A DNA stretch of 64,000 nt from Sediminitomix flava (GTDB lineage: Bacteria; Bacteroidota; Bacteroidia; Cytophagales; Flammeovirgaceae): positions 868,001 to 932,000 of the forward strand of contig NZ_QGDO01000001.1 of the NCBI RefSeq assembly GCF_003149185.1, written 5' to 3'. Under the pieces are notes generated by a model. It was given only the letters and a program-made list of their open reading frames with translations, made no database searches and was not told where the DNA came from. A program made the position numbers and the translations under genes. Each line of letters starts with the position of its first letter. Positions within the stretch are counted from its first letter, which is position 1. Shown here in pieces: positions 1-64,000 of the stretch.

Positions 1-232
1 TACTTGCTTGAGAAATGGCATACCCTCCCAAAATGAGTGAAGCAGGTATTACGGTCGGTTTTACCCAAGCCTTTTGTTTTTTTGTGACGGATTCTTTCTC
101 TGAGATATTGAAGTTAAGGTGACTTTGTGTGTAATTTTTTTCTTTTTTCTTTTTCTCTTCTTCCAATACTTGGGCACAAGCATACTTGGAATTCATACAG
201 ATACATAAGAATACGAGTAAGATAAATGGCAT
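1..232 (-). CDS. Partial CDS, N-terminal part of a secreted or membrane protein (possibly PAP2-like)
   Basis: An open frame runs leftward from an ATG at 232-230 and leaves the window, so only about 77 residues are visible. Residues 1-20 form a hydrophobic signal-like segment (MPFILLVFLCICMNSKYACA), followed by a lysine- and glutamate-rich linker and then WVKPTVIPASLILGGYAISQ, which looks like the first membrane helix. This layout (signal peptide, charged linker, 'PxxLIxxGY' helix) resembles Bacteroidetes PAP2-type phosphatases as I remember them, but the catalytic part lies outside the window. The function is a weak guess; that it is coding is more secure. A shifted ATG at 236 stays open only about 40 codons and is less likely. 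Confidence 0.5.
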   Translation of the reverse strand, partial: MPFILLVFLCICMNSKYACAQVLEEEKKKKEKNYTQSHLNFNISEKESVTKKQKAWVKPTVIPASLILGGYAISQAS

Positions 233-563
233 ACATTGGTAGTTATGATGAATTAGACTTCAAAAAGTAAAAACCGTTTGAATGACAGTTCTTTATCATA
301 AGTTATTATCCATTAAAATCTATTCATTAATTAGAGCTTATTTGGAACTAAAAACAATCAGTTTCAAATACTCTCGAACAGAATGTTATAAGATTATAGA
401 CTCAGACTTCCTCAGTCTTAATTCAAATTGATAGTTAATTAAAAAATCCCCTACACCTTTCGATTTATTGATAGAAGACGAAATACCAATAGAAAAAATA
501 GTTCCAAAATCATTCGTACACACTGACTATTAACAATTTAAACTAGAAAGCTAATATTTTCCA
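233..563. other. Intergenic stretch, no gene seen
   Basis: This AT-rich gap lies between the divergent upstream side of the partial gene at 1-232 and the 3' end of the barrel gene at 564. I see no open frame of useful length, no tRNA-like fold, no strong terminator hairpin and no clear TAnnTTTG box for the leftward gene. It probably holds the promoter of the partial gene. Confidence 0.5.
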
Positions 564-1952
564 TTAGAATTTGTAGGCAGCAGAAAGCGAAACGAAGAAT
601 GATGATTTCCCATTTCCTGTTTCAGTAACATAATCGCCTGGCTCTAAGTATGACATAAAGCTTAAGAAGGTTAAATGAGGATTTGGGACATAAAAGATAT
701 CTAGCGCATATTGCGTTCCTATACTTTTTGCATCTGACTCAAATTCTGGAAAAGGACGTACTTGTTGAACTCCAGGCGAATAATTTCCATCTTCAATACT
801 TTGTCTACTCAGAAAATATACACTAGCATTCATCATCATACCTTTTACGGGCTGTAAACCTACGATAGGACGAATATTTGTGATATTACTCGGGCCTAGT
901 GGGGCTGCAAAGCCGAACAAAGGTTTTGGGTAGAGTGGGTCAAAAGTATTCAATTCATTGTCTGAATTATTCTGATCGCCTGTAATATAACTTCCAGCTA
1001 GTCCAATACTAGGTTTTAGAAATACTTTATCAAATACATAAGCCAGTTCTGCTGAAAAGTTAAAAGCATTAATTTTCAAATCATTGAATTTGCCAAATTG
1101 GTACATACTTTCGGCTTCAAGTCTGAACGTTGGTGAATAATGCCAAGCTCTAGTGCCTACAGTATGCCTTGTTTGTTCGCCATTTACCCAATTAAAGCTT
1201 CTCCGTTCTGATTTGAAACCAAAGTAGTAAAGATCTAATTTGATATCCTTCTGTTTTCGAGCATTAAGGTAGCTTCCCCATAAGTATTCCTCGATTCTGG
1301 TATTATCGAAAACTTCTGGGTTGATGATGACGGGTGTGCCTCCAAAAAGATGAAGATCAAATTTTTTATTATTGTAAATGAAACTTGCCGCATCAAAAGC
1401 CAATCGGTTATTTGGGCCTTCTCTAGAGGAGATTAATAAGCCATTTCCAAAATCAAACTCTTGTCTTCCTAAACGTACAAATGTGCTGTGAGAACTGTCT
1501 TTTACATCAAAGTGAAACTCCCCGAAAAGTTGATGAAGACCGAGACCATCTACTACAATTTCAGAAATAGGTTCATTAGGAGAGCCAAACTCATTTGTAT
1601 TATTTAGTTGAGAAAAAACTCTGAATCTTTCTCCAAACCAAGCATCTGCATGAAGCATGATTCGGTGTTGGATAACCCCGTTTTTATCTTCGATAAATTC
1701 TGGTGGTAAATCTCCAAAATTAGAGTTTACTCGCAACTCATACCATTCTCGTATTTCTCCACCAAAAGAGAGTGTTATATTTTTCCCGATAGGAATAAAT
1801 TTCAATTTATCAGTTCCTTTTGCCTGTATCGAATCCGATTTTAGATCACTGAAATCGTCTTGGTATCTAAGATTTTTGATAGGACCAAATTGAGCTTGTA
1901 CAATTCCTTGAATATCGAGGAAAAGTAAAAGTGCTAATAGTAGTTTTTTCAT
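564..1952 (-). CDS. Alginate-export-family outer-membrane beta-barrel protein
   Basis: The 462-residue protein starts with a signal peptide (MKKLLLALLLFLDIQG, cleavage near VQAQ) and continues as alternating aromatic and charged strands typical of an outer-membrane barrel, ending in an aromatic residue (AAYKF). Segments such as FGGEIREWYELR, RIMLHADAWFGERFRVFSQLN and RLGRQEFDFGNGLLIS match the alginate export (AlgE-like) family, whose members are substrate channels in the outer membrane. Nothing identifies the substrate; the family name does not imply alginate here. It follows a MATE exporter gene on the same strand with 27 bases between them, so the two are probably co-transcribed. The visible call is a barrel; specificity is unknown. 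Confidence 0.75.
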   Translation of the reverse strand: MKKLLLALLLFLDIQGIVQAQFGPIKNLRYQDDFSDLKSDSIQAKGTDKLKFIPIGKNITLSFGGEIREWYELRVNSNFGDLPPEFIEDKNGVIQHRIMLHADAWFGERFRVFSQLNNTNEFGSPNEPISEIVVDGLGLHQLFGEFHFDVKDSSHSTFVRLGRQEFDFGNGLLISSREGPNNRLAFDAASFIYNNKKFDLHLFGGTPVIINPEVFDNTRIEEYLWGSYLNARKQKDIKLDLYYFGFKSERRSFNWVNGEQTRHTVGTRAWHYSPTFRLEAESMYQFGKFNDLKINAFNFSAELAYVFDKVFLKPSIGLAGSYITGDQNNSDNELNTFDPLYPKPLFGFAAPLGPSNITNIRPIVGLQPVKGMMMNASVYFLSRQSIEDGNYSPGVQQVRPFPEFESDAKSIGTQYALDIFYVPNPHLTFLSFMSYLEPGDYVTETGNGKSSFFVSLSAAYKF

Positions 1953-1979
1953 GGTTTAGCTAAGTAAGATTGTTAGTGA

Positions 1980-3365
1980 TTAGTTAGTTTTTGCAAGTTT
2001 AAAGTCGCTCATCATATCTGTGACAGGGTTTCTGTTTTTGAGACTAGAACCAACTCTTTTTAGCTCTTTTCTCATTTCATAAGCAGCATAAAGTCCTCCT
2101 AACAAATTACTTAATCCTAAGGCAATGAAAATTCCTTGTGCTCCGAAAAAATATCCTGCGATTGTAAGAGGTAAAGTGAGTCCGAAAGTTTTCACAAGCA
2201 TAATTCGTAGAGCCTTCTGAGGTAATTGTAAGCCATTGAAAATTGCGATGGTCACAAGGTATAAGCCATGAAAAATGTAACTCAAGCTTACGATATAGAA
2301 ATAGTTGGCAGTTGTTGCTATAATTTGCTCGTCTTCACTGAAAATACCTGCAACAGGCTTGATAAAAAGGTATAAAACAATTGCTGCCATTGCGCCAAGG
2401 TAGAATGATGCTTTTCCTCCAAAAACGATAGCTTCTTCGATACGTTGAACCAGTTTTGCACCAAAGTTTTGAGCAATAAATGGTGTAGAAGCTGTACAGA
2501 CTGCCATAATTCCGATAAGTAATAAAGTCTCTATTCTGCTGGCTACACCAAAAGAAGCAACTGTATCGGCACTAACTTTTCCTAAAAGAAAAGTGACTAA
2601 CATGAGTGTAAATGGTGAAATGAGTTGGGTTAAAACCGAAGGCAATCCTAGTTGGAAAAGTGATTGAAGAATTGTTTTATAGGCTGAAAAATCTTCTGAA
2701 GAAATACTTAAAAGTCTTTCTTGAAATAAAAAGATAGCCATACAGATAAAAATAAAAACCCAAGAAACGACAGTGCCTATGGCAACTCCTTGAATGCCCA
2801 TTTGAGGAAATCCGAATTTTCCGAAGATTAAGACATAATTGAGAATGAGATTGATAACTCCTGCTATTCCGAATACAATTTCGGGCTTACTTGCCATTCC
2901 TTTGGTTCTTAAAATAGAGCCTGCAACGATTCCCACAGATAGTAATGGCATTCCTAGATAAAGTGGAACCATATAAGCTTTAATGTCTGCTATCAGAGCA
3001 GCATTTGCACCTAATAAACTGAAAACGCTATCAATAGAGCTGATTCCTATAGCCGTAAATACAAGTCCGACTACAAAACTAATGATGACAGAAAGTGTAG
3101 ATATTTGTTTGATTTCGATGGGATTTCCTTCGCCAAATGCCTTTCCAAGAATGATGGAAACAGCAACAGAAAGTCCGATAAATAGTCCGACCAATAAGAA
3201 ATATACCGTAGAGGCAAATCCTAATGCGGTGAGTGATTCGGCGCCTAGAGTGCCGACAAAATAGGTGTCTACTACTTGGAATAATATGGTAGAAAGCATC
3301 CCGAATCCTACAGGAAGAGACATGCTACGTAATACTTTGTTTGTGGGGCTTTTTAGTAAATCCAT
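1980..3365 (-). CDS. MATE family efflux transporter
   Basis: This 461-residue, strongly hydrophobic protein has about twelve predicted membrane helices in two related halves, the usual MATE length and layout. The N-terminal stretch (PVGFGMLSTILFQVVDTYFVGTLGAESLTALG) carries the family pattern of a first helix followed by 'D..FVG.LG...LAA.G'. MATE proteins export cationic drugs, dyes or metabolites through the inner membrane using sodium or proton gradients; the substrate cannot be read from sequence. The ATG at 3365 is a good start because the conserved first helix begins within 20 residues. It sits 27 bases upstream of the outer-membrane barrel gene at 564-1952, suggesting a shared transcript. 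Confidence 0.9.
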   Translation of the reverse strand: MDLLKSPTNKVLRSMSLPVGFGMLSTILFQVVDTYFVGTLGAESLTALGFASTVYFLLVGLFIGLSVAVSIILGKAFGEGNPIEIKQISTLSVIISFVVGLVFTAIGISSIDSVFSLLGANAALIADIKAYMVPLYLGMPLLSVGIVAGSILRTKGMASKPEIVFGIAGVINLILNYVLIFGKFGFPQMGIQGVAIGTVVSWVFIFICMAIFLFQERLLSISSEDFSAYKTILQSLFQLGLPSVLTQLISPFTLMLVTFLLGKVSADTVASFGVASRIETLLLIGIMAVCTASTPFIAQNFGAKLVQRIEEAIVFGGKASFYLGAMAAIVLYLFIKPVAGIFSEDEQIIATTANYFYIVSLSYIFHGLYLVTIAIFNGLQLPQKALRIMLVKTFGLTLPLTIAGYFFGAQGIFIALGLSNLLGGLYAAYEMRKELKRVGSSLKNRNPVTDMMSDFKLAKTN

Positions 3366-3462
3366 TGTTCTTCTTGATTTTAGTATGTTACAAAGAACGG
3401 ACTTAGACCCACGTGCCTAAAGGTGAAAAAGTGTGTGATGATGGTAAAAAATTTCCATCTGC

Positions 3463-4683
3463 TTATTTTCCGAATAATAATTTGAGGTAGAACATTGGGT
3501 TCTTGAAGTTTTTGCGAATATCAACATTGCCGAGCATACTCATAATTGTATTTTGAATACTCTTACTCTGATTAGCTCTGTTGAAAATAAAGTTGAGTAA
3601 CCAAGCATGTTGAGCAAGTTTTTGCATCATCGTACTTAGCTTAAATGTTTTGCCTAGTTTCTGATAAACAGCCTTGTCATATTGAGCTATAAACTCAGCT
3701 GAGAAATTATTTTGTTCTATGCATTTTAAGATCTGATCAGCTGCAAATTTCCCACTGTACATTGCATGACCTATTCCTTCTCCTGTAAAAGGGTCAATCA
3801 AGCATGCCGCATCTCCACAAAGCATAAATCTTTCACCAGAAATTTTACGTTTCTTGCTGGCTAAAGGTAAACCATACCCTTTTACTTTTTCTAAAGCTTT
3901 TGCATCCTTGAACCTATCTTTTAAATGAGGAGCCGTTTTTAGGTATTCATCAAGTACTTTTTTGATGTTAATTCCTCTTTTGTTTACCCAATCACTTCTC
4001 AGACCAAGGCCAATGTTCGCTTTATTGTTTGGTAATGGAAATACCCATAAGTAGCCCGGCAAGATATCTTTTAAGAAATGAAGTTCGATCATATTCCCTT
4101 CTTCAAAACCGACTACATTTTCGTAGTACATTCGTAGGCCGGCAGCATAGTGCTCTGCTTCAACTTGTATATTGGCTTCTTTTTTTGAAAACTGCGAATG
4201 TGCACCATTTGCCCAAACTACAAGTGCTGAAGTAAGTTTTTCTCCTTCTTTATTTTCTAACTCCCAACCATTTTCAATTTTAGAATAAGATGAAATTTCC
4301 CATCCTTCTAAAAATGTAATCAGCGATTGGCTCTTTACTTCTTCAATCAAAAAGTGATCGAAATCCATTCTCGGGCTTACAAAACCTTCGGATTGTCCGT
4401 CGGGCAGAGCAAATGGAATCTGAATTTCTTTAAGATTGGGTGAAACGAATTTTACTCCAAAGCAATCTATTTTAGTGCTTTGTTGTCTGAATTTTAAAAG
4501 TAAATCTTCAGAATATTGTTTAAGCACTGAAGGAACGAAACCACCCAAAGCATCTCCACAGACTTTATCTCTAGGAAAAACTGCCTTATCTATTAAAATA
4601 CAAGGGACATTTGCTTTTGCTAAAAAAAGAGCGGCCATTGCACCTGCTGGACCTGCTCCTACTATACAAATTGATGGTTTCAT
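3463..4683 (-). CDS. Geranylgeranyl reductase family FAD-dependent oxidoreductase
   Basis: This is a 406-residue flavoprotein. Its N-terminus has the Rossmann dinucleotide motif GAGPAGA within ICIVGAGPAGAMAALFLAKA, followed by the family signature DKAVFPRDKVCGD. The C-terminal half carries the FAD-binding GDAACLIDPFTGEGI motif. Members of this family reduce isoprenoid chains or act on related lipids; the precise substrate is not evident. The open frame extends upstream to 4731, but the ATG at 4683 places the nucleotide-binding strand directly at the N-terminus, as is usual, so I chose it. Genes on both sides share the strand but have gaps of about 90 bases, so operon membership is uncertain. 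Confidence 0.85.
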   Translation of the reverse strand: MKPSICIVGAGPAGAMAALFLAKANVPCILIDKAVFPRDKVCGDALGGFVPSVLKQYSEDLLLKFRQQSTKIDCFGVKFVSPNLKEIQIPFALPDGQSEGFVSPRMDFDHFLIEEVKSQSLITFLEGWEISSYSKIENGWELENKEGEKLTSALVVWANGAHSQFSKKEANIQVEAEHYAAGLRMYYENVVGFEEGNMIELHFLKDILPGYLWVFPLPNNKANIGLGLRSDWVNKRGINIKKVLDEYLKTAPHLKDRFKDAKALEKVKGYGLPLASKKRKISGERFMLCGDAACLIDPFTGEGIGHAMYSGKFAADQILKCIEQNNFSAEFIAQYDKAVYQKLGKTFKLSTMMQKLAQHAWLLNFIFNRANQSKSIQNTIMSMLGNVDIRKNFKNPMFYLKLLFGK

Positions 4684-4770
4684 AGATAGAAAATAAAAAG
4701 TTAGTGACTCAGCATAATACCATGAAGTCACTAACTATTTTACAAAAATTATATTTGGATGGCTAATTCA

Positions 4771-5997
4771 CTAGCTAAACTTAATGACTTTAATAGGTGA
4801 TAGCCTTGAAATAATAGACGTCGGAATAAGTTGAATAGCAATCACCAATATCGCTACTAATGCATTTACACCTATCACTATTGACCATTTAAATGTAATC
4901 GGGACATAACTCATATAATACGTTTCTGGATCAAGTGGAATAATTTTTCCATACTTTTGAAGCAAAGCCAAAGTAAAACCTAAAACATTCCCCAGTAAAA
5001 GTCCCTTTAGCAAAATACGAGAGCCATTGTACATAAATATTTTTCGAATTTGCCAGTTATTTGCCCCAATTGCCTTCAAACTTCCAATCATGTTAGTTCT
5101 TTCCATAATTAGAATGAGTGTGATGGAAATGATGTTGAAAAGCACCACAACAAGAATAATCGACATAAAAACAATCACATTCTTGTTGAGCATAGTAAAC
5201 CAGTCAAAAAAGTGCGAAAACTCCTCTGAAATCTTTATTGGTATAAGGTCTAAATCTGTGACTTCTGAGATGGCTTCATAATCTTGATCTAATAGATCGA
5301 AATCACTCACGAAAATCTCCATACCACCTACAATATTATCATTCCATCCATTTATTCGCTGTACAAGTCTGATATCACCAATCGCTACTCGATCGTCAAA
5401 ATCTTCAATACCTGTTTCATATATTCCGACAATATGTAATGGACGAGCTTTGGGTGGTTGTTGGATGAAAAATAAAATGACTTTATCTCCGAGACTCAAT
5501 CCCATTTTATCCGCAATCCTCCTACTCACCACAATTTCTTTTGAGTATTTATCAGACGCAAGATTCGGGAAACGGCCTTCAACCAAGCTCCCTTGCAATC
5601 TTATCGAATCAAAATCTTGCGAAACACCTTTTAGTAAAATCCCTGTTACTTCCTCTTCATGTTTCAGAATACTCCATTTATGAGCAAAGACCTGTAAATG
5701 CTCAATTTCAGAAATAGTATCTTTTGCCAAATAAAGCTCACTATCATTGAGGTCAATTGGAGATTCTTCCATGGATTGATTCAAAGAAAACTTCTCAATC
5801 AAAATATGTCCTGAAAGTGCAAATATTTTATCTTGAATAGTGGCCCTAAAACCTTCAAAAATGGTAAACGACAACAGCAATGTTGCAATCCCCAATGCAA
5901 TACTTCCTACAGCAATTCGACTGATCAAGGAAGAAAAATTCCCTACCTTCTGATCACTAATTCGTTTTGCTATAAAATTTGAAACATCCGCTGCCAT
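4771..5997 (-). CDS. ABC transporter permease of the LolC/LolE (FtsX-like) type
   Basis: The 408-residue protein has the layout of lipoprotein-releasing permeases: a first helix near residues 25-50 (IAVGSIALGIATLLLSFTIF), a periplasmic domain of about 220 residues, and three C-terminal helices from about residue 275. Family features include FIAKRIS at the N-terminus and the FtsX-type segment GSLKAIGANNWQIRKIFMYNG. In Gram-negative bacteria such proteins move outer-membrane lipoproteins out of the inner membrane together with an ATPase. No ATPase gene is next to it, so the partner must be elsewhere. Other FtsX-like roles, such as macrolide-type export, cannot be excluded. Confidence 0.8.
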   Translation of the reverse strand: MAADVSNFIAKRISDQKVGNFSSLISRIAVGSIALGIATLLLSFTIFEGFRATIQDKIFALSGHILIEKFSLNQSMEESPIDLNDSELYLAKDTISEIEHLQVFAHKWSILKHEEEVTGILLKGVSQDFDSIRLQGSLVEGRFPNLASDKYSKEIVVSRRIADKMGLSLGDKVILFFIQQPPKARPLHIVGIYETGIEDFDDRVAIGDIRLVQRINGWNDNIVGGMEIFVSDFDLLDQDYEAISEVTDLDLIPIKISEEFSHFFDWFTMLNKNVIVFMSIILVVVLFNIISITLILIMERTNMIGSLKAIGANNWQIRKIFMYNGSRILLKGLLLGNVLGFTLALLQKYGKIIPLDPETYYMSYVPITFKWSIVIGVNALVAILVIAIQLIPTSIISRLSPIKVIKFS

Positions 5998-6245
5998 AGC
6001 TACAAATAATTTGTGTAATCCAATTTACACGATCCCCTAAAAAACAAAGCCAATACTAAGCTGCTAAATTAAGAAGAACTTTCTAGAAGTAAAATGCACA
6101 ACCATACATAGCTTTTTCAAAAAACAGAACAAATATTAGACTATTCAAATAAGCAACCATACAACTTAAAGAAGCATCAGCCATGTAAGGAATGAAAGAC
6201 TTTAAAGCGTTGTTAAATAAATGATAACAACAGTTGCTGAGCTTT

Positions 6246-7166
6246 ATGTATGACTTTAAGAATATTTTGGTAGCCTTAGACCGTAGCGAGATGGATCGCA
6301 TTCTGCTTAACAATCTCTATAAATTACAACCTATGGTCTCCGTAGAGAAAGTTTATTTTTTGCATGTTACCAAAAACGAAATCATACCTGATGAAATCAC
6401 TGGCTTATCTCCATTGCTCATGGGGCCAAGCGATGTAGATTTGGAAGAAGAGATCAGAGAACAGCTCAAAGAAATATGGGAGAAACAAGAGCGAAAGAAA
6501 GAATATGAGATTCACATCGAGAAAGGAAGTATGAGTAAAAGACTGATTGAATTCAGTGAGAAAAAGGATGTTGACCTCATCATATTCGGTAAAAAACTTA
6601 AACGAAAAGGTGTAAAATCTCGCCAAGTAGCCAGATTTGCCCATTGTTCAGTACTCATAGTTCCTGAGAACATCCCAGAAAAATTAGACCATATTGCTGT
6701 TGCTGTTGACTTCTCTTCATCTTCAATTGATGCCCTCGAAATTGGAATTAATGTAGCAAGGCACAACGAAAACACCAAGTTATCTGCCATTCACCTTTAT
6801 GAACTACCTGTTGGTTACACTACCGTAGGACATTCTTACGATGAGACCAATAGCATCATGAAAGAGAATATTCAGAAAAACTTTGATGCTTTGCTCGAAA
6901 AAATAGATACCAAAGGTGTTAAGATTGAAACCTTACCAATTTTCAAACCTCAATACGAAACCTTTGAAAAATCACTTACTCATACCCTTCATGAACTAGA
7001 TGCATCAACTGTGGTGATTGGCTCACACGGTAGAGATGCTTTTGTGGAATGGATGCTGGGTTCTTCAACCGAAAAATTCCTAGATATCTCTTTAGATATT
7101 CCTGTTTTTATCACTAAAAAGAAAGGTAAGTTTATGCCAATTATTGACTCTTTCTTTGATAAATAG
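6246..7166 (+). CDS. Universal stress protein with two Usp domains
   Basis: The 306-residue protein contains two UspA-type domains in tandem, roughly residues 1-140 and 145-290. The first starts YDFKNILVALDRSEMDR and the second DHIAVAVDFSSSSIDALE, both the typical first strand and nucleotide-loop region. The second domain ends with VVIGSHGRDAFVEWMLGSSTEKFL, the G-x2-G-x9-G(S/T) ATP-binding pattern. The first domain has a weaker version (DLIIFGKKLKRKG) and may not bind ATP. Usp proteins help cells survive stress and starvation; the exact role varies. The frame opens with a TTG at 6234, but the ATG at 6246 leads straight into the domain and is preferred. It stands alone, divergent from the permease gene. 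Confidence 0.85.
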   Translation: MYDFKNILVALDRSEMDRILLNNLYKLQPMVSVEKVYFLHVTKNEIIPDEITGLSPLLMGPSDVDLEEEIREQLKEIWEKQERKKEYEIHIEKGSMSKRLIEFSEKKDVDLIIFGKKLKRKGVKSRQVARFAHCSVLIVPENIPEKLDHIAVAVDFSSSSIDALEIGINVARHNENTKLSAIHLYELPVGYTTVGHSYDETNSIMKENIQKNFDALLEKIDTKGVKIETLPIFKPQYETFEKSLTHTLHELDASTVVIGSHGRDAFVEWMLGSSTEKFLDISLDIPVFITKKKGKFMPIIDSFFDK

Positions 7167-7303
7167 GACAAAATCAGTCAATCTGATATGAAAATTGGAC
7201 AAGTTGAGAACTTTGAAAATTTTTAATAACTAATTTTAAAATCCCTTTACAGCCTATCAAAAGGTTAGAATGTATTTATAAAAAAAATTAATATTTAAAG
7301 AGG

Positions 7304-7335
7304 TTTGGGCTTGAAAAATTCCCTTTTATCTTTGC
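7304..7335 (+). promoter_or_regulatory. Bacteroidetes-type promoter for fbp
   Basis: TTTG at 7304-7307 and TATCTTTGC at 7327-7335 are separated by 19 bases. This matches the Bacteroidetes housekeeping promoter pattern (TTTG, 19-21 bases, TAnnTTTG). Transcription would start near 7342, giving a leader of about 78 bases before the fbp start at 7420. Confidence 0.7.
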
Positions 7336-7419
7336 GTTAAATGTATTTTTTACATTTATATAGATTACCTGTTAAAAAAACTACACAACCGATTACTTAC
7401 TGAACAACCAAAAACCAAT

Positions 7420-8439
7420 ATGCACGCTTTTCAACGAATGTTAGAACAATTTACTGCACCTGTGGGAACAGCATTAGATCGTTTCATAGCACAAAAACAA
7501 GAACAATTCCCATATGCCACTGGAGAATTGTCCCAGCTACTCCGAGATATCGCTCTTGCTTCTAAAATTATCAACAGAGAAATCAACCGTGCCGGACTTA
7601 CGGGTATTGAAGGACAAGCAGGAGGTGAAAATGTTCAAGGAGAACAACAACAAAAGCTAGATGTAATTGCAGACTTCCGTTTTAGTAGAGCGCTTTCCAA
7701 AGGAGGTGAAACTTGCGGAATTGTATCTGAAGAATCGCAAGACGTGATTGATACAGGAAATCATGATTCCAAGTATGTTGTTACGATTGATCCTTTGGAT
7801 GGTTCCTCAAACATTGATGTCAATGTCTCGGTAGGAACCATTTTTTCTATCTACAGAAGAAAGTCTGAACTAGGAACACCTCCTACAATAGATGACATGC
7901 TTCAGAAAGGAACAGAACAAGTAGCAGCAGGTTATATCCTTTACGGATCTTCAACTATGCTTGTTTACACGACCGGTTTCGGTGTTCATGGCTTTACTTA
8001 TGAGCCTTCTCTTGGCGAGTACTTCTTGTCTCACCCAGATATGAAGATCAAGGAAGATGGAAGTATATTTTCTATCAATGAAGGAGCCTACAACAGCTTT
8101 TCACCATCAATCAAGAAATACTTAACGTATTGTAAAGAAAACGAATGGTCTGGGCGTTACATTGGCTCATTGGTAGGAGATTTCCACCGAAACTTATTGA
8201 AAGGAGGAATTTACCTTTACCCTTCTACTGAAAAGCATCCTGACGGGAAATTACGATTGCTTTATGAGTGCAATGCTTTAGCCTTTTTGGTAGAACAGGC
8301 AGGAGGACTTGCAACAGATGGAAAGCAAAGAATATTGGATATAGAACCTAGAACGCTTCACCAACGTACACCGTTTTATGTTGGATCACCAAAGATGGTC
8401 CAAAAAGTACAAGAATTTCTAGATGAAGATGATGTCTAA
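7420..8439 (+). CDS. fbp: Class 1 fructose-1,6-bisphosphatase
   Basis: The enzyme hydrolyses fructose 1,6-bisphosphate to fructose 6-phosphate, the committed step of gluconeogenesis, in the cytoplasm. The 339-residue length is normal for class 1 FBPase. The metal-binding signature [16 protein letters not shown] lies near residues 121-136, an upstream glutamate cluster is present in GIVSEESQD, and the substrate-binding region includes [13 protein letters not shown] and [21 protein letters not shown]. The ATG at 7420 gives a normal N-terminus. A matching promoter lies upstream and a strong hairpin terminator follows the stop, so it is probably a single-gene unit. Confidence 0.95.
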
Positions 8440-8490
8440 ATGACACATTGAAGAAACTCTGATAAATTGTAAAATAGTTTGAGATATAAT

Positions 8491-8520
8491 AAAAGCCAAC
8501 ACTTTTGTGTTGGCTTTTTT
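8491..8520. terminator. Bidirectional hairpin terminator between fbp and nrfA
   Basis: AAAAGCCAACAC (8491-8502), a TTTT loop and GTGTTGGCTTTT (8507-8518) form a perfect 12-bp stem. T runs follow on the plus strand and, because the left arm starts with A, also on the minus strand. It can terminate both convergent units. Confidence 0.85.
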
Positions 8521-8544
8521 GTTACGCAAAGAGATACATTTTAT

Positions 8545-10119
8545 TTATTTATTAAGCATTGATGCTGTTTGCTCTTTTTCTTTAGATTTTGGCTCAGCAT
8601 TTACAGCTTGATCGTATTGTGGCATTTTAGACTCTCTCTTTTCAGCTTCATCCAACCACTTCGGTACGACTGTATCTAAGAACAGTTTTTTCTCTGCTCT
8701 AAGCTTCGGTAAATCTACCCCTATATATTTCTGAGCCTTTTCTTTAGTGGAAACATCTGGAATAGGAATTTCTTTAGTATATCCTAACTCGGTAAGTACA
8801 GAACGGATTTTCATACGAGCTTCTTGAGCTATTTCGATACCTGTACCAACTACTCTCAGAATCTCAACTGGGGCATGGAAAGCCGCACCATGCGCTGCAG
8901 CTGCATAATCCCAACGCCATTGGGCATGACGAATATCCAACAGAACATCTTTCATTTGTTCTTCTGTTGCCCCTTGCTTCCAAGCGAATTCTGCTTCTAG
9001 GTGAGTTTTAACCAATATCTCCTCCAATTTCCCTCTATTATGAAGCACTCTATCCATGTTATTGTAAACACTTTTAAGAATGTCTTCCTCACTTTCTCGG
9101 TGACAAACCTGACAAGAGTTTGCGATATTATTTAGTGGAGATTGAATTTTGTGATCAGTGAACTTCACTCCGCCTTCAGATTTATAAGGCATATGACAGT
9201 CGGCACAAGAAACTCCTCTTTGGTAGTGAATACTCTTCGTATAAGTCTCGTAACCTGGATGTTGAGCTTTAATGATTGGTGCTTTACTTAATTGGTGAGT
9301 ATAATCTTTAAAGTTAATGTCATCAAAATACTCCTCAATTTCTTCAGCTGTGGTACCATTATCCCATGGGAAAGTAAGGTAAGGAACACCTTTTTTGGGC
9401 TTATCACTATTGAAGTAATATTCTACGTGACACTGAGCACAAACTAATGTTCGCATTTCTTGATGAGTGGCTTTCGTAATATCTTTACCTTGTCTTTCAA
9501 AAGCCTCAATCAGTGCTGGTCTTGTGATTTTGAGCTTCATTGTATTCTCATCATGACAGTCAGCACAACCAATCGGATTTATAATATCTGAACCTCTTTC
9601 TTCCCAATGACCACTATAAAACTCTGCAATACCTATTTCCTTCATTTTACGAGGTACATCAGGAGATTTACAAGTCCAACATGTATTTGGCATCGGACTA
9701 TGCTTGCCATTCATAGGTGCACCCGTACGAAGTGTATTACGAATATCTTCTACAGCATAATAGTGTCCTCTTGCTTGATTATAATCTTGAGAGAATTTAT
9801 AACCAGCCCAAAGAATTACGAGTGCAGGATATTCATCCAACATATCAATCATGGCACTACCATTGTACTTACTTCTGAAGTCCATACTTTTGGTTTCCAT
9901 GTATGTTTCATATTCCCTAGGATAATTAATTCCCCAAACCTCATTTCTAGGTTCTAGATTATTAATTTTAATCTTCGGTTTATTGACCAAGGATGATTCG
10001 GTTCTACGCTCTACGATGGTCGAAGAAAATACCCCTAATAAATAAACTACACCTACTGTAAGCAGGAATAAAACCCATCCTACCCAAGGTTTTTTCTCGA
10101 CGGTGTCTTTTAAGCTCAT
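8545..10119 (-). CDS. nrfA: Ammonia-forming cytochrome c nitrite reductase, catalytic subunit
   Basis: NrfA reduces nitrite to ammonium with six electrons in the periplasm. The 524-residue protein has an N-terminal membrane or signal segment (residues 13-33) and five heme sites: the catalytic CWTCK at 147-151, in which lysine replaces the usual histidine ligand, and CADCH 185-189, CAQCH 227-231, CADCH 305-309 and CQVCH 336-340. The conserved segments VEYYF after the third heme and HYQRGVSCADCH before the fourth are family-typical. nrfH lies 16 bases upstream on the same strand, so NrfHA form an electron-receiving complex at the membrane. The C-terminal tail after residue 500 is lysine- and glutamate-rich and looks unstructured. 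Confidence 0.96.
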   Translation of the reverse strand: MSLKDTVEKKPWVGWVLFLLTVGVVYLLGVFSSTIVERRTESSLVNKPKIKINNLEPRNEVWGINYPREYETYMETKSMDFRSKYNGSAMIDMLDEYPALVILWAGYKFSQDYNQARGHYYAVEDIRNTLRTGAPMNGKHSPMPNTCWTCKSPDVPRKMKEIGIAEFYSGHWEERGSDIINPIGCADCHDENTMKLKITRPALIEAFERQGKDITKATHQEMRTLVCAQCHVEYYFNSDKPKKGVPYLTFPWDNGTTAEEIEEYFDDINFKDYTHQLSKAPIIKAQHPGYETYTKSIHYQRGVSCADCHMPYKSEGGVKFTDHKIQSPLNNIANSCQVCHRESEEDILKSVYNNMDRVLHNRGKLEEILVKTHLEAEFAWKQGATEEQMKDVLLDIRHAQWRWDYAAAAHGAAFHAPVEILRVVGTGIEIAQEARMKIRSVLTELGYTKEIPIPDVSTKEKAQKYIGVDLPKLRAEKKLFLDTVVPKWLDEAEKRESKMPQYDQAVNAEPKSKEKEQTASMLNK

Positions 10120-10135
10120 AAGTAATTAGATTTAT

Positions 10136-10711
10136 TTATTCAGATTCTTGTAATTTTTTTAGCCACTGTGGAACGGGACTTCCAAGGTTCGGAACTTGAG
10201 CCTGTGGTGTTGAACTCAAACTTCTTACACTCCCGTGAGGTGTCTCTACGTGACAGTCCCAACAATATTTACCATCACCATGAAATATTTCTTCATTGTC
10301 AGCCAAGTTCACTTCTGAAATCAGTTGTTCGTGACAACGTTCACAGTTTCCTTGAACTGTTTGAGCTCCTTCAGACTTTATTTGAATCACTTGAGGCTCA
10401 AGTCTGAAAGTGAACATATATGAGTGTCCTAAACCATCTTTGGCTTTAAACCAATATTTCTCGAAAACACTTGTTTGAGGAACATGACAATCATTACAGC
10501 TTGCAACTTCACGGTGAGAACTATGCTGCCAAGTTGCATATTGAGGATTCATCACATGGCAGTTTATACAGACCTCTGGCTCATCAGATAAATAAGAAAA
10601 AGCATTGGCTATGTTTAAGGTATAAATTCCCAAACCCAATAAAGCCGCCAAGAGCCCAAATACAGGGATTTTCCAAGGATCTGGAGGAGTAAAGTATCTC
10701 AGTAATTTCAT
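10136..10711 (-). CDS. nrfH: NrfH, tetraheme quinol dehydrogenase subunit of the nitrite reductase
   Basis: This 191-residue NapC/NirT-family cytochrome has one N-terminal membrane helix (residues 16-36) and four CxxCH heme sites: CINCH 48-52, CNDCH 72-76, CERCH 123-127 and CWDCH 150-154. It takes electrons from the quinol pool and passes them to NrfA, encoded 16 bases downstream. The VCINCHVMNPQYATWQHSSH segment is the conserved first-heme and quinol-site region of NrfH. The upstream 246-base gap to ccmE is a divergent control region in which I find no TAnnTTTG box in either direction, so an activator-dependent promoter is plausible. Confidence 0.95.
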   Translation of the reverse strand: MKLLRYFTPPDPWKIPVFGLLAALLGLGIYTLNIANAFSYLSDEPEVCINCHVMNPQYATWQHSSHREVASCNDCHVPQTSVFEKYWFKAKDGLGHSYMFTFRLEPQVIQIKSEGAQTVQGNCERCHEQLISEVNLADNEEIFHGDGKYCWDCHVETPHGSVRSLSSTPQAQVPNLGSPVPQWLKKLQESE

Positions 10712-10957
10712 AATAACACCCGAATAGATTCCACTATAGAATTGTAATTGTACTAGCTGTCAGTGGACGTGCTTACACACTACTTTATCCTAGAACAACA
10801 GATTTCTTGATGTTATTCATTTCTTGTTAAAAAATCCTATTAGACCTTCTCTTAAACACAGTGATATCATGTAGTTTATAGGAACATCTTACGTAGGATT
10901 CATTTTCTCCTCTACTCTGTTTATTTAGTAAGTTCTAAGCTTAATTCAACCTGTTGT

Positions 10958-11344
10958 ATGCGAAAAACACATGTAGTATTAATCTGTATAATTGCGATAG
11001 CATGTGCAATGATTCTTTCGACCACATCTTCTACTGGAAAATATGCAAACTTCAATGAAGCTTTTGCAGATGAGGGAGAGCCTTTTACGATTGTAGGGCA
11101 ATTGAATAAGTCAAAACCAATAGAATATAATCCTCAAGTTGATCCGAATATGGTTACTTTCTTTATGACGGATAAAAAGGGGAAAGAAGTCAAAGTCTAC
11201 CTCAATCAAAGTAAACCACAGGACTTTGAAAGATCGGAAGATGTTGTAGTAAAGGGTATCGCGAAAGGAGATGCTTTTTATGCTAAAACAGTCTTGTTGA
11301 AATGCCCTTCAAAATACCAAGAAGAACAGCAATTCAACCAATAA
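10958..11344 (+). CDS. ccmE: Cytochrome c maturation heme chaperone CcmE, CxxxY variant
   Basis: CcmE carries heme in the periplasm to the CcmF heme lyase. The 128-residue protein has one N-terminal membrane anchor (residues 5-24) and the OB-fold typical of the family (FTIVGQLNKSKPIEYNP and VVVKGIAKGDAFYAKTVLLKCPSKY). In the common form heme is bound by a histidine in an HxxxY motif; here the motif reads CPSKY, with Cys116 in place of histidine and Tyr120 retained. CxxxY-type CcmE proteins are known from some bacteria and archaea. The gene lies 42 bases before ccmF and is divergent from nrfHA. ccmA, B, C and D are not in the window. Confidence 0.88.
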   Translation: MRKTHVVLICIIAIACAMILSTTSSTGKYANFNEAFADEGEPFTIVGQLNKSKPIEYNPQVDPNMVTFFMTDKKGKEVKVYLNQSKPQDFERSEDVVVKGIAKGDAFYAKTVLLKCPSKYQEEQQFNQ

Positions 11345-11386
11345 TTAGGTACCCAAATTCACGATATTTTACTTCTGCTACTCATT

Positions 11387-14014
11387 ATGAATACCATAAA
11401 GGCTCTCCAAAATCTTAACTTCTATGAAAATGAACATACCCTAATTGGTATTTTAGGTCATGGTATGGTTATTTTCTCATTGTTCTCAGCTTTAATTGCA
11501 GCTATATACTTTATAAAAGCGAGTTCAAAAAAAGAGGAAGACCTCAGATGGAGAAAATGGGGTATTGTAAGTTTTAGACTTCACTTCATAGCAGTTGTTT
11601 CAACCGCACTGATGCTATTCTCAATGATTTTCAATCATTATTATGAGTATGAATATGTGTGGAAATATTCCAATAATCAGATGCCCCTTCGTTACATTTT
11701 CTCCTGTTTTTGGAGTGGGCAACAAGGTAGTATCTTGTTATGGACTTTTTGGACTGGACTGATCGGAGTAGTTCTCAGTAAACAAAAAAACTCTTGGCAA
11801 CCATATGTACTCAGCATTTTTGCCATCATCCAAGTCTTACTGAGTTCGCTTTTACTCGGGGTATATGTAGGTGATCTCAGAATTGGTGAAAGCCCTTTTA
11901 TGCTCATCAGAGAGTTACCCGACAATATGATAATGCCTTGGGCTAAAATGTCAGATTACATTGCAAAAATTGAGAACCTACAGGATGGAACAGGATTAAA
12001 CCCATTACTTCAAAACTATTGGATGGTTATACATCCTCCTACTCTATTTTTAGGATTTGCTGCAACTCAAGTACCTTTTGTATTTGCTATAGCAGCATTG
12101 TGGAGAAAGGAATTCAAAGCATGGATCAAGCCTGCTTTGCCATGGACGTACTTTGCAATTATGGTTTTAGGTGTTGGTATTCTGATGGGTGGTGCTTGGG
12201 CATATGAAGCTTTAAGTTTTGGTGGCTTTTGGGCTTGGGATCCTGTTGAAAATGCATCATTTGTTCCTTGGTTAATCATAGTTGGGGCAGGTCATTGTAT
12301 GCTAATTGCTGATAAAAAAGGGAGTAGTACATACTCTGCCTTGTTTTTAGCCATGATGTCATTCATCCTAGTTTGGTACTCTACATTCTTAACAAGAAGT
12401 GGAGTTTTAGGCGAAAGTTCTGTTCACTCCTTCACAGGTGATGGTATGCTCGGGCAGCTCTTGGTTTATCTCCTTTTGATCTTCTGCATTTCTATAGGTT
12501 TTCTCTTGAATAACTTCAAACTACAGAAACTATATGCTACTTTCTGTGTACTGATTGGTATAGCCTATATTTTATCGAAAAATACCACAATTACATTCTC
12601 GACTTTCTTGATCGGAACAATTGCATTTATGGTAGTGGGCTATGAAAAACACTTTTCTAAAGATCAGAAAGAAGAAAAACTATGGTCTAGAGAATTTTGG
12701 ATGTTTTTAGGAACCATGCTTCTTGCCATTTCCGCGATACAGATTTCAGTTACAACCTCTATTCCTGTCATCAATGGCTTATTCAATACTAGCTTTGATG
12801 CTTTCACAGATTTAGCCGAAAGAAATCATTTCTACAATGCGTGGCAAGCTCCTTTTGCAATAGCAGTAACCTTCTTGATTGGGATTACTCAATTTATGAA
12901 ATACAAGCATACAAATGCTTCTCATTTCTTTACTCAGATCTTAAAACCACTATTTGTAGCGGCTATTATAAGCTTACTATTCTTCTTCCTTCCTATTTTC
13001 ACCCCAACACATAACCTGCACCTCTTACTCGTTTTCTCTTCAATATTTGCGATTACAGCCAATTGGCACTATGTAAATAGCGTATTGAAAGGAAAAATGA
13101 AAAATGCTGGAGCAGCTATTGCACATATTGGTTTCGGGATGATTATGCTAGGAGCTACACTCTCAACCTCTGGAAGTAAAGAAATTTCAGCAAATTCATC
13201 TGGGAAAGACTTACAATTGGTAAGTGAGCAATTCAATAACAAAGAGAATATTTTACTATCAAAATATGACACGCTCCTTATGGGAGACTATTTTGTAACC
13301 TATAGAGGGAAAAAACAAAAAGGTGTAAACATCTACTTTGATGTGGGGTATTACGAAGCAATTTTCGATGAAAGTGCCAGAAGTTATTCTGTAGGCGACT
13401 CTCTTTTCTCACTAAATCCTTTTGTTCAGCTTAACGAAAAATTTGGAAATGTAGCAGAGCCTGGTACAAAGCACTTTTTGAGCCACGATGTTTTTACACA
13501 TATCAAATGGGCTGATATGGAGACTTCTGACTCGCTTGCCATATTAGATGATTATATGTCTGAATCAAAAGTTACGATCTCTGTGGGAGACAAATTCAGA
13601 CATGAAAATATAGGAGGTGTTTTCAGAGAAATATATCTGATAAAAGACTCCAAAAAGAAAGAAGAACTCGGATTACGAGAGAATGACATTGTAGTAGAAG
13701 CAAATATTAACATTCGTGAAATGTCAGAGGATTCTGAAATTTATGATATCAAGCCATTATTTATCATCCGAGATTCTTCACAAGTCATGACAAAAACTGT
13801 AAATCTCCCAGAACTAGATATCAACTTCACTATCAAAGAATTAAAAACAGAAGACAAAACCATTGTTCTCGGTATTCAAGAACGAGAATACATTGTTATG
13901 GAAGCCGTTGTCTTTCCATTTATCAATATTCTTTGGGCAGGATGTTTTATTATGGCTATAGGTTGCTGGGTTGCCATTCAAGAAAGACGTAGACAAATGA
14001 GGGTGCGACTTTAA
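11387..14014 (+). CDS. ccmF: CcmF-type cytochrome c heme lyase
   Basis: CcmF attaches heme to CxxCH motifs of apocytochromes in the periplasm. The 875-residue protein has many membrane helices and the tryptophan-rich WWD heme-handling motif as GGFWAWDPVENASFVPW near residues 281-297, preceded by WMVIHPPTLFLGFA, a conserved histidine-bearing loop. A second hydrophobic block with GAAIAHIGFGMIMLG (near residue 580) and a soluble periplasmic domain follow, with a last helix near residues 835-860. It is longer than many CcmF proteins (about 650), as is common in Bacteroidetes. ccmE precedes it. The location next to nrfHA suggests a role in maturing NrfHA, including the CxxCK site, but this is inference. 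Confidence 0.92.
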   Translation: MNTIKALQNLNFYENEHTLIGILGHGMVIFSLFSALIAAIYFIKASSKKEEDLRWRKWGIVSFRLHFIAVVSTALMLFSMIFNHYYEYEYVWKYSNNQMPLRYIFSCFWSGQQGSILLWTFWTGLIGVVLSKQKNSWQPYVLSIFAIIQVLLSSLLLGVYVGDLRIGESPFMLIRELPDNMIMPWAKMSDYIAKIENLQDGTGLNPLLQNYWMVIHPPTLFLGFAATQVPFVFAIAALWRKEFKAWIKPALPWTYFAIMVLGVGILMGGAWAYEALSFGGFWAWDPVENASFVPWLIIVGAGHCMLIADKKGSSTYSALFLAMMSFILVWYSTFLTRSGVLGESSVHSFTGDGMLGQLLVYLLLIFCISIGFLLNNFKLQKLYATFCVLIGIAYILSKNTTITFSTFLIGTIAFMVVGYEKHFSKDQKEEKLWSREFWMFLGTMLLAISAIQISVTTSIPVINGLFNTSFDAFTDLAERNHFYNAWQAPFAIAVTFLIGITQFMKYKHTNASHFFTQILKPLFVAAIISLLFFFLPIFTPTHNLHLLLVFSSIFAITANWHYVNSVLKGKMKNAGAAIAHIGFGMIMLGATLSTSGSKEISANSSGKDLQLVSEQFNNKENILLSKYDTLLMGDYFVTYRGKKQKGVNIYFDVGYYEAIFDESARSYSVGDSLFSLNPFVQLNEKFGNVAEPGTKHFLSHDVFTHIKWADMETSDSLAILDDYMSESKVTISVGDKFRHENIGGVFREIYLIKDSKKKEELGLRENDIVVEANINIREMSEDSEIYDIKPLFIIRDSSQVMTKTVNLPELDINFTIKELKTEDKTIVLGIQEREYIVMEAVVFPFINILWAGCFIMAIGCWVAIQERRRQMRVRL

Positions 14015-14024
14015 TATATTTTCT

Positions 14025-14033
14025 TATTTTTGT
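14025..14033 (+). promoter_or_regulatory. Possible -7 box before the bioB unit
   Basis: TATTTTTGT fits TAnnTTTG about 40 bases before the ATG at 14072, in the gap after ccmF. No TTTG is present at the expected upstream distance, so the promoter call is weak. Confidence 0.3.
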
Positions 14034-14071
14034 TAGACAAAGCACAAATTTTTGGATAACAGAAATTGAGT

Positions 14072-14530
14072 ATGTTTTTTTTCAAACGCTGGTCACGAAA
14101 GTCTTACGCATTATTTCACACGCTCAAAAAAGAGGTGCGAATCAGTAGATTATCTATTGATCTACTACAGGCTCAGCCTATAGCTGTAGCACAGCTTTCG
14201 TTTGCCCAAACAACAAATACAGATAGTCATGAAACAGATCATGAACATACTCCACCCCCTGATATCTTAGAACTGTTAGGAATAGAATTACTTTTAGACT
14301 TTAAAGTAGCTCAATCTGCTTGTGCCTCTGCTTCCCAGCTCAAAAGCCCAAGCCTATTGCTACTTTTTCAGTCTGCACTTTATTACTACTTCCTCCCGCT
14401 TTTACTTTTCCCCTTTCAAATCATCTTTTTTCTAAACCTTTCTAAGCATCCTTATTCCAAAGGAAGCCTTAATCGCTTTGCCTTTGGGGAAGCTAGCGAT
14501 CCAGATAGACAAAACTTTAAAATATCATGA
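14072..14530 (+). CDS. Small unknown protein translationally coupled to bioB
   Basis: I do not recognise a function. The 152-residue protein begins FFFKRWSRKSYALFHTLKKE, a strongly basic N-terminus. I recall similar 'RWSRKSYA.F.SL.K' leaders in front of some Bacteroidetes TonB-dependent receptors, but no receptor follows here. After residue 45 come a His/Asp-rich linker (SHETDHEHTPPP), the segment DILELLGIELLLDFKV, one or two hydrophobic helices (about 95-125) and a polar tail. The frame also opens at a TTG at 14066; ATG at 14072 is preferred. The stop overlaps the bioB start as ATGA (14527-14530), arguing that it is translated and belongs to the bioB transcript. It may be a decayed receptor start or a genuine small membrane protein. 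Confidence 0.5.
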   Translation: MFFFKRWSRKSYALFHTLKKEVRISRLSIDLLQAQPIAVAQLSFAQTTNTDSHETDHEHTPPPDILELLGIELLLDFKVAQSACASASQLKSPSLLLLFQSALYYYFLPLLLFPFQIIFFLNLSKHPYSKGSLNRFAFGEASDPDRQNFKIS

Positions 14531-15537
14531 ATATGAAATCAATTATCAGAAACGACTGGAGCAAAGCAGAAATCCGCGAGATTTATCACAAACCTATTTT
14601 TGACTTGATGTATGAAGCACAAAGTATACATCGTGAATTTCACAAATCTAGTGAAGTACAAGTTTGTACCTTATTATCAGTTAAAACTGGTGGTTGTAAA
14701 GAAGATTGTAGTTACTGCTCACAATCAGCGAAGTACACAACCAATGTTAAACCTCAAAAGTTAATGCCTACAGATGAGGTTTTACAAAAAGCTAAACAAG
14801 CAAAAGAAAACGGAAGTACTCGTTTCTGTATGGGTGCTGCTTGGAGAGAAGCAAGAGATAACCGTGACTTTGACAGAGTACTTGACATGGTATCTGAAAT
14901 CAACGGTATGGGAATGGAAGTCTGTGCAACACTAGGACTTCTTAACGAAGAGCAAGCTCAAAAATTAAAAGAAGCAGGACTTTATGCCTACAACCACAAC
15001 ATCGATACTTCTAGAGAATACTACGACAAAGTAATTACGACTCGTACGTTCGATGACCGTATTGAAACAATCAAGAATGCACAAAAAGCTAAGATTTCAG
15101 TTTGTTCTGGAGGTATCATTGGTTTGGGTGAAACAGAGGAAGACCGTATCAGTATGTTATTCACTCTATCTAACTTGCCAGAACATCCAGAGTCAGTACC
15201 TGTAAATGCACTTGTCGCTATTGAAGGAACACCAATGGAAGGAAATGATCGAGTTCCTGTTTGGGATATGATTCGTATGATTTCTACTGCTCGTATCTTG
15301 ATGCCAAAAGCGATGGTTCGTCTTTCTGCTGGTAGAAATGAAATGCCAGTTTCTGAGCAAGCATTATGTTTCATGGCTGGTGCAAATTCTATCTTTGCTG
15401 GTGATGAACTTTTAACAACGCCAAACCCAGCAGAAGACAAGGATAAAGCGATGTTTGACTTGTTAAACCTTGTTCCACGTCCAGCATACAAAGGGGCTGC
15501 TGCAGATAAGTTCGAACAAGTTCCTGAAAAAGTATAG
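14527..15537 (+). CDS. bioB: Biotin synthase
   Basis: BioB is a radical-SAM enzyme that inserts sulfur into dethiobiotin to give biotin, the last step of biotin synthesis, in the cytoplasm. The 336-residue length is normal. The SAM-cluster motif CKEDCSYC gives cysteines 57, 61 and 64, followed by SQSAKY. Further family segments are RFCMGAAWREARDNRDFDRV, YNHNIDTSREYY and ICSGGIIGLGE-like (VCSGGIIGLGET), and the auxiliary-cluster arginine region VRLSAGRNEM. The ATG at 14527 overlaps the stop of the small upstream gene by four bases; an in-frame ATG at 14533 is an alternative. No other bio gene is present in the window. Confidence 0.96.
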   Translation: MNMKSIIRNDWSKAEIREIYHKPIFDLMYEAQSIHREFHKSSEVQVCTLLSVKTGGCKEDCSYCSQSAKYTTNVKPQKLMPTDEVLQKAKQAKENGSTRFCMGAAWREARDNRDFDRVLDMVSEINGMGMEVCATLGLLNEEQAQKLKEAGLYAYNHNIDTSREYYDKVITTRTFDDRIETIKNAQKAKISVCSGGIIGLGETEEDRISMLFTLSNLPEHPESVPVNALVAIEGTPMEGNDRVPVWDMIRMISTARILMPKAMVRLSAGRNEMPVSEQALCFMAGANSIFAGDELLTTPNPAEDKDKAMFDLLNLVPRPAYKGAAADKFEQVPEKV

Positions 15538-15557
15538 GGAATCTATAGTATAAACTT

Positions 15558-15595
15558 AAAAGGTCTAGTCAAAATTAATTGACTAGACCTTTTTT
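15558..15595 (+). terminator. Hairpin terminator after bioB
   Basis: AAAAGGTCTAGTCAA (15558-15572) and TTGACTAGACCTTTT (15579-15593) form a perfect 15-bp stem with a six-base loop and T run. It can serve both bioB and the convergent AraC gene. Confidence 0.88.
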
Positions 15596-15606
15596 AATTA
15601 TCTTCT

Positions 15607-16650
15607 TTATCCGAACATCAAACCTGAATTGAAAAATGGTAATGTTTTACCTTTTGCTTCCAGTTGTTCTTTCTTATAGTTTTCTCTTAAAATACTTGGG
15701 CTAAGACCAAATTGCTTTCTGAAACCTCTGTTAAAATGACTTGGATGGGTAAAACCTAAAGTATAAGCTATATTACTCATAGGTTCATCTGTTTGAGTCA
15801 CCATCTCATAGGCTTTTGAAAATCTCAAATTGAGTAAGTACTGGTGAGGAGGAAGACCAAATGTTCTTTTAAAACTAGTCCTCAACTTTTCAGAACTCAT
15901 AGAAAAACGCTCTGTAAGTTCTTTCATACTTGGAGGATTAGCCAAGTTCTGACTTAATTCATCTTTTATTTGATTGAGAATATTATCAGGGTCAATTTGT
16001 GTTGATATAATTCCTTTTTCTTGACTATTTCTTTTCAAGACATTGATAAAGGTATTCATCATTTCCATTCCCCTCATATGTACATTGCCTGAATGGAATA
16101 TCGCATCGGCTTCTTCTTCAAAAATCTCTCGAAGAGACTCCCTTATATTTACATTAAGAGGATCGAACAATAACCAATCATCACACTCATTCACTAATTC
16201 AGTTAAACCAGGATAATACCTTTCTATTACATTTTCAAAAAACGAATGAGTAATTACAATATTTACAAAACGTAACCTTGAGTGTGGAGGAATATAAAAT
16301 CTCATATCATTACGAGTATCATAAAAAGATGCACTATAAAGGGAATCGTCTCCTAAAGCTACTTTTTTTTCTCCCACTTTTTCTTGATACATCACTCCAT
16401 CAAACATAAATCTGAAGGAGTAATATGAATCACGACTTGGTCTTCCTACTAGCAAATGTTCATCCTCAACCCTTAAATCAAAAGTCCCAATCTCAACCCC
16501 TTCAATTTGCTTGTATAAGTTAATTTTATAGTCATGTGTCGGTGAACTATGTTCTAGTCTTTCTTTATCCCAAATTTCTATCCCCAAATCACGACTAATA
16601 ATGTCTAAAGATTCAGACATAAATATCTGCTCAAACTCAAAAATTTCCAT
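15607..16650 (-). CDS. AraC-family transcriptional regulator
   Basis: The 347-residue protein has a C-terminal AraC DNA-binding domain at about residues 225-325, with two helix-turn-helix units: MKELTERFSMSSEKLRTSFKRTFGLPPHQYL and MSNIAYTLGFTHPSHFNRGFRKQFGLSPS. The N-terminal 220 residues have no motif I can name and probably sense a ligand. Residues 20-40 include KERLEHSSPTHDYKINLY. ATG at 16650 is taken; MSESLD at 16620 is an alternative. The target is unknown. It is convergent with bioB and preceded by an unusually long gene-less region, so it may be autoregulated or have a long leader. Confidence 0.85.
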   Translation of the reverse strand: MEIFEFEQIFMSESLDIISRDLGIEIWDKERLEHSSPTHDYKINLYKQIEGVEIGTFDLRVEDEHLLVGRPSRDSYYSFRFMFDGVMYQEKVGEKKVALGDDSLYSASFYDTRNDMRFYIPPHSRLRFVNIVITHSFFENVIERYYPGLTELVNECDDWLLFDPLNVNIRESLREIFEEEADAIFHSGNVHMRGMEMMNTFINVLKRNSQEKGIISTQIDPDNILNQIKDELSQNLANPPSMKELTERFSMSSEKLRTSFKRTFGLPPHQYLLNLRFSKAYEMVTQTDEPMSNIAYTLGFTHPSHFNRGFRKQFGLSPSILRENYKKEQLEAKGKTLPFFNSGLMFG

Positions 16651-16797
16651 GATATAAAGTGAGATGTATAACTCAAATAATTGTAAAAAATCTGTAGGTA
16701 TTATTCTAAAAAAGTAGAAATTCTAAAATACAATCCATTTCAAATTTATATGAACTCCCATCATCTATATTAACATTTTATAAGATATAGCAATAAA

Positions 16798-16826
16798 GAA
16801 AGCCAATACTATTAGTATTGACTTTC
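16798..16826 (-). terminator. Terminator-like hairpin in the gene-less region
   Basis: On the minus strand GAAAGTCAATACT and AGTATTGGCTTTC flank a three-base loop, with one mismatch, and TTTATT follows. No annotated gene ends here, which makes the hairpin notable. Confidence 0.5.
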
Positions 16827-17244
16827 AGTTATATCTTCATGATTGATCGTCAAATAAATCAAGTTTAAAACTCGAACCAACGACCAGTCTATTTTCAGAA
16901 GAAAAAATTTTCAATGAAAAAATCCTCTATCTCGCATTTATTACTATATATTATGATCTATACTTTTCTTTAATATTTTTACCCTAACCTATCTATCTTC
17001 CATTAAAGGATAATATATTTTGTAGTGTTTTATAATTCAATATCAAAATAAGCTTAGGTTCTGATTGATAGCAGATTATTTCTTAATGTATAGTTTGTTA
17101 TATGATTTAATAACTTATACAAGTTCATATTAGGTCTAAAAGGAATTCCAAACTCTCTATGATAAAAGAGTGGTAATGCCTATATAAATTACTAACGTTT
17201 TAGTATTTAATAATTCAAAGGTAGGATATAAAAAAATGAAGGTA

Positions 17245-17280
17245 TTGCACAAAAACAAAATGTAGTTGCACAAAAACAAA
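17245..17280. repeat. Phased 15-bp direct repeat
   Basis: TTGCACAAAAACAAA occurs at 17245-17259 and again at 17266-17280, exactly 21 bases apart, or two helical turns. This spacing suits a pair of regulator sites. It lies between moaA and the gene-less region. Confidence 0.7.
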
Positions 17281-17297
17281 TCTGATTAAAATCCATA

Positions 17298-18296
17298 CTA
17301 TCCTCCAATACGAACCATGCTACGGTTATTTTCTCTATCAGCTTTAGCGTTGAAGTCTTTTCCGCCTCTTTCTTTTCTCTTCTTCATGACTCCTTTTCTG
17401 ACTATCGGTTGGATACTTGTTCCGTTTCTGAATGCTGAAAGAAGATCGAGTTCTGAATCTGAGAAAAGACAATTTTTCATTTTTCCATCTGCAGTTAATC
17501 TCAGACGATTACAATCACCACAGAAAGGTTGGGAAACAGTACTAATCAGACCTACTATTGCTGATGTTCCTTCTATTTTAAAATTTGTGGAAGTTTCGTG
17601 AGCTTGATGAGCTAGCGTTTGAAGTTTATTTCCTAAATGATTTTCTAGGATGCTCACAACTTCTTGGTGGGATACTCTTTTATTGATAGACCATTCATTT
17701 CCTTGGAATGGCATAAATTCAATAAAACGGACATCCAAATTGTGTTGTATGGCAAAATCTGCAAAATCCGTTATTTCATGATCATTTTCTCCTCGCATCA
17801 AAACCACATTTACTTTGGTTTTGATTGGAGTTGTTTTCAACCATTCAATGGCTTCCATCACTTTCTCAAAGTCATTTCGCCTTGTGATATGATGAAAACC
17901 TTTAGGGTTTAAAGAATCTAGACTGACATTAATACTTTCTATTCCAGATTTAAGTAATGCTTCTTGATGTTTGGAAACTAAAACGCCATTTGTTGTCATG
18001 TGCAATGAGACTGGCATTTTAGCCAAACGTAAAAGTATATCATCTATATCTTTTCTGGCTAATGGTTCCCCTCCCGTAATACGGATTTTACGAACTCCCA
18101 TCTTTACAAAGTCGTGACAAATTGCCTCTATTTCATCCGTCTGCATCAATTCTTCAGAAGGTGAAAACTCAACATTTTCGGGCATACAATAAAAGCATCT
18201 GAGATTGCAACGGTCAGTAACCGATAGCCTCAGATAATCATGTTTTCTGCCAAAAGTGTCTTCTAAAGATTTTGTAAAGATGGAGCTATTCACCAT
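17298..18296 (-). CDS. moaA: GTP 3',8-cyclase MoaA (molybdenum cofactor biosynthesis)
   Basis: MoaA is the radical-SAM enzyme that starts molybdopterin synthesis by rearranging GTP. The 332-residue protein has both cluster motifs: the N-terminal CNLRCFYC (cysteines 30, 34 and 37) and the C-terminal cysteines in CGDCNRLRLTADGKMKNCLF. It ends in the functionally important GG (MVRIGG). It also has the ITGGEPLARKDI segment. It is the last gene of the molybdenum operon, separated from moaCB by about 33 bases. The C-terminal arginine/lysine-rich stretch KKRKERGGKDFNAKADRENN before the GG is family-typical. Confidence 0.95.
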   Translation of the reverse strand: MVNSSIFTKSLEDTFGRKHDYLRLSVTDRCNLRCFYCMPENVEFSPSEELMQTDEIEAICHDFVKMGVRKIRITGGEPLARKDIDDILLRLAKMPVSLHMTTNGVLVSKHQEALLKSGIESINVSLDSLNPKGFHHITRRNDFEKVMEAIEWLKTTPIKTKVNVVLMRGENDHEITDFADFAIQHNLDVRFIEFMPFQGNEWSINKRVSHQEVVSILENHLGNKLQTLAHQAHETSTNFKIEGTSAIVGLISTVSQPFCGDCNRLRLTADGKMKNCLFSDSELDLLSAFRNGTSIQPIVRKGVMKKRKERGGKDFNAKADRENNRSMVRIGG

Positions 18297-18329
18297 TATA
18301 AATTTTCGTCGTCTAGTAGTTAGTTTATG

Positions 18330-19250
18330 TTAGGAGATTTTGTCGTGTTGAGCTCCTTTAAAAATTCTGAATACATGAAGTGCTGCAGGAAAAACGGCAT
18401 CCATTGACTCTTTAGCACCATTTGTAGAACCTGGTAAAGCCATTACTAAAGTGTCACCGATCGTTCCCACAAGGCTTCTTGAAAGCATGGCATACGGCAT
18501 CCGTTCTTGTCCATAACTTCTGATTGCCTCTTCCATTCCAGGAATTCGTCTTTCCAACAAAGGTTCAATAGCTTCGGGAGAAACATCTCTAGGTGAAAGT
18601 CCTGTACCTCCTGTAAAAATCACCAAATCGAAACCATCTTTGCTATAGCTTAATGTTTTCTCTTTTATAAGATCTTTTTCATCAGGAATAATCTCATAGA
18701 TTGGAGTTTCAACCTCTAAAGAATGTAATTTTTCACAAATTGCTTTCCCTGCTTTATCCTCTTTTTTCCCTGCCGAAATACTGTCCGAACAAACAATAAC
18801 AGCAGCCTTTAGTGTTCTATCAAATTTGTCTTTAAAATCTGATTTCCCACCTTTCTTTTTCACCAATCTGATATTTTGTATTTCTACTTGTTTATCAATT
18901 GGCTTAAGCATATCATACATTGTAAGTGCAATCACAGAAGCTCCGTGCATTGCTTCTACTTCCACACCTGTTTTATATACGGTCTGAACTGTGATCAAAA
19001 TCCGAACAAAAAGTCCTTCAATTTCATAATCTACACCAGTATATTCTACGGGCAGTGGATGACAGTCGGGTATAACATCTGAAGTTCTTTTTACGGCAAA
19101 AAGTCCTGCCGTTTTTGCCATTTCCAAAACATCGCCTTTAGGTACAGTTCTGTTTTTTATGGCATCAATTGTTTCTTGCTTACTGACCACAACTGTTGCT
19201 TCAGCTAAAGCAGTACGTTTGCTTGTATTTTTGTGTGTAATATCAACCAT
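18330..19250 (-). CDS. Fused MoaC-MogA/MoaB molybdopterin biosynthesis protein
   Basis: The 306-residue protein joins two enzymes. Residues 1-150 are MoaC (cyclic pyranopterin monophosphate synthase), with VKRTSDVIPDCHPLPVEYT and EVEAMHGASVIALTMYDM. Residues from about 155 on are a MoaB/MogA-type molybdopterin adenylyltransferase domain, with VIVCSDSISAGKKEDKAG and the pterin-binding TGGTGLSPRDVSPEA. Such MoaCB fusions are known in bacteria. The frame extends to a TTG at 19274, but ATG at 19250 overlaps the moaE stop by one base (TAATG) and begins MVDITHK, the normal MoaC start. The fusion couples two non-consecutive pathway steps in one polypeptide. Confidence 0.92.
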   Translation of the reverse strand: MVDITHKNTSKRTALAEATVVVSKQETIDAIKNRTVPKGDVLEMAKTAGLFAVKRTSDVIPDCHPLPVEYTGVDYEIEGLFVRILITVQTVYKTGVEVEAMHGASVIALTMYDMLKPIDKQVEIQNIRLVKKKGGKSDFKDKFDRTLKAAVIVCSDSISAGKKEDKAGKAICEKLHSLEVETPIYEIIPDEKDLIKEKTLSYSKDGFDLVIFTGGTGLSPRDVSPEAIEPLLERRIPGMEEAIRSYGQERMPYAMLSRSLVGTIGDTLVMALPGSTNGAKESMDAVFPAALHVFRIFKGAQHDKIS

Positions 19251-19699
19251 TAGGCTTTCGTATTTTCTTTCCAAACATAAGACTCATCCTCAAAAAGCTC
19301 TTTTCCATAAATCGCCACTTCTTTTTTGATACGTTCTACCAAATATTGGCAAGCTTCAAATGCGGAAGTGCGATGCTTAGATGAAACAAAGACAAAAAGA
19401 CAAATTTCTCCTGTTTTAACCTTCCCTAAACTGTGGTAAATGTGCATACAAGTCAGTTCATCAAACTTTGAGAAAGTTTCTTCTCTGATTTCATGAAGTG
19501 AATTTTCTGCCATTTCTTGATAGCAAGAATATTCGATAGCAGAAACAGTTTTTCCATCAATCTCATCGGCTCTCACTTGCCCCAAAAAAATATCGTGAGC
19601 ACCAATTGTCGTTTTTGTTTGGTGTTTGGCAATAGAGTTTGCTATAAACTCAGGAGAAATAGCTCCCTCTACAAATACGTTCTTTTTCTTTTTTTCCAT
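19250..19699 (-). CDS. moaE: Molybdopterin synthase large subunit MoaE
   Basis: MoaE, with MoaD, converts cyclic pyranopterin monophosphate to molybdopterin. The 149-residue protein has family segments AHDIFLGQVRADEIDGKTV, IEYSCYQEMAENSLHEI, IYHSLGKVKTGEICLFVFVSSKHR and a lysine-rich catalytic region near VERIKKEVAIYGKE. The frame opens at a TTG at 19732 that overlaps the moaD stop; the first ATG is at 19699 and gives a normal N-terminus (MEKKKKNVFVEG). Translation from the overlapping TTG cannot be excluded. It overlaps moaCB by one base. Confidence 0.93.
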   Translation of the reverse strand: MEKKKKNVFVEGAISPEFIANSIAKHQTKTTIGAHDIFLGQVRADEIDGKTVSAIEYSCYQEMAENSLHEIREETFSKFDELTCMHIYHSLGKVKTGEICLFVFVSSKHRTSAFEACQYLVERIKKEVAIYGKELFEDESYVWKENTKA

Positions 19700-19728
19700 G
19701 TCTGTTGATGTTACTTGGTTTTGTAGAA

Positions 19729-19971
19729 TCAACCTCCAGCAAAAGGAGGTAACAATGCTAATTCTGCTGCTTGAGAAAGTGAAGCATCCTTATTTGTCAT
19801 CTTGTGGTTTTGACTAATCATGTAAGTAAAATCAGCCACCACAGGATATTTTTCATGCACAAGGTGTAAAAGATCCGAAACCTTGGCATTGCTCGGCACT
19901 TCCCACTCTTCGGAATCTTTCCCTACTTTGTCGGAAAGAATTCCAAAATACTTAATGGTTAATCGGTTCAT
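19729..19971 (-). CDS. moaD: Molybdopterin synthase sulfur carrier subunit MoaD
   Basis: The 80-residue ubiquitin-like protein carries the sulfur used by MoaE. It ends with LALLPPFAGG, the diglycine tail that is activated and thiocarboxylated. The N-terminal MNRLTIKYFG strand fits the fold. It overlaps the end of mobA by 20 bases and touches moaE, so all three are made from one transcript. The activating enzyme (MoeB or a HesA/ThiF type) is not in the window. Confidence 0.93.
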   Translation of the reverse strand: MNRLTIKYFGILSDKVGKDSEEWEVPSNAKVSDLLHLVHEKYPVVADFTYMISQNHKMTNKDASLSQAAELALLPPFAGG

Positions 19972-20530
19972 CTTTTAATCTTTTATAATCTTCGGGTGTA
20001 TTACAATTGAGTAAAGTTGAAGAAGTATTGGCGTCTAAATCAAGTGTTTTTGCTCTGATCACGTCCAACATTTTCATCAAACTATATCTTTTATTTTCTA
20101 TTTGTTTTTCAATCAATTCAAACACAGAACGATGATAGCAGCCAACTAAAGGGTAAAGTTGATCACCTATTTTACAGACTGTAGCGCTGCCATTTTCTTT
20201 GGTTTGTTCCAATAATTTCTCAAGAATTGAAACAGAAATCATCGGGCTATCACAGCTAATAAAAAAGTAATAATCCGCTTGCTTACTTTTCATGACAGCA
20301 TAAAGTCCTCCAATTGGACCAATGTCTGAAATCAGGTCTGGGACTAGTGAAAAACTAAATTTTGTATATGCTAAATGACTAGTCGAAATCACGATCTCGT
20401 CAGCGCCTATTTCGTCTAGCTTTTCAGAAATAAGTTCGACAAAGCTTTTACCACCAAGTTCCAAAAGACCTTTGTCTTGCCCCATCCTTGAACTTTTGCC
20501 ACCAGCTAATATGACACCTAATACTTTCAT
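19952..20530 (-). CDS. mobA: Molybdenum cofactor guanylyltransferase MobA
   Basis: MobA attaches GMP to molybdopterin to make the guanine dinucleotide form used by bacterial nitrate and formate enzymes. The 192-residue protein begins with the nucleotidyltransferase motif VLGVILAGGKSSRMGQDKGLLEL and has SCDSPM (residues about 93-98) for metal binding. Its start overlaps the modBC stop as ATGA and its end overlaps moaD by 20 bases. Its presence implies a MGD-type enzyme such as a nitrate reductase in the cell, which is not encoded here. Confidence 0.93.
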   Translation of the reverse strand: MKVLGVILAGGKSSRMGQDKGLLELGGKSFVELISEKLDEIGADEIVISTSHLAYTKFSFSLVPDLISDIGPIGGLYAVMKSKQADYYFFISCDSPMISVSILEKLLEQTKENGSATVCKIGDQLYPLVGCYHRSVFELIEKQIENKRYSLMKMLDVIRAKTLDLDANTSSTLLNCNTPEDYKRLKDEPINH

Positions 20531-21918
20531 GCGAGCTTAAAGTTTAAGGGTTCATCAATAGCTTCTGTAACCAATTTTCCTTCATGAATTAGAAAAACTT
20601 TGTCACAGATTTTATTTAGTAATTCCACTTCATGACTCACAATCAACATTCCTGTATTTCTTTTTTTATGGCTTGCCAAAAGAAATTCTACTACTTGTTT
20701 TTTCAGTCGAAAATCCAATGCTGAAAAAGGCTCGTCTAGCAAGATGAAATTAGGATTCATCAATAAAGCCCTGCCAATTGCCACGCGCTGTTGTTGCCCG
20801 CCAGAAAGCGTATTTGGATACTGATCTAATAGCTCTTCTAATTCTAATTTTTCTACCAATTCATCATAAAATGCGTTTGTAGACTGAAGCGAAAAACATA
20901 AGTTTTCTTGAACATTTAGATGCGGAAAAAGTGCATAATCTTGAAATACTACCCCTAGCTTTCTACACTGAGGACTGACCATTTGTCTTGTTGCTTTATT
21001 CCAAGGTTCTTTCCCCCAATTCATTTCTCCTTCAGAGAACGAACTCAAACCTGCTATTCCTTTGAGTAAACTTGTTTTCCCTGCTCCCGAAGGCCCCGTC
21101 AGTCCTATAATTTGGTTTGACTTAAAGTTGAATTGTAAATTGATCTCTTGTTGTTCAAATTTCTTTCTGAAATCAATGGCTATATTTTCTACAGACTTAG
21201 GTTCAATTTCAGCGTGTAGAAATTGAGTACTAGACTGCTTTTTAGTTATCAATGATAAATTCCAATTCTTTACCTTTTTCAGATAATTGATAAAAAGTAA
21301 AACTGAAAAAGAAAAAACTAATAATACGGCTGCATACTGATGAGCAGAAGTATAATTTAAAGCCTCTACCTCATCAAAAATAGCAATTGAAGCTACTCTT
21401 GTTTCATTCGGAATACTTCCTCCAAGCATAAGTACGACCCCAAACTCGCCAATTACATGTGCGAACGTCAGAGCAAAAGCGCTAAGCAGCGAAATCTTGA
21501 TATTTGGCAAAAGAACGTTGAAGAAAGACCACCATTCACTTTTCCCCATCGAAAAACTCATTTCTCGAAGCGAAGAAGGAAGGTTTTGTAAGCCTGTCTG
21601 AATTGGAGAAACCATAAATGGTAAACTGTAAATCACAGAAGCCATCACAAGTCCTTCGAAAGTGAAAACCAGTCGTAAACCAAACATCTGATCGATCAAC
21701 TGACCAAAAATATTGGACGGATGAAATAGAATCAGAAAGTAAAATCCTAAAACAGATGGAGGTAATAAAAGAGGAAGGCTGACCAAGCTTTCAACTACAG
21801 GCTTTCCTTTAAAGCTTGAAAAGGCTAATATTTTAGCCAATGGCAAAGCGATCACACACAAAATGATTGTGGTGACAAGTGCCAATTTCAAACTCAATAT
21901 AAATGGTGCCCACTCCAT
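20527..21918 (-). CDS. Fused molybdate ABC transporter permease and ATPase (ModB-ModC)
   Basis: The 463-residue protein combines the inner-membrane channel and the ATPase of the molybdate importer, normally two genes. Residues 1-215 hold about five helices and the permease EAA-type loop (SFSMGKSEWWSFFNVLLPNIK). After a linker, residues from about 240 form the ATPase with Walker A GPSGAGKTS, signature LSGGQQQRVAIGRAL and Walker B FILLDEPFSALD. The usual C-terminal molybdate-binding TOBE domain of ModC is missing, as the protein ends soon after the switch histidine (SHEVELL). The ATG at 21918 is preceded by AAGGAG (complement of 21922-21927), a rare strong ribosome site here. Confidence 0.93.
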   Translation of the reverse strand: MEWAPFILSLKLALVTTIILCVIALPLAKILAFSSFKGKPVVESLVSLPLLLPPSVLGFYFLILFHPSNIFGQLIDQMFGLRLVFTFEGLVMASVIYSLPFMVSPIQTGLQNLPSSLREMSFSMGKSEWWSFFNVLLPNIKISLLSAFALTFAHVIGEFGVVLMLGGSIPNETRVASIAIFDEVEALNYTSAHQYAAVLLVFSFSVLLFINYLKKVKNWNLSLITKKQSSTQFLHAEIEPKSVENIAIDFRKKFEQQEINLQFNFKSNQIIGLTGPSGAGKTSLLKGIAGLSSFSEGEMNWGKEPWNKATRQMVSPQCRKLGVVFQDYALFPHLNVQENLCFSLQSTNAFYDELVEKLELEELLDQYPNTLSGGQQQRVAIGRALLMNPNFILLDEPFSALDFRLKKQVVEFLLASHKKRNTGMLIVSHEVELLNKICDKVFLIHEGKLVTEAIDEPLNFKLA

Positions 21919-21920
21919 CT

Positions 21921-21927
21921 TTTCTCC
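21921..21927 (-). promoter_or_regulatory. Shine-Dalgarno site for modBC
   Basis: The minus strand reads TAAGGAGAAAAGATG across the modA stop and modBC start. A canonical AAGGAG is uncommon in this genome type and supports the ATG at 21918 as the start. Confidence 0.65.
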
Positions 21928-22650
21928 TTAGAATCCGTATTTTTTTAATATTACTACTGCTTTATCAGACTTGAGAAATTTATAGAAATCCAATGTATTT
22001 CTGTTATCGTTGAGTAATAGTAAACCCTGTTCTAAAGCATCAACTTCAGCACACTCACGGAGCGACTCTTTCTTTTCCCCTAAAGCCAAACTCGATGAAC
22101 TAGAAGTAAAAGCCATCGCTACTTGTTCAGACAATATGTAATGATTGACTTGAGATATACTATTTCCAAAAACCAACTGACTTTCCAATTGCTCGTAAAC
22201 GCCAAATTGTTTTAGATAACTGACCGCCAAAGCACCAAATGGTGCTGTTTTAGGGTTCGCAATTGCAATTTTCAAATCTTTATTCTCAATGATTTTAGTA
22301 AAATCTATAGCATCTGCTATTGCCCATTGACACAGTTTATTTTCACCTAGCTTAAAAGCTCTATGTTCCAATTCAAGACTTTCATATACTTTAGAACTAT
22401 AAATAGTATCTGCTGAAATGAAAATATCAAAAGGTGCTCCCTGTAATATCTGAGTCACGAGAATACCCGAAGAAGCTTTTACCAGCTCTATGTTTTTTCC
22501 TGTTTCCTCTTCGTAGACATTTTCTAATTCTTGGAATGCATAAAACGTACTTGCCGCTGTAGCCACTAATACAGGTTCATTCTTAGGCAATCCACATGAG
22601 GACAGAAAGCAAACGACACATATAAAAATATACCTAATGAGACTCTTCAT
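21928..22650 (-). CDS. modA: Molybdate-binding lipoprotein ModA
   Basis: ModA captures molybdate or tungstate outside the inner membrane and delivers it to the ModBC transporter. The 240-residue protein has a lipoprotein signal ending FLSSC (Cys19) and the family start VLVATAASTFYAFQELENVYEEETG. Other typical segments are SSGILVTQILQGAPFDIFISAD and IANPKTAPFGALAV. The start overlaps the modE stop by four bases (ATGA), and modBC follows after nine bases. Molybdate is the most likely ligand because of the adjoining cofactor genes. Confidence 0.93.
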   Translation of the reverse strand: MKSLIRYIFICVVCFLSSCGLPKNEPVLVATAASTFYAFQELENVYEEETGKNIELVKASSGILVTQILQGAPFDIFISADTIYSSKVYESLELEHRAFKLGENKLCQWAIADAIDFTKIIENKDLKIAIANPKTAPFGALAVSYLKQFGVYEQLESQLVFGNSISQVNHYILSEQVAMAFTSSSSSLALGEKKESLRECAEVDALEQGLLLLNDNRNTLDFYKFLKSDKAVVILKKYGF

Positions 22651-22991
22651 GATTTTAAATTTTCTTCAATGTTTGCCAATTCACCATCTAGAAAGTTATA
22701 AAACCGAACTTGCAACTCTCTATATTCCTTAATGAGCTTAGTTCCTTTTTCGGTCACAACAGTTCCACCACCACCTTTTCCACCAGATGATTTCAACACT
22801 ACCCCCTCTCCTGCGGCTTTATTCAACTCATCAATAAGTCGCCATGCTTTCCGATAAGAAATTCCGAGTTTTTTGGCTGAAGCCGAAATTGAACCACACT
22901 CTAACAAGGCTTCCAAAAGTCTTACGCGACCTTCGCCAAGTAACGTCTGTCCATTTTCTTCTATCCAAAAGCGTCCTTTTATTTTCCTCAT
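22647..22991 (-). CDS. modE: ModE-type DNA-binding regulator, N-terminal domain only
   Basis: The 114-residue protein is a winged helix-turn-helix of the ModE N-terminal type (LLEALLECGSISASAKKLGISYRKAWRLIDELN), with a characteristic glycine-rich SSGGKGGGGTVVTEKG wing. The molybdate-binding TOBE domains present in E. coli ModE are absent, so molybdate sensing, if any, must work differently. It is the first gene of the molybdenum operon and overlaps modA by four bases, suggesting autoregulation of the operon. ATG at 22991 gives a normal start. Confidence 0.88.
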   Translation of the reverse strand: MRKIKGRFWIEENGQTLLGEGRVRLLEALLECGSISASAKKLGISYRKAWRLIDELNKAAGEGVVLKSSGGKGGGGTVVTEKGTKLIKEYRELQVRFYNFLDGELANIEENLKS

Positions 22992-23022
22992 CGTTATTCC
23001 TTTGAAAACACAACGATACGAT

Positions 23023-23032
23023 ATTACGTAAT
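23023..23032. promoter_or_regulatory. Palindrome upstream of modE, possible operator
   Basis: ATTACGTAAT is a perfect 10-bp palindrome 32 bases before the modE start. It does not match the E. coli ModE box. Its position in the operon promoter region makes a regulator site plausible, but a short AT-rich palindrome can occur by chance. Confidence 0.3.
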
Positions 23033-23173
23033 TATACTTACTTTTAAAATCGTTTTTAAAAATATTTTTAAAGTAAAAAACACGTAAAAATTACATCATA
23101 TAAAAGAAATAAGATTGTATTAGAATGCTGAATAGGTATTCTCATTCGTTCTTCAGAAAGTAAAAAATAAAAA

Positions 23174-23200
23174 AGCCATACCTTTTTAAAAGATATGGCT
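23174..23200 (-). terminator. Terminator of the lipid A acyltransferase gene
   Basis: On the minus strand AGCCATA (complement of 23200-23194) pairs with TATGGCT (complement of 23180-23174), followed by TTTTTATTTTTT. It follows the stop at 23208. Confidence 0.75.
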
Positions 23201-23207
23201 CCTAAGT

Positions 23208-24119
23208 TTAAACCTGTAATTCTGGCTCTGGAATTACTCCATCAGGATAATCCCTTGTCACTTTACGTTTCCAACGTTTATGAGACCAAAGCCAATAAGC
23301 AGGTTCTTCTATTATTTGTTTTTCTAATCTTCTTGTATGTTTTTCAGTAATTGCACAATGCGGTTCCATAGAAGGATCTTCAACCAAAACCTCAAAGAAG
23401 ATATCATAATAACCTCTTTTTACCTTCCGAATTTCTCCGAATATGACAGGTGCATTTAACTCTCTAGCATACTTTTCAGTCCCAAACATAACCGCAGTAT
23501 CTTGCGACAAAAACTTAGTCCAATATACTTTTTTACTATATGTCGGTGATTGGTCTGTACCAAAAGTCAGCGCAAATGGTCTCTTCTTCTTGATGTAGGT
23601 ACGCATAAATGCTTTGACCTCCATTTTAGGAATTGCCTTCGAACCACTTTTACCTCTCGACTCCTTAAATTTCTTTTCAAAGAATTTATTCTTCAATGGT
23701 GTATATAAACCAACAATCTGATGCTTCAATTGTGCATTGAAAGCCGCTGCAGACATTTCCCAGTTATTATAATGTCCAAAAGTAAGAATCACGTTTTTAC
23801 CTTGATCATAAAACTGATTCATTTCCTCTGGATTTATAACTCTGACCCTTTTTTGAAGCTCTTTTTGAGACATACTAAAAAGGCTAATACTTTCCACAAT
23901 AAGGTCACAAAGATGAGCTATGTAGCGTTTAACCAATACCTCTATTTCCTCATCTGTTTTTTCGGGAAAAGAATTTCTCAAATTTTCTCGAATCACTTTT
24001 TGCCTGTACGGAACAACGCGGTACATCAAAAATGCGAGAAAATCCGAAAGCTTATGTAAAACCCCAAGAGGTAAAAGCGATAAAGGCTTTAAGATCAAGT
24101 AGTAAAGGAACTGAGCCAT
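23208..24119 (-). CDS. LpxL/HtrB-type lipid A acyltransferase
   Basis: The 303-residue inner-membrane enzyme adds an acyl chain to lipid A or a related lipid. The N-terminal hydrophobic segment (residues 1-35) is followed by YRQKVIRENLRNSFPEKT, a typical family stretch, and the catalytic HxxxxE-type motif GHYNNWEMSA near residues 116-125. The C-terminal YWLWSHKRWKR is another hallmark. It stands alone, with a terminator after it. A TAnnTTTG-like box (TAGATTTG, complement of 24204-24211) lies about 85 bases upstream. Confidence 0.9.
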   Translation of the reverse strand: MAQFLYYLILKPLSLLPLGVLHKLSDFLAFLMYRVVPYRQKVIRENLRNSFPEKTDEEIEVLVKRYIAHLCDLIVESISLFSMSQKELQKRVRVINPEEMNQFYDQGKNVILTFGHYNNWEMSAAAFNAQLKHQIVGLYTPLKNKFFEKKFKESRGKSGSKAIPKMEVKAFMRTYIKKKRPFALTFGTDQSPTYSKKVYWTKFLSQDTAVMFGTEKYARELNAPVIFGEIRKVKRGYYDIFFEVLVEDPSMEPHCAITEKHTRRLEKQIIEEPAYWLWSHKRWKRKVTRDYPDGVIPEPELQV

Positions 24120-24461
24120 AATTCGATCGTGAATAATTCTGAAAAATGAAGTCTATTTGAAATTTATCACTCCTTAAAAATGCTAGATTTTTAGATCGGG
24201 GTGCAAATCTAATAAATAGACCTTCAATTGTATTATATAAAGTATGACTTAGGCTAAAATATCTTTACTATTAAGTTTAATTGGCATTAGTTTAAGATTA
24301 TTCACAAAACTCTCCCTTACAAAAATCCTTACCCAATCAGATAATTGTACTGTGTTTTGATGGAATGAAAAGTATAGAATAAAATGCAAACAGAAATCTC
24401 CAAATAAAATTTTAAGGAAAGAACATATTATAAATTAAGCCTTAACTGAGCTTCTTTATTT
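24120..24461. other. Divergent intergenic region
   Basis: This 342-base AT-rich gap lies between the lipid A acyltransferase (minus) and the TonB-dependent receptor (plus). It holds the TAGATTTG box for the minus gene at 24204-24211. I see no matching -7 box for the receptor, no hairpin of note and no small gene. Confidence 0.5.
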
Positions 24462-26828
24462 ATGATTCGACCTTCTAATTTTCGCTTTGTTATTTTCTTC
24501 TCATTCTTAATTTTTTGCAGCCCCCTCCTCGCACAGCAAAAAGTTGATGTTTCGGGTTATGTGAAGGATAAAGCTGGAGCACCACTCATAGGGGCATCGG
24601 TTTATATACAAAGCACCGATTTTGGTGCAATCACAAATGCTGATGGTTATTATAAAATAAAAAGTGTTGAACCTGGTAGCTATAATCTGGTAGCGAGTTT
24701 TATTGGTTACAAAGCGCAAACGAAATACAATATTATCATCAAATCTAGAGGAAATCAGCTTTACAATTTTCAATTGGAAGAATCCTCAGAAACACTTGAT
24801 GAAATAACCGTATCACCAGATCAGAATCAAGTAAGTCGTCCAATCGAAACACCTCTTTCCACTCAAAAATTAACAGCGGCAGAAATTGCAACATATCCTG
24901 GAGGAAATAATGATGTTGTAAAAGTTGCGCAAACATTGCCTGGTGTTTCGCCATCAGTGGGTGGATTTAGAAACGATTTGATTATAAGAGGAGGAGCACC
25001 CAATGAGTCTGTTTATTATTTAGATGGAATGGAAATTCCAACAATCAATCACTTCAGTACACAAGGCAGTGCAGGTGGTCCTGTTGGTCTTCTCAATGTT
25101 TCATTTATTGACAATGTTACTTTATCTACTTCTTCATTTGGAGCACAGTACGACAATCCACTTTCTGGAGTACTCCAGTTTGAACAAATAGACGGAAATC
25201 GAAGAGATTTTAGTGGAAACATAAGGGTAAGTTCAAGCGAGACAGCCCTTACCTTGAACGGTCCACTTTTAAAAAATGGAGAAGAACAATCTAAACTCAG
25301 CTACATTCTTTCGGTCAGACGAAGTTACCTTTCCTTCATTTTTGGGCTTATTGGGCTTCCAATCAGACCCGATTATTGGGACTATCAGTACAAAATTAAC
25401 TACGAAATTAATGCTTACAATACCTTAAGCCTTTTAGGAGTAGGTTCTATTGATGATTTTGATGTAGAATCTGATGATGACTTTAGTGACGAAGAACAAG
25501 CACTTTTTGAGCAAGTGCCATTTATTGAACAAGAAACTAACGCTATAGGACTGACATGGAATCGACGTTTCAAAAATGGAAAAGGCTTTATGCAAACTAC
25601 GCTCAGTAATAATTTACTGAATAATGAATTTTCAAGATTTAGAGACAATGAAAATAAAGAAGGGCTATTTTTTAAAAATGATTCCAAAGAAATAGAAACT
25701 AAATTAAGGTATGCCTATACCTACTTTTCAAAAAACTGGAAACTTGTTGGAGGCTTTAATCTTCAATACAGTTACTACGAAAACAACACCACAGATCTTA
25801 ATCGAGATTTGCAATATGCTACTGATATCGACTTCTACAAGTATGGTATTTTTGCCAATGCTTCTCGATCATTTTTCAATAAAAAATTAGAGTTTTCCTT
25901 CGGTTTCCGATTAGATGATGATGACTTTATCAGAGGAAATACTCTGGGGAATACATTTTCACCTCGTTTAGCATTATCCTATGAATTTGCTCCGAATTGG
26001 AAAATAAACGGTACTGTAGGACGATACTACAAAATACCTCCTTATACTATTCTAGGTTATCAAGAAAATGATATGCTCGTCAACAGAAATGTAGACTATA
26101 CAAGAAGTGACCACTATGTTTTAGGTTTAGAATATGTGTTAGGGCCATCTTCAAACATCACCTTAGAAGGTTTCTACAAAGCTTATGATGACTATCCCAT
26201 TTCTGTAGATGATTCTGTGTCTTTAGCTAATAAAGGAGCTGGATTTGAAGTTTTAGGAAATGAAAAAATAGAAACTTCAGGAAAAGGACGTGCCTACGGT
26301 TTAGAATTATCATTACAACAAAAACTACAGCGTAACTTTTATGGTATTTTCTCCTATACCTTTTTCTTTAGTGAATTTACAGGCTTTGATCGAAATAACT
26401 TCCTTCCGTCTACTTGGGATAGCAGACATCTGATCTCTTTCACAGGAGGATATAAATTAAATAAAAATTGGGAAATCAGCGCTCGTTACCGATTTGCAGG
26501 GGAAACACCTTTCGTTCCTACAGACCTTGACTCGACCTTGGTTACTTATCCAGAAATTATCCTTGACTACAGCCGTTTGGGAGAAGTAAAACTCGATGTT
26601 TTCAGCCAATTGGATATTAGAATTGACAAAAAATGGAACTTCAATAAATGGTCATTAAATATCTTCATTGAGGTTCAAAATATACTAGCACAAAATATTC
26701 CTACTCCACCTGAGTACATCCTTGCGACAGATAATAACGGAAATATAATTGAGCCAAGAGAACTCATAGAGATAGAACAAGAAAATGACAGTCCTGTCCC
26801 TGCCCTTGGAATTGTCATCGACTTCTAA
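24462..26828 (+). CDS. TonB-dependent receptor with carboxypeptidase-like N-terminal domain
   Basis: The 788-residue outer-membrane receptor has a signal peptide (cleavage after LLAQ, about residue 25), a CarboxypepD_reg-like beta domain at about 27-113 (VDVSGYVKDKAGAPLIGASVYI), a plug domain at about 125-240 (PGGNNDVVKVAQTLPGVSPS and LIIRGGAPNESVYYLDGMEIP) and a barrel ending in VIDF, the usual terminal aromatic. Such receptors import large or scarce nutrients with TonB energy. No SusD-like partner or binding-protein gene is adjacent, so this is not a SusCD pair, and the substrate is unknown. An acidic loop (SDDDFSDEEQALFEQ) near residue 338 may bind metal or be a surface loop. Confidence 0.92.
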   Translation: MIRPSNFRFVIFFSFLIFCSPLLAQQKVDVSGYVKDKAGAPLIGASVYIQSTDFGAITNADGYYKIKSVEPGSYNLVASFIGYKAQTKYNIIIKSRGNQLYNFQLEESSETLDEITVSPDQNQVSRPIETPLSTQKLTAAEIATYPGGNNDVVKVAQTLPGVSPSVGGFRNDLIIRGGAPNESVYYLDGMEIPTINHFSTQGSAGGPVGLLNVSFIDNVTLSTSSFGAQYDNPLSGVLQFEQIDGNRRDFSGNIRVSSSETALTLNGPLLKNGEEQSKLSYILSVRRSYLSFIFGLIGLPIRPDYWDYQYKINYEINAYNTLSLLGVGSIDDFDVESDDDFSDEEQALFEQVPFIEQETNAIGLTWNRRFKNGKGFMQTTLSNNLLNNEFSRFRDNENKEGLFFKNDSKEIETKLRYAYTYFSKNWKLVGGFNLQYSYYENNTTDLNRDLQYATDIDFYKYGIFANASRSFFNKKLEFSFGFRLDDDDFIRGNTLGNTFSPRLALSYEFAPNWKINGTVGRYYKIPPYTILGYQENDMLVNRNVDYTRSDHYVLGLEYVLGPSSNITLEGFYKAYDDYPISVDDSVSLANKGAGFEVLGNEKIETSGKGRAYGLELSLQQKLQRNFYGIFSYTFFFSEFTGFDRNNFLPSTWDSRHLISFTGGYKLNKNWEISARYRFAGETPFVPTDLDSTLVTYPEIILDYSRLGEVKLDVFSQLDIRIDKKWNFNKWSLNIFIEVQNILAQNIPTPPEYILATDNNGNIIEPRELIEIEQENDSPVPALGIVIDF

Positions 26829-27121
26829 ACGGATGTAACTTTTAAAATAGAAATAAAAAAACAGAAATTTATCACAAGTACTTTTAGCATTTCTCTTCCT
26901 CTCAATATTCATATTTGATGCTATAGATCATGCTTCTTCAGAAAAAATAACAACAGACCATTCTTTATACATTGTAATACCTAATGAATAGAGAACATAG
27001 TTCTTAGACCTATCCTAACTCACACCAAAACTACTTACATCAGATGAGATTACATTCAACTAAAAGAATAAACTAAGCCATTTACCAAGTTGTTTTTCTG
27101 ATACAACCTAATTATTGACCT

Positions 27122-27862
27122 ATGCTAAAAACTTTACTATTACTAGCTATCATGATTTTTTCATGGGCTTTACCTACTTATGCCCAAAAAAAAGAGCCTG
27201 AACTTCATATTCTTCTTCCTGAAGACCTTCAAAAAGGAGGTGATTTTGAAGGTTATGTTGTGCTAAAAGAAGAAGGTGATACTCTTCATGGTCACATTAG
27301 TATAAAGTCATTGAAGCACCATGAAATGGGGCATGGTCATAGTTTCCCGATTATTGAATCTATCAAATTTAAAGCTGAATGGGGAGAAATGACTTATGAT
27401 TCAGATGGGATTAGAAGCTTTGCCCTCAAAAGAAAGAAGCCGATTAAAGCATATGATAATCTGGATTCTTTTGACCAAGAATACATGCACTTTGACCTAA
27501 AACGATGTCTTAATCAACACCGTTCAGGATACCATGACTTATTCTTACAACGATTGTTAGATGGCGTGGTTCAAATTTATGAAATCCCTTATATGGAAGT
27601 CGTTGAAGATAATTTGAAAGATGATAAGATTGTAAAAAAGCTCCACTACCTCGTCAATAAAGAAGACTCTGACTTTTGGGATATTGGAATCAATAACTGC
27701 TATCAACTTATACCTCTTCTTTTAGGTGATTCAGACGAAACACAAGTATATCTAAATAAACACCTAAACTGGTTTGACATCTCTCACCTACCTATACTTA
27801 TTGATTATTACAATACACATCATCATAGACGAAAGTGGAAAAAAAATGTCCATAACTTTTAA
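27122..27862 (+). CDS. Secreted protein of unknown function
   Basis: I do not recognise the family. The 246-residue protein has a clear signal peptide (LKTLLLLAIMIFSWALPTYA). The mature part contains GYVVLKEEGDTLHGHISI, a pattern seen in Bacteroidetes secreted proteins where a 'GDTLxGxI' strand pair recurs, then a histidine-rich segment (KHHEMGHGHS) and a C-terminus ending NTHHHRRKWKKN. The C-terminal half is acidic and has a DFWDIGINNCYQLIPLL stretch. Histidine clusters could bind metal, but this is speculation. It follows the TonB-dependent receptor by 293 bases on the same strand; co-transcription is uncertain. Confidence 0.7.
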   Translation: MLKTLLLLAIMIFSWALPTYAQKKEPELHILLPEDLQKGGDFEGYVVLKEEGDTLHGHISIKSLKHHEMGHGHSFPIIESIKFKAEWGEMTYDSDGIRSFALKRKKPIKAYDNLDSFDQEYMHFDLKRCLNQHRSGYHDLFLQRLLDGVVQIYEIPYMEVVEDNLKDDKIVKKLHYLVNKEDSDFWDIGINNCYQLIPLLLGDSDETQVYLNKHLNWFDISHLPILIDYYNTHHHRRKWKKNVHNF

Positions 27863-27863
27863 A

Positions 27864-28083
27864 TAGTTGGACATAAGAAAATAGGTAAGACTATCCTTAG
27901 AATTTACGAAGCTAGCGAGTGCATTATCTAAGGATATATTTATGGATGAAAGAGGCGGACGCAGTTCTTCAGACTATAAAAACACACACAAAATCGAGTC
28001 TGAAGACTCTCTCCTTCATTCATGAGTTCTTAGAGCAACTCTAAGAACAGTATTTTTTAACCTAAAAATATTTACTCTAGTAT
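27864..28083 (-). repeat. Dispersed multi-hairpin repeat, copy 1
   Basis: This copy is related to that at 57469-57665 in the opposite orientation. In plus-strand order it has TATCCTTAGA (27892-27901) paired with TCTAAGGATA (27927-27936); AGTTCTTCAGACT (27963-27975) paired with AGTCTGAAGACT (27997-28008), with one bulged base; and GTTCTTAGAG (28026-28035) paired with CTCTAAGAAC (28039-28048). The ends TAGTTGGAC and ACTCTAGTAT correspond to the ends of copy 2. No coding capacity is seen. Confidence 0.75.
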
Positions 28084-28109
28084 TTATACTTTGTTCGTTT
28101 TCTAAAAAG

Positions 28110-28140
28110 AAATACCTTCTCGAAAATCGAGAAGGCATTT
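28110..28140 (-). terminator. Terminator of the SpoIIE phosphatase gene
   Basis: AAATACCTTCTCGA (28110-28123) and TCGAGAAGGCATTT (28127-28140) form a 14-bp stem with one mismatch. On the minus strand it is followed by CTTTTTAG. It lies 73 bases after the stop. Confidence 0.7.
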
Positions 28141-28212
28141 ACACTTTACACTTTTCCCTTACGAGAGTTTAACATCCCTAATTTTTTGGCTAGTAAAAAT
28201 TAGTTCTTAAAA

Positions 28213-29895
28213 TTATAATTCAATCCCAACTATCAACACGTCATCTGTCTGTGGAACATTCCCTTTCCAGTCATCAAATGACTTTCGTAGTACCTTCTTC
28301 TGTTCATCCATATTAACTCCACCTAAAGATTCTATCAGCGAAATCAGATTACTTTGTTGGAACTTCATATTGTCTTTTTCACCAAATTGATCTTGATAAC
28401 CATCACTACACAAATAGAACTGTTCTCCAGTTTTATAATTGGTCGTTACACTTGGATAAATCTTTTCGTACTGTTTAGAGGTATATCCGATGGTCACTCT
28501 TGCTCCTTTAAATATTTCAAATTCTCCATTTGACCTTCTGATAAACATTGGCCTTTTTGCTCCTCCAAAGGTTATTTCTTTTTTAGCTTCATCAATTCTA
28601 ACAATGGCGATATCCATTCCATCATATACTTTTTCAGCTCTTTTAGAATTCAAAAACTGATACAGTCTAGCATCTAATTCTTCTAATATTTTGGAAGGCT
28701 CAACGATCTTATTCTCGATAATGATATTGTTCAATAATATATTCCCGATCATCGTCATAAATGCCGCTGGAACACCATGACCAGTACAATCGGCAGCCAC
28801 TAGCAACTTGAAATCATCATTTTTATGAAACCAATAGAAATCTCCTGAAATCAAATCTTTTGGCTTGCTCATGATAAAGCCATCTGTGAAATGAGCTAAG
28901 ATTGACTTTCTACTTCCTAGCATAGCATTCTGAAGCCTACGAGCATAATTTATACTATCTGTTACTTTTTTATAGACTTTAGATAATTGCAGGTTTTGAT
29001 CAAAAATTCGATCATTCTGAGCCTGCAACTCTTGGCTTTGTTGTAATATTTCTTCTTTCTGCTCTTGAATTTCTTTTGTTCTTTCTTCAATCTTCACCTC
29101 CAATTCTTGATTTATACTCATTTGAAGGTTGTGGTTTTCTTGAAGTTGAGCGATTAATTCTTCTTGGGCGTGTTTTTTTAACTCATTAGATATTTTTAGG
29201 TCTTGATGAGCGACCTCCAATTCATGATTCTTCTCGGTAAGCTTCGACAGGTAGCGAGTCATCGCAATAACTGCTGGTCTAAAAATCAATAAAGCTTCTA
29301 AAAGGATGGTGGTGAGGGTAATGATCAGAATAACAATCTCAATCTTTTTTACAGTCTGAATACGAGAAGTAGATTCAAAATCATATTGGAATGTAATTGA
29401 GTTCATTCCTTTCAAAAAGTCTCCTTCATTCATTAAGATTTGGGCTACTAATTTATGTTTGTCAGTATCCAAATCTGATTTTATGAGTGAAAATGCTGCT
29501 TCCTCTATCAACTCATAGTTATATTTGATTCCATCAAACATTGTAGTTACATCTGTACTATTCTCCCCTCCTAAACCCATCCCCTCTTTTCTCTCAATCA
29601 AGCCATAATGTGAACTACTCCACAACTCAATCACTTGCTCAAATTCTTTTTTGAGGTCAAAATATCTTTCATATTCAGATTCCTTCTCTAATTGTAATGC
29701 AAGCTTGGAGATTTTTTGGCTCAACATTCTCTGACGTCCTGAGATGTTGATGACCCTTGCATCTTTTTCTTGTTTACTAAGCACTCCACGGATGATAAGT
29801 TGGCTGGTGATACTCATGAGTGCAATTAAACTTAGCGCAATTATGTAAGAGGTGGTGAATCTCTTTTTCGGATTTTTCTGTAAAAAAGTTGCCAT
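28213..29895 (-). CDS. Membrane SpoIIE-type phosphatase with PilJ-like (NarX-like) sensor domain
   Basis: The 560-residue protein has a first helix (about 15-37), an extracytoplasmic helical domain, a second helix (about 188-208), a long coiled coil (about 215-310) and a C-terminal PP2C/SpoIIE phosphatase domain (about 335-560). The phosphatase has SGDFYWFHKND, VAADCTGHGVPAAFMTMIGN and LCSDGYQDQFGEKDN, the metal-binding aspartates of the family. The sensor has ARVINISGRQRMLSQKI right after helix 1, matching PilJ-type domains and resembling the NarX/NarQ nitrate-binding P-box. It probably dephosphorylates an anti-anti-sigma-like or other partner in response to a small ligand. The nitrate transport genes next to it make nitrate or nitrite a candidate ligand. 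Confidence 0.85.
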   Translation of the reverse strand: MATFLQKNPKKRFTTSYIIALSLIALMSITSQLIIRGVLSKQEKDARVINISGRQRMLSQKISKLALQLEKESEYERYFDLKKEFEQVIELWSSSHYGLIERKEGMGLGGENSTDVTTMFDGIKYNYELIEEAAFSLIKSDLDTDKHKLVAQILMNEGDFLKGMNSITFQYDFESTSRIQTVKKIEIVILIITLTTILLEALLIFRPAVIAMTRYLSKLTEKNHELEVAHQDLKISNELKKHAQEELIAQLQENHNLQMSINQELEVKIEERTKEIQEQKEEILQQSQELQAQNDRIFDQNLQLSKVYKKVTDSINYARRLQNAMLGSRKSILAHFTDGFIMSKPKDLISGDFYWFHKNDDFKLLVAADCTGHGVPAAFMTMIGNILLNNIIIENKIVEPSKILEELDARLYQFLNSKRAEKVYDGMDIAIVRIDEAKKEITFGGAKRPMFIRRSNGEFEIFKGARVTIGYTSKQYEKIYPSVTTNYKTGEQFYLCSDGYQDQFGEKDNMKFQQSNLISLIESLGGVNMDEQKKVLRKSFDDWKGNVPQTDDVLIVGIEL

Positions 29896-30022
29896 TAGTT
29901 GTAGGTGTTGCGATGTAAAAAGTTAGTAGACAGTTGATTTGAAGCGAAAAGCATCAGCTACATGTCTCACCATGTAGCTTCCGCCTTATCATACGCAAAA
30001 CAGCAAAGTATGCTGACTAAAA

Positions 30023-30042
30023 TAAACACTTAGTGTATTATA
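30023..30042 (+). promoter_or_regulatory. Motif with overlapping palindromes before the phosphatase gene
   Basis: TAAACACTTAGTGTATTATA includes ACACTTAGTGT, an 11-base palindrome; TAGTGT (30031-30036) also pairs with ACACTA just downstream. It resembles the narK motif at 36556-36574. Confidence 0.35.
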
Positions 30043-30064
30043 ACACTACTATGAAAAAAGTATC

Positions 30065-30895
30065 TTAATGATTCAAGAAATCCATTAGATACCCTCTATA
30101 ATCGTAATAATCTGGATGTTCTAATACCGCTTTACGGTTACGTGGACGCTCAAATGGGATTGGCAATTCATCTCCAATTTTAGCGAAAGGTCCACTTGTC
30201 ATCATGATGACTCTATCAGCTAAGAAAATTGATTCATCTACATCATGCGTAATCATTACTGCTGTGATTTTCTCTTTTTGCCATACCTCCAAAAGAACAT
30301 CTTGAAGCTCACCCCTTGTCAATGAATCCAACATTCCGAATGGTTCATCTAGCAATAAAACTTTAGGCTTAAGCGCAAAAGCTCTTGCTATTCCTACACG
30401 TTGTTGCATTCCTTGTGAAAGCTCAGTTGCTTTTTTATGGAAATCATTCCCTAGACCAACTTTGTCCAAGTAATACTTACAGATATCAACTTTTTCCTTT
30501 TTAGTGGCATGAGGAAAAACTTGTTTTACACCTATAAGAACATTCTGAAGCGCTGTCATCCAAGGGAAAAGACTTGGCGATTGGAATACAACAGCACGGT
30601 CAGGACCTGCTCCAGCAATTGGTGTTCCGTCTACCAATACTTGACCTCCACTGATTTCATTCAAACCCGCAATCATTGTGAGTAGCGTAGACTTACCACA
30701 ACCTGAATGACCAATAATAGAGATGAATTCTCCTTGCTTGATCGACAGCTGAAGATCAGACAATACCGTATAATCTCCTTTAGGTGTCGGGTATATTTTA
30801 GTAATATCTTTACAGACTAGCATATCTGGTCTATCATCTTTTAAGATAGATGCCCATGCTTTTTTCTGGATATTTTCTTTTTCTAATAATTCCAT
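30065..30895 (-). CDS. Nitrate-type ABC transporter ATPase (NrtD-like)
   Basis: The 276-residue ATPase energises import through the neighbouring permease. It has Walker A GHSGCGKST, the signature LSQGMQQRVGIARAF, Walker B VLLLDEPFGMLD and the switch histidine in MITHDVDES. The signature reads LSQG instead of LSGG, a tolerated change. It belongs to the nitrate/sulfonate/bicarbonate group, as shown by GGQVLVDGTPIAGAGPDRAVVFQSPSLFPW. It is the last gene of the nrt cluster, 12 bases after the other ATPase. The two ATPases presumably form a heterodimer, as NrtC and NrtD do. It lacks any extra C-terminal domain. Confidence 0.85.
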   Translation of the reverse strand: MELLEKENIQKKAWASILKDDRPDMLVCKDITKIYPTPKGDYTVLSDLQLSIKQGEFISIIGHSGCGKSTLLTMIAGLNEISGGQVLVDGTPIAGAGPDRAVVFQSPSLFPWMTALQNVLIGVKQVFPHATKKEKVDICKYYLDKVGLGNDFHKKATELSQGMQQRVGIARAFALKPKVLLLDEPFGMLDSLTRGELQDVLLEVWQKEKITAVMITHDVDESIFLADRVIMMTSGPFAKIGDELPIPFERPRNRKAVLEHPDYYDYRGYLMDFLNH

Positions 30896-30907
30896 GAGTG
30901 TAGGGGG

Positions 30908-31783
30908 TTAAGCTCTTTTTTTAGATTTCATGAATCGACTGAAGAAGCCTGTTGGCATGACAGGTTTCAAGTCTGGTAGTGTATAAGTTTCACCTCCTTC
31001 AGCTTTTCGGTTTGCACCGACTTCAATTAAATACTCTAAAATCTCATTTCTGAGGTGCTTATACTCTGGATTTTTATTGATTTCCGCAATCACACGAGGT
31101 CTTGCGAAATTGACTTTAAATTCTGGGCCTAATGTCGCTCTTGGACCTGGTGTAAGAGGAATAATCCTGTCGGCCATGATAATTCCCTCATCTACATCAT
31201 TGGTAATCAGCAAACACGTTTTCTGATCTTCACCCCAAATCTTCACGATTTCTTCTTGAAGTGTGCCACGAGTCAAGGCATCCAAAGCGCTTAGCGGCTC
31301 ATCCATCAGGAGTACTTGAGGGTTCATCGCTAAGGCTCTGGCCACAGAAACACGCTGTCGCATACCACCAGATAATTCAGTAGGTTTCTTGTCGATGGCA
31401 TGAGAAAGGTGTACCATTTCTACATACTTACGAATACGCTCGTCCTTTTCTGCTTTAGATGCTTTGGGATAAACTTCATCAATTGCCAATTTCACATTCT
31501 GATAAACTGACAACCAAGGAAGTAATGAGTAATTTTGGAATACTACTCCTCGATCTGGACCAGGGCCTGTAATTGGCTTCCCATTCAGAAGTACTTCGCC
31601 TTCATCAGGAAATTCTAGCCCGTTAATTAAATTTATGAGGGTTGTTTTTCCACTGCCTGTAAAACCAACAATGGCTAAAAACTCACCTTCTTCTATAGAT
31701 AGATTTATATCTTTTAAAACTTCAACTTTGTCTTTGCCTGTTCCGAAAGATTTGCTGACGCCTTTTAATTCTAAAAATGCCAT
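30908..31783 (-). CDS. Nitrate-type ABC transporter ATPase (second, NrtC/NrtD-like)
   Basis: The 291-residue ATPase has Walker [10 protein letters not shown], signature [15 protein letters not shown] and Walker [13 protein letters not shown]. It differs from its neighbour in the switch, where asparagine replaces histidine (LITNDVDEG). This suggests that only one of the two ATP sites may be fully active, as in asymmetric ABC pairs. It lacks the substrate-binding C-terminal domain of cyanobacterial NrtC. The frame opens much further upstream (31960), but ATG at 31783 ([14 protein letters not shown]) gives a normal ATPase start and the extension is over the intergenic repeat. Confidence 0.87.
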
Positions 31784-32064
31784 AATCTTAATTTTTTGAT
31801 TCAATAGGACTGTTTGAAGAGTTAACGAAGTGATCTTCAAACTCAGAGATAAAGGATTCTGTTTACTCCAAATGTCCTGCAATTTTGCACTAGACTTTTT
31901 GGAAAAGACTGTCCTTGTTCTTTCTTCTTTTGTCTTGACACAAAAGAAGCAAAACGTCAAGGCTATGATGTTTCATCTAATGCCGGTTTATTTGACTGTT
32001 AATTGCATAACTTGTTGAATTTATTTCTCAATTCAACAGTTAAACACATCAACAATTCAACACC
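31784..32064. repeat. Intercistronic region with palindromic dispersed-repeat-like sequence
   Basis: The nrtB to ATPase gap holds CTTCTTTTGT (31924-31933) and ACAAAAGAAG (31940-31949), a perfect 10-bp inverted repeat around CTTGAC, and TGTTGAATT (32013-32021) paired with AATTCAACA (32030-32038). I recall the TTTTGTCTTGACACAAAAG string as recurrent in Bacteroidetes genomes, but cannot search. It could affect expression of the two ATPase genes relative to the upstream genes. Confidence 0.5.
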
Positions 32065-33165
32065 CTAAGCTACTTCAGCCTTGTTGAAAGACATCATCTT
32101 TTGGACGGTCATCATGATACGGTCAAGTAAGAAACCGATCAATCCAATAATGAACATAGCTACGATGATTTTAGCATTTGAATCATTTGCTCCATTTTGG
32201 AATTCTTCCCAAACAAATGACCCTAGACCCGGACTTTGAGCCAAAAGTTCAATGGCAATCAATACCATCCATGCTACAGAAAGTGTAATTCTTAATCCTG
32301 TAAAAATCATTGGCAAAGAAGATGGTAAAACTACTTTGAAGATGTTTTGACCAACATTCAACTTCAATACTCTTGCTACATTCACGAAATCCTTATCAAC
32401 AGTAGAAACTCCCATACTTGTATTTACAAGTGTTGCCCACATGGCACAAAGTCCTACCGAAATAAATGAGATCATAAATGATTTATCCATGTCAGAATCT
32501 GACATAAGCGTTTTCACAATCATGAAAACTAATAGTAGCCATACTACTGGCGATACTGGCTTAAAGATTTGAATTAACCAGTTAAAAGAGGTTCTAAGTG
32601 TACTACTCAAACCGATAATAATACCTATTGGGATTGCAATTAGGGCAGCCAATAAAAATCCTGCAAATACAGTTTTAAGGCTAGTACCAATTTGGTCTAC
32701 GAAAGAAGGACGACCTGTGTAGGTGATAGGTGCTAAACCTTTTGCCTCTCTTGAAGCATTAGTTTTGGCCACTTTCTTTTCGAAAGCATCTTTCTTGTCG
32801 CTAATAATTTCATGGTCTTTCAGAAGTGATAAATAGGCTGTCCATACTTTTGCTGGGGAAGGAAGTGTATTTGGCTGACAGCTTACATCTCCTGAAGCAA
32901 TACAAGATGCCATAGCTTGGGCTGCTGCTTCACCTTGTTCTGTTCTTGCTTTTTCAATTCTTGAATTAGCTTCTTTGTTGTACAAGAAATCGGCACCTAA
33001 ATGCCATACCAACAAGAAGAATAAAATAGAAGCTAATGGAAATATCGTTGACTTTACGAAGTTGATTAAATTCTTTTTAGGCTCTTCACCATTAATCAAA
33101 CGAACAAGAGGTTCTAAGAAACCTAGTCCTGTAAATCTTAAACTGTTTATTACTTTGTCTTTCAT
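32065..33165 (-). CDS. Nitrate-type ABC transporter permease (NrtB-like)
   Basis: The 366-residue permease has an N-terminal helix (about 40-58), an unusual polar insert of about 100 residues (61-155, with cysteine-containing ASCIASGDVSCQPNTLP), then five helices from residue 163. The family loop is AWMVLIAIELLAQSPGLGSFVWEEFQ, typical of NrtB/CmpB/SsuC channels. The periplasmic-type insert starts NKEANSRIEKARTEQGEAAAQ and is larger than usual. The gene lies between the binding protein and the ATPases on the same strand, so it forms the membrane channel of the same importer. Nitrate is inferred from context. Confidence 0.85.
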   Translation of the reverse strand: MKDKVINSLRFTGLGFLEPLVRLINGEEPKKNLINFVKSTIFPLASILFFLLVWHLGADFLYNKEANSRIEKARTEQGEAAAQAMASCIASGDVSCQPNTLPSPAKVWTAYLSLLKDHEIISDKKDAFEKKVAKTNASREAKGLAPITYTGRPSFVDQIGTSLKTVFAGFLLAALIAIPIGIIIGLSSTLRTSFNWLIQIFKPVSPVVWLLLVFMIVKTLMSDSDMDKSFMISFISVGLCAMWATLVNTSMGVSTVDKDFVNVARVLKLNVGQNIFKVVLPSSLPMIFTGLRITLSVAWMVLIAIELLAQSPGLGSFVWEEFQNGANDSNAKIIVAMFIIGLIGFLLDRIMMTVQKMMSFNKAEVA

Positions 33166-33248
33166 CTTTTTCTAGTTTTTGCGTATGTAAAGAAAGATTG
33201 TTAGTTGACTTGTCAATTATTTTGTTCTGCTTGGATGAGAGAAAAAGA

Positions 33249-33275
33249 AGAGGGAGCAGAACACCCTCCCCTTTG
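33249..33275 (-). other. Weak intercistronic hairpin after nrtA-like gene
   Basis: GGGAG (33252-33256) and CTCCC (33266-33270) can pair around a nine-base loop, within an A/G-rich stretch, giving a C/T-rich tail on the minus strand. It may act as a partial terminator between the binding protein and permease genes. Confidence 0.35.
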
Positions 33276-33300
33276 TAATCAAGAGTGAATTTTAATTAGA

Positions 33301-34707
33301 TTAAAGCGCATCGTCTTTGTTACCAATCTCGAAGCTTTTCAGATAACCGATAGGATCTTTACCATCGTATTTTACACCATCAATAAAGTCTGTAGTTGGT
33401 GTTTTGTAACCATCTGTTGATGGAATTTCTGAAGCTTCTAAGTGTCCTTCTTTCACAAGCAATTCTGCTGCTTGCATCCAAATATCAGGACGGTAAATAT
33501 CTTTAATAGTACTGTGGTACCAGTCTGCTGGCTTAGTCTCAGGAATTTGTCCCCATCTTCTCATTTGAGTCAAGAACCATACACCATCAGAATAGAATGG
33601 GTAAGTAGCATGATGACGGAAGAATACGTTGAAGTCAGGCATTGAACGCTTATCTCCTTTCTCAAATTCGAAAGTTCCTGTCATTGAGTTTGCAATTACT
33701 ACTGAATCAGCACCTACATATTCTGGCATTGAAAGGATACCTACTGCTTTTGGTCTGTTACCTGGAGTATCCAACCACTTACCTGCTCTGATTAATGCTT
33801 TTGTTACAGCCGTTGCAGTGTTAGGGTATTTCTCAGTAAACTCTTTCGTCATTACAAATACTTTCTCTGGGTTATTTTTCCAAACATCATAGTTTGTAGT
33901 AACTGGCACACCAATACCTTTAAATACAGCTTGTTGGTTCCAAGGCTCACCTACACAGTAACCGTAGATTGTACCTGCTTCCAAAGTAGCTGGCATTTGA
34001 GGTGGAGGAGTTACAGAAAGAAGAACGTCTGCATCTACCTGACCCTGAATGTTATCTGCAGTATAGAAACCAGGGTTAATACCTGCTGCAGCTAACCAAT
34101 ATCTGATTTCGTAGTTGTGCGTAGAAACTGGGAATACCATACCCATTTTGAATGCTTTACCATCGTTTTTATACTCACTAATAACGGGAGCGAGAGCGTC
34201 AGCTTTGATTGGGTGAACAGGTTTACCTTCAGCATCTTTTGGCACATGAGGCTTCATTTTTGACCATACGTCATTTGAAACTGTAATACCATTACCATTC
34301 AAGTCCATTGAGAAAGGAGTTACCAATTCTGCTTGACGACCAAAACCAGCACCTGCTGCAATTGGCTGACCTGCCAACATGTGAGAACCATCCAACTGAC
34401 CATCAATTACACGGTCAAGAACGTTTTTCCAGTTTGACTGAGCTTCGATAGTTACATAAAGTCCCTCATCTTCAAAGTAACCTAACTCTTTAGCAATTGC
34501 CAAAGGAGCCATATCTGTCAACTTAATGAAACCAAAAGTCAACTGAGGCTTTTCAATTTCCAATTGAACTGTAGAACTTGAATCAAGAGAAGCTTCGCTT
34601 GTTTCCTCAGAAGAAGAAGACTTACTTCCTCCACATTGAGTCAATCCTACTAAAAGCATCGACAGGATTGAATATCTAACGATAGGATTTAAGAATAATC
34701 TTAACAT
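33301..34707 (-). CDS. NrtA/CmpA-family nitrate-binding lipoprotein
   Basis: The 468-residue solute-binding protein captures its ligand for the ABC importer. It is a lipoprotein (signal ending VGLTQC, Cys25) with a serine-rich linker, then the NrtA/CmpA fold: [66 protein letters not shown] and [18 protein letters not shown]. The family binds nitrate, nitrite or bicarbonate. The neighbours NarK and NrfHA favour nitrate or nitrite. It lies between the barrel gene and the permease gene, with a stable hairpin upstream. Confidence 0.9.
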
Positions 34708-34736
34708 TTTAGTATGCTTTTTAAATTTTTAGATCA

Positions 34737-34762
34737 GCTTCCAAGCGATTAAACTTGGAAGC
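34737..34762 (-). other. Intercistronic hairpin between barrel and nrtA-like genes
   Basis: GCTTCCAAG (34737-34745) and CTTGGAAGC (34754-34762) form a perfect 9-bp stem with an eight-base loop. No T run follows on the minus strand, so it is more likely an mRNA-stabilising or processing hairpin than a terminator. Confidence 0.6.
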
Positions 34763-34791
34763 ATTTATGTGTTTCTGTTATTTCTTATTGA

Positions 34792-36057
34792 TTATTTAGA
34801 GGCAAAGATTTGAGGCTTGAAAGTAAGCATCACCCATGCCCAGTTTTGAGTTTGGCTGCTGTCTCCTCCTTTCAAAATCTCCATTGACTCAGTAGCGAAC
34901 AACTGAGAGTAACCAACATTTAGTGTTACGTCTTTGCTAAGTTTTCTAGCATAAACTAAGTCAAACTCAGTACCCAAGCTAGCATCAGCTACGGCTCCTT
35001 CAGTATCTGTAAATTCAGAAGCACCTAAGAATTGGTGACCGTGAACGATCAAAGCACCAGCTTTTTCACCTAACTTAAATTTCGTTTTTACATAAATATC
35101 TTGTAGACCTACATTGCCGTGAGCATTACCTACGTAGAAGTAGTCCATGAAGCCATTGTGAGCGTGGTTTGTACCGTATGCAGGAGTAAACTGAGTGATT
35201 TTAGTATCCGTTGCTTCTCTACCTGACAAGTATTGATAACCTACTGTGATTGGCGTAAGAGATGTTTTATAAGTAGCATTCAAGTCAAACATATAAGCAT
35301 CAACTTCTGAACCTTTGAACTCTCCTGTTTGGTAATATCCTTCTCCAGCAAGCTTAATTCCACCAATTTTTTTCGAGGCTACCAATCCAACAGTTTGTCT
35401 GTTACTTACGCTATCTAAAGCAGCTCCGTATGCCCAACCGTCGTTGAAAAGAAGTGCAGAAACTCCTCCTCCTTCAAAATCTTTATGTACCCACAGGTAT
35501 TGCATTGTTTTATAGTTAGCTACATCATAAGCAGTACCTACCAATTTTGCTGGCTCAGCAATTGTACCACTTTGGTTATAAGCAAAACCTGCATGGATTT
35601 TCAATTTAGACTCCGCATCTTCGTATTGGAACAATGCAGCATCGTGTCTACGACCTTGTTGCGCCCATTCCAAACCACCTAGGAATCTTTGATTATCATA
35701 TGAAATGATCTGACGACCTACTTTCAATCCAAATTTGCTAGTGAAGTTGTATTTCGCCCAAGCTTCACTGATAGCTGTCATTCCGTTGTCATCCTTAAAG
35801 ATTTGACCAGTCTCACCCCAAATACGGATGTCTTGAAGTGTAAACTTTAATTGTAGTTTGTCTTTCTTATAATCGAAATACAAACGTGATCTTTGTTCTG
35901 TAAATAAAGCAGCATCTACATCTTCTGCTGTCAATTTCTTAAATCCGTTTCTGTACTCTGTTCTTGGTCTTACTTCAGCAGTAATAGACAACTGCGCATT
36001 AGACTCTAGTGCAAAAAGTAATAGTAGCGATCCGATTAGGAAAAAAAGCTTTTTCAT
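34792..36057 (-). CDS. Alginate-export-type outer-membrane channel of the nitrate cluster
   Basis: The 421-residue protein has a signal peptide (KKLFFLIGSLLLLFALESNA) and the alginate-export family layout: LSITAEVRPRTEYRNG, EQRSRLYFDYKKDKLQLKFTLQDIRIWGE and GLKVGRQIISYDNQRFLGGLEW. It ends in a barrel-like WVMLTFKPQIFASK. It is the first gene of the strand unit carrying the nitrate ABC importer, so I infer it is an outer-membrane pore for nitrate or nitrite. The frame extends to 36114, but ATG at 36057 begins the signal peptide. A TAnnTTTG-like box (TATGTTTG, complement of 36108-36115) lies about 50 bases upstream. Confidence 0.8.
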   Translation of the reverse strand: MKKLFFLIGSLLLLFALESNAQLSITAEVRPRTEYRNGFKKLTAEDVDAALFTEQRSRLYFDYKKDKLQLKFTLQDIRIWGETGQIFKDDNGMTAISEAWAKYNFTSKFGLKVGRQIISYDNQRFLGGLEWAQQGRRHDAALFQYEDAESKLKIHAGFAYNQSGTIAEPAKLVGTAYDVANYKTMQYLWVHKDFEGGGVSALLFNDGWAYGAALDSVSNRQTVGLVASKKIGGIKLAGEGYYQTGEFKGSEVDAYMFDLNATYKTSLTPITVGYQYLSGREATDTKITQFTPAYGTNHAHNGFMDYFYVGNAHGNVGLQDIYVKTKFKLGEKAGALIVHGHQFLGASEFTDTEGAVADASLGTEFDLVYARKLSKDVTLNVGYSQLFATESMEILKGGDSSQTQNWAWVMLTFKPQIFASK

Positions 36058-36578
36058 CTTAAGCAATAGTTTGTTTAGTGAATAAGTATTATTACGTACC
36101 AACACTACAAACATAAGTAAGCTTAATTTTAATACTTAGCACTTAACACAGCCTAATACAAGCTTTTACAACAAGTAAAAAACTGCATTTACGCATTTTC
36201 AATGAATAAAACACTGATTAACAAGCTAAATACATTAGAGAAACATTATACGTATAAATAACTAGAAGTACCTAAATCGAATAAAAAATCAGTAATTTTT
36301 TCAATAAAATTGATTCAAGTTTCAATACAACACTTAATAATTTAGGTAAAACCACATTTTTAACAGTAAAAAACTAAGTCATTAACTTACATTTTACGTA
36401 GTTTTAAATCAGCTATTTAAAAATATTAATACACTAAAAATAAGGTTATTAAGATTAAAAACTGCGAAATAACATATTTACACACAACTATTCACATGTT
36501 TATAAATGCCCTATAACACCACTCGTTATGATTATAGTCGCTACTATTGTAAGTATAAACACTTAGTTATTATACGCA
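36058..36578. other. Divergent control region between barrel and narK
   Basis: This 521-base, very AT-rich gap separates the nrt unit from narK. It holds the TATGTTTG box for the minus unit and, just before narK, TAAACACTTAGT followed by TATTATA (36556-36574), a motif shared with 30023-30042. I see no small gene and no classical Fnr palindrome. Confidence 0.5.
36556..36574 (+). promoter_or_regulatory. Motif shared with the region before the SpoIIE phosphatase gene
   Basis: TAAACACTTAGT then TATTATA occurs here, five bases before the narK ATG, and at 30023-30042 (one extra G) in the region before the phosphatase gene. It may be a shared regulator site. Confidence 0.35.
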
Positions 36579-37946
36579 ATGAAAAAAGAAGCTCTATATC
36601 TTGAAAAGGCAACGAGTATTAACCTCTTTAGCCTTAAAACAGTCCAAATGAAAACATTCCACCTTAGCTGGATTGCTTTCTTCTTATGTTTTTTTGGGTG
36701 GTTTTCTCACGCGCCACTCTTAAACTCAACAATTGGTCCTGACCTAGACCTTACTAAAGCTCAAAAAATCACAGCATTTATAGCTTCTGTAGGGGTTACT
36801 ATTTTCGCACGTTTATTTATAGGTAACCTTTGTGATAAAATAGGACCAAGAAAAAGCTATGTTTATCTACTTCTTTTTGGAGCCGTAGTTGTTTCCGCTT
36901 CATCATTCGCAAACTCATGGGAAACTTACTTAGTTTCTAGAATGGCAATTGGAGTTATTGGAGCTTCATTTGTAATTACTCAGTACCATACTTCAGTAAT
37001 GTTTGCGCCTAATGTAGTAGGTATTGCCAATGCTACAACTGCAGGTTGGGGTAACCTTGGTGGAGGTGTTACACAAGCTGTTATGCCACTTATTGCTTCT
37101 GGTATGTTAGCTTTTGGCTTTGCGGAGTCAGAACTATCAAAATGGAGACCTGCCATGTTTGTTCCTGCTGCAATTATGCTAGTTGTGGCATTCTTATACT
37201 GGAAATACACTACTGATTGTCCTAAAGGTAATTACGAAGACCTACCTAATGAAAGACCTCAAGCAAAAGAAGGAGAATCTAGCTTATTTGTTTCTGCAAT
37301 GAAGGATAAAAGAGTTTGGATACTTTTCTTAATGTATGCAGGTTGTTTCGGTATGGAACTATTTGTAAACGGTAGAGCTGCTACTTATTACCAAACTCAA
37401 TTCGAACTTTCTGAAACGACAGCTGGGCTTATTGCTTCGTTATTCGGTTTGATGAACCTTTTCGCAAGATCTATGGGTGGATGGTTAGGTGACCGTTTCT
37501 CTGTAAAAGGAGGATTGAAAGGTAGAGTAAAATGGTTAGCTATCGTAATGGCTGTTGAAGGATTGGCACTTATCCTATTTTCTAGAATGGATGTTCTTCC
37601 TTTTGCCATTATCACAATGATTACATTCTCATTATTTGTACAGATGGCTGAAGGTGCGACCTACTCAGTTGTTCCATTTATCAATAAAAAAGCTTTAGGA
37701 GCTGTGGCAGGTATCGTAGGTGCAGGAGGTAATGTAGGTGCCGTTTGTTATGCTCAGTTCTTATTAAGAAGTGGTTCTTCACTTCAAGATTGTTTCCTTT
37801 ACTTCGGACTCATTGTAATTGCTATCGGATTCTTAGGTCTTACAATTAAGTTTAGTCAAGAAGACGAAGACGCTGCTGTAGAGGAGCAAAAACGCTTAGA
37901 AGCATTAGAAGCTGAATTAAAAAAGAAAGAAGGCGTCATCGCATAA
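36579..37946 (+). CDS. Nitrate/nitrite transporter, NarK-type major facilitator
   Basis: The 455-residue membrane protein has about twelve helices and the NarK nitrate signature regions: GWGNLGGGVTQAVMPLI (near residues 151-167) and GAVAGIVGAGGNVGAVCYAQ (near 375-394). It also has FFGWFSHAPLLNSTIGPDL near residues 38-56 and the MFS loop FIGNLCDKIGPRKSY. NarK proteins take up nitrate or exchange nitrate and nitrite. It is divergent from the nrt ABC unit, so the cell has two uptake routes coded side by side. ATG at 36579 is taken; MKTFHLSW at 36648 would shorten the N-terminus. Confidence 0.9.
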   Translation: MKKEALYLEKATSINLFSLKTVQMKTFHLSWIAFFLCFFGWFSHAPLLNSTIGPDLDLTKAQKITAFIASVGVTIFARLFIGNLCDKIGPRKSYVYLLLFGAVVVSASSFANSWETYLVSRMAIGVIGASFVITQYHTSVMFAPNVVGIANATTAGWGNLGGGVTQAVMPLIASGMLAFGFAESELSKWRPAMFVPAAIMLVVAFLYWKYTTDCPKGNYEDLPNERPQAKEGESSLFVSAMKDKRVWILFLMYAGCFGMELFVNGRAATYYQTQFELSETTAGLIASLFGLMNLFARSMGGWLGDRFSVKGGLKGRVKWLAIVMAVEGLALILFSRMDVLPFAIITMITFSLFVQMAEGATYSVVPFINKKALGAVAGIVGAGGNVGAVCYAQFLLRSGSSLQDCFLYFGLIVIAIGFLGLTIKFSQEDEDAAVEEQKRLEALEAELKKKEGVIA

Positions 37947-37981
37947 ATATATATACAACACAACACTACTTAAACACTTTT

Positions 37982-38013
37982 AAAGGCTATCCAATTATTT
38001 GGATAGTCTTTTT
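37982..38013 (+). terminator. Terminator of narK
   Basis: AAAGGCTATCCAA (37982-37994) pairs with TTGGATAGTCTTT (37999-38011), with one G-T pair, followed by TT. Confidence 0.8.
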
Positions 38014-38017
38014 AATT

Positions 38018-38061
38018 AAAAAAGCATTCTAAATGAGGGGATATATTTAGAATGCTTTTTT
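38018..38061. terminator. Bidirectional terminator between narK and the carbonic anhydrase gene
   Basis: AAAAAAGCATTCTAAAT (38018-38034) and ATTTAGAATGCTTTTTT (38045-38061) form a perfect 17-bp stem with a ten-base loop. It has T runs on both strands and lies 18 bases after the minus-strand stop at 38079. Confidence 0.85.
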
Positions 38062-38078
38062 TCATTTACCGAAGAATG

Positions 38079-38603
38079 TTACTTTTCTTCATTCTCATCA
38101 AACCAACTGCTGTACATTACATAATTATTCGCAGTTCTTTCAAAAACGGCTCTCAATCGGTCATCTAATGGCTTAATCTTTTTAGCAGGCATTCCAGCAT
38201 ACAAGTATCCTGACTCACAAATCGTATTTTCCAATACGACTGCTCCTGCCGCAATAAAACATCCTTCCTGAACAACTGCTTTATCCATTACAATAGCTCC
38301 CATTCCAATAAGAACATTGTCTTCAATTGTACAACCGTGTACCAAAGCATTATGACCTATTGATACATTGTTTCCAATTGTTGTAGCCGCTTTTTCATAA
38401 GTACAGTGAATTACTGCACCGTCTTGAATATTGGTTTTGTTTCCGATTCGAATACTATTAACGTCTCCTCTAACGACAGCATTGAACCAAACACTACATT
38501 CTTTGCCCATTACAACATCACCAACAATAGTGGCATTATCAGCAATAAAACAATCCTCTTCCCATTTTGGCTCTATTCCTTTTACGGCTCTGATTACTGG
38601 CAT
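38079..38603 (-). CDS. Gamma-type carbonic anhydrase-like hexapeptide protein
   Basis: The 174-residue protein is a left-handed beta helix of hexapeptide repeats, in the gamma carbonic anhydrase (YrdA/CaiE) group. The repeats include NATIVGDVVMGKECSVWFNAVVRGDVNSIRIG and NIQDGAVIHCTYEKAATTIGNNVSIGHNALVHG. The zinc-ligand histidines appear as VIHC, IGHN and LVHG. Catalytic carbonic anhydrase activity in this group is often unproven. The frame opens at a GTG at 38612; ATG at 38603 (MPVIRAVKG) is preferred. Confidence 0.85.
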   Translation of the reverse strand: MPVIRAVKGIEPKWEEDCFIADNATIVGDVVMGKECSVWFNAVVRGDVNSIRIGNKTNIQDGAVIHCTYEKAATTIGNNVSIGHNALVHGCTIEDNVLIGMGAIVMDKAVVQEGCFIAAGAVVLENTICESGYLYAGMPAKKIKPLDDRLRAVFERTANNYVMYSSWFDENEEK

Positions 38604-38726
38604 AACATTCACTTATTTAGTTTAAAAGATATGTGTTGTGGACATTCTGTTTACCATTGTTAAGAGTCTGGTAAAAATCTATGAGTGAATATAATTAAGT
38701 ATAGATAGAAAACACTGAAAAATTAT

Positions 38727-38735
38727 TACTTTTGC
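38727..38735 (+). promoter_or_regulatory. -7 box for trpS
   Basis: TACTTTTGC matches TAnnTTTG. The leader to the chosen trpS start would be about 60 bases. No clear TTTG is found 19-21 bases upstream. Confidence 0.5.
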
Positions 38736-38803
38736 ACGTTGGAGTCTTACAAAAAGGCTTTAAACAATCTATAGATCTAAAAGAATTACAAAAGCAGATA
38801 CAA

Positions 38804-39778
38804 ATGGCAAGAGTTCTGACGGGTATCCAAAGTTCTGGTACTCCACACCTCGGGAATATTCTAGGAGCGATTAAACCTGCAATCGAAATGTCTAAAGACC
38901 CTAAAAATGAGTCTTTATTCTTCATCGCAGACCTTCACTCTATGACAAGCATCAAAGATGCTGAAGTATTGAGAGAAAATACTTACTCTGTAGCGGCAGC
39001 ATGGCTTGCTTTCGGTTTTGATACAGACAAAAACATTTTCTACAGACAATCAAGAATCCCTGAAGTGGCTGAACTATCATGGTACTTAAACTGTGTAACG
39101 CCATATCCGATGCTTGCAAATGCTCACTCATTCAAAGATAAAGCTGATCGTTTGTCGGATGTAAACTCAGGTTTGTTTACATATCCTGTACTTATGGCTG
39201 GTGATATTATCCTTTATGATGCTGAAAAAGTTCCTGTAGGAAAAGACCAAAAGCAACATTTGGAAATGACTCGTGATATCGCAAAAACATTCAACCGTAT
39301 ATACGAGGAAATCTTTGTTTTACCAGAAGAATCTATCAATGAAAATGTGATGATTGTTCCTGGTACTGACGGACAGAAAATGAGTAAATCTTACGGAAAC
39401 TTCATCAATATTTTCCAAACGGATAAGAAGCTTCGTAAGAATGTAATGCAGATTGTAACTGATTCTACACCTCTTGAAGAGCCAAAGAATCCTGATACTT
39501 GTAACGTATTCACTTTATATAAACTATTAGGTACTGAAGAGCAAATCGAAGACCTAAGACAAAAGTATTTGGGTGGCAACTACGGTTATGGCCATGCAAA
39601 ACAAGCTTTGTTCGAGCTAATCGTTGAGACTTATAAAGAAGAAAGAGAAAAGTACGATTACTACATGAACAATTTAGATGAGCTAGAAAAAACACTTCAA
39701 ATTGGAGAGGAAAAAGCTCGTCAGATTGCTCAGAAGAAATTAGCTCAAGTTCGTAAAGCTGTTGGAGTAGGACGCTAA
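38804..39778 (+). CDS. trpS: Tryptophanyl-tRNA synthetase
   Basis: TrpS charges tRNA-Trp with tryptophan in the cytoplasm. The 324-residue protein starts ARVLTGIQSSGTPHLGNILG, holding the class I HIGH-type motif as PHLGN, and has KMSKS in GTDGQKMSKSYGNFI, near residue 190. FIADLHSMTS and PVGKDQKQHLEMTRDIA are further family segments. The frame opens at 38732, but the upstream stretch overlaps the promoter box and ATG at 38804 gives the standard start. A terminator-like hairpin follows. Confidence 0.95.
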   Translation: MARVLTGIQSSGTPHLGNILGAIKPAIEMSKDPKNESLFFIADLHSMTSIKDAEVLRENTYSVAAAWLAFGFDTDKNIFYRQSRIPEVAELSWYLNCVTPYPMLANAHSFKDKADRLSDVNSGLFTYPVLMAGDIILYDAEKVPVGKDQKQHLEMTRDIAKTFNRIYEEIFVLPEESINENVMIVPGTDGQKMSKSYGNFINIFQTDKKLRKNVMQIVTDSTPLEEPKNPDTCNVFTLYKLLGTEEQIEDLRQKYLGGNYGYGHAKQALFELIVETYKEEREKYDYYMNNLDELEKTLQIGEEKARQIAQKKLAQVRKAVGVGR

Positions 39779-39827
39779 GTTCCTCTATCAGTTTACGATT
39801 GATATTGAAACAAATAGTTTCTATTTT

Positions 39828-39864
39828 AGAGGAAGCTTCTTGAAATATTCAGGAATCTTCCTCT
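39828..39864 (+). terminator. Terminator-like hairpin after trpS
   Basis: AGAGGAAG (39828-39835) pairs with CTTCCTCT (39857-39864) around a 21-base loop. The tail GTTTATC is only partly T-rich, so termination may be partial. Confidence 0.5.
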
Positions 39865-39910
39865 GTTTATCTAATTAGAACCTGAAGATTAAAATATAAA
39901 AGCATATATA

Positions 39911-41038
39911 ATGAAGTTTACAGCCTCAACTTCCACGATTCTTAAACAGATTTCTTCACTTAACGGAGTAATCCCTAGTAATCCGAATCTTCCGATTTTG
40001 GAAAACTTCTTATTCGAGATTAAAGAAGGAAATCTTAAAATTACAGCTTCAGATCTACAAACTTCGATAATCGCTGAAGTTCCTGTAGAGGCTGATCAAG
40101 ACGGAAGCATCGCAATTCCTGCAAAAATGCTTGCAGATACATTGAAAAACCTTCCAGAGCAACCTGTAACTTTCGAAATTGACTTGGAAACTTATACAGT
40201 TTCGATCAATTCAGATAATGGTTTGTATAAATTAGCAGGTGAAAATGCAGAAGATTTCCCTGAAATCCCACAATTAGGCCGTGTGGATACTATGGAGATC
40301 GAAAGCAATGTACTTCTTGATGCACTAGGATACACGCTATTCGCAACTTCAAATGATGAAATGAAGCCTGCAATGAATGGTGTTTTCTTAAATATCAACT
40401 CTTCTAATGCTGACTTTGTAGCATCTGACAGCCACCGTTTGGTTCGTTACAGAAGAACTGATATTCAGTCTGAATACGAGACATCAATTATCATTCACAA
40501 AAGAGCACTTTCATTGTTGAAAAACAACTTGCCATCAGAAGGTGAGGCTGTTAAAATTGAATTCAACGATCAAAATGCTTCATTCACATTTAGCAATGTT
40601 CAATTGATTTGTCGTTTGATTGATGAGCGTTTCCCTGATTATGAAAACGTAATTCCGTTGAACAACAACAACCTTGTAACTTTGGACAGAGCTGCGATGT
40701 TGAGCTGTTTGAAGCGTATCGCAATCTATGCAAACAAGTCTACAAACCAAGTTCGTTTCAAGATTGAAGGAAATGAAGTAGTTGTTTCTGCAGAAGATAT
40801 CGATTTCTCAAACGAAGCAAAAGAGCGTTTGTACTGTGAGCACGAAGGAGATGATTTGGAAATTGGTTTCAATGCCAAATTCTTAATCGAGATGTTGAAC
40901 AACATTCACTCTGACAAGGTAACTTTGAAACTTTCTGAGCCAGGAATGGCCGGTTTGATGGTTCCTACTGAAATTTCAGAAGAAGAAGATTTATTAATGC
41001 TAGTGATGCCAATCATGCTTCACAACTACGCTTACTAG
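39911..41038 (+). CDS. dnaN: DNA polymerase III beta subunit (sliding clamp)
   Basis: The clamp encircles DNA and tethers the replicative polymerase. The 375-residue length is normal, with three similar domains at about 1-120, 130-245 and 250-375. Family segments include VIPSNPNLPILENFLFEIK, ASDLQTSIIAEVPVEAD, GVFLNINSSNADFVASDSHRLVRYR and the C-terminal EEDLLMLVMPIMLHNYAY. Many clamps end near 'MPMRL'; here the peptide-binding end reads MPIML. It stands alone, away from dnaA or recF, which is common in Bacteroidetes. Confidence 0.96.
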   Translation: MKFTASTSTILKQISSLNGVIPSNPNLPILENFLFEIKEGNLKITASDLQTSIIAEVPVEADQDGSIAIPAKMLADTLKNLPEQPVTFEIDLETYTVSINSDNGLYKLAGENAEDFPEIPQLGRVDTMEIESNVLLDALGYTLFATSNDEMKPAMNGVFLNINSSNADFVASDSHRLVRYRRTDIQSEYETSIIIHKRALSLLKNNLPSEGEAVKIEFNDQNASFTFSNVQLICRLIDERFPDYENVIPLNNNNLVTLDRAAMLSCLKRIAIYANKSTNQVRFKIEGNEVVVSAEDIDFSNEAKERLYCEHEGDDLEIGFNAKFLIEMLNNIHSDKVTLKLSEPGMAGLMVPTEISEEEDLLMLVMPIMLHNYAY

Positions 41039-41060
41039 GTCTTAAATGATAGATTAAGTT

Positions 41061-41105
41061 AAAAGCTCTTACATTTCTAGTCTATAGAAAAGTAAGGGCT
41101 TTTTT
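41061..41105 (+). terminator. Terminator of dnaN
   Basis: AAAAGCTCTTAC (41061-41072) and GTAAGGGCTTTT (41092-41103) form a 12-bp stem with one G-T pair, followed by T. Confidence 0.85.
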
Positions 41106-41172
41106 ATTTATTCAGAACCATTAGCAAAACAATTCATGTTTACGGAACGAACAAGACAAAGCTTCTTTAAAC

Positions 41173-41703
41173 ATGAAACTAATAAACACACTAGGGCTAT
41201 CATTTATCATAGTCACTTCAGTTCTACTCACATCATGTTTTGACTCTAAGCAAGAGCAAAAGAAAGTAGACAGTATTGAATTGAAAGACGGTGCTGACAT
41301 CTCAAGCGAAGGTGAGAAAACGCGTGGAAAGTATCGTAAAAAACTCGTTAAAGGAAAAGAATTCAATGCCTGTCTTCCAAATAAAATGGGAGATTACAAA
41401 ATCACTTATACCCAAGAAAAGCTCGGCATGATTCAAGCAGTCGTCTCTGAAAAAGGAGATGATGTAGCTACCATAACCGTTGCTGACCTACTCGACACTC
41501 CTCAGAATATTGAAAAATACACCTCTTCTACTCAAGATTTGAAAGGTTACCCAATGCTCTCAAAGGGTAGCAAAGGTACTGCTATTTTGGTCAGTGATAG
41601 ATTCCAAGTACAAGTCAGATCAAAGTCCGATTCATTTACAGAAGCAGACCGAATTGAAGTACTCTCACAAGTAGATCTCAATCACCTTGCACAACTCAAC
41701 TAA
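41173..41703 (+). CDS. Lipoprotein of unknown function
   Basis: I do not recognise this family. The 176-residue protein has a lipoprotein signal ending VLLTSC (Cys22), then a charged linker (DSKQEQKKVDSIEL) and a C-terminal domain starting EFNACLPNKMGDYKITYTQEKLGMIQAVVSEKGDDVATITVADL. Its pattern suggests a small mixed alpha/beta fold, with an even beta strand spacing in VSDRFQVQVRSKS. It sits 30 bases before an unknown cytoplasmic gene, so the two may act together. Localisation would be at the inner or outer membrane. Confidence 0.7.
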   Translation: MKLINTLGLSFIIVTSVLLTSCFDSKQEQKKVDSIELKDGADISSEGEKTRGKYRKKLVKGKEFNACLPNKMGDYKITYTQEKLGMIQAVVSEKGDDVATITVADLLDTPQNIEKYTSSTQDLKGYPMLSKGSKGTAILVSDRFQVQVRSKSDSFTEADRIEVLSQVDLNHLAQLN

Positions 41704-41733
41704 TCATACTTACTCATTAAAATTGAAGAAATT

Positions 41734-42642
41734 ATGGGATGGTTTTTTAAAGAAAATCCAGAAAAAATAGCAAGTATCATCAATGATCTACCTAGTTCGG
41801 GATTAACTGTGATGAGCTTGAAAGTACTAGATAGTATTGTTCCTGGGCAATGGACAAACCCGACAAACTTTGATCAAATGATTCGTGATATCACAGGCGA
41901 TGATGATGAATCCTATTTAGCAGATGTAAAAGAAAGAGTCTTCCAACTCTATAATGAAGAAAAAGAAGGTTATCAGAGTGCCATTTGGATTTATAATACC
42001 ATTGAATCAATTGACACTGCAGTTGGTTCTGCTGCCATGTCTGACAAACTGGGAGAAAAAGTAAAACTCCTATCTTTTCTAAAATACTTAACTCCAAAAG
42101 CAGAATCAGCACAAAAATTCGACTTCGCATTAAAAATCATAGGTGAACTGATTGCATTCACTAAAACGAATGGTATTCCTGGTGATGGGATTGTAGATTT
42201 TGTAAAAGCATTTGGTCATTATGCCGGAAATGCAAAAATCAGAATGGCTGGTATCATTTGTTTTGATGGAATTCTGCCTTTAGGAGTTGACTTTGTGCGT
42301 TCAGCAACTGATGCATTGGATGGGCTAAGTGCTGACGAAGCAGATAAGAATTCATCATTCTCCAAATTCAAAGATATCATTCCGGGTGATTCTACCGATG
42401 ATAAACTAGGTTATGTAAAAAAAGGATTGGCTGGAGTTGGCGATTCTCTCAATGGTTTTGTTTCTGATAATGGAATTACGCAAGATAAGATTTTAGGCAG
42501 TGTAAACCGCTTCATTGATAAAGCCGACACCAAGCTAGATATGCTTTCTGCTTTTATTGATGTTTCCTCAGATTACTATGCCCATACAGGAAAACAATCT
42601 GTCGTCGAACAAATTATTAATAGAGCAGCAGGAGAAGTTTAA
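41734..42642 (+). CDS. Conserved-looking protein of unknown function
   Basis: This 302-residue protein has no signal peptide and no motif I can name. It begins GWFFKENPEKIASIINDLPS and has several alanine- and glycine-rich helical segments, such as DKLGEKVKLLSFLKYLTPKAESAQKFDFALKIIGE, and a central more hydrophobic segment GIICFDGILPLGVDFV. The C-terminal half contains two similar acidic helices (NGITQDKILGSVNRFIDKADTKL). It looks like an all-helical soluble or membrane-associated protein. The upstream lipoprotein gene is 30 bases away and probably co-transcribed, hinting at an envelope-related job. Confidence 0.65.
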   Translation: MGWFFKENPEKIASIINDLPSSGLTVMSLKVLDSIVPGQWTNPTNFDQMIRDITGDDDESYLADVKERVFQLYNEEKEGYQSAIWIYNTIESIDTAVGSAAMSDKLGEKVKLLSFLKYLTPKAESAQKFDFALKIIGELIAFTKTNGIPGDGIVDFVKAFGHYAGNAKIRMAGIICFDGILPLGVDFVRSATDALDGLSADEADKNSSFSKFKDIIPGDSTDDKLGYVKKGLAGVGDSLNGFVSDNGITQDKILGSVNRFIDKADTKLDMLSAFIDVSSDYYAHTGKQSVVEQIINRAAGEV

Positions 42643-42661
42643 TTCAAACCTGATAAAATAA

Positions 42662-42690
42662 AGTCCCATTTCTAAGATAGATATGGGACT
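42662..42690. terminator. Hairpin between the convergent unknown gene and the Spy-like gene
   Basis: AGTCCCAT (42662-42669) and ATGGGACT (42683-42690) form a perfect 8-bp stem. The T tail is weak on both strands, so it may act as a partial terminator. Confidence 0.5.
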
Positions 42691-42728
42691 AATATTGAAT
42701 AGAAACATTTTTTAGAAAAGTCTAAGGT

Positions 42729-43100
42729 CTAAGGTCTAGGGCCTCTACCTCTTTTTCCTTTTTGTTCTTCAGCTAATTCTTTAAATGCTATAAATTGTTC
42801 TTCAGTAAGGATTTTTTCCATTTCCGACTCAAAACTCTCTCTTTCCTCTTCCATCTGAGCTCTTATTTCAGACCTATCTGCACCACTCTCTCTGAGCTCA
42901 GTCATTTTCTCCATTTGTGCAAAAAATAAGTCATAAATCTTATCTCCTTGCTCTTCTGTTAATTCAAGAGCCTTTGTTAATTGAGCTGTTCTTCTTTCTG
43001 CGGCTTCTTTAGGATCAAGATTAGGACGTTGAGCACATGCCACAAATGTTGAAAAAATAGAAGCCAAACCAATAAGCGTTACTATAAATTTCTTTTTCAT
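42729..43100 (-). CDS. Small Spy/CpxP-like periplasmic helical protein
   Basis: The 123-residue protein has a signal peptide (KKKFIVTLIGLASIFSTFVA) and a charged, alpha-helical mature part. LELTEEQGDKIYDLFFAQME and KILTEEQFIAFKELAEEQKG are two LTxEQ-type repeats, the hallmark of the Spy/CpxP (LTXXQ) group of periplasmic stress chaperones or metal-resistance proteins. The arginine/glycine-rich C-terminus (GKRGRGPRP) is unusual. A single upstream cysteine (ACAQ) near the cleavage site could make it a lipoprotein. Function is inferred from the repeats only. Confidence 0.75.
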   Translation of the reverse strand: MKKKFIVTLIGLASIFSTFVACAQRPNLDPKEAAERRTAQLTKALELTEEQGDKIYDLFFAQMEKMTELRESGADRSEIRAQMEEERESFESEMEKILTEEQFIAFKELAEEQKGKRGRGPRP

Positions 43101-43200
43101 ATCTCATCTATGTTTTATTTCTGAAGTAAAAATGGGAAATGCTTATTTCCTTATGAAAAAATTTCAACGAATGGGCATTTATTTTCAATGAAAAAGAAAA

Positions 43201-43228
43201 AAGGCCGGTTGAAACCTCAACTGACCTT
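43201..43228 (-). terminator. Terminator of the downstream glycosyltransferase paralog
   Basis: On the minus strand AAGGTCAGTTGA and TCAACCGGCCTT pair (one wobble, one mismatch) around GGTT, and TTTTCTTTTTC follows. It lies 17 bases after the stop at 43245. Confidence 0.7.
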
Positions 43229-43244
43229 CTAATTATTTATATAT

Positions 43245-44192
43245 CTACTTTTTGAGTAAAGTGTAATTTTTATATCCACCGATCAACCTACCTCCTAGTA
43301 AATTTCGCTCTACCCAAATAATAATTCTATACTTCAACTTTTCATGTTTCCGTATTGGTCTACCAATCACTATTGGTCCATCATAACGAAGATCGTCTTG
43401 CCAATCTAATTCCTTAATGCGTTCACTCATAACCTTCGGATGTGTACCCTTGAATTCTAGAGTTCTATCCATTCGGCCATAATCGAAAACATCTTGAGTA
43501 AATTTCTTTAATGTCTCTTCAGTTACCTTCCTGTAAGCATTGGCAAAAGTGAGTCTTTTTGTCAACATCACTTTAGGGGGTCTCACCCAGCCATAGTGAT
43601 AAATATTAGCGTCAATCTTTACGACATTTAGCTTTGAAGAACCCTCTTTTTTTGCATAACTAAATCCATCAAAATTAGGGATTTTTCTAAATGATTGAGC
43701 ATCTCTGAAAGAATGGATTTCAGGCTTATTTCTAATAATTCGAATCTCGTAAGGATACCAACAATGGTCTCTGAAGTAGTGTTTATAGTCTCCCCAAAAA
43801 TGAAAATAGCTAAACAGAAAACCGTCTACTTCTTCATCATTGAGGTGTTTTTCACAAGCATTCTTTATTGTTTGTTTATCTTTTTCATGGACAACTTCAT
43901 CCCCTTGAATATAAAATAGCCAATCTCCAGTACATGCCTCTTTAGCAATATCAGTTTGATGTGCGTATTCCGTTCCTCCTGTAAATTTTTCGAAATCCCA
44001 TTTGGTATGAATGATTTTAATTTTATCAGAACCAATACTTTGTATCAGTTCTAAAGAATTATCGTCCTCATCTCCTTCTCCCAATGCAATTACAAACTCA
44101 TCTACTAAATCTAGAATCGAAAGAATAGATTCTTTGATCGGGTAATATAACTTGGAGGTATTCCTCAAGAAAGTAAAGCCACTTATCTTCAT
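43245..44192 (-). CDS. Glycosyltransferase family 2-like protein, tandem paralog A
   Basis: The 315-residue protein begins KISGFTFLRNTSKLYYPIKE and has the GT2-like segments DLVDEFVIALGEGDEDD and DWLFYIQGDEVVHEKD, with a DxD-like metal site at QGDEVVHE. It probably transfers a sugar during surface polysaccharide or lipopolysaccharide synthesis; donor and acceptor are unknown. It is close in sequence to the gene at 44341-45294: the first 44 residues are identical and most of the protein aligns. The DNA differs at many third positions, so the duplication is not very recent. Both sit downstream of an MsbA-type exporter on the same strand. Confidence 0.8.
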   Translation of the reverse strand: MKISGFTFLRNTSKLYYPIKESILSILDLVDEFVIALGEGDEDDNSLELIQSIGSDKIKIIHTKWDFEKFTGGTEYAHQTDIAKEACTGDWLFYIQGDEVVHEKDKQTIKNACEKHLNDEEVDGFLFSYFHFWGDYKHYFRDHCWYPYEIRIIRNKPEIHSFRDAQSFRKIPNFDGFSYAKKEGSSKLNVVKIDANIYHYGWVRPPKVMLTKRLTFANAYRKVTEETLKKFTQDVFDYGRMDRTLEFKGTHPKVMSERIKELDWQDDLRYDGPIVIGRPIRKHEKLKYRIIIWVERNLLGGRLIGGYKNYTLLKK

Positions 44193-44285
44193 CTGATTCC
44201 CAAAAACTTCTTAACTACCAAATTGAAAGTTAATCACTTCCAATTCTTTTTTTTTTAAAATCTTATTTCTTTATTAATACATAAA

Positions 44286-44326
44286 AATAGAGACTGCCTA
44301 ACACCCAGATCAAGACAGTCTCTATT
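44286..44326 (-). terminator. Terminator between the two glycosyltransferase paralogs
   Basis: AATAGAGACTG (44286-44296) and CAGTCTCTATT (44316-44326) form a perfect 11-bp stem; on the minus strand TTTATG follows. It lies just after the stop of paralog B at 44341. Confidence 0.7.
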
Positions 44327-44340
44327 CAAACTTAGATAAA

Positions 44341-45294
44341 TTACTCACTAACTAATTCGTAATTCTTATATCCACCGATTAATCGGCCTCCTAAAAGATT
44401 TTGTTCAACCCATATGATCATCCTATATTTTAACTTTTCATGTTTTTGTATAGGACGTCCAATAACAGTAGGACCACTGAAGCGAAGATCGTCTTTCCAA
44501 TCTAGCTCACTCCTTTTTTTATCCATTACTTTTGGGTGAGTGCCTTTAAACTTTAAAGTTCTATCCATTCGCCCATAATCATATGTGTCTTGAGCGTATT
44601 TTTGGAACTCATCATTTACATAAGCAGCTCCCCTATGTGTATGGTTAAAATATTTAGCCTTTTTCAACATCAACTTTGGAGGACGTACCCAACCATAGTG
44701 ATATATGTCCGCATCAATTTTTACAACCTTAAGTTTATATGTATTTTCTTTTGTACGATAGCTTAATCCATCAAAATTAGGCATTCTTCGGAAAGACTGT
44801 GCTGATTCATACGAATGAATATCCTTATCATTTCTTATTATTCTTATTTCATCAGGATACCAACAATGATCTCTCCTATAGTGCTCATAGTCACCAAAGA
44901 AATGCATATACCTAAACAAAAAACCTTCGACTTGTTTATCATCTAAGTATTTTTCACAAGCTGCCCTGATATTTGAATGATCTTTTTCATGTACTAATTC
45001 ATCACCTTGTAAATAGAACAACCAATCACCTGTACACGCTTCTTTAGCTATATCTGTTTGGTGTGCGTGCTCCATACCTCTAGGGTACTTTTCGATGTCC
45101 CAAACTGTATTTATTATCTTAATTTTATCAGATCCTATACTCTGAATAACTTCAAGAGTATTATCATCCTCATCGCCTTCACCTAGAGCAATTACAAACT
45201 CATCTACCAAGTCTAGTATAGAAAGTATAGATTCCTTGATAGGATAATAGAGCTTAGATGTATTTCTTAAAAAAGTAAATCCGCTTATTTTCAT
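44341..45294 (-). CDS. Glycosyltransferase family 2-like protein, tandem paralog B
   Basis: The 317-residue protein is the close paralog of the gene at 43245-44192, with DWLFYLQGDELVHEKD as the DxD-like site and DEFVIALGEGDEDDN before it. Middle regions differ more (KTNVNVV-type stretches are absent; KTEENTYKLKVVKIDADIYHYGWVRPPK-like parts are shared), suggesting different sugar or acceptor preferences. A terminator follows it, so paralog A may have its own promoter in the gap. It lies 22 bases downstream of the MsbA-type ABC exporter, implying joint expression with a lipid or glycolipid export step. Confidence 0.8.
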   Translation of the reverse strand: MKISGFTFLRNTSKLYYPIKESILSILDLVDEFVIALGEGDEDDNTLEVIQSIGSDKIKIINTVWDIEKYPRGMEHAHQTDIAKEACTGDWLFYLQGDELVHEKDHSNIRAACEKYLDDKQVEGFLFRYMHFFGDYEHYRRDHCWYPDEIRIIRNDKDIHSYESAQSFRRMPNFDGLSYRTKENTYKLKVVKIDADIYHYGWVRPPKLMLKKAKYFNHTHRGAAYVNDEFQKYAQDTYDYGRMDRTLKFKGTHPKVMDKKRSELDWKDDLRFSGPTVIGRPIQKHEKLKYRMIIWVEQNLLGGRLIGGYKNYELVSE

Positions 45295-45316
45295 TTTAAA
45301 AAAGTATTATTCTGAA

Positions 45317-47161
45317 TTACATTTTTTGCATTGATTGAAGCTTATGATAAACTCCTTTTTGTAATAGTAAATGATCGTGTGTACCTTTTTCAACTATCTC
45401 TCCGTCCTTAATCACTACAATTTCATCTGCATGCTGAATTGTACTTAGTCGGTGCGCAATAACCAAAGATGTACAATTTTGCATTAAATATTCCAATGCT
45501 TTCTGAACTAGCTTCTCTGACTCTGTATCAAGTGCAGAAGTTGCTTCATCTAGAATTAAGATTTGAGGTTTTTTGAAAATCGCTCTAGCGATACTCAACC
45601 TTTGGCGCTGCCCTCCAGAAAGTTTCATTCCTCGATCGCCAATATTTGTATCATAACCATCTTCCATTGCCATAATGAAATCATGGGCATTAGCTATTTT
45701 CGCTGCTTCTATTACTTCTTCCCTACTAGCATTTGATGTGCCAAAAGCTATGTTATTAAAAATGGTATCATTAAAAAGAATAGATTCTTGAGTTACAATA
45801 CCCATTTTCTCACGAAGGGAATGTAATGTGAAGTCTTTTACATCCTCACCATCAATTGTGATTTTACCTTCAGTAGGATCATAAAAACGAGGGATTAAAT
45901 CCGACAAGGTAGATTTTCCTCCACCAGAAGGACCTACCAAAGCGACCGTTTTTCCTTTTGGAATATCAAGATTTATATTTTTAAGAACCTTTTTATCTTC
46001 ATATGCAAAAGATACATTCTCTAAAGAAACCTTATCATCAAATACCTCAAGCGTCTTCGCGTTCTCTTTATCTTTGATTTCGATTTCTACATCCAACATT
46101 TCAAGAATACGATCACCTGCTGCAAGACCTCTTTGAATATTCCCTATAGCTCCAGCAATTGCTTTTGCTGGGTTCAATACTTGAGTAAATAAAGAAATGT
46201 ATGCAATAAATTCTGAACCTGTCAGACTAGCATCTGTAAGTACTAAACTTCCACCTTTTATAATCAAAATAGAAATAAATACACCTCCCATTACTTCTGA
46301 ATAAGGTGAAGCCAATTCTCTACGGCTTGCCTCCTTTTGGAATGAGCGGACATATCTTTTATTCTCTACCTCATATTTTTCCTTCATGTAGCTTTCAGAG
46401 TTGAAAGCTTTCACAACACGCATACCCCCTATCATTTCATCCAAGATAGACAATAGGTTTGCCGCCATTTCTTGTGTTTTCTTAGAGTGCCTTTTGAGCT
46501 TCTTGGCTATAAATGAAATTGCACCTCCAGAAACTGGAATAAGAATAAAAGCGAATAGCGTTAAATCTGTTGAGATATTAAAAAGAGCATAGAAAAAGAT
46601 AATCAGCTGTATCGGCTCTTTAAAAAAAGTTGTGATACCATGCATAATAGCCCCTTCTACTGCTTGTACATCATTCGTTGCTCTAGACATCAAATCTCCT
46701 TTACGAGCAGAACTAAAAAAGGCATTATCCATCAAAACTACCTTATCAAAAATAGATGATCGAATTCTAGCAACAGTTCTAGCACGCATCCATTCTCTTA
46801 AACGAGCAGTAGCATATCTTAGTAAGTTTGATAAAAGTGAGAAAATCACCGTTGTTCCACACACATAATATAGAACTTTCATTTTGGCATCATCTCCTCC
46901 TTCCGCAATCATCTGATTAAGAAACTGATACCCATAAGCTTTCCAGTTTGTAAGATCATACCATTCGAAATCGCCCAAAACCATGAGTTTTTCAGGCTTA
47001 GCTGAGTCTCCTAAGCTATTGAAAATGGTATCTAGAACGGGCATGATCATAGCGAAGTTCGCTACGCTAAAAATACTTCCTAAAATTGATAACAGGATAT
47101 ATGGAGTTAAAAACCCTCCTATAGGTTGAGCAAACTGTAATAACCGTTTGAATGTCTTCAT
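45317..47161 (-). CDS. MsbA-type ABC exporter (fused permease and ATPase)
   Basis: The 614-residue protein has six N-terminal helices (about 20-340) and a C-terminal ATPase with Walker A GPSGGGKST, signature LSGGQRQRLSIARAI, Walker B ILILDEATSALD and switch LVIAHRLST. This is the size and layout of half-transporters of the MsbA/lipid-exporter kind, working as homodimers in the inner membrane. An insert near residues 55-95 (NSLGDSAKPEKLMVLGDFEWYDLTNW) lies between helices 1 and 2. The glycosyltransferase neighbours suggest export of a glycolipid or lipid A-core. A TAnnTTTG box lies upstream. Confidence 0.9.
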   Translation of the reverse strand: MKTFKRLLQFAQPIGGFLTPYILLSILGSIFSVANFAMIMPVLDTIFNSLGDSAKPEKLMVLGDFEWYDLTNWKAYGYQFLNQMIAEGGDDAKMKVLYYVCGTTVIFSLLSNLLRYATARLREWMRARTVARIRSSIFDKVVLMDNAFFSSARKGDLMSRATNDVQAVEGAIMHGITTFFKEPIQLIIFFYALFNISTDLTLFAFILIPVSGGAISFIAKKLKRHSKKTQEMAANLLSILDEMIGGMRVVKAFNSESYMKEKYEVENKRYVRSFQKEASRRELASPYSEVMGGVFISILIIKGGSLVLTDASLTGSEFIAYISLFTQVLNPAKAIAGAIGNIQRGLAAGDRILEMLDVEIEIKDKENAKTLEVFDDKVSLENVSFAYEDKKVLKNINLDIPKGKTVALVGPSGGGKSTLSDLIPRFYDPTEGKITIDGEDVKDFTLHSLREKMGIVTQESILFNDTIFNNIAFGTSNASREEVIEAAKIANAHDFIMAMEDGYDTNIGDRGMKLSGGQRQRLSIARAIFKKPQILILDEATSALDTESEKLVQKALEYLMQNCTSLVIAHRLSTIQHADEIVVIKDGEIVEKGTHDHLLLQKGVYHKLQSMQKM

Positions 47162-47211
47162 ATTAATATATCATAATTATGCATCTTAAAAATGCAATAA
47201 TTTTCACCTTC

Positions 47212-47220
47212 GCAAAGGTA
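47212..47220 (-). promoter_or_regulatory. -7 box for the MsbA-type exporter gene
   Basis: GCAAAGGTA on the plus strand reads TACCTTTGC on the minus strand, a full match to TAnnTTTGY. The leader would be about 45 bases. No TTTG is seen at the expected upstream distance. Confidence 0.6.
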
Positions 47221-47445
47221 GTATTTTTTAGAAGTAAATGCTGATATTCTTACTGAATGCCTTTATTTAGCTACTAAAGTAAAACTACATCCTTCCAAAA
47301 CTAAAAACCTTTACATTTTTAATATTCGGAGAATCTTTTATAATTAGGAACAATCTTATGATATTTGTGATGTGTTAGTATTGAGCTGTGCTAAGATATA
47401 TTTTCAAGCTTTTTAAATGATTGACAATCGAATTTCTAACTGATT

Positions 47446-48204
47446 TTGACATTACCTAAAATTACCGCAATTATCCCGACCAAAAATGAAGAACATAATA
47501 TAAGAGAGGTTCTTGAGTCTGTTTCTTTTGCAGATGAAATTATGGTTGTAGATTCATTTAGTACAGACCGTACTGTTGAAATCGCTAAAGAATACACTGA
47601 TTTCATTTTACAGAGAGAATATGAAAACTCTGCATCTCAAAAAAACTGGGCAATTCCTCAAGCTACACATGAATGGATTGTTTTGGTCGATGCAGATGAA
47701 AGAGTTACCAAAGAACTTGAATTGGAAATAAAAGAGATTCTTAAGGGCGATAAACTCAAAGCTGGTTATTGGATATACAGAAGAAATCACTTTTTAGGTA
47801 AGGAAGTTAAATATAGCGGATGGCAAAATGATAGAGTAATCAGATTATTTCAGAAAAGTAAGTGTAGGTATGAAGACAAGCATGTACATGCTGAAATAAT
47901 TGCAGATGGAGAAGTTGGCAAGTTAAAAAATAGACTCATTCACAATACCTATGTGAGTTTTGATCACTATTTAGCCAAATTAAACCGCTATGCAGCTTGG
48001 CAAGCTGAAGACTATTCGGATACTCAAAAAATCACTTTTTATCATCTAGGAATTAAGCCTGCTGTTCGTTTCTTTAAACATTTCATCCTTCAAAGAGGAT
48101 ATAAGGATGGTATGATTGGATTTATTATTGCTTATTGTCAATCATACGCTGTAGCTAGTCGCTACATCAGACTCTGGATTTCACGAAATACAAATAAAAA
48201 GTAA
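47446..48204 (+). CDS. Family 2 glycosyltransferase, WaaE/KdtX-like
   Basis: The 252-residue enzyme has the GT-A start ITAIIPTKNEEHNIREVLESV, the nucleotide-sugar segment VVDSFSTDRTVEIAKEY and the metal-binding VLVDADERV. QREYENSASQKNWAIPQATHEW and WIYRRNHFLGKEVKYSGWQNDRVIRLF match lipopolysaccharide core beta-glucosyltransferases of the WaaE/KdtX group. The only usable start is TTG at 47446; no in-frame ATG exists before the conserved strand. It opens a four-gene plus-strand glycosyltransferase run, divergent from the exporter gene. Confidence 0.85.
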   Translation: MTLPKITAIIPTKNEEHNIREVLESVSFADEIMVVDSFSTDRTVEIAKEYTDFILQREYENSASQKNWAIPQATHEWIVLVDADERVTKELELEIKEILKGDKLKAGYWIYRRNHFLGKEVKYSGWQNDRVIRLFQKSKCRYEDKHVHAEIIADGEVGKLKNRLIHNTYVSFDHYLAKLNRYAAWQAEDYSDTQKITFYHLGIKPAVRFFKHFILQRGYKDGMIGFIIAYCQSYAVASRYIRLWISRNTNKK

Positions 48205-48304
48205 TCTGTCTGCTTTCATCTACTTTTAAAAGTACATAAGCAACAAAACGTTTACTCTGAATTTTTACATACAATTTTTAGTACTTAGTCCTACAGAAGC
48301 TTTC

Positions 48305-49378
48305 ATGAATATATTACATATAGCCACATCTATGACATGGCGAGGGGGAGAGAGACAGGTTTACTATTTGATGGAATCCCTATCAACTCAAAGCATCAAC
48401 CAACATTTACTTTGTTCTGAAAACTCTGAAATATCTAGTAGAGTCAATACATCTGTTGCTACAACACACGTAAAACCAAAACCTAGTAGCATAAGCTTGA
48501 GCTGGGCTAAAGAAGTAAAACGAATTTGTCAAACTCAAAAAATTGACATTATTCATGCTCATGACTCTAAATCACAAACTTTTGCTGTGTTGGGTAATGC
48601 CTTATTTAACATCAACATACCTGTAATTTTAACCAGAAGAGTATTGTTCCCCGTGAAAGGGAAGCTCTCACTTTTCAAATACAATCACCCATCAATAAAA
48701 AAAATTATTTGTATTTCTTCAGCAGTACAAAAAGAAATGCAGAAAACGCTTAAGGTTGATAAAACTATTATCATCCCTAGCAGCATAGACACTCACAAAT
48801 TTGAAACTACTGAAAAAAAGGATTTTAACTTAATAGAAAATAAAACAAAAATTGGATACGTAGCTGCTCTTACTGAAGAAAAAGATCATAACACTTTTAT
48901 AGAGACAGCTAACTTAATATTACAAAACAGAGATGATGTTCATTTTTATATTGTAGGCAGTGGAAAGTTGGAAAAAGAAATTCAAACTAAAATTGCAGAA
49001 CTAAACTTAACAGAACATATTTCTCTTACAGGATTTATAAAAGAAATAGATGCATTTATACCTCAATTAGATCTTCTACTTTTTACTTCTTTATCGGAAG
49101 GCTTAGGCTCTACTATTCTTGATTTCTTTTTGTGCAAAAAGCCTGTTGTTTCGACTAAATGTGGAGGAAATGAAGATATTGTCTTCCATCGAAAAACGGG
49201 AATGTTAGCAGAAAAAAAAGACTCAAAAAGTCTAGCTAAATATGTTGAAGAAGTTCTAAATAATGAATCACTAAAAGAAGAAATTATTGAAAATGCATAT
49301 AAGCTTGTAAAACAAAAGTACTCCCTAAATAACATCAGTAAAGAAACACTAAAAGTTTATACTGATTCTCTAGGCTAG
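48305..49378 (+). CDS. Family 4 glycosyltransferase
   Basis: The 357-residue protein is a GT-B enzyme with two Rossmann domains. The N-terminal part begins NILHIATSMTWRGGERQVYYLME and has DIIHAHDSKS; the C-terminal part has IGYVAALTEEKDHNTFIETANLIL and the E-x7-E-like GT4 signature SLSEGLGSTILDFFLCKKPVVST. It probably transfers a sugar in lipopolysaccharide core or capsule assembly. ATG at 48305 gives a normal start. It is the second of four glycosyltransferase genes in a row on this strand. Confidence 0.87.
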   Translation: MNILHIATSMTWRGGERQVYYLMESLSTQSINQHLLCSENSEISSRVNTSVATTHVKPKPSSISLSWAKEVKRICQTQKIDIIHAHDSKSQTFAVLGNALFNINIPVILTRRVLFPVKGKLSLFKYNHPSIKKIICISSAVQKEMQKTLKVDKTIIIPSSIDTHKFETTEKKDFNLIENKTKIGYVAALTEEKDHNTFIETANLILQNRDDVHFYIVGSGKLEKEIQTKIAELNLTEHISLTGFIKEIDAFIPQLDLLLFTSLSEGLGSTILDFFLCKKPVVSTKCGGNEDIVFHRKTGMLAEKKDSKSLAKYVEEVLNNESLKEEIIENAYKLVKQKYSLNNISKETLKVYTDSLG

Positions 49379-49405
49379 TACCGAGTATAAATAACTATCA
49401 CATCA

Positions 49406-50233
49406 ATGAATCGAAAGGAACTTATTACAATTATTATCTCATATTACAAAGAAATAGAAAACCTCAAACTTGTTCTAGATGCTTTAAATAATCAATCTGA
49501 CCATAGATTTGAAGTTATTATTTCTGAGGATGACCAAAATACTGAAACAATTACCCAGCTTACTCTTTTTAGAGAAAAGTATTTTTTCAAGATTCATCAT
49601 GTCAATCAAGATATTGATGATGGATTTAGAAAAAATATTATGCTGAATAAATCTATACTGACTTCAACTACTGAGAATATTGTTTTTATAGATGGTGATT
49701 GTATTCCTCACAAACACTTTGTGAAAAATTATATCAAGAACTTTAAAGACAACGTCATTCTTTTTGGAAGAAGAGTCAACTTAGGGGATACTCTTACTTC
49801 AAAAATAAAGTCATCCAAAAAGACATCATTCTCTCTGGCTTCTCTTTTATTTTCAGATTCTTGGAAAGTTAAAGAAGGGATTTACTCTCCTAATTTCTCA
49901 ATTATGTTCTCTAAAAAGCAAAAAGGTTTATTAGGCTGCAACTGGGGCATAAAAAAGAAGCACTTATTAGAAGTTAATGGCTTTGACAATGATTATGTAC
50001 TCCCAGCAGCTGGAGAAGACACCGATATTGAGTGGAGATTGAAACAAATTGGAATTAAAATGGAATCAATAAAGAACAAAGCAATTGTTTACCATTTATT
50101 TCATGATAATTCAAGAAAGCCTGAAAATGAGGCTAAAAATGCAAAAATGTTGCAAGGTAAAATAGATGCAAAATTAGCTTTTTGTAAAAATGGCCTGAAT
50201 CAAATTGATATTAAAGAGCCTGTTCTTGGGTAA
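49406..50233 (+). CDS. Family 2 glycosyltransferase
   Basis: The 275-residue enzyme has the GT-A fold start ELITIIISYYKEIENLKLVLDALNNQ, the donor segment VIISEDDQNTETITQ and the DxD-type site VFIDGDCIPHKHF. A C-terminal segment LGCNWGIKKKHLLEVNGFDNDYVLPAAGEDTDIEWRL is the usual acceptor and catalytic 'ED' region of chondroitin- or galactofuranosyl-type GT2 enzymes. Its stop overlaps the next gene start by one base (TAATG at 50231-50235), so the two are translationally coupled. The sugar transferred is unknown. Confidence 0.85.
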   Translation: MNRKELITIIISYYKEIENLKLVLDALNNQSDHRFEVIISEDDQNTETITQLTLFREKYFFKIHHVNQDIDDGFRKNIMLNKSILTSTTENIVFIDGDCIPHKHFVKNYIKNFKDNVILFGRRVNLGDTLTSKIKSSKKTSFSLASLLFSDSWKVKEGIYSPNFSIMFSKKQKGLLGCNWGIKKKHLLEVNGFDNDYVLPAAGEDTDIEWRLKQIGIKMESIKNKAIVYHLFHDNSRKPENEAKNAKMLQGKIDAKLAFCKNGLNQIDIKEPVLG

Positions 50234-50994
50234 TGAAAGTTAGTTTAATTATCTCCACCTACAATTCTCCAGATTCTTTAGCTTGTGTTCTTGAAAGTAT
50301 AAAAAATCAAATCACGAAGCCATATGAAGTAATTATTGCCGATGATGGCTCTAATTTTGAAACAGCAAATCTTATTCAAAACTTCAGAAAACAGAACTTT
50401 ACAATTAAGCACTGTTGGCAAGAAGATAAAGGATTTCGATTAGCTAAAATTAGAAATAAAGCAATCGCACAAGCTAAAGGAGACTATATTATTTTCATTG
50501 ATGGAGATATAATTTTGCACCCATCATTTATAAAAGACCATAAAACATGGGCCAGAAAGAACTTCTTTTTACAAGGTTCAAGGGTTCTTCTGTCAGAAGA
50601 AAAATCTAGTACTGTCAAAAAGGAAGGACTTACCCCAATACACTACTTTAGCAAAGGAATTAAGAATAGATTAAATACTATAAACTCAACCTTATTAGCT
50701 AAAATTTTCACTAAAAAAGGTCTCTCATTCGATAAAGCAAAAGGCTGTAATATGAGTTTCTGGAAGAAGGATTTACAAAAAGTTGGAGGCTTTAATGAAA
50801 AGTTTATTGGTTGGGGAAAAGAGGATAATGAATTAGCGATTAGACTTATCAATAACAGTGTTAGAGGTATTAAACTTAATTTCGCAGCAAATACATACCA
50901 TTTGTATCACCCTATGAACACTAACCCTAACATTGAGAAAAACATCCAACTTTTAAAAGAAACAGTGAACAGAAAACAAAATAAGATTGGATAA
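50233..50994 (+). CDS. Family 2 glycosyltransferase, coupled to the upstream one
   Basis: The 253-residue enzyme has VSLIISTYNSPDSLACVLESIKNQ, VIIADDGSNFETANLI and the DxD-type IIFIDGDIILHPSFI. The downstream GCNMSFWKKDLQKVGGFNEKFIGWGKEDNELAIRL is the catalytic ED loop. It resembles its upstream neighbour in layout but is shorter. The start overlaps the preceding stop by one base. A hairpin terminator follows. The run of four genes from 47446 likely assembles a lipopolysaccharide core or side chain. Confidence 0.86.
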   Translation: MKVSLIISTYNSPDSLACVLESIKNQITKPYEVIIADDGSNFETANLIQNFRKQNFTIKHCWQEDKGFRLAKIRNKAIAQAKGDYIIFIDGDIILHPSFIKDHKTWARKNFFLQGSRVLLSEEKSSTVKKEGLTPIHYFSKGIKNRLNTINSTLLAKIFTKKGLSFDKAKGCNMSFWKKDLQKVGGFNEKFIGWGKEDNELAIRLINNSVRGIKLNFAANTYHLYHPMNTNPNIEKNIQLLKETVNRKQNKIG

Positions 50995-51032
50995 AAAAGC
51001 TAGAGTTACCTTAATAACCCTAGCTTTTTTAT
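50994..51032. terminator. Bidirectional terminator between convergent glycosyltransferase genes
   Basis: AAAAAGCTAGAGTTA and TAACCCTAGCTTTTT form a stem with one mismatch around a short loop. T runs occur on both strands, and the convergent GT-D gene ends at 51034. Confidence 0.8.
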
Positions 51033-51033
51033 T

Positions 51034-51915
51034 CTAGATAAACTGTTTCCTTAAAAAGAACTTAATGTCTTTTGCTAAAAACTTCGTTTTCTCTGTTTTT
51101 GAAAACTCAGGTCGATCTTTTTTATCTAACAGCTTAAACACAGAGTGACCTTTTAATCTAATCCATGTTCTTGACGTTTTTCTATCAATAGCATCTATCA
51201 CAGAGCCAAGATCCAATACATGTTTATTATAACCTTGATTCCACAATCTTTTAGCTACAACATTTGAAGCCGCTCCAGCTGATGTAATAATTAAGTCAAC
51301 TTCTTTTACATTTTTCTCCACACTTGGCCACCAATCATCTATTGTAGAGTAGGCATTTTTTCTTGGTGTTTCTACATAAATATCAATTTTCCCATACAAC
51401 TTTTCAGCACTTGATTTAGGAACTCCACCAATGAACATTTTCTTCTTAGGGCGGATATATTTATCTAAAAATGACTTTATTTTTTTAGGTTGAAAAACTG
51501 TAAGAGTTGAGAAGAAAAAATGATTCTCAAAAACTTTTTTTTCATTAAAATTGAATTCTTCTGATATGAAAGATTCAATCTTTTTATTAGCTCCAAATGG
51601 TTCATAAACCCCTTTAGAAATACTTTTCTCTAAAGGAGGATGAAAAGGCGCTGCTATCAAATAATCAGGATTATCTATTTTAAAAGCCTCTAAAAGTTCT
51701 TTTTTATATGCAGGACTACCAATATGGTTACGGGTACTTTCCCCCATCATTAACAAAAACTCCCCATCACCAAATCTTGAAAAAAACACTCTAGAAGAGC
51801 TATCAAGACGTTTCTTTAGGTAATAAAGACTTTCCTCACATGACTTTATTTTCAACTCTGCATTTTGATATTCAGTATCTTCTGAAAAAGATTTAATTAG
51901 ATATTTTAATGTCAT
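51034..51915 (-). CDS. GT-D-type glycosyltransferase
   Basis: The 293-residue protein has VFFSRFGDGEFLLMMGE, the 'RxGDGE' motif of the GT-D (DUF1792) fold, and the downstream segments SSAEKLYGKID, VDLIITSAGAASNVVAKRLWNQGYNKHVLDLGSVID, typical of this family in which a glycan is extended on proteins or lipids. Catalysis in this family uses an acidic DGE-type motif. It is convergent with the plus-strand glycosyltransferase run and lies upstream of scpA's 3' end by 36 bases on the same strand, but a functional link with ScpA is unlikely. Confidence 0.8.
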   Translation of the reverse strand: MTLKYLIKSFSEDTEYQNAELKIKSCEESLYYLKKRLDSSSRVFFSRFGDGEFLLMMGESTRNHIGSPAYKKELLEAFKIDNPDYLIAAPFHPPLEKSISKGVYEPFGANKKIESFISEEFNFNEKKVFENHFFFSTLTVFQPKKIKSFLDKYIRPKKKMFIGGVPKSSAEKLYGKIDIYVETPRKNAYSTIDDWWPSVEKNVKEVDLIITSAGAASNVVAKRLWNQGYNKHVLDLGSVIDAIDRKTSRTWIRLKGHSVFKLLDKKDRPEFSKTEKTKFLAKDIKFFLRKQFI

Positions 51916-51951
51916 TCTTTAAAAAAGTTGAATTGGAAAATTCTTCGTTTC

Positions 51952-52704
51952 CTAAAAAATATCTGGTCCGTGATATGGCTTAACCCAAAAGTTGTTATAA
52001 CCTTCTCCAATCTCAACGGTCACTTTGTTAAGTGACATCAATTCTAAGACAGCCAAGAAATTAAATACGACTGCTACCTTATTATATTGTTTTCGGATTA
52101 GATCAATGAATTCGATCTTTTCTTCAACTTGAAGACGTTCTAATAGATTAGTTTTTTGCCCTTCAAGAGTATATGGATAAGGAACAACTTCATGACGTCT
52201 AGGATTATCATCTTCTTGCATAAACCTCTTCATCGCCCCTTGGTAAACTCTCAAAAGCTTATATAAAGTTACATCTTGTAGTTCTGCTTCAACATCTGTA
52301 AGCTTCTCTATTTCTTTCAATTCGTCTGGAATGTTACCTCGTTTAATTCGGTTAAGCATTCCTCCTTCCCATTCTTCAAGTACACCAATTACAGATTTGT
52401 ATTTTTTATATTCGAGTAGATGTTTTACAAGCTCTTCACGAGGATCTATTTCATTTCCTTCCTCATCAATTTCTACTCTTGGTAATAACATTTTTGCCTT
52501 GATTCTCATCAACGTAGAAGCCATCAGAATAAACTCACTCGCTACTTCGATATTCATTTGTTCGAGATGAGATAAATATTCCATAAAATCATTGGTGATC
52601 TTATAGATCGGAATATCATAAATATCAATTTCATCTCTCTGAATGAAGAATAGCAATAGGTCAAAGGGACCTTCGAAAAGCGGTATTTTTATTTCGAAAC
52701 TCAA
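51952..52704 (-). CDS. scpA: Segregation and condensation protein ScpA
   Basis: ScpA is the kleisin that bridges the SMC ATPase in chromosome condensation. The 250-residue protein starts SFEIKIPLFEGPFDLLLFFIQRDEIDIYDIPIYKIT, the conserved N-terminal domain, followed by EFILMASTLMRIKAKMLLPR. The C-terminal winged-helix part has VVFNFLAVLELMSLNKVTVE. The only start that fits is a TTG at 52704; an in-frame stop lies four codons upstream. scpB and smc are not in the window. Confidence 0.93.
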   Translation of the reverse strand: MSFEIKIPLFEGPFDLLLFFIQRDEIDIYDIPIYKITNDFMEYLSHLEQMNIEVASEFILMASTLMRIKAKMLLPRVEIDEEGNEIDPREELVKHLLEYKKYKSVIGVLEEWEGGMLNRIKRGNIPDELKEIEKLTDVEAELQDVTLYKLLRVYQGAMKRFMQEDDNPRRHEVVPYPYTLEGQKTNLLERLQVEEKIEFIDLIRKQYNKVAVVFNFLAVLELMSLNKVTVEIGEGYNNFWVKPYHGPDIF

Positions 52705-52800
52705 GACAGCAGTTTAAAGGAAACAGTGATTATTTCATAAAAATAAGCAAAATAATCCTATCATCTATTTTTAAAGGAGTTACACTTAAAGAAAAAAATA

Positions 52801-52826
52801 AGTCACCCCAAATTTTCGGAGTGACT
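52801..52826 (-). terminator. Terminator of the dipeptidase gene
   Basis: AGTCACCCC (52801-52809) pairs with GGAGTGACT (52818-52826), one wobble, and TATTTTTTTCTTT follows on the minus strand. Confidence 0.75.
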
Positions 52827-52855
52827 CATGTATAATCTTAATCGATTCTATCTAA

Positions 52856-54211
52856 TTATTTTTTTGCAAAATACTTGTAAAATAAAGCGATAGTCTCGAT
52901 TCCTTTATGGTAAAGCTCAACTTCAAAGCTCTCATTTGGTGAGTGAATTGCATCTTCATTCAAACCAAATCCCATCATGATTGAGTCCAAGCCCAATTCA
53001 TCTTTGAACATTGGTACAATTGGGATACTACCACCACTACGTACAGGAATTGGCGTTGTTCCGAAAGACTCTTCATAAGCGTTACTTGCTGCTTTATAAG
53101 CTTCAGAATCTGTAGGAATTACTGCAGGGTAACCTCCGTGATGAGCCGTAACTTTAACTGTAGTTCCTGCCGGTGCTAAAGACTCAAAATGTTTTGCAAA
53201 TAGCTCTGAGATCACTTCCCAATCTTGCCCTGGTACCAAACGCATTGAGATTTTTGCATAAGCTTTTGAAGGAATTACGGTTTTAGCTCCTTCTTCAGTG
53301 TATCCACCCCAAATACCATTTACATCTAAAGATGGACGAATAGAAGCTCTTTCATTTGTAGAATAACCTTCCTCACCAAATACATCTTTGATATCGAGTG
53401 CCGCTTTATAAGCATCTAAGTCAAATGGTGCTTTAGCCATAGCCTCACGATCTGCCGCAGATACTTCTTCTACTGTATCGTAAAATCCTGGAATTGTAAT
53501 TTCACCTTTCTCATTCGTCAATGAAGAAATCATCTTCGTGATCGCATTGATTGGGTTCATTACAGCACCACCATAAAGACCTGAGTGAAGATCACGATTT
53601 GGACCAGTTACTTCTACTTCCATGTAGCTTAAGCCTCTCAATCCAACTGTGATTGAAGGAATATCTTTTGCGATCATTCCAGTATCAGATACCAAAATCA
53701 CATCTGCTTCAAGCTTCTCCTTATTCGCTTGAACAAAAGACGTCAAGTTCACTGAACCAATCTCTTCTTCACCTTCAAGCATAAACTTCACATTACATGT
53801 CAGGTTATCTGTAGCCATCATTGTTTCGAAGGCTTTTACATGCATGTACATTTGGCCTTTATCATCACTAGCTCCTCTAGCGAAGATTTTTCCATTTCTG
53901 ATTTCAGGTTCAAAAGGAGGTGTGTGCCACAAATCTATTGGATCTGCAGGTTGAACATCATAATGTCCATAAACTAAAACTGTAGGAAGTTCGCTATCAA
54001 TTAGTTTCTCTCCATATACAATAGGGTTACCTGGAGTTGGGCAAATTTCTACATTATCAGCGCCAGCTTTCGTTAATTGATTAGCTAAAAATTCAGCTGC
54101 TTTTTCTACATCTTTTCTGTATGAACTGTCTGTACTTACAGATGGAATTCTAAGCAATTCAAATAACTCTTCAGTGAAACGCTCTTTGTGTTCGTCAATA
54201 TATGCCTTCAT
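52856..54211 (-). CDS. M20-family dipeptidase
   Basis: The 451-residue zinc peptidase has the M20 metal motif LVYGHYDVQP (His and Asp), the catalytic EGEEEIGS, a VSDTGM ligand region and a dimerisation insert (about 200-340). It cleaves small peptides in the cytoplasm; close relatives are annotated as dipeptidases. The upstream part of the frame opens at a TTG at 54247; ATG at 54211 (MKAYIDEHKERFTEELFELLRIPSVST) is the better start. A TAnnTTTG-like box (TATATTTG, complement of 54328-54335) lies upstream. Confidence 0.88.
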   Translation of the reverse strand: MKAYIDEHKERFTEELFELLRIPSVSTDSSYRKDVEKAAEFLANQLTKAGADNVEICPTPGNPIVYGEKLIDSELPTVLVYGHYDVQPADPIDLWHTPPFEPEIRNGKIFARGASDDKGQMYMHVKAFETMMATDNLTCNVKFMLEGEEEIGSVNLTSFVQANKEKLEADVILVSDTGMIAKDIPSITVGLRGLSYMEVEVTGPNRDLHSGLYGGAVMNPINAITKMISSLTNEKGEITIPGFYDTVEEVSAADREAMAKAPFDLDAYKAALDIKDVFGEEGYSTNERASIRPSLDVNGIWGGYTEEGAKTVIPSKAYAKISMRLVPGQDWEVISELFAKHFESLAPAGTTVKVTAHHGGYPAVIPTDSEAYKAASNAYEESFGTTPIPVRSGGSIPIVPMFKDELGLDSIMMGFGLNEDAIHSPNESFEVELYHKGIETIALFYKYFAKK

Positions 54212-54403
54212 AAAAGGAAATTTTATTTCTTTTTGTAACTCTTCCAAATTCTACACAACCATTCAGACTCCTCTCTATCCTTGGAAGTAAAATTCTAGTA
54301 ATAGATGATTAACTTGATGGATTAGAACAAATATAACATTTACAAAAGCATCTATAAAAAATTATATAAAATGTCTACATACTTTTTAATCATTATAAAT
54401 AAA

Positions 54404-54427
54404 AAAGCCCATTAAAAAATGGACTTT
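54404..54427 (-). terminator. Terminator of the fatty acid hydroxylase gene
   Basis: On the minus strand AAAGTCCATT (complement of 54427-54418) pairs with AATGGGCTTT (complement of 54413-54404), one wobble, and TTT follows. It lies just after the stop at 54449. Confidence 0.7.
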
Positions 54428-54448
54428 CAATCAATTTCGGATATAAGA

Positions 54449-55075
54449 TTATTTCTTTTGAATAGGCATGGTTCCGTAAATATGATCCCACAAGGTTGAA
54501 GATACTCCGAATGCCCTTTCTGGATCTTTGTAATGATGAATGCCGTGATGAACCCACAATACTCTAAGGAAATTTTTTGGAGGTCTATAACTATGCACTA
54601 TGTAGTGAATTAGAAGATAAGTAGCATACCCTGTCAAGAAACCTGGTAAGAAGCCATAGGTCCAATTACCCATCAAAAATGTAAACATCACAAAGAGTAA
54701 ACTAGCCAAGACTGTACTCACTATTGGAGGCATTGCTAATCGACTTTTATCTTTTGGAAAATCATGATGTACACCATGAAACTTGTAGGTAAGGTCTTTT
54801 CTGAATTGTGTGGTCTCGGGCATATGATACACAAAACGATGTGCCGCATATTCGACCCAAGTGAAAAGTAACCATCCAGAAATAAATGCTGCTAGGCAAG
54901 AAATTGGACTTATCAGATTTTCATAGACACCGTAAAAAATCATTCCTATGGAACCTACTAAGAAAATACTTATCGGAACATAAGCATGCGTGTGTGTCAA
55001 ATATTCGAGTAACTTATTGTCAAACAGCTGATCGTTTGCTGGTTTGTTAATTCTTTCAGTAGAAGCTCTTTTCAT
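54449..55075 (-). CDS. Fatty acid hydroxylase / sterol desaturase superfamily protein
   Basis: The 208-residue membrane enzyme has the three diiron histidine motifs: HRFVYH, HGVHHDF and HHGIHHYK, with an additional HYIVHSYR between them. It has about four hydrophobic segments (YVPISIFLVGSIGMIFYGV and others). Proteins of this group hydroxylate fatty acids, such as alpha-hydroxylation of sphingolipid acyl chains, which Bacteroidetes make. The frame opens at a GTG at 55102; ATG at 55075 (MKRASTERINKP) is chosen. Two possible starts differ by nine residues. It follows bshC on the same strand after a terminator. Confidence 0.8.
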   Translation of the reverse strand: MKRASTERINKPANDQLFDNKLLEYLTHTHAYVPISIFLVGSIGMIFYGVYENLISPISCLAAFISGWLLFTWVEYAAHRFVYHMPETTQFRKDLTYKFHGVHHDFPKDKSRLAMPPIVSTVLASLLFVMFTFLMGNWTYGFLPGFLTGYATYLLIHYIVHSYRPPKNFLRVLWVHHGIHHYKDPERAFGVSSTLWDHIYGTMPIQKK

Positions 55076-55165
55076 AGTATTGGGTTTAACTTGGTTTTCC
55101 ACCTCAATACTGTAAAGGTTCAGTTTGTAATTTTAGTTCTACTTGGTAGCTTTTCAGACAAAAAA

Positions 55166-55192
55166 AGTAGGATTTTGTATCAAAACCCTACT
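55166..55192 (-). terminator. Terminator of bshC
   Basis: AGTAGGATTTTG (55166-55177) pairs with CAAAACCCTACT (55181-55192) with one wobble, and TTTTTTTG follows on the minus strand. Confidence 0.75.
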
Positions 55193-55216
55193 CATCTATT
55201 TCTTTAGTTCTTAATC

Positions 55217-56782
55217 CTAGATTGAAATCACTTGGAAGCTCAACTCGAATGGTTTCAGCGTTTGATGAACCTTCTCCACGAAACTTGAATCTTTTAAGTA
55301 AAATCCTAACATATTTTCTCTTCGCTCTTGCAATCCACCGCCAGGGAAAAGTTCATATTTCAGATTAAGCAAATGTTGTAAGCTTTCTTGCTGTCTTCGC
55401 TGTTCTGCTTTTACAAATTTGTGAGAAGTGTGTGCAAATTTCTTCTCTAGTCTTTTCTTTTCTGCTTCAATATGACCTATTAATGTCACATCTACTTCAT
55501 TTGCCTTGGCTAGTAGATTGTCATAAGCTTGGAATAGCATCTGATGTTCTGCTTCAAAAGACAAATCATAATCTGTATTTCGCTCAGCAAATTCTCTTTT
55601 TAGTAAATGCTCTGCTTGGAAAAGCTCTTCTAAACTAAAGCCTGTCTTAGCTAGCTTTCTTTGCTGATCTTCAGTAATTACTAAAGCAAAATTTCTAGGA
55701 AGTAGAATTGGGAAAGGAACTTCCATTTGGTCAAATAGTTCTTTCAATTGGAACCAATATACAACTTCTGCAGGTCCTCCTGTATAAGAAAGGTTTGGCA
55801 AAATCATTTCTTGATACAACGGACGAAGTACCACATTTGGACTGAAGCGTTCTGGGTGATTTTCAATCTCAGCTTCCATTTCAGCTTTAGAGAATTTGAT
55901 AGCCGTATCAACTACTTGGAAAGTATCTTCATCAATTTGTTCAATACGATTACGCAATTCACCTTTTAAATAGAAGAAGTTTATCGGGCGGGCATAAATT
56001 TGTGTTTTAAACCCTGCCTCTTCCATTTTCTGATTATTTTCCTCGACCCACTGATGCGGTAAATTTTCGAAAATATCCTTTTTCATGACTGACTTAAAAC
56101 TTGCTTTCAAGTCTACGTCATCTCCATCTACACAGATCAGTCCTTCCTTCTCAAAAAGGTAATGTGTGTATGCACGAACAGCCTCTGTCAAATTTTCAGC
56201 ATTCTGATAAGCTGATTTAAAGAAGTCAGGCATATCCTTGAAACGATCTAAAATCGCCTCAATATTTTTAGGATTCATTCTTCCTACAGCACCTGTCTGA
56301 TCATTTTCCCAAACGTATTTTTTGTCTTTGATACAGAAATACGAGATTTCCTCAAAGTCATGATCTTCTGAAGCCATCCAATAAACAGGAACAAAATTGT
56401 ATTGCGGATATTTTGCTTTCAGCTCTTTTGCCGCTTCAATAACCGTTACAATCTTGTAAATAAAATAAAGAGGTCCCGTAAATATATTAAGCTGATGACC
56501 TGTAGTAACCGTAAAGGTATTTTCATCTAATAAACGCTCAATTTGGGGAGTATAAGAAGGATATTTTTCGTATTGGTTCTTAAGAGAATTCACCAATACT
56601 TCGCGTTGTGCTTTTGAAAAGACTTTATCTTTAATTTGCTCTGGAAAATTCTCAATACTTGGGCTACGGTGTATAAAAGGTTTTACCGAAGGGTCATTAT
56701 TGATATATGCGTTAAAAGTATTCGAGAAGAATCCTGTTTTTTCAAAAGGAATACAACAACCTTCCATAATATCTGTCTTCAT
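55217..56782 (-). CDS. bshC: BshC, bacillithiol biosynthesis cysteine-adding enzyme
   Basis: BshC is proposed to add cysteine to glucosaminyl-malate, the last step of bacillithiol synthesis. The 521-residue length is normal. Family segments are FTVTTGHQLNIFTGPLYFIYKI, VPVYWMASEDHDFEEISYF, LSYTGGPAEVVYWFQLKELFDQMEVPFPILLPRNF and a C-terminal coiled coil (about 390-460) followed by LFPGGGLQERRENM. bshA and bshB are not in the window. Bacillithiol is a low-molecular-weight thiol found in Firmicutes and in several Bacteroidetes. ATG at 56782 is taken; an ATG at 56767 is an alternative. Confidence 0.93.
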   Translation of the reverse strand: MKTDIMEGCCIPFEKTGFFSNTFNAYINNDPSVKPFIHRSPSIENFPEQIKDKVFSKAQREVLVNSLKNQYEKYPSYTPQIERLLDENTFTVTTGHQLNIFTGPLYFIYKIVTVIEAAKELKAKYPQYNFVPVYWMASEDHDFEEISYFCIKDKKYVWENDQTGAVGRMNPKNIEAILDRFKDMPDFFKSAYQNAENLTEAVRAYTHYLFEKEGLICVDGDDVDLKASFKSVMKKDIFENLPHQWVEENNQKMEEAGFKTQIYARPINFFYLKGELRNRIEQIDEDTFQVVDTAIKFSKAEMEAEIENHPERFSPNVVLRPLYQEMILPNLSYTGGPAEVVYWFQLKELFDQMEVPFPILLPRNFALVITEDQQRKLAKTGFSLEELFQAEHLLKREFAERNTDYDLSFEAEHQMLFQAYDNLLAKANEVDVTLIGHIEAEKKRLEKKFAHTSHKFVKAEQRRQQESLQHLLNLKYELFPGGGLQERRENMLGFYLKDSSFVEKVHQTLKPFELSFQVISI

Positions 56783-56857
56783 TTTATTTGATAGTCAAAA
56801 AGAAATTGGATGTAAAAATGCTAAATAATTGCGTGAAGCTCGGTATGCGAAACAATA

Positions 56858-57445
56858 TTATTCACATTCGAACTGAAAAATATAAAAAGGATTTTGAGCA
56901 CTGAATTTCACAAAACCGTCTTTATCTGTCTTGAATTTATGCTCTTCAAAAGGCTTAAGTCCTTCCATCTGAACATTTAAAGGAAGTTCAAAAATACTAT
57001 CTCTTTGTACCCATTTTTCAAAAGTATCTTGACAGAACATCCCCTTCCCATCTTTGGTATAACTCACAATATCCCATTTATGAGTCAATTGTAAGAGTTG
57101 TTCTTGTTCACTTTCAGAAAGTGTACCGTAGATATTAAATGCTTTTTGTCCGTCTTCACCTAAAAACTCAAGAATATCGATGAGTCCGAAAGATTCAAAA
57201 TCATGAATGGTAGAAGGTTGAAAGCTATCCAACAGCGGTTTCAATTCCTCTTCTTCACCTTCCAAACAAAAGATTCTGTCTACTTTTATTCCCCAAGAAA
57301 TAAGTTGCTTTGCTGTATTTGCATGACATACCACCACAGGACTCCATTCCAACAACTCTCCAAGTCTGGGCAAATCATCCTCTGTTAGCTTCCAGCAAAT
57401 CAGACTTGGTTCTTGATAATCTCTAACAATATGATGTGATGACAT
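56858..57445 (-). CDS. Conserved protein, possibly thiamine pyrophosphokinase-like
   Basis: I am not sure of this family. The 195-residue protein begins SSHHIVRDYQEPSLICW and contains SPVVVCHANTAKQLISWGIKVDRIFCLEGEEEELKP, which resembles the nucleotide-binding half of thiamine pyrophosphokinases as found in some Bacteroidetes. The canonical acidic metal motif is not clear, so activity is doubtful. The C-terminal half has a GTLSESEQEQLLQLTHKWDIVSY stretch and ends in an all-beta region (NPFYIFQFECE). Its upstream side is taken up by a dispersed repeat (57469-57665), which may influence its expression. Confidence 0.5.
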   Translation of the reverse strand: MSSHHIVRDYQEPSLICWKLTEDDLPRLGELLEWSPVVVCHANTAKQLISWGIKVDRIFCLEGEEEELKPLLDSFQPSTIHDFESFGLIDILEFLGEDGQKAFNIYGTLSESEQEQLLQLTHKWDIVSYTKDGKGMFCQDTFEKWVQRDSIFELPLNVQMEGLKPFEEHKFKTDKDGFVKFSAQNPFYIFQFECE

Positions 57446-57468
57446 CTTTGAATAATTAGTCTTCCAAG

Positions 57469-57665
57469 TACTAGGACAAATGATTACGGGATAAAATTTT
57501 ACTGTTCTTAGAGTAACTCTAAGAACTTACAAATGGAAAGCAGAGTCTTCAGACTCGAAAAATCTGCTAAAATGTCGAGTCTGAAGACTCTAATTCCCAT
57601 TTCTTAATTCGAAGATCGCTTCGTTAACTCTTCGAATAGAATATCCGTTTCCATTTGTCCCACTA
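57469..57665 (+). repeat. Dispersed multi-hairpin repeat, copy 2
   Basis: Outer ends TACTAGGACAAATG (57469-57482) and CATTTGTCCCACTA (57652-57665) are inverted copies with two differences. Inside are three hairpins: GTTCTTAGAG (57504-57513) with CTCTAAGAAC (57517-57526); AGAGTCTTCAGACTCG (57542-57557) with CGAGTCTGAAGACTCT (57576-57591), perfect over 16 bp; and ATTCGAAGA (57607-57615) with TCTTCGAAT (57629-57637). Copy 1 at 27864-28083 is inverted and diverged. There is no open frame. Confidence 0.8.
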
Positions 57666-57695
57666 CTTAATGAATTACAATATACTAATCGTGAA

Positions 57696-57735
57696 AAAAG
57701 GTCAACCTTAGGTAATCACCAAAAGTTAACCTTTT
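57696..57735 (-). terminator. Terminator of the thioredoxin-family gene
   Basis: AAAAGGTCAAC (57696-57706) pairs with GTTAACCTTTT (57725-57735) with one mismatch; TTCACG follows on the minus strand after a T run. Confidence 0.7.
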
Positions 57736-57748
57736 ATCATTTTTTATA

Positions 57749-58369
57749 TTATTTCAACACAGACTTCACAATCTCTTGAATTGTTGTCTGTCCTTTATCT
57801 TTATTATACCACTTTTGTAATACCTCTTTAATTTCCTCAAAAGGCTTTTCTTCAGCTCTCATTTGCATATAGCTCTCTTGAAGTTCTACAGGACGAGGCC
57901 CCCAATTTCCGATTTCTTCTTTTGTTTCTGCATCAAAAGCAATCAACTTCGGAATAGAACGCCCTCCATTAGTCAAGTATTCATCCATCAACTCCAAGTT
58001 TTCATCTCTCAGAAGAATTTGAAGTTCGATGTTTTCACTCAATTCAGCCAACTTAGCCATTACAGGTACAGTGTGTGCAGCATCGCCACACCAAGCCTCT
58101 GTAAGTACAACCCAAAGTACTTTTCGGTCATAATTTGCGAAAAGCTCTTTTACTTCATCTGAGAATTTCAAATTCTTATCATGACGTAACATTCTCTTTT
58201 GGTTCATCACCGTATAGTGAATCATGGCTTCACTGTGATTCTCCCCTGTTGTTTTGCCTTCAGCAAGCAATTCAGCAATCATTTTATGAAAGCTGTCATA
58301 AGTAATTCCTTTTTGAGTCTGGATTGTTTCTAATGTCTTTACCATCACCTTATATGAATGTTCGATCAT
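57749..58369 (-). CDS. Thioredoxin-family protein with single active-site cysteine
   Basis: The 206-residue protein has an N-terminal helical stretch and a thioredoxin-like domain with VLWVVLTEAWCGDAAHTVPVMAKLAEL, the TTWCxxC-type position reading WCGDA, so the second active-site cysteine is absent. SIPKLIAFDAETKEEIGNWGPRP includes the conserved cis-proline (SIP). Such one-cysteine proteins can act in disulfide isomerisation or peroxide sensing, or have lost redox cycling. It lies 68 bases after cinA on the same strand. Confidence 0.8.
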   Translation of the reverse strand: MIEHSYKVMVKTLETIQTQKGITYDSFHKMIAELLAEGKTTGENHSEAMIHYTVMNQKRMLRHDKNLKFSDEVKELFANYDRKVLWVVLTEAWCGDAAHTVPVMAKLAELSENIELQILLRDENLELMDEYLTNGGRSIPKLIAFDAETKEEIGNWGPRPVELQESYMQMRAEEKPFEEIKEVLQKWYNKDKGQTTIQEIVKSVLK

Positions 58370-58437
58370 ATAAACGCCATTTCATTAAAAAGGTTTACAA
58401 GTAAGATAATTCAAGTGTTATAATTTCAAAATCACTT

Positions 58438-59691
58438 TTAATTTTCGTTTGCCAAATTACTCCAAAGCAACCTTAAAACTGCTGTTGTGGTGTACTGAAC
58501 ATTGATTTTTCTTCCTCGCGTAATATTCAAAAGTTTTGCTTCTGTTTTCTTACCATCAGAATATCCAATCCAAATTGTACCTACAGGCTTGTCTGGTGTT
58601 CCTCCTGTTGGTCCTGCAATTCCTGTAGTAGAAATCCCTACCGAAGCATTGAATTTCTTACGTACATTTTCAGCCATTTCCTTTGCAGTTTGCTCACTTA
58701 CTGCTCCATATTTCTCTAAAGTTTCAGCTCTTACTCCCAATTGATCCATTTTGATTTCATTAGAATAAGGAATAATTCCTCCTTTGAAATAAGCTGATGA
58801 ACCAGAAATATCTGTAATCTTATTCGCTACATTTCCACCTGTGCAGCTTTCAGCAGTAGCTACAGTCATATCTCGTTGTTTAAGGATAATGCCCACAACT
58901 TCTTCCAGCTCTATATCTTCTTCCGCATAAATTCCTTTTGTGACTATAGACTTCAGTTTCAGAACCTCTGATTCTAGTTGTAGCTCTATAGCTTCTTTAT
59001 CCTCTCCTACCGCAGTCAGACGTAAACGAACTTGCCCTAACTTTGGTAAATAAGCCAATCCAATATTTTCGGGTAAAGCCAATTCCCAATCTTCTAGCAT
59101 CTGAGAAAGTTTTGATTCGGGAATACCGATCGTTCGGATTACTTTATGAATGATATGCCCTGGAATGTATTTTTCCTCCAAACGAGGTAATACATGCTCA
59201 GACATCAAGAATTTCATCTCATGAGGAACACCCGGCATACTCACAAACACACAACCCTCATGATCAATCCACATGCCCGGAGCTGTACCTACTTCATTTT
59301 GCAGTACATCGCAGATTTTAAGGACTTCAGCTTGATTTTTATTCTGTTCAGTAAGTTCTCTTCCAAATTGTCGTAACAATCGCCCTATATTCTCGTACAC
59401 ATTTTCGTTGAAAATGAGTTCAGTGTCAAAATAATTAGCTAATGTCTTCTTCGTAATATCATCTTTGGTAGGTCCTAAGCCGCCCGTCATCAAGACAATT
59501 TGAGCTTCTTTCTTGGCTTTATCCAAAGCTTCAGTAATTGCCTCTTTTGTATCTCCGATGGCTGTTTTACGGATTACTTTCACGCCAATTTCGGTAAGTC
59601 TTTCAGACATCCATTGTGAATTTGTATCTGTAATCTGACCGTACAAAATCTCATCGCCAATCGTGATAATTTCTGCTTTTATTGCTGTCAT
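58438..59691 (-). CDS. cinA: CinA-type competence/damage-inducible protein (NMN deamidase domain)
   Basis: The 417-residue protein has an N-terminal MoaB-like domain (AEIITIGDEILYGQITDTNSQW, MTGGLGPTKDDITKKTLA) and a C-terminal CinA domain (about 255-405) with VATAESCTGGNVANKITDISGSSAYFKGGIIPYSNEIK, matching nicotinamide-nucleotide amidases of the pyridine nucleotide salvage pathway. The MoaB-like half is related to molybdopterin enzymes but is not part of that pathway here. The frame opens at 59763, but ATG at 59691 (MTAIKAEIITIG) is the normal start. Confidence 0.92.
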   Translation of the reverse strand: MTAIKAEIITIGDEILYGQITDTNSQWMSERLTEIGVKVIRKTAIGDTKEAITEALDKAKKEAQIVLMTGGLGPTKDDITKKTLANYFDTELIFNENVYENIGRLLRQFGRELTEQNKNQAEVLKICDVLQNEVGTAPGMWIDHEGCVFVSMPGVPHEMKFLMSEHVLPRLEEKYIPGHIIHKVIRTIGIPESKLSQMLEDWELALPENIGLAYLPKLGQVRLRLTAVGEDKEAIELQLESEVLKLKSIVTKGIYAEEDIELEEVVGIILKQRDMTVATAESCTGGNVANKITDISGSSAYFKGGIIPYSNEIKMDQLGVRAETLEKYGAVSEQTAKEMAENVRKKFNASVGISTTGIAGPTGGTPDKPVGTIWIGYSDGKKTEAKLLNITRGRKINVQYTTTAVLRLLWSNLANEN

Positions 59692-59825
59692 TGAAGAAGT
59701 GTATTTACTATTTCGTAAAGTATGCTGAAAAATTTCGATAATTCTTAAACTAAGATTCATCATTTTGGTTGCAAAATCAAAGAGCTTTGTAGAATAAGCG
59801 AACTATATTTTAGAAACACATCATA

Positions 59826-61088
59826 ATGAAAGAGCGCGTAGTCATTTTTGTCTCAGTTGTATTTGTCATTTTATTCCTTTTGGACTTGTATTCATTTAAA
59901 GGAGTAAAACTTTTGGCTGAAGACATTTCCAAAAAATCTACTCAAGGGCTATTGTTGAAAGGCTATTGGGTATTCAATGTATTTATCTATTTACTTTTTG
60001 TTGCAGAAGTATTCCTATTTGAAAAATATAGAGTTCCAGGATATACCCCTTATTTCTTCATAGCCAATGCGCTAATCATGATGTCCATTTTCTCTAAACT
60101 GATCTTTGTACTATTCCACGGTGCAAATGATTTGGTGTATTGGACAAAAATGATTGGAGAATACCTCTTTTCAGCACCGAAAGTAGATGAAGAAACCGCT
60201 ACCAAAATAAGTAGGGGGAAATTTTTAACCTATGTAGGTGCAGGTTTAGCTGCTGTTCCTGCCGGAGCATTTCTGTACGGAATGCTGAAAGGACGTTATG
60301 ATTTTAGAGTGATCAAAAAAACACTTTCATTTGACAACCTACCAAAAGCTTTTGATGGTTTGAAGGTTGTTCAGATTTCTGATATTCATATTGGCAGTTT
60401 CCCGAAAGGTCACCCATCCGTGCAAAGAGCTGTTGAACAAATCAATGAATTGGAGCCTGATGTTATTCTTTTCACAGGTGATTTGGTCAATAACCTCGCG
60501 ATTGAAACTGATGGTTGGGTAGATGTTATGAAACAGATGAAAGCCAAATATGGTAAGTATTCCATTCTTGGTAATCACGATTACGGAATGTACGTGCCTT
60601 GGGAAAACAAAAATGACCAAATCGCGAACTTTGATGCTGTAAAACAAGCCAACAGAGATATGGGCTTTGATCTTCTTTTGGATGAAAACAGAGTTCTTGA
60701 AAAAGATGGTGAGCGCATTGGTATTTTGGGTGTTGAAAACTGGGGTGAAGGCTTCTTGAAAAAAGGAGACTTGAACAAAGCACTAAGTGGGACAGAAGGT
60801 CTTCCATTTAAAATGTTACTTTCTCATGACCCTTCTCACTGGGATGCTCAAGTTCGTGACACAGACATTGACGTTACACTTTCTGGTCATACACACGGAA
60901 TGCAATTTGGTATCGAAATTCCGGGTATCAAATGGAGTCCTGTAAAATACCGTTACCCAAGATGGGCTGGTTTATACCAAGAAGGAAAACAATTCTTGTA
61001 CGTAAACAGAGGTTTTGGTTATCACGCATACGCTGGTCGTATCGGGATGGCTCCAGAAATTACAGAGTTGACTTTGACTAAAGCTTAA
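59826..61088 (+). CDS. Membrane-anchored metallophosphoesterase
   Basis: The 420-residue protein has three to four N-terminal helices (about 1-150) and a calcineurin-like phosphoesterase domain from about residue 180. Metal-binding motifs are VVQISDIHIGSF (DxH), LFTGDLVNN (GD), ILGNHDYGM (GNHD), LLSHDPSHW and LSGHTHGMQFG (GHTH). Such proteins hydrolyse phosphoesters, for example UDP-diacylglucosamine or cyclic-nucleotide substrates; the substrate is not evident. A good terminator follows. The upstream neighbour cinA is divergent. Confidence 0.88.
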   Translation: MKERVVIFVSVVFVILFLLDLYSFKGVKLLAEDISKKSTQGLLLKGYWVFNVFIYLLFVAEVFLFEKYRVPGYTPYFFIANALIMMSIFSKLIFVLFHGANDLVYWTKMIGEYLFSAPKVDEETATKISRGKFLTYVGAGLAAVPAGAFLYGMLKGRYDFRVIKKTLSFDNLPKAFDGLKVVQISDIHIGSFPKGHPSVQRAVEQINELEPDVILFTGDLVNNLAIETDGWVDVMKQMKAKYGKYSILGNHDYGMYVPWENKNDQIANFDAVKQANRDMGFDLLLDENRVLEKDGERIGILGVENWGEGFLKKGDLNKALSGTEGLPFKMLLSHDPSHWDAQVRDTDIDVTLSGHTHGMQFGIEIPGIKWSPVKYRYPRWAGLYQEGKQFLYVNRGFGYHAYAGRIGMAPEITELTLTKA

Positions 61089-61092
61089 CCAT

Positions 61093-61132
61093 AAAAAGGT
61101 AGAGACAGATTTAACTTATCTCTACCTTTTTT
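61093..61132 (+). terminator. Terminator of the metallophosphoesterase gene
   Basis: AAAAAGGTAGAGA (61093-61105) and TCTCTACCTTTTT (61119-61131) form a perfect 13-bp stem followed by T. Confidence 0.85.
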
Positions 61133-61297
61133 ACATCTTACCCAAACACTACCCACAGATGATATCAGAAAGTACATTGTTATTCTTACCTCACTCTTGA
61201 TCAAAAGCGATGTAGATATAGAGTAACATTACCACATGAACAAGCCCAGAAATCAATAGATAAGAATAAGGAAATGACATAATTTCTTTGTTTTCAG

Positions 61298-61993
61298 TTA
61301 AAATAAATTGCCAGCCTTGTAGTGCTTTTTCAAGAGTAGAGGTAATTCTACGATAAAATCATAAGCAGCTACCCAACCTCCATGGAATAGCGTTTTAAAT
61401 GACTGTATAACTCCTGGTTTAGCAGGTCTGAACTTCAAATTGTCGGGGGACTGATTTTTACTGATATGCTCTAAAATTGGTTCAAGGTAATCGGTATTAT
61501 TCCATGCCCTTACGTATTTAATCACCCCATCTGTCCCGATGATAAACATACTATTAGGCAATTCTCCGTAAGTCTTATGTGCCTTACCGTCTAGATTATC
61601 AATTAGAATGGTTCTTCGGTCATCGTAAAAACGAATTGCTTCTCTTGCCGCAGCTACTTTATCCGTTTGGCTTAAGTGATTTTTGATGATATTTCCAGGA
61701 TGAGCTTCACGAACATATAAAACAACAAAATTGTATTCTGGATGACGTTTTGCAATTTCTTGCATAGGGTTTACATGTCCTCCGTACATTGGGCAAGTGA
61801 TACTTCCCATCTCGAAAACTAGAGGCTTATCAAGAAAATCTGAAATCTTTACTTTTTTTCCTTCGGCAGTCATCAATTCATAGTCAATGAACCGATCACC
61901 CTCCTTCAAACCCATAAAGTCATGGAATTGGTAGAAATCAGCTTTAAATCTTGGGTAATTATAATTCTGCGAGTTGTTTGTGTTTGTTTTCAT
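61298..61993 (-). CDS. Iodothyronine-deiodinase-like thioredoxin-fold protein (Cys form)
   Basis: The 231-residue protein has the thioredoxin-fold segment PLVFEMGSITCPMYGGHVNPMQE, aligning with the deiodinase active site, where cysteine (Cys67) stands in place of the selenocysteine of animal enzymes. NFVVLYVREAHPGN and the later NSMFIIGTDGVIKYVRAWNNTDYL also match the family, and a C-terminal amphipathic tail follows (SFKTLFHGGWVAAYDFIVELPLLLKKHY). Bacterial members have unknown substrates and are probably redox or peroxidase enzymes. The codon is TGC, so no selenocysteine is involved. It stands alone downstream of a Crp/Fnr gene. Confidence 0.78.
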   Translation of the reverse strand: MKTNTNNSQNYNYPRFKADFYQFHDFMGLKEGDRFIDYELMTAEGKKVKISDFLDKPLVFEMGSITCPMYGGHVNPMQEIAKRHPEYNFVVLYVREAHPGNIIKNHLSQTDKVAAAREAIRFYDDRRTILIDNLDGKAHKTYGELPNSMFIIGTDGVIKYVRAWNNTDYLEPILEHISKNQSPDNLKFRPAKPGVIQSFKTLFHGGWVAAYDFIVELPLLLKKHYKAGNLF

Positions 61994-62096
61994 GTCTTAT
62001 CTACTTTTAATGATAAGACAAAGTTAGTTGACGGCTTTTCGAAGTCTTTTGACAAATATCAAAAAGCAATTGGCAGACTATTTTCTGCTAAAGAAC

Positions 62097-62684
62097 TTAT
62101 TTACTTTTCTTTCTCACTCTACTCAAGGTTTCTTGCGTAATCCCTAAATAGGTAGCGATTTGCCCTAATGAAGCCCTTTGGATTACTTCAGGTTGGTTTG
62201 TCATCAAATCATCGTATCTTTCTTTTGCGGAGTGCATCTGAAGAGAAAGAATACGTTTTTCTAGACTTAAATAATATCTATCCCTTAACAATCGTCCGAA
62301 ATAAAGTGAGTCTATAGATTCATGATATAATTCTTGGATATTTTGAAAGCCAATTTGGATAACCGTAGAATTCTCTACAGCCTCTAAATAATCTAATGAA
62401 GCTTTTCCTGTTGTGATAGAGTAGATCGAAGTGATCATTTCGTTCTCGTGAGCAAATTCTAATGTAATATCTTTCCCATCTTGCAGCGTATATCTACGAA
62501 TAAAGCCTTTGTGAATGATGTAGGCATTTTTACAGTACTCTCCCTCTTTCAGTAAATTAGTTCCTTTTTCGTATTCTTTGACCTCAGAAATCTCTAAAAG
62601 AAGCGTTAATAATTCATCTATAATCTTTTCTGTGGATATAACAGGCTGTAAAAAGGCTTTAAAAGTTTGCTTAATGTCATTCAT
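62097..62684 (-). CDS. Crp/Fnr-family transcriptional regulator
   Basis: The 195-residue protein has a cyclic-nucleotide-binding-like beta barrel at about 20-125 (YEKGTNLLKEGEYCKNAYIIHKGFIRRY) and a C-terminal helix-turn-helix with RASLGQIATYLGITQETLSRVRKK. No Fnr-type cysteine cluster is seen, so it is not an oxygen-sensing Fnr; a cAMP-type ligand pocket is not evident either. Its start at 62684 lies about 200 bases from a divergent AraC gene, and it is followed after about 100 bases by the deiodinase-like gene on the same strand. Confidence 0.88.
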   Translation of the reverse strand: MNDIKQTFKAFLQPVISTEKIIDELLTLLLEISEVKEYEKGTNLLKEGEYCKNAYIIHKGFIRRYTLQDGKDITLEFAHENEMITSIYSITTGKASLDYLEAVENSTVIQIGFQNIQELYHESIDSLYFGRLLRDRYYLSLEKRILSLQMHSAKERYDDLMTNQPEVIQRASLGQIATYLGITQETLSRVRKKSK

Positions 62685-62887
62685 CGATCTACTCGGGCTG
62701 ATTTATAATTGAAACGAGATAGACAAATATTCAGTTTATTTCCAACCAAGTCAAATGACCAAACTTACTTTCTACATCAAAAATGAAGATTATTCTACAA
62801 ATCAGAATTTATTCGTCCATTTTGAAATTTAGAATATAGAAGCTCTTTGGTAAGAGTTATATGTAAAATACAATTCTGAGTAAAAAT

Positions 62888-63748
62888 ATGCCCAAGACCT
62901 ATTCTATAACTGAATTCACAAAATATCTGAATATTGATGGATGTAAAAGCAACAAAGTCCACCTTACCAATTATGACGACCACTCAAACCTCAAACTTAG
63001 TTCTGAACCTATTATTGTTGATTTTTATTTGATGGCTATCAAATTGAATTTTAGTGAAACTGAAGCTTTTGGCAAGACAAAAGAAGACACCCGCAATACT
63101 TTTGCCTTTTTAGATGTCCCTAAAAAAACATTGGCTTGGGACGTAAAACAAACTTGGGGAGGCTATCATATACTACTAAGTGAAGCGGTTTTTAAAAAGT
63201 ATACTGATGAATACAGCTTTTTCAAATACGAAAATCATGAGTCTTTATTTTTAACTGAAGAAGAAGAAGTTGTACTTATTGACATCTTTAAAAAAGCATA
63301 TGATGAATATCAGAAAGAAGATTTTAACGAAGCAATTATTCTCTCTTATGCACAATTGATACTCACCTATATTCATTCATACTACAAACGCCAATTCGAT
63401 ACAAGAAGCAATGACTACAATAAAGTCGTTGATTCGTTCCTCTCAGAACTAGACGGTTATTTTTATGAACCCGAACAGGAAGTTTATTTACCTTCCGTGT
63501 CCTTCTTCGCAGATAGAGCCAATCTTTCTCCAAACTATTTCGGAGATGTGATTAAACACTTCACAGGTAAATCTCCACTAGAACATATTCATGAAAACAT
63601 CGTCAAACAAGCAAAATCCAAACTCAGAAAAACCAACTTAAGTATCAGTCAGATTGCTTATAGTTTGGGTTTTGAATATCCTACCTATTTCACCCGTTTC
63701 TTCAAGAAAAAAACAGGGCTATCTCCTAAGGTCTATCGAAATCAGTAA
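62888..63748 (+). CDS. AraC-family transcriptional regulator
   Basis: The 286-residue protein has a variable N-terminal half, beginning PKTYSITEFTKYLNIDG, and a C-terminal AraC domain from about residue 195 with VSFFADRANLSPNYFGDVIKHFTGKSP and ISQIAYSLGFEYPTYFTRFFKKKTGLSPK. It resembles Bacteroidetes AraC proteins that activate a divergent or downstream gene; the ligand is unknown. The divergent Crp/Fnr gene shares the 203-base upstream region. ATG at 62888 fits. Confidence 0.9.
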   Translation: MPKTYSITEFTKYLNIDGCKSNKVHLTNYDDHSNLKLSSEPIIVDFYLMAIKLNFSETEAFGKTKEDTRNTFAFLDVPKKTLAWDVKQTWGGYHILLSEAVFKKYTDEYSFFKYENHESLFLTEEEEVVLIDIFKKAYDEYQKEDFNEAIILSYAQLILTYIHSYYKRQFDTRSNDYNKVVDSFLSELDGYFYEPEQEVYLPSVSFFADRANLSPNYFGDVIKHFTGKSPLEHIHENIVKQAKSKLRKTNLSISQIAYSLGFEYPTYFTRFFKKKTGLSPKVYRNQ

Positions 63749-63895
63749 AATGTTTCATTTTTTAAGTGATCTGTGCATTCACATTTATTTAAAATAAAGC
63801 GACATTGCTTTCATCAAACATCCTCTGTTTTAGCTGATTTACCTATTGCTAGTCAAACAAAATCTTATTGTATCACTCTTACAACTTGAAATATT

Positions 63896-64000
63896 ATGTT
63901 TCAAAAAACTTTAGAGTATCAAATAGATAGCACTTTGAAAAGTAGAATGGGCGAAGAACGCTACCTGAAAGCTATCGAGCAACAAAAATCAATTGCTGAA
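63896..64000 (+). CDS. Partial CDS, N-terminus only
   Basis: An open frame from ATG at 63896 runs to the window end, giving 35 residues (start MFQKTLEYQIDSTLKSRMGE). It is polar and looks helical; no family is recognised. The rest lies outside. Confidence 0.4.
   Translation, partial: MFQKTLEYQIDSTLKSRMGEERYLKAIEQQKSIAE

Follow-up and report, generated by a model that had tools for sequence, protein, structure and literature searches.

MITEs are usually viewed as a pair of terminal inverted repeats (TIRs) around an idle middle; usually, although not by strict definition, they share their genome with an autonomous element that matches them. Bacterial MITEs on record include RUP, NEMIS, ERIC, Nezha and others (PMC3733652). 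The element described here lies in a 64,000-nucleotide stretch of the Sediminitomix flava genome, referred to below as the window. It is probably a non-autonomous MITE of the IS630/Tc1-mariner type, with TIRs TAAGTACTAGGACA at TA, a mosaic interior of exchanging halves from which like pairs are excluded, and hairpins that outlast the TIRs. Both the unlike-pair mosaic and the longevity of the hairpins are unusual for a MITE: the middle of this element survives longer than its ends and follows a combination rule.

Borders, folding and insertion site

A sequence-only reading of the window had placed the element at 57469–57665, framed by TACTAGGACAAATG and CATTTGTCCCACTA in inverted orientation with two mismatches. 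These repeats were indeed found, at 57469–57482 and 57652–57665, and the proposed borders proved nearly right, the true ends lying 3 bp further out on each side (Table 1). There, the element ends in inverted AAGTACTAGGACA and TGTCCCACTACTT; judged from the other genomic copies, the conserved TIR is AAGTACTAGGACA. Altogether, the inverted repeat in the window spans 57466–57489 with 57645–57668 (24 nt, 79%). Folding yielded a TIR stem and, as read from the sequence before, three internal hairpins, one central and two lateral, with z-scores of –9.98 (RNA) and –9.77 (DNA) against 200 shuffles, none of which folded as well. The outward continuation of the central stem was likewise recovered, but its perfect part measured 17 bp instead of the 16 reported. 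The element contains no ORF reaching 60 aa.

Table 1 Features of the element, its neighbour genes and the other copy in the window
Feature	Position	Strand	Remarks
Whole element, A..B-type copy	57466..57668	.	TA-type target: CA left, TA right
Left TIR	57466..57478	+	AAGTACTAGGACA, exact consensus
Side hairpin A	57504..57526	.	GTTCTTAGAG-TAA-CTCTAAGAAC
Central hairpin	57542..57591	.	17 perfect pairs, 16-nt loop, AAATGG/CCATTT pairs extending it outwards
Side hairpin B	57606..57636	.	ATTCGAAGA stem, 13-nt loop
Right TIR	57656..57668	-	AAGTAGTGGGACA read on - strand, 2 mismatches
195-aa ORF	56858..57445	-	family-wide conserved; start 20 bp from element; function: no assignment
Thioredoxin-like gene (Thioredoxin_9)	57749..58369	-	upstream of element
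Other window copy, type C..A	27861..28090	.	long form of central arm

The start of the neighbouring gene at 57445 had been called correctly, and the 195-aa ORF aligns with relatives from residue 1. In these relatives the gene order thioredoxin–195aa–bshC is preserved, and the gap before the 195-aa gene spans 7–164 bp, compared with 303 bp here, of which 203 bp are the element. The element is absent at the same gene pair in the relatives, which belong to other genera and are too diverged for base-exact borders. The difference in gap length indicates that the window element is a lineage-specific gain.

Copies, termini and parent type

The proposal of a mobile element in the window, dispersed and with both TIRs and conserved stems, was supported by about 46 dispersed copies genome-wide (44 catalogued, two degenerate ones added later) and by TIRs matching those of IS630-type insertion sequences. 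A genome search with the pattern of hairpin A returned about 38 sites versus 0–1 for the control. The other copy announced within the window was located as well; the side hairpins of the two window copies differ (C + A versus A + B), a difference absent from the earlier reading, as was the mosaic make-up of the entire family. Where copies are fused in tandem, the TIRs on the inner side are missing, as is the inner TIR–TIR palindrome. No copies were found in 17 genomes of the same family, and one weak match to the element was recorded in G032 (54 bp, E 4e-4). Exact hairpin A had no match in the genomes of other species, in viral contigs or in plasmids.

The two positions preceding the TIRs were T in 38/44 and A in 42/44 cases, counted from exact TIRs (n = 44), so that TA stands before nearly all of them; the TA duplication itself is putative. 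The TIR pattern was enriched in the genome of S. flava relative to 2 + 2 control matches, and TAAGTANKWGGACAWA was enriched in several genomes of the same order (G010, 28; G130, 18; G001, 16; control near zero). In same-order genomes, IS630-type insertion sequences carry matching TIRs (TAAGTA..GGACA). For instance, a TIR pair in G094 (L192, 953–2040) bounds an HTH ORF and a DDE_3 ORF, this insertion sequence being frameshifted. In G001, a member of the same family, DDE_3 ORFs adjoin such a TIR at two loci, L184, where the TIR at the other end is diverged, and L185. The IS630-type transposases within or beside these TIRs matched DDE_3 with E-values of 4e-21 to 3e-28. Because DDE_3 ORFs thus lie within or beside matching TIRs in relatives, the element ends can be assigned to the IS630/Tc1-mariner type. 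A DDE_3 search combined with TIR-like sites revealed no matching autonomous IS630 in the S. flava genome itself, and the sole DDE_3 gene found there (C2:474840) is broken and has different ends. An IS630-type transposase, absent from the finds in this assembly, would presumably move the element in trans.

The same genome carries some 20 copies of another family, about 418 bp long, which has its TIRs in common with the hairpin element. Two of its copies are 99% identical, indicating that some movement or conversion was recent. The family, with one copy at L108 6595–7012 (C2:277594–278011), shows strong inverted structure, and a small fragment of it (86%) lies in the window at 31922–31954. In stems and loops, both TIR-sharing families also carry GC-rich micro-inserts that are optional and resemble one another in shape (GCGGACGCAGT and GCGAGTGCAGC); in many copies of the hairpin element they sit in the central arm and the B/C loops. 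Near C2:288350 (L016), a palindrome GTAGAGACAAGGCATGCCTTGTCTCTAC takes the place of the right half of one copy.

Mosaic interior and missing like pairs

Comparison of the copies revealed three kinds of side hairpin with different stems, namely A (GTTCTTAGAG), B (ATTCGAAGA) and C (ATCCTTAGA). The loop GTTAACGAAGTGA is common to B and C, and one remnant combines the A stem with this loop. Among 44 copies the pair types were AC (27), BC (10) and AB (7), and the two further copies were AC as well. Like pairs (AA, BB, CC) were found in 0/44 and then 0/46 copies. Two copies were typed by inspection: truncated C11:139649 (automatic type BB) was counted as B..C, and C8:234662 (automatic type AB) as an A..C/B hybrid, as a right C arm is visible in each. 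Under random pairing, like pairs averaged 15.3 (sd 3.1), and the lowest count among 200,000 permutations was 4. This procedure treats copies as independent; since copies are related by transposition, their pairs are not, and the permutation overstates the strength of the rule.

The same relatedness lends some weight to ancestry as the sole cause, meaning that a few AB, AC and BC founders were copied and like pairs were never actively excluded. Some linkage between halves is indeed left, the half–half Mantel correlation being weak but non-zero (AC r 0.22, p 0.045). On trees of the halves, however, the partner labels are scattered nearly to the maximum, with at least 7 changes of partner type for A (of at most 7), at least 6 for B (of 7) and at least 8 for C (of 10), although these switch counts may be inflated, as each tree rests on about 100 columns. 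Moreover, similar halves have different partners: the B half of the window copy is 94% like that of C11:139652, whose partner is C. We thus consider ancestry alone a rather unlikely explanation. Given about 8 independent exchanges, zero like pairs would have a probability of about 0.04, an estimate that takes one third of events to be like. A transposase model with two distinct ends, left and right, was rejected because A–B, A–C and B–C all occur, so that A, B and C do not form two classes.

Our preferred reading, a mosaic with like pairs excluded, would treat the interior as two half-elements, each composed of a TIR, one side-hairpin allele (A, B or C) and one arm of the central palindrome. 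Halves may be swapped between copies via sequence that these have in common, the central palindrome being the likeliest place. Two like halves would produce an interrupted palindrome roughly 200 bp long, a length between the two tested in E. coli, where SbcCD cuts a 246-bp interrupted palindrome in every replication cycle and an 85-bp one is spared (PMC3315005). Such a palindrome would probably be a target for a hairpin nuclease and be cut or deleted at replication, which could account for the absence of like-pair copies; unlike halves would fold into several short hairpins instead. In real copies, no single hairpin reaches 85 bp, although the whole element additionally has paired ends. Avoidance of long palindromes, probably as hairpin-nuclease targets, is a plausible interpretation of the unlike-pair rule; sequencing or assembly loss could also cause like-pair copies to be missing. 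If the rule does reflect palindrome avoidance, the copies record the palindrome length that a bacterium tolerates.

Hairpin conservation, genomic context and related elements

Within kinds, the side stems are 94–98% and the central stem 91–95% conserved, compared with 76–82% for the TIRs; loops and spacers are mostly less conserved (about 50–70%). The earlier observation that loops vary while stems are kept therefore holds across 44 copies. By ORF calling, 44/44 mapped copies are intergenic. They lie between convergent genes more often than between divergent ones (21 versus 3, p 2.8e-4), at a median distance of 56 bp to a gene end versus 250 bp to a gene start. This 3′-end bias does not extend to the window copy, which lies 20 bp before a start codon.

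Stem conservation and location at gene 3′ ends would both suit an element acting as RNA, that is, a transcribed three-hairpin 3′ UTR structure that ends or stabilises transcripts and whose stems are kept by RNA selection; the same 3′ bias has been argued to reflect RNA function for REPs (PMC3733652). The substitutions point elsewhere. Standard pairing in the side stems amounts to 94%, and, read in transcript sense, G.U-type changes are no more frequent than A.C-type changes in either the side stems (5 versus 7) or the central stem (6 versus 10). From the lack of a G.U excess, stem upkeep looks DNA-level, albeit on small counts. Furthermore, no Rfam family reached its gathering score for the window element, a scan detected no terminator-like site, and the window copy precedes a start codon as noted above. 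A role as RNA is thus unlikely in our view. Weak miRNA matches of the window element were dismissed as chance hairpins. Of the selection on structure that the sequence-only reading had proposed, the part that stands is that stems outlast the TIRs, while selection on RNA is not indicated.

For the MITE as we interpret it, insertion, mostly near gene 3′ ends, would be followed by decay of the TIRs while the hairpins persist, probably by action at the DNA level (a palindromic protein site or a single-strand hairpin) or by exchange among copies. Only tentatively, and with considerable doubt, do we propose the two ideas jointly: that three recombining hairpin alleles occurring in unlike pairs only reflect a palindrome-avoidance rule, and that a host function maintains the hairpins at the DNA level after TIR decay.

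A hairpin MITE (family f3, L194–L223) with about 40 matches in G010, from the same bacterial family but another genus, resembles the window element in its TIR TAAGTACTAGGACA, its length of about 205 bp and its several hairpins, among them two unlike side hairpins. Here too the hairpins were kept where the TIRs decayed (stems 94–98% versus TIRs 59–70%). In contrast, its interior is unrelated and has one fixed hairpin combination, and it lies mainly between co-directional genes, with no convergent bias (convergent 1 versus 4). As this MITE never shuffles, it replicates the hairpin conservation only, not the exchange of halves, and its lack of convergent bias means that the 3′-end bias is not general. 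That two element families unrelated to each other, yet from one bacterial family, both conserve hairpins at the DNA level would suggest a shared host factor.

A REP/BIME-type repeat, in which a RAYT (HUH, Y1) transposase recognises the hairpins and the TIRs are incidental, would agree with the hairpins being the best-kept part and with intergenic, mosaic, 3′-biased copies as in BIMEs, but was rejected as highly improbable because no RAYT (Y1) flanked by the same hairpins was found, the Y1 transposase at C2:299039, the sole one detected in the genome, has neither these hairpins nor these TIRs nearby, and the TIRs at TA match IS630-type insertion sequences. The RAYT-like Y1 transposase gene, at L168 1249–1833, is single and has no copies of the element hairpins nearby.

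With BIMEs, the bacterial interspersed mosaic elements built from REPs, the window element shares the mosaic of small palindromes, the intergenic location and the bias to gene 3′ ends; it differs from them by its TIRs at TA, the fixed order of three hairpins and a RAYT partner that was not found. With IS630/Tc1-mariner-derived MITEs it shares small size, a non-coding sequence, TIRs, a putative TA target, intergenic location and an IS630-type parent in related genomes. What sets it apart from these MITEs is a mosaic interior, in which interchangeable hairpin alleles are combined unlike with unlike, and the better conservation of its hairpins than of its TIRs.
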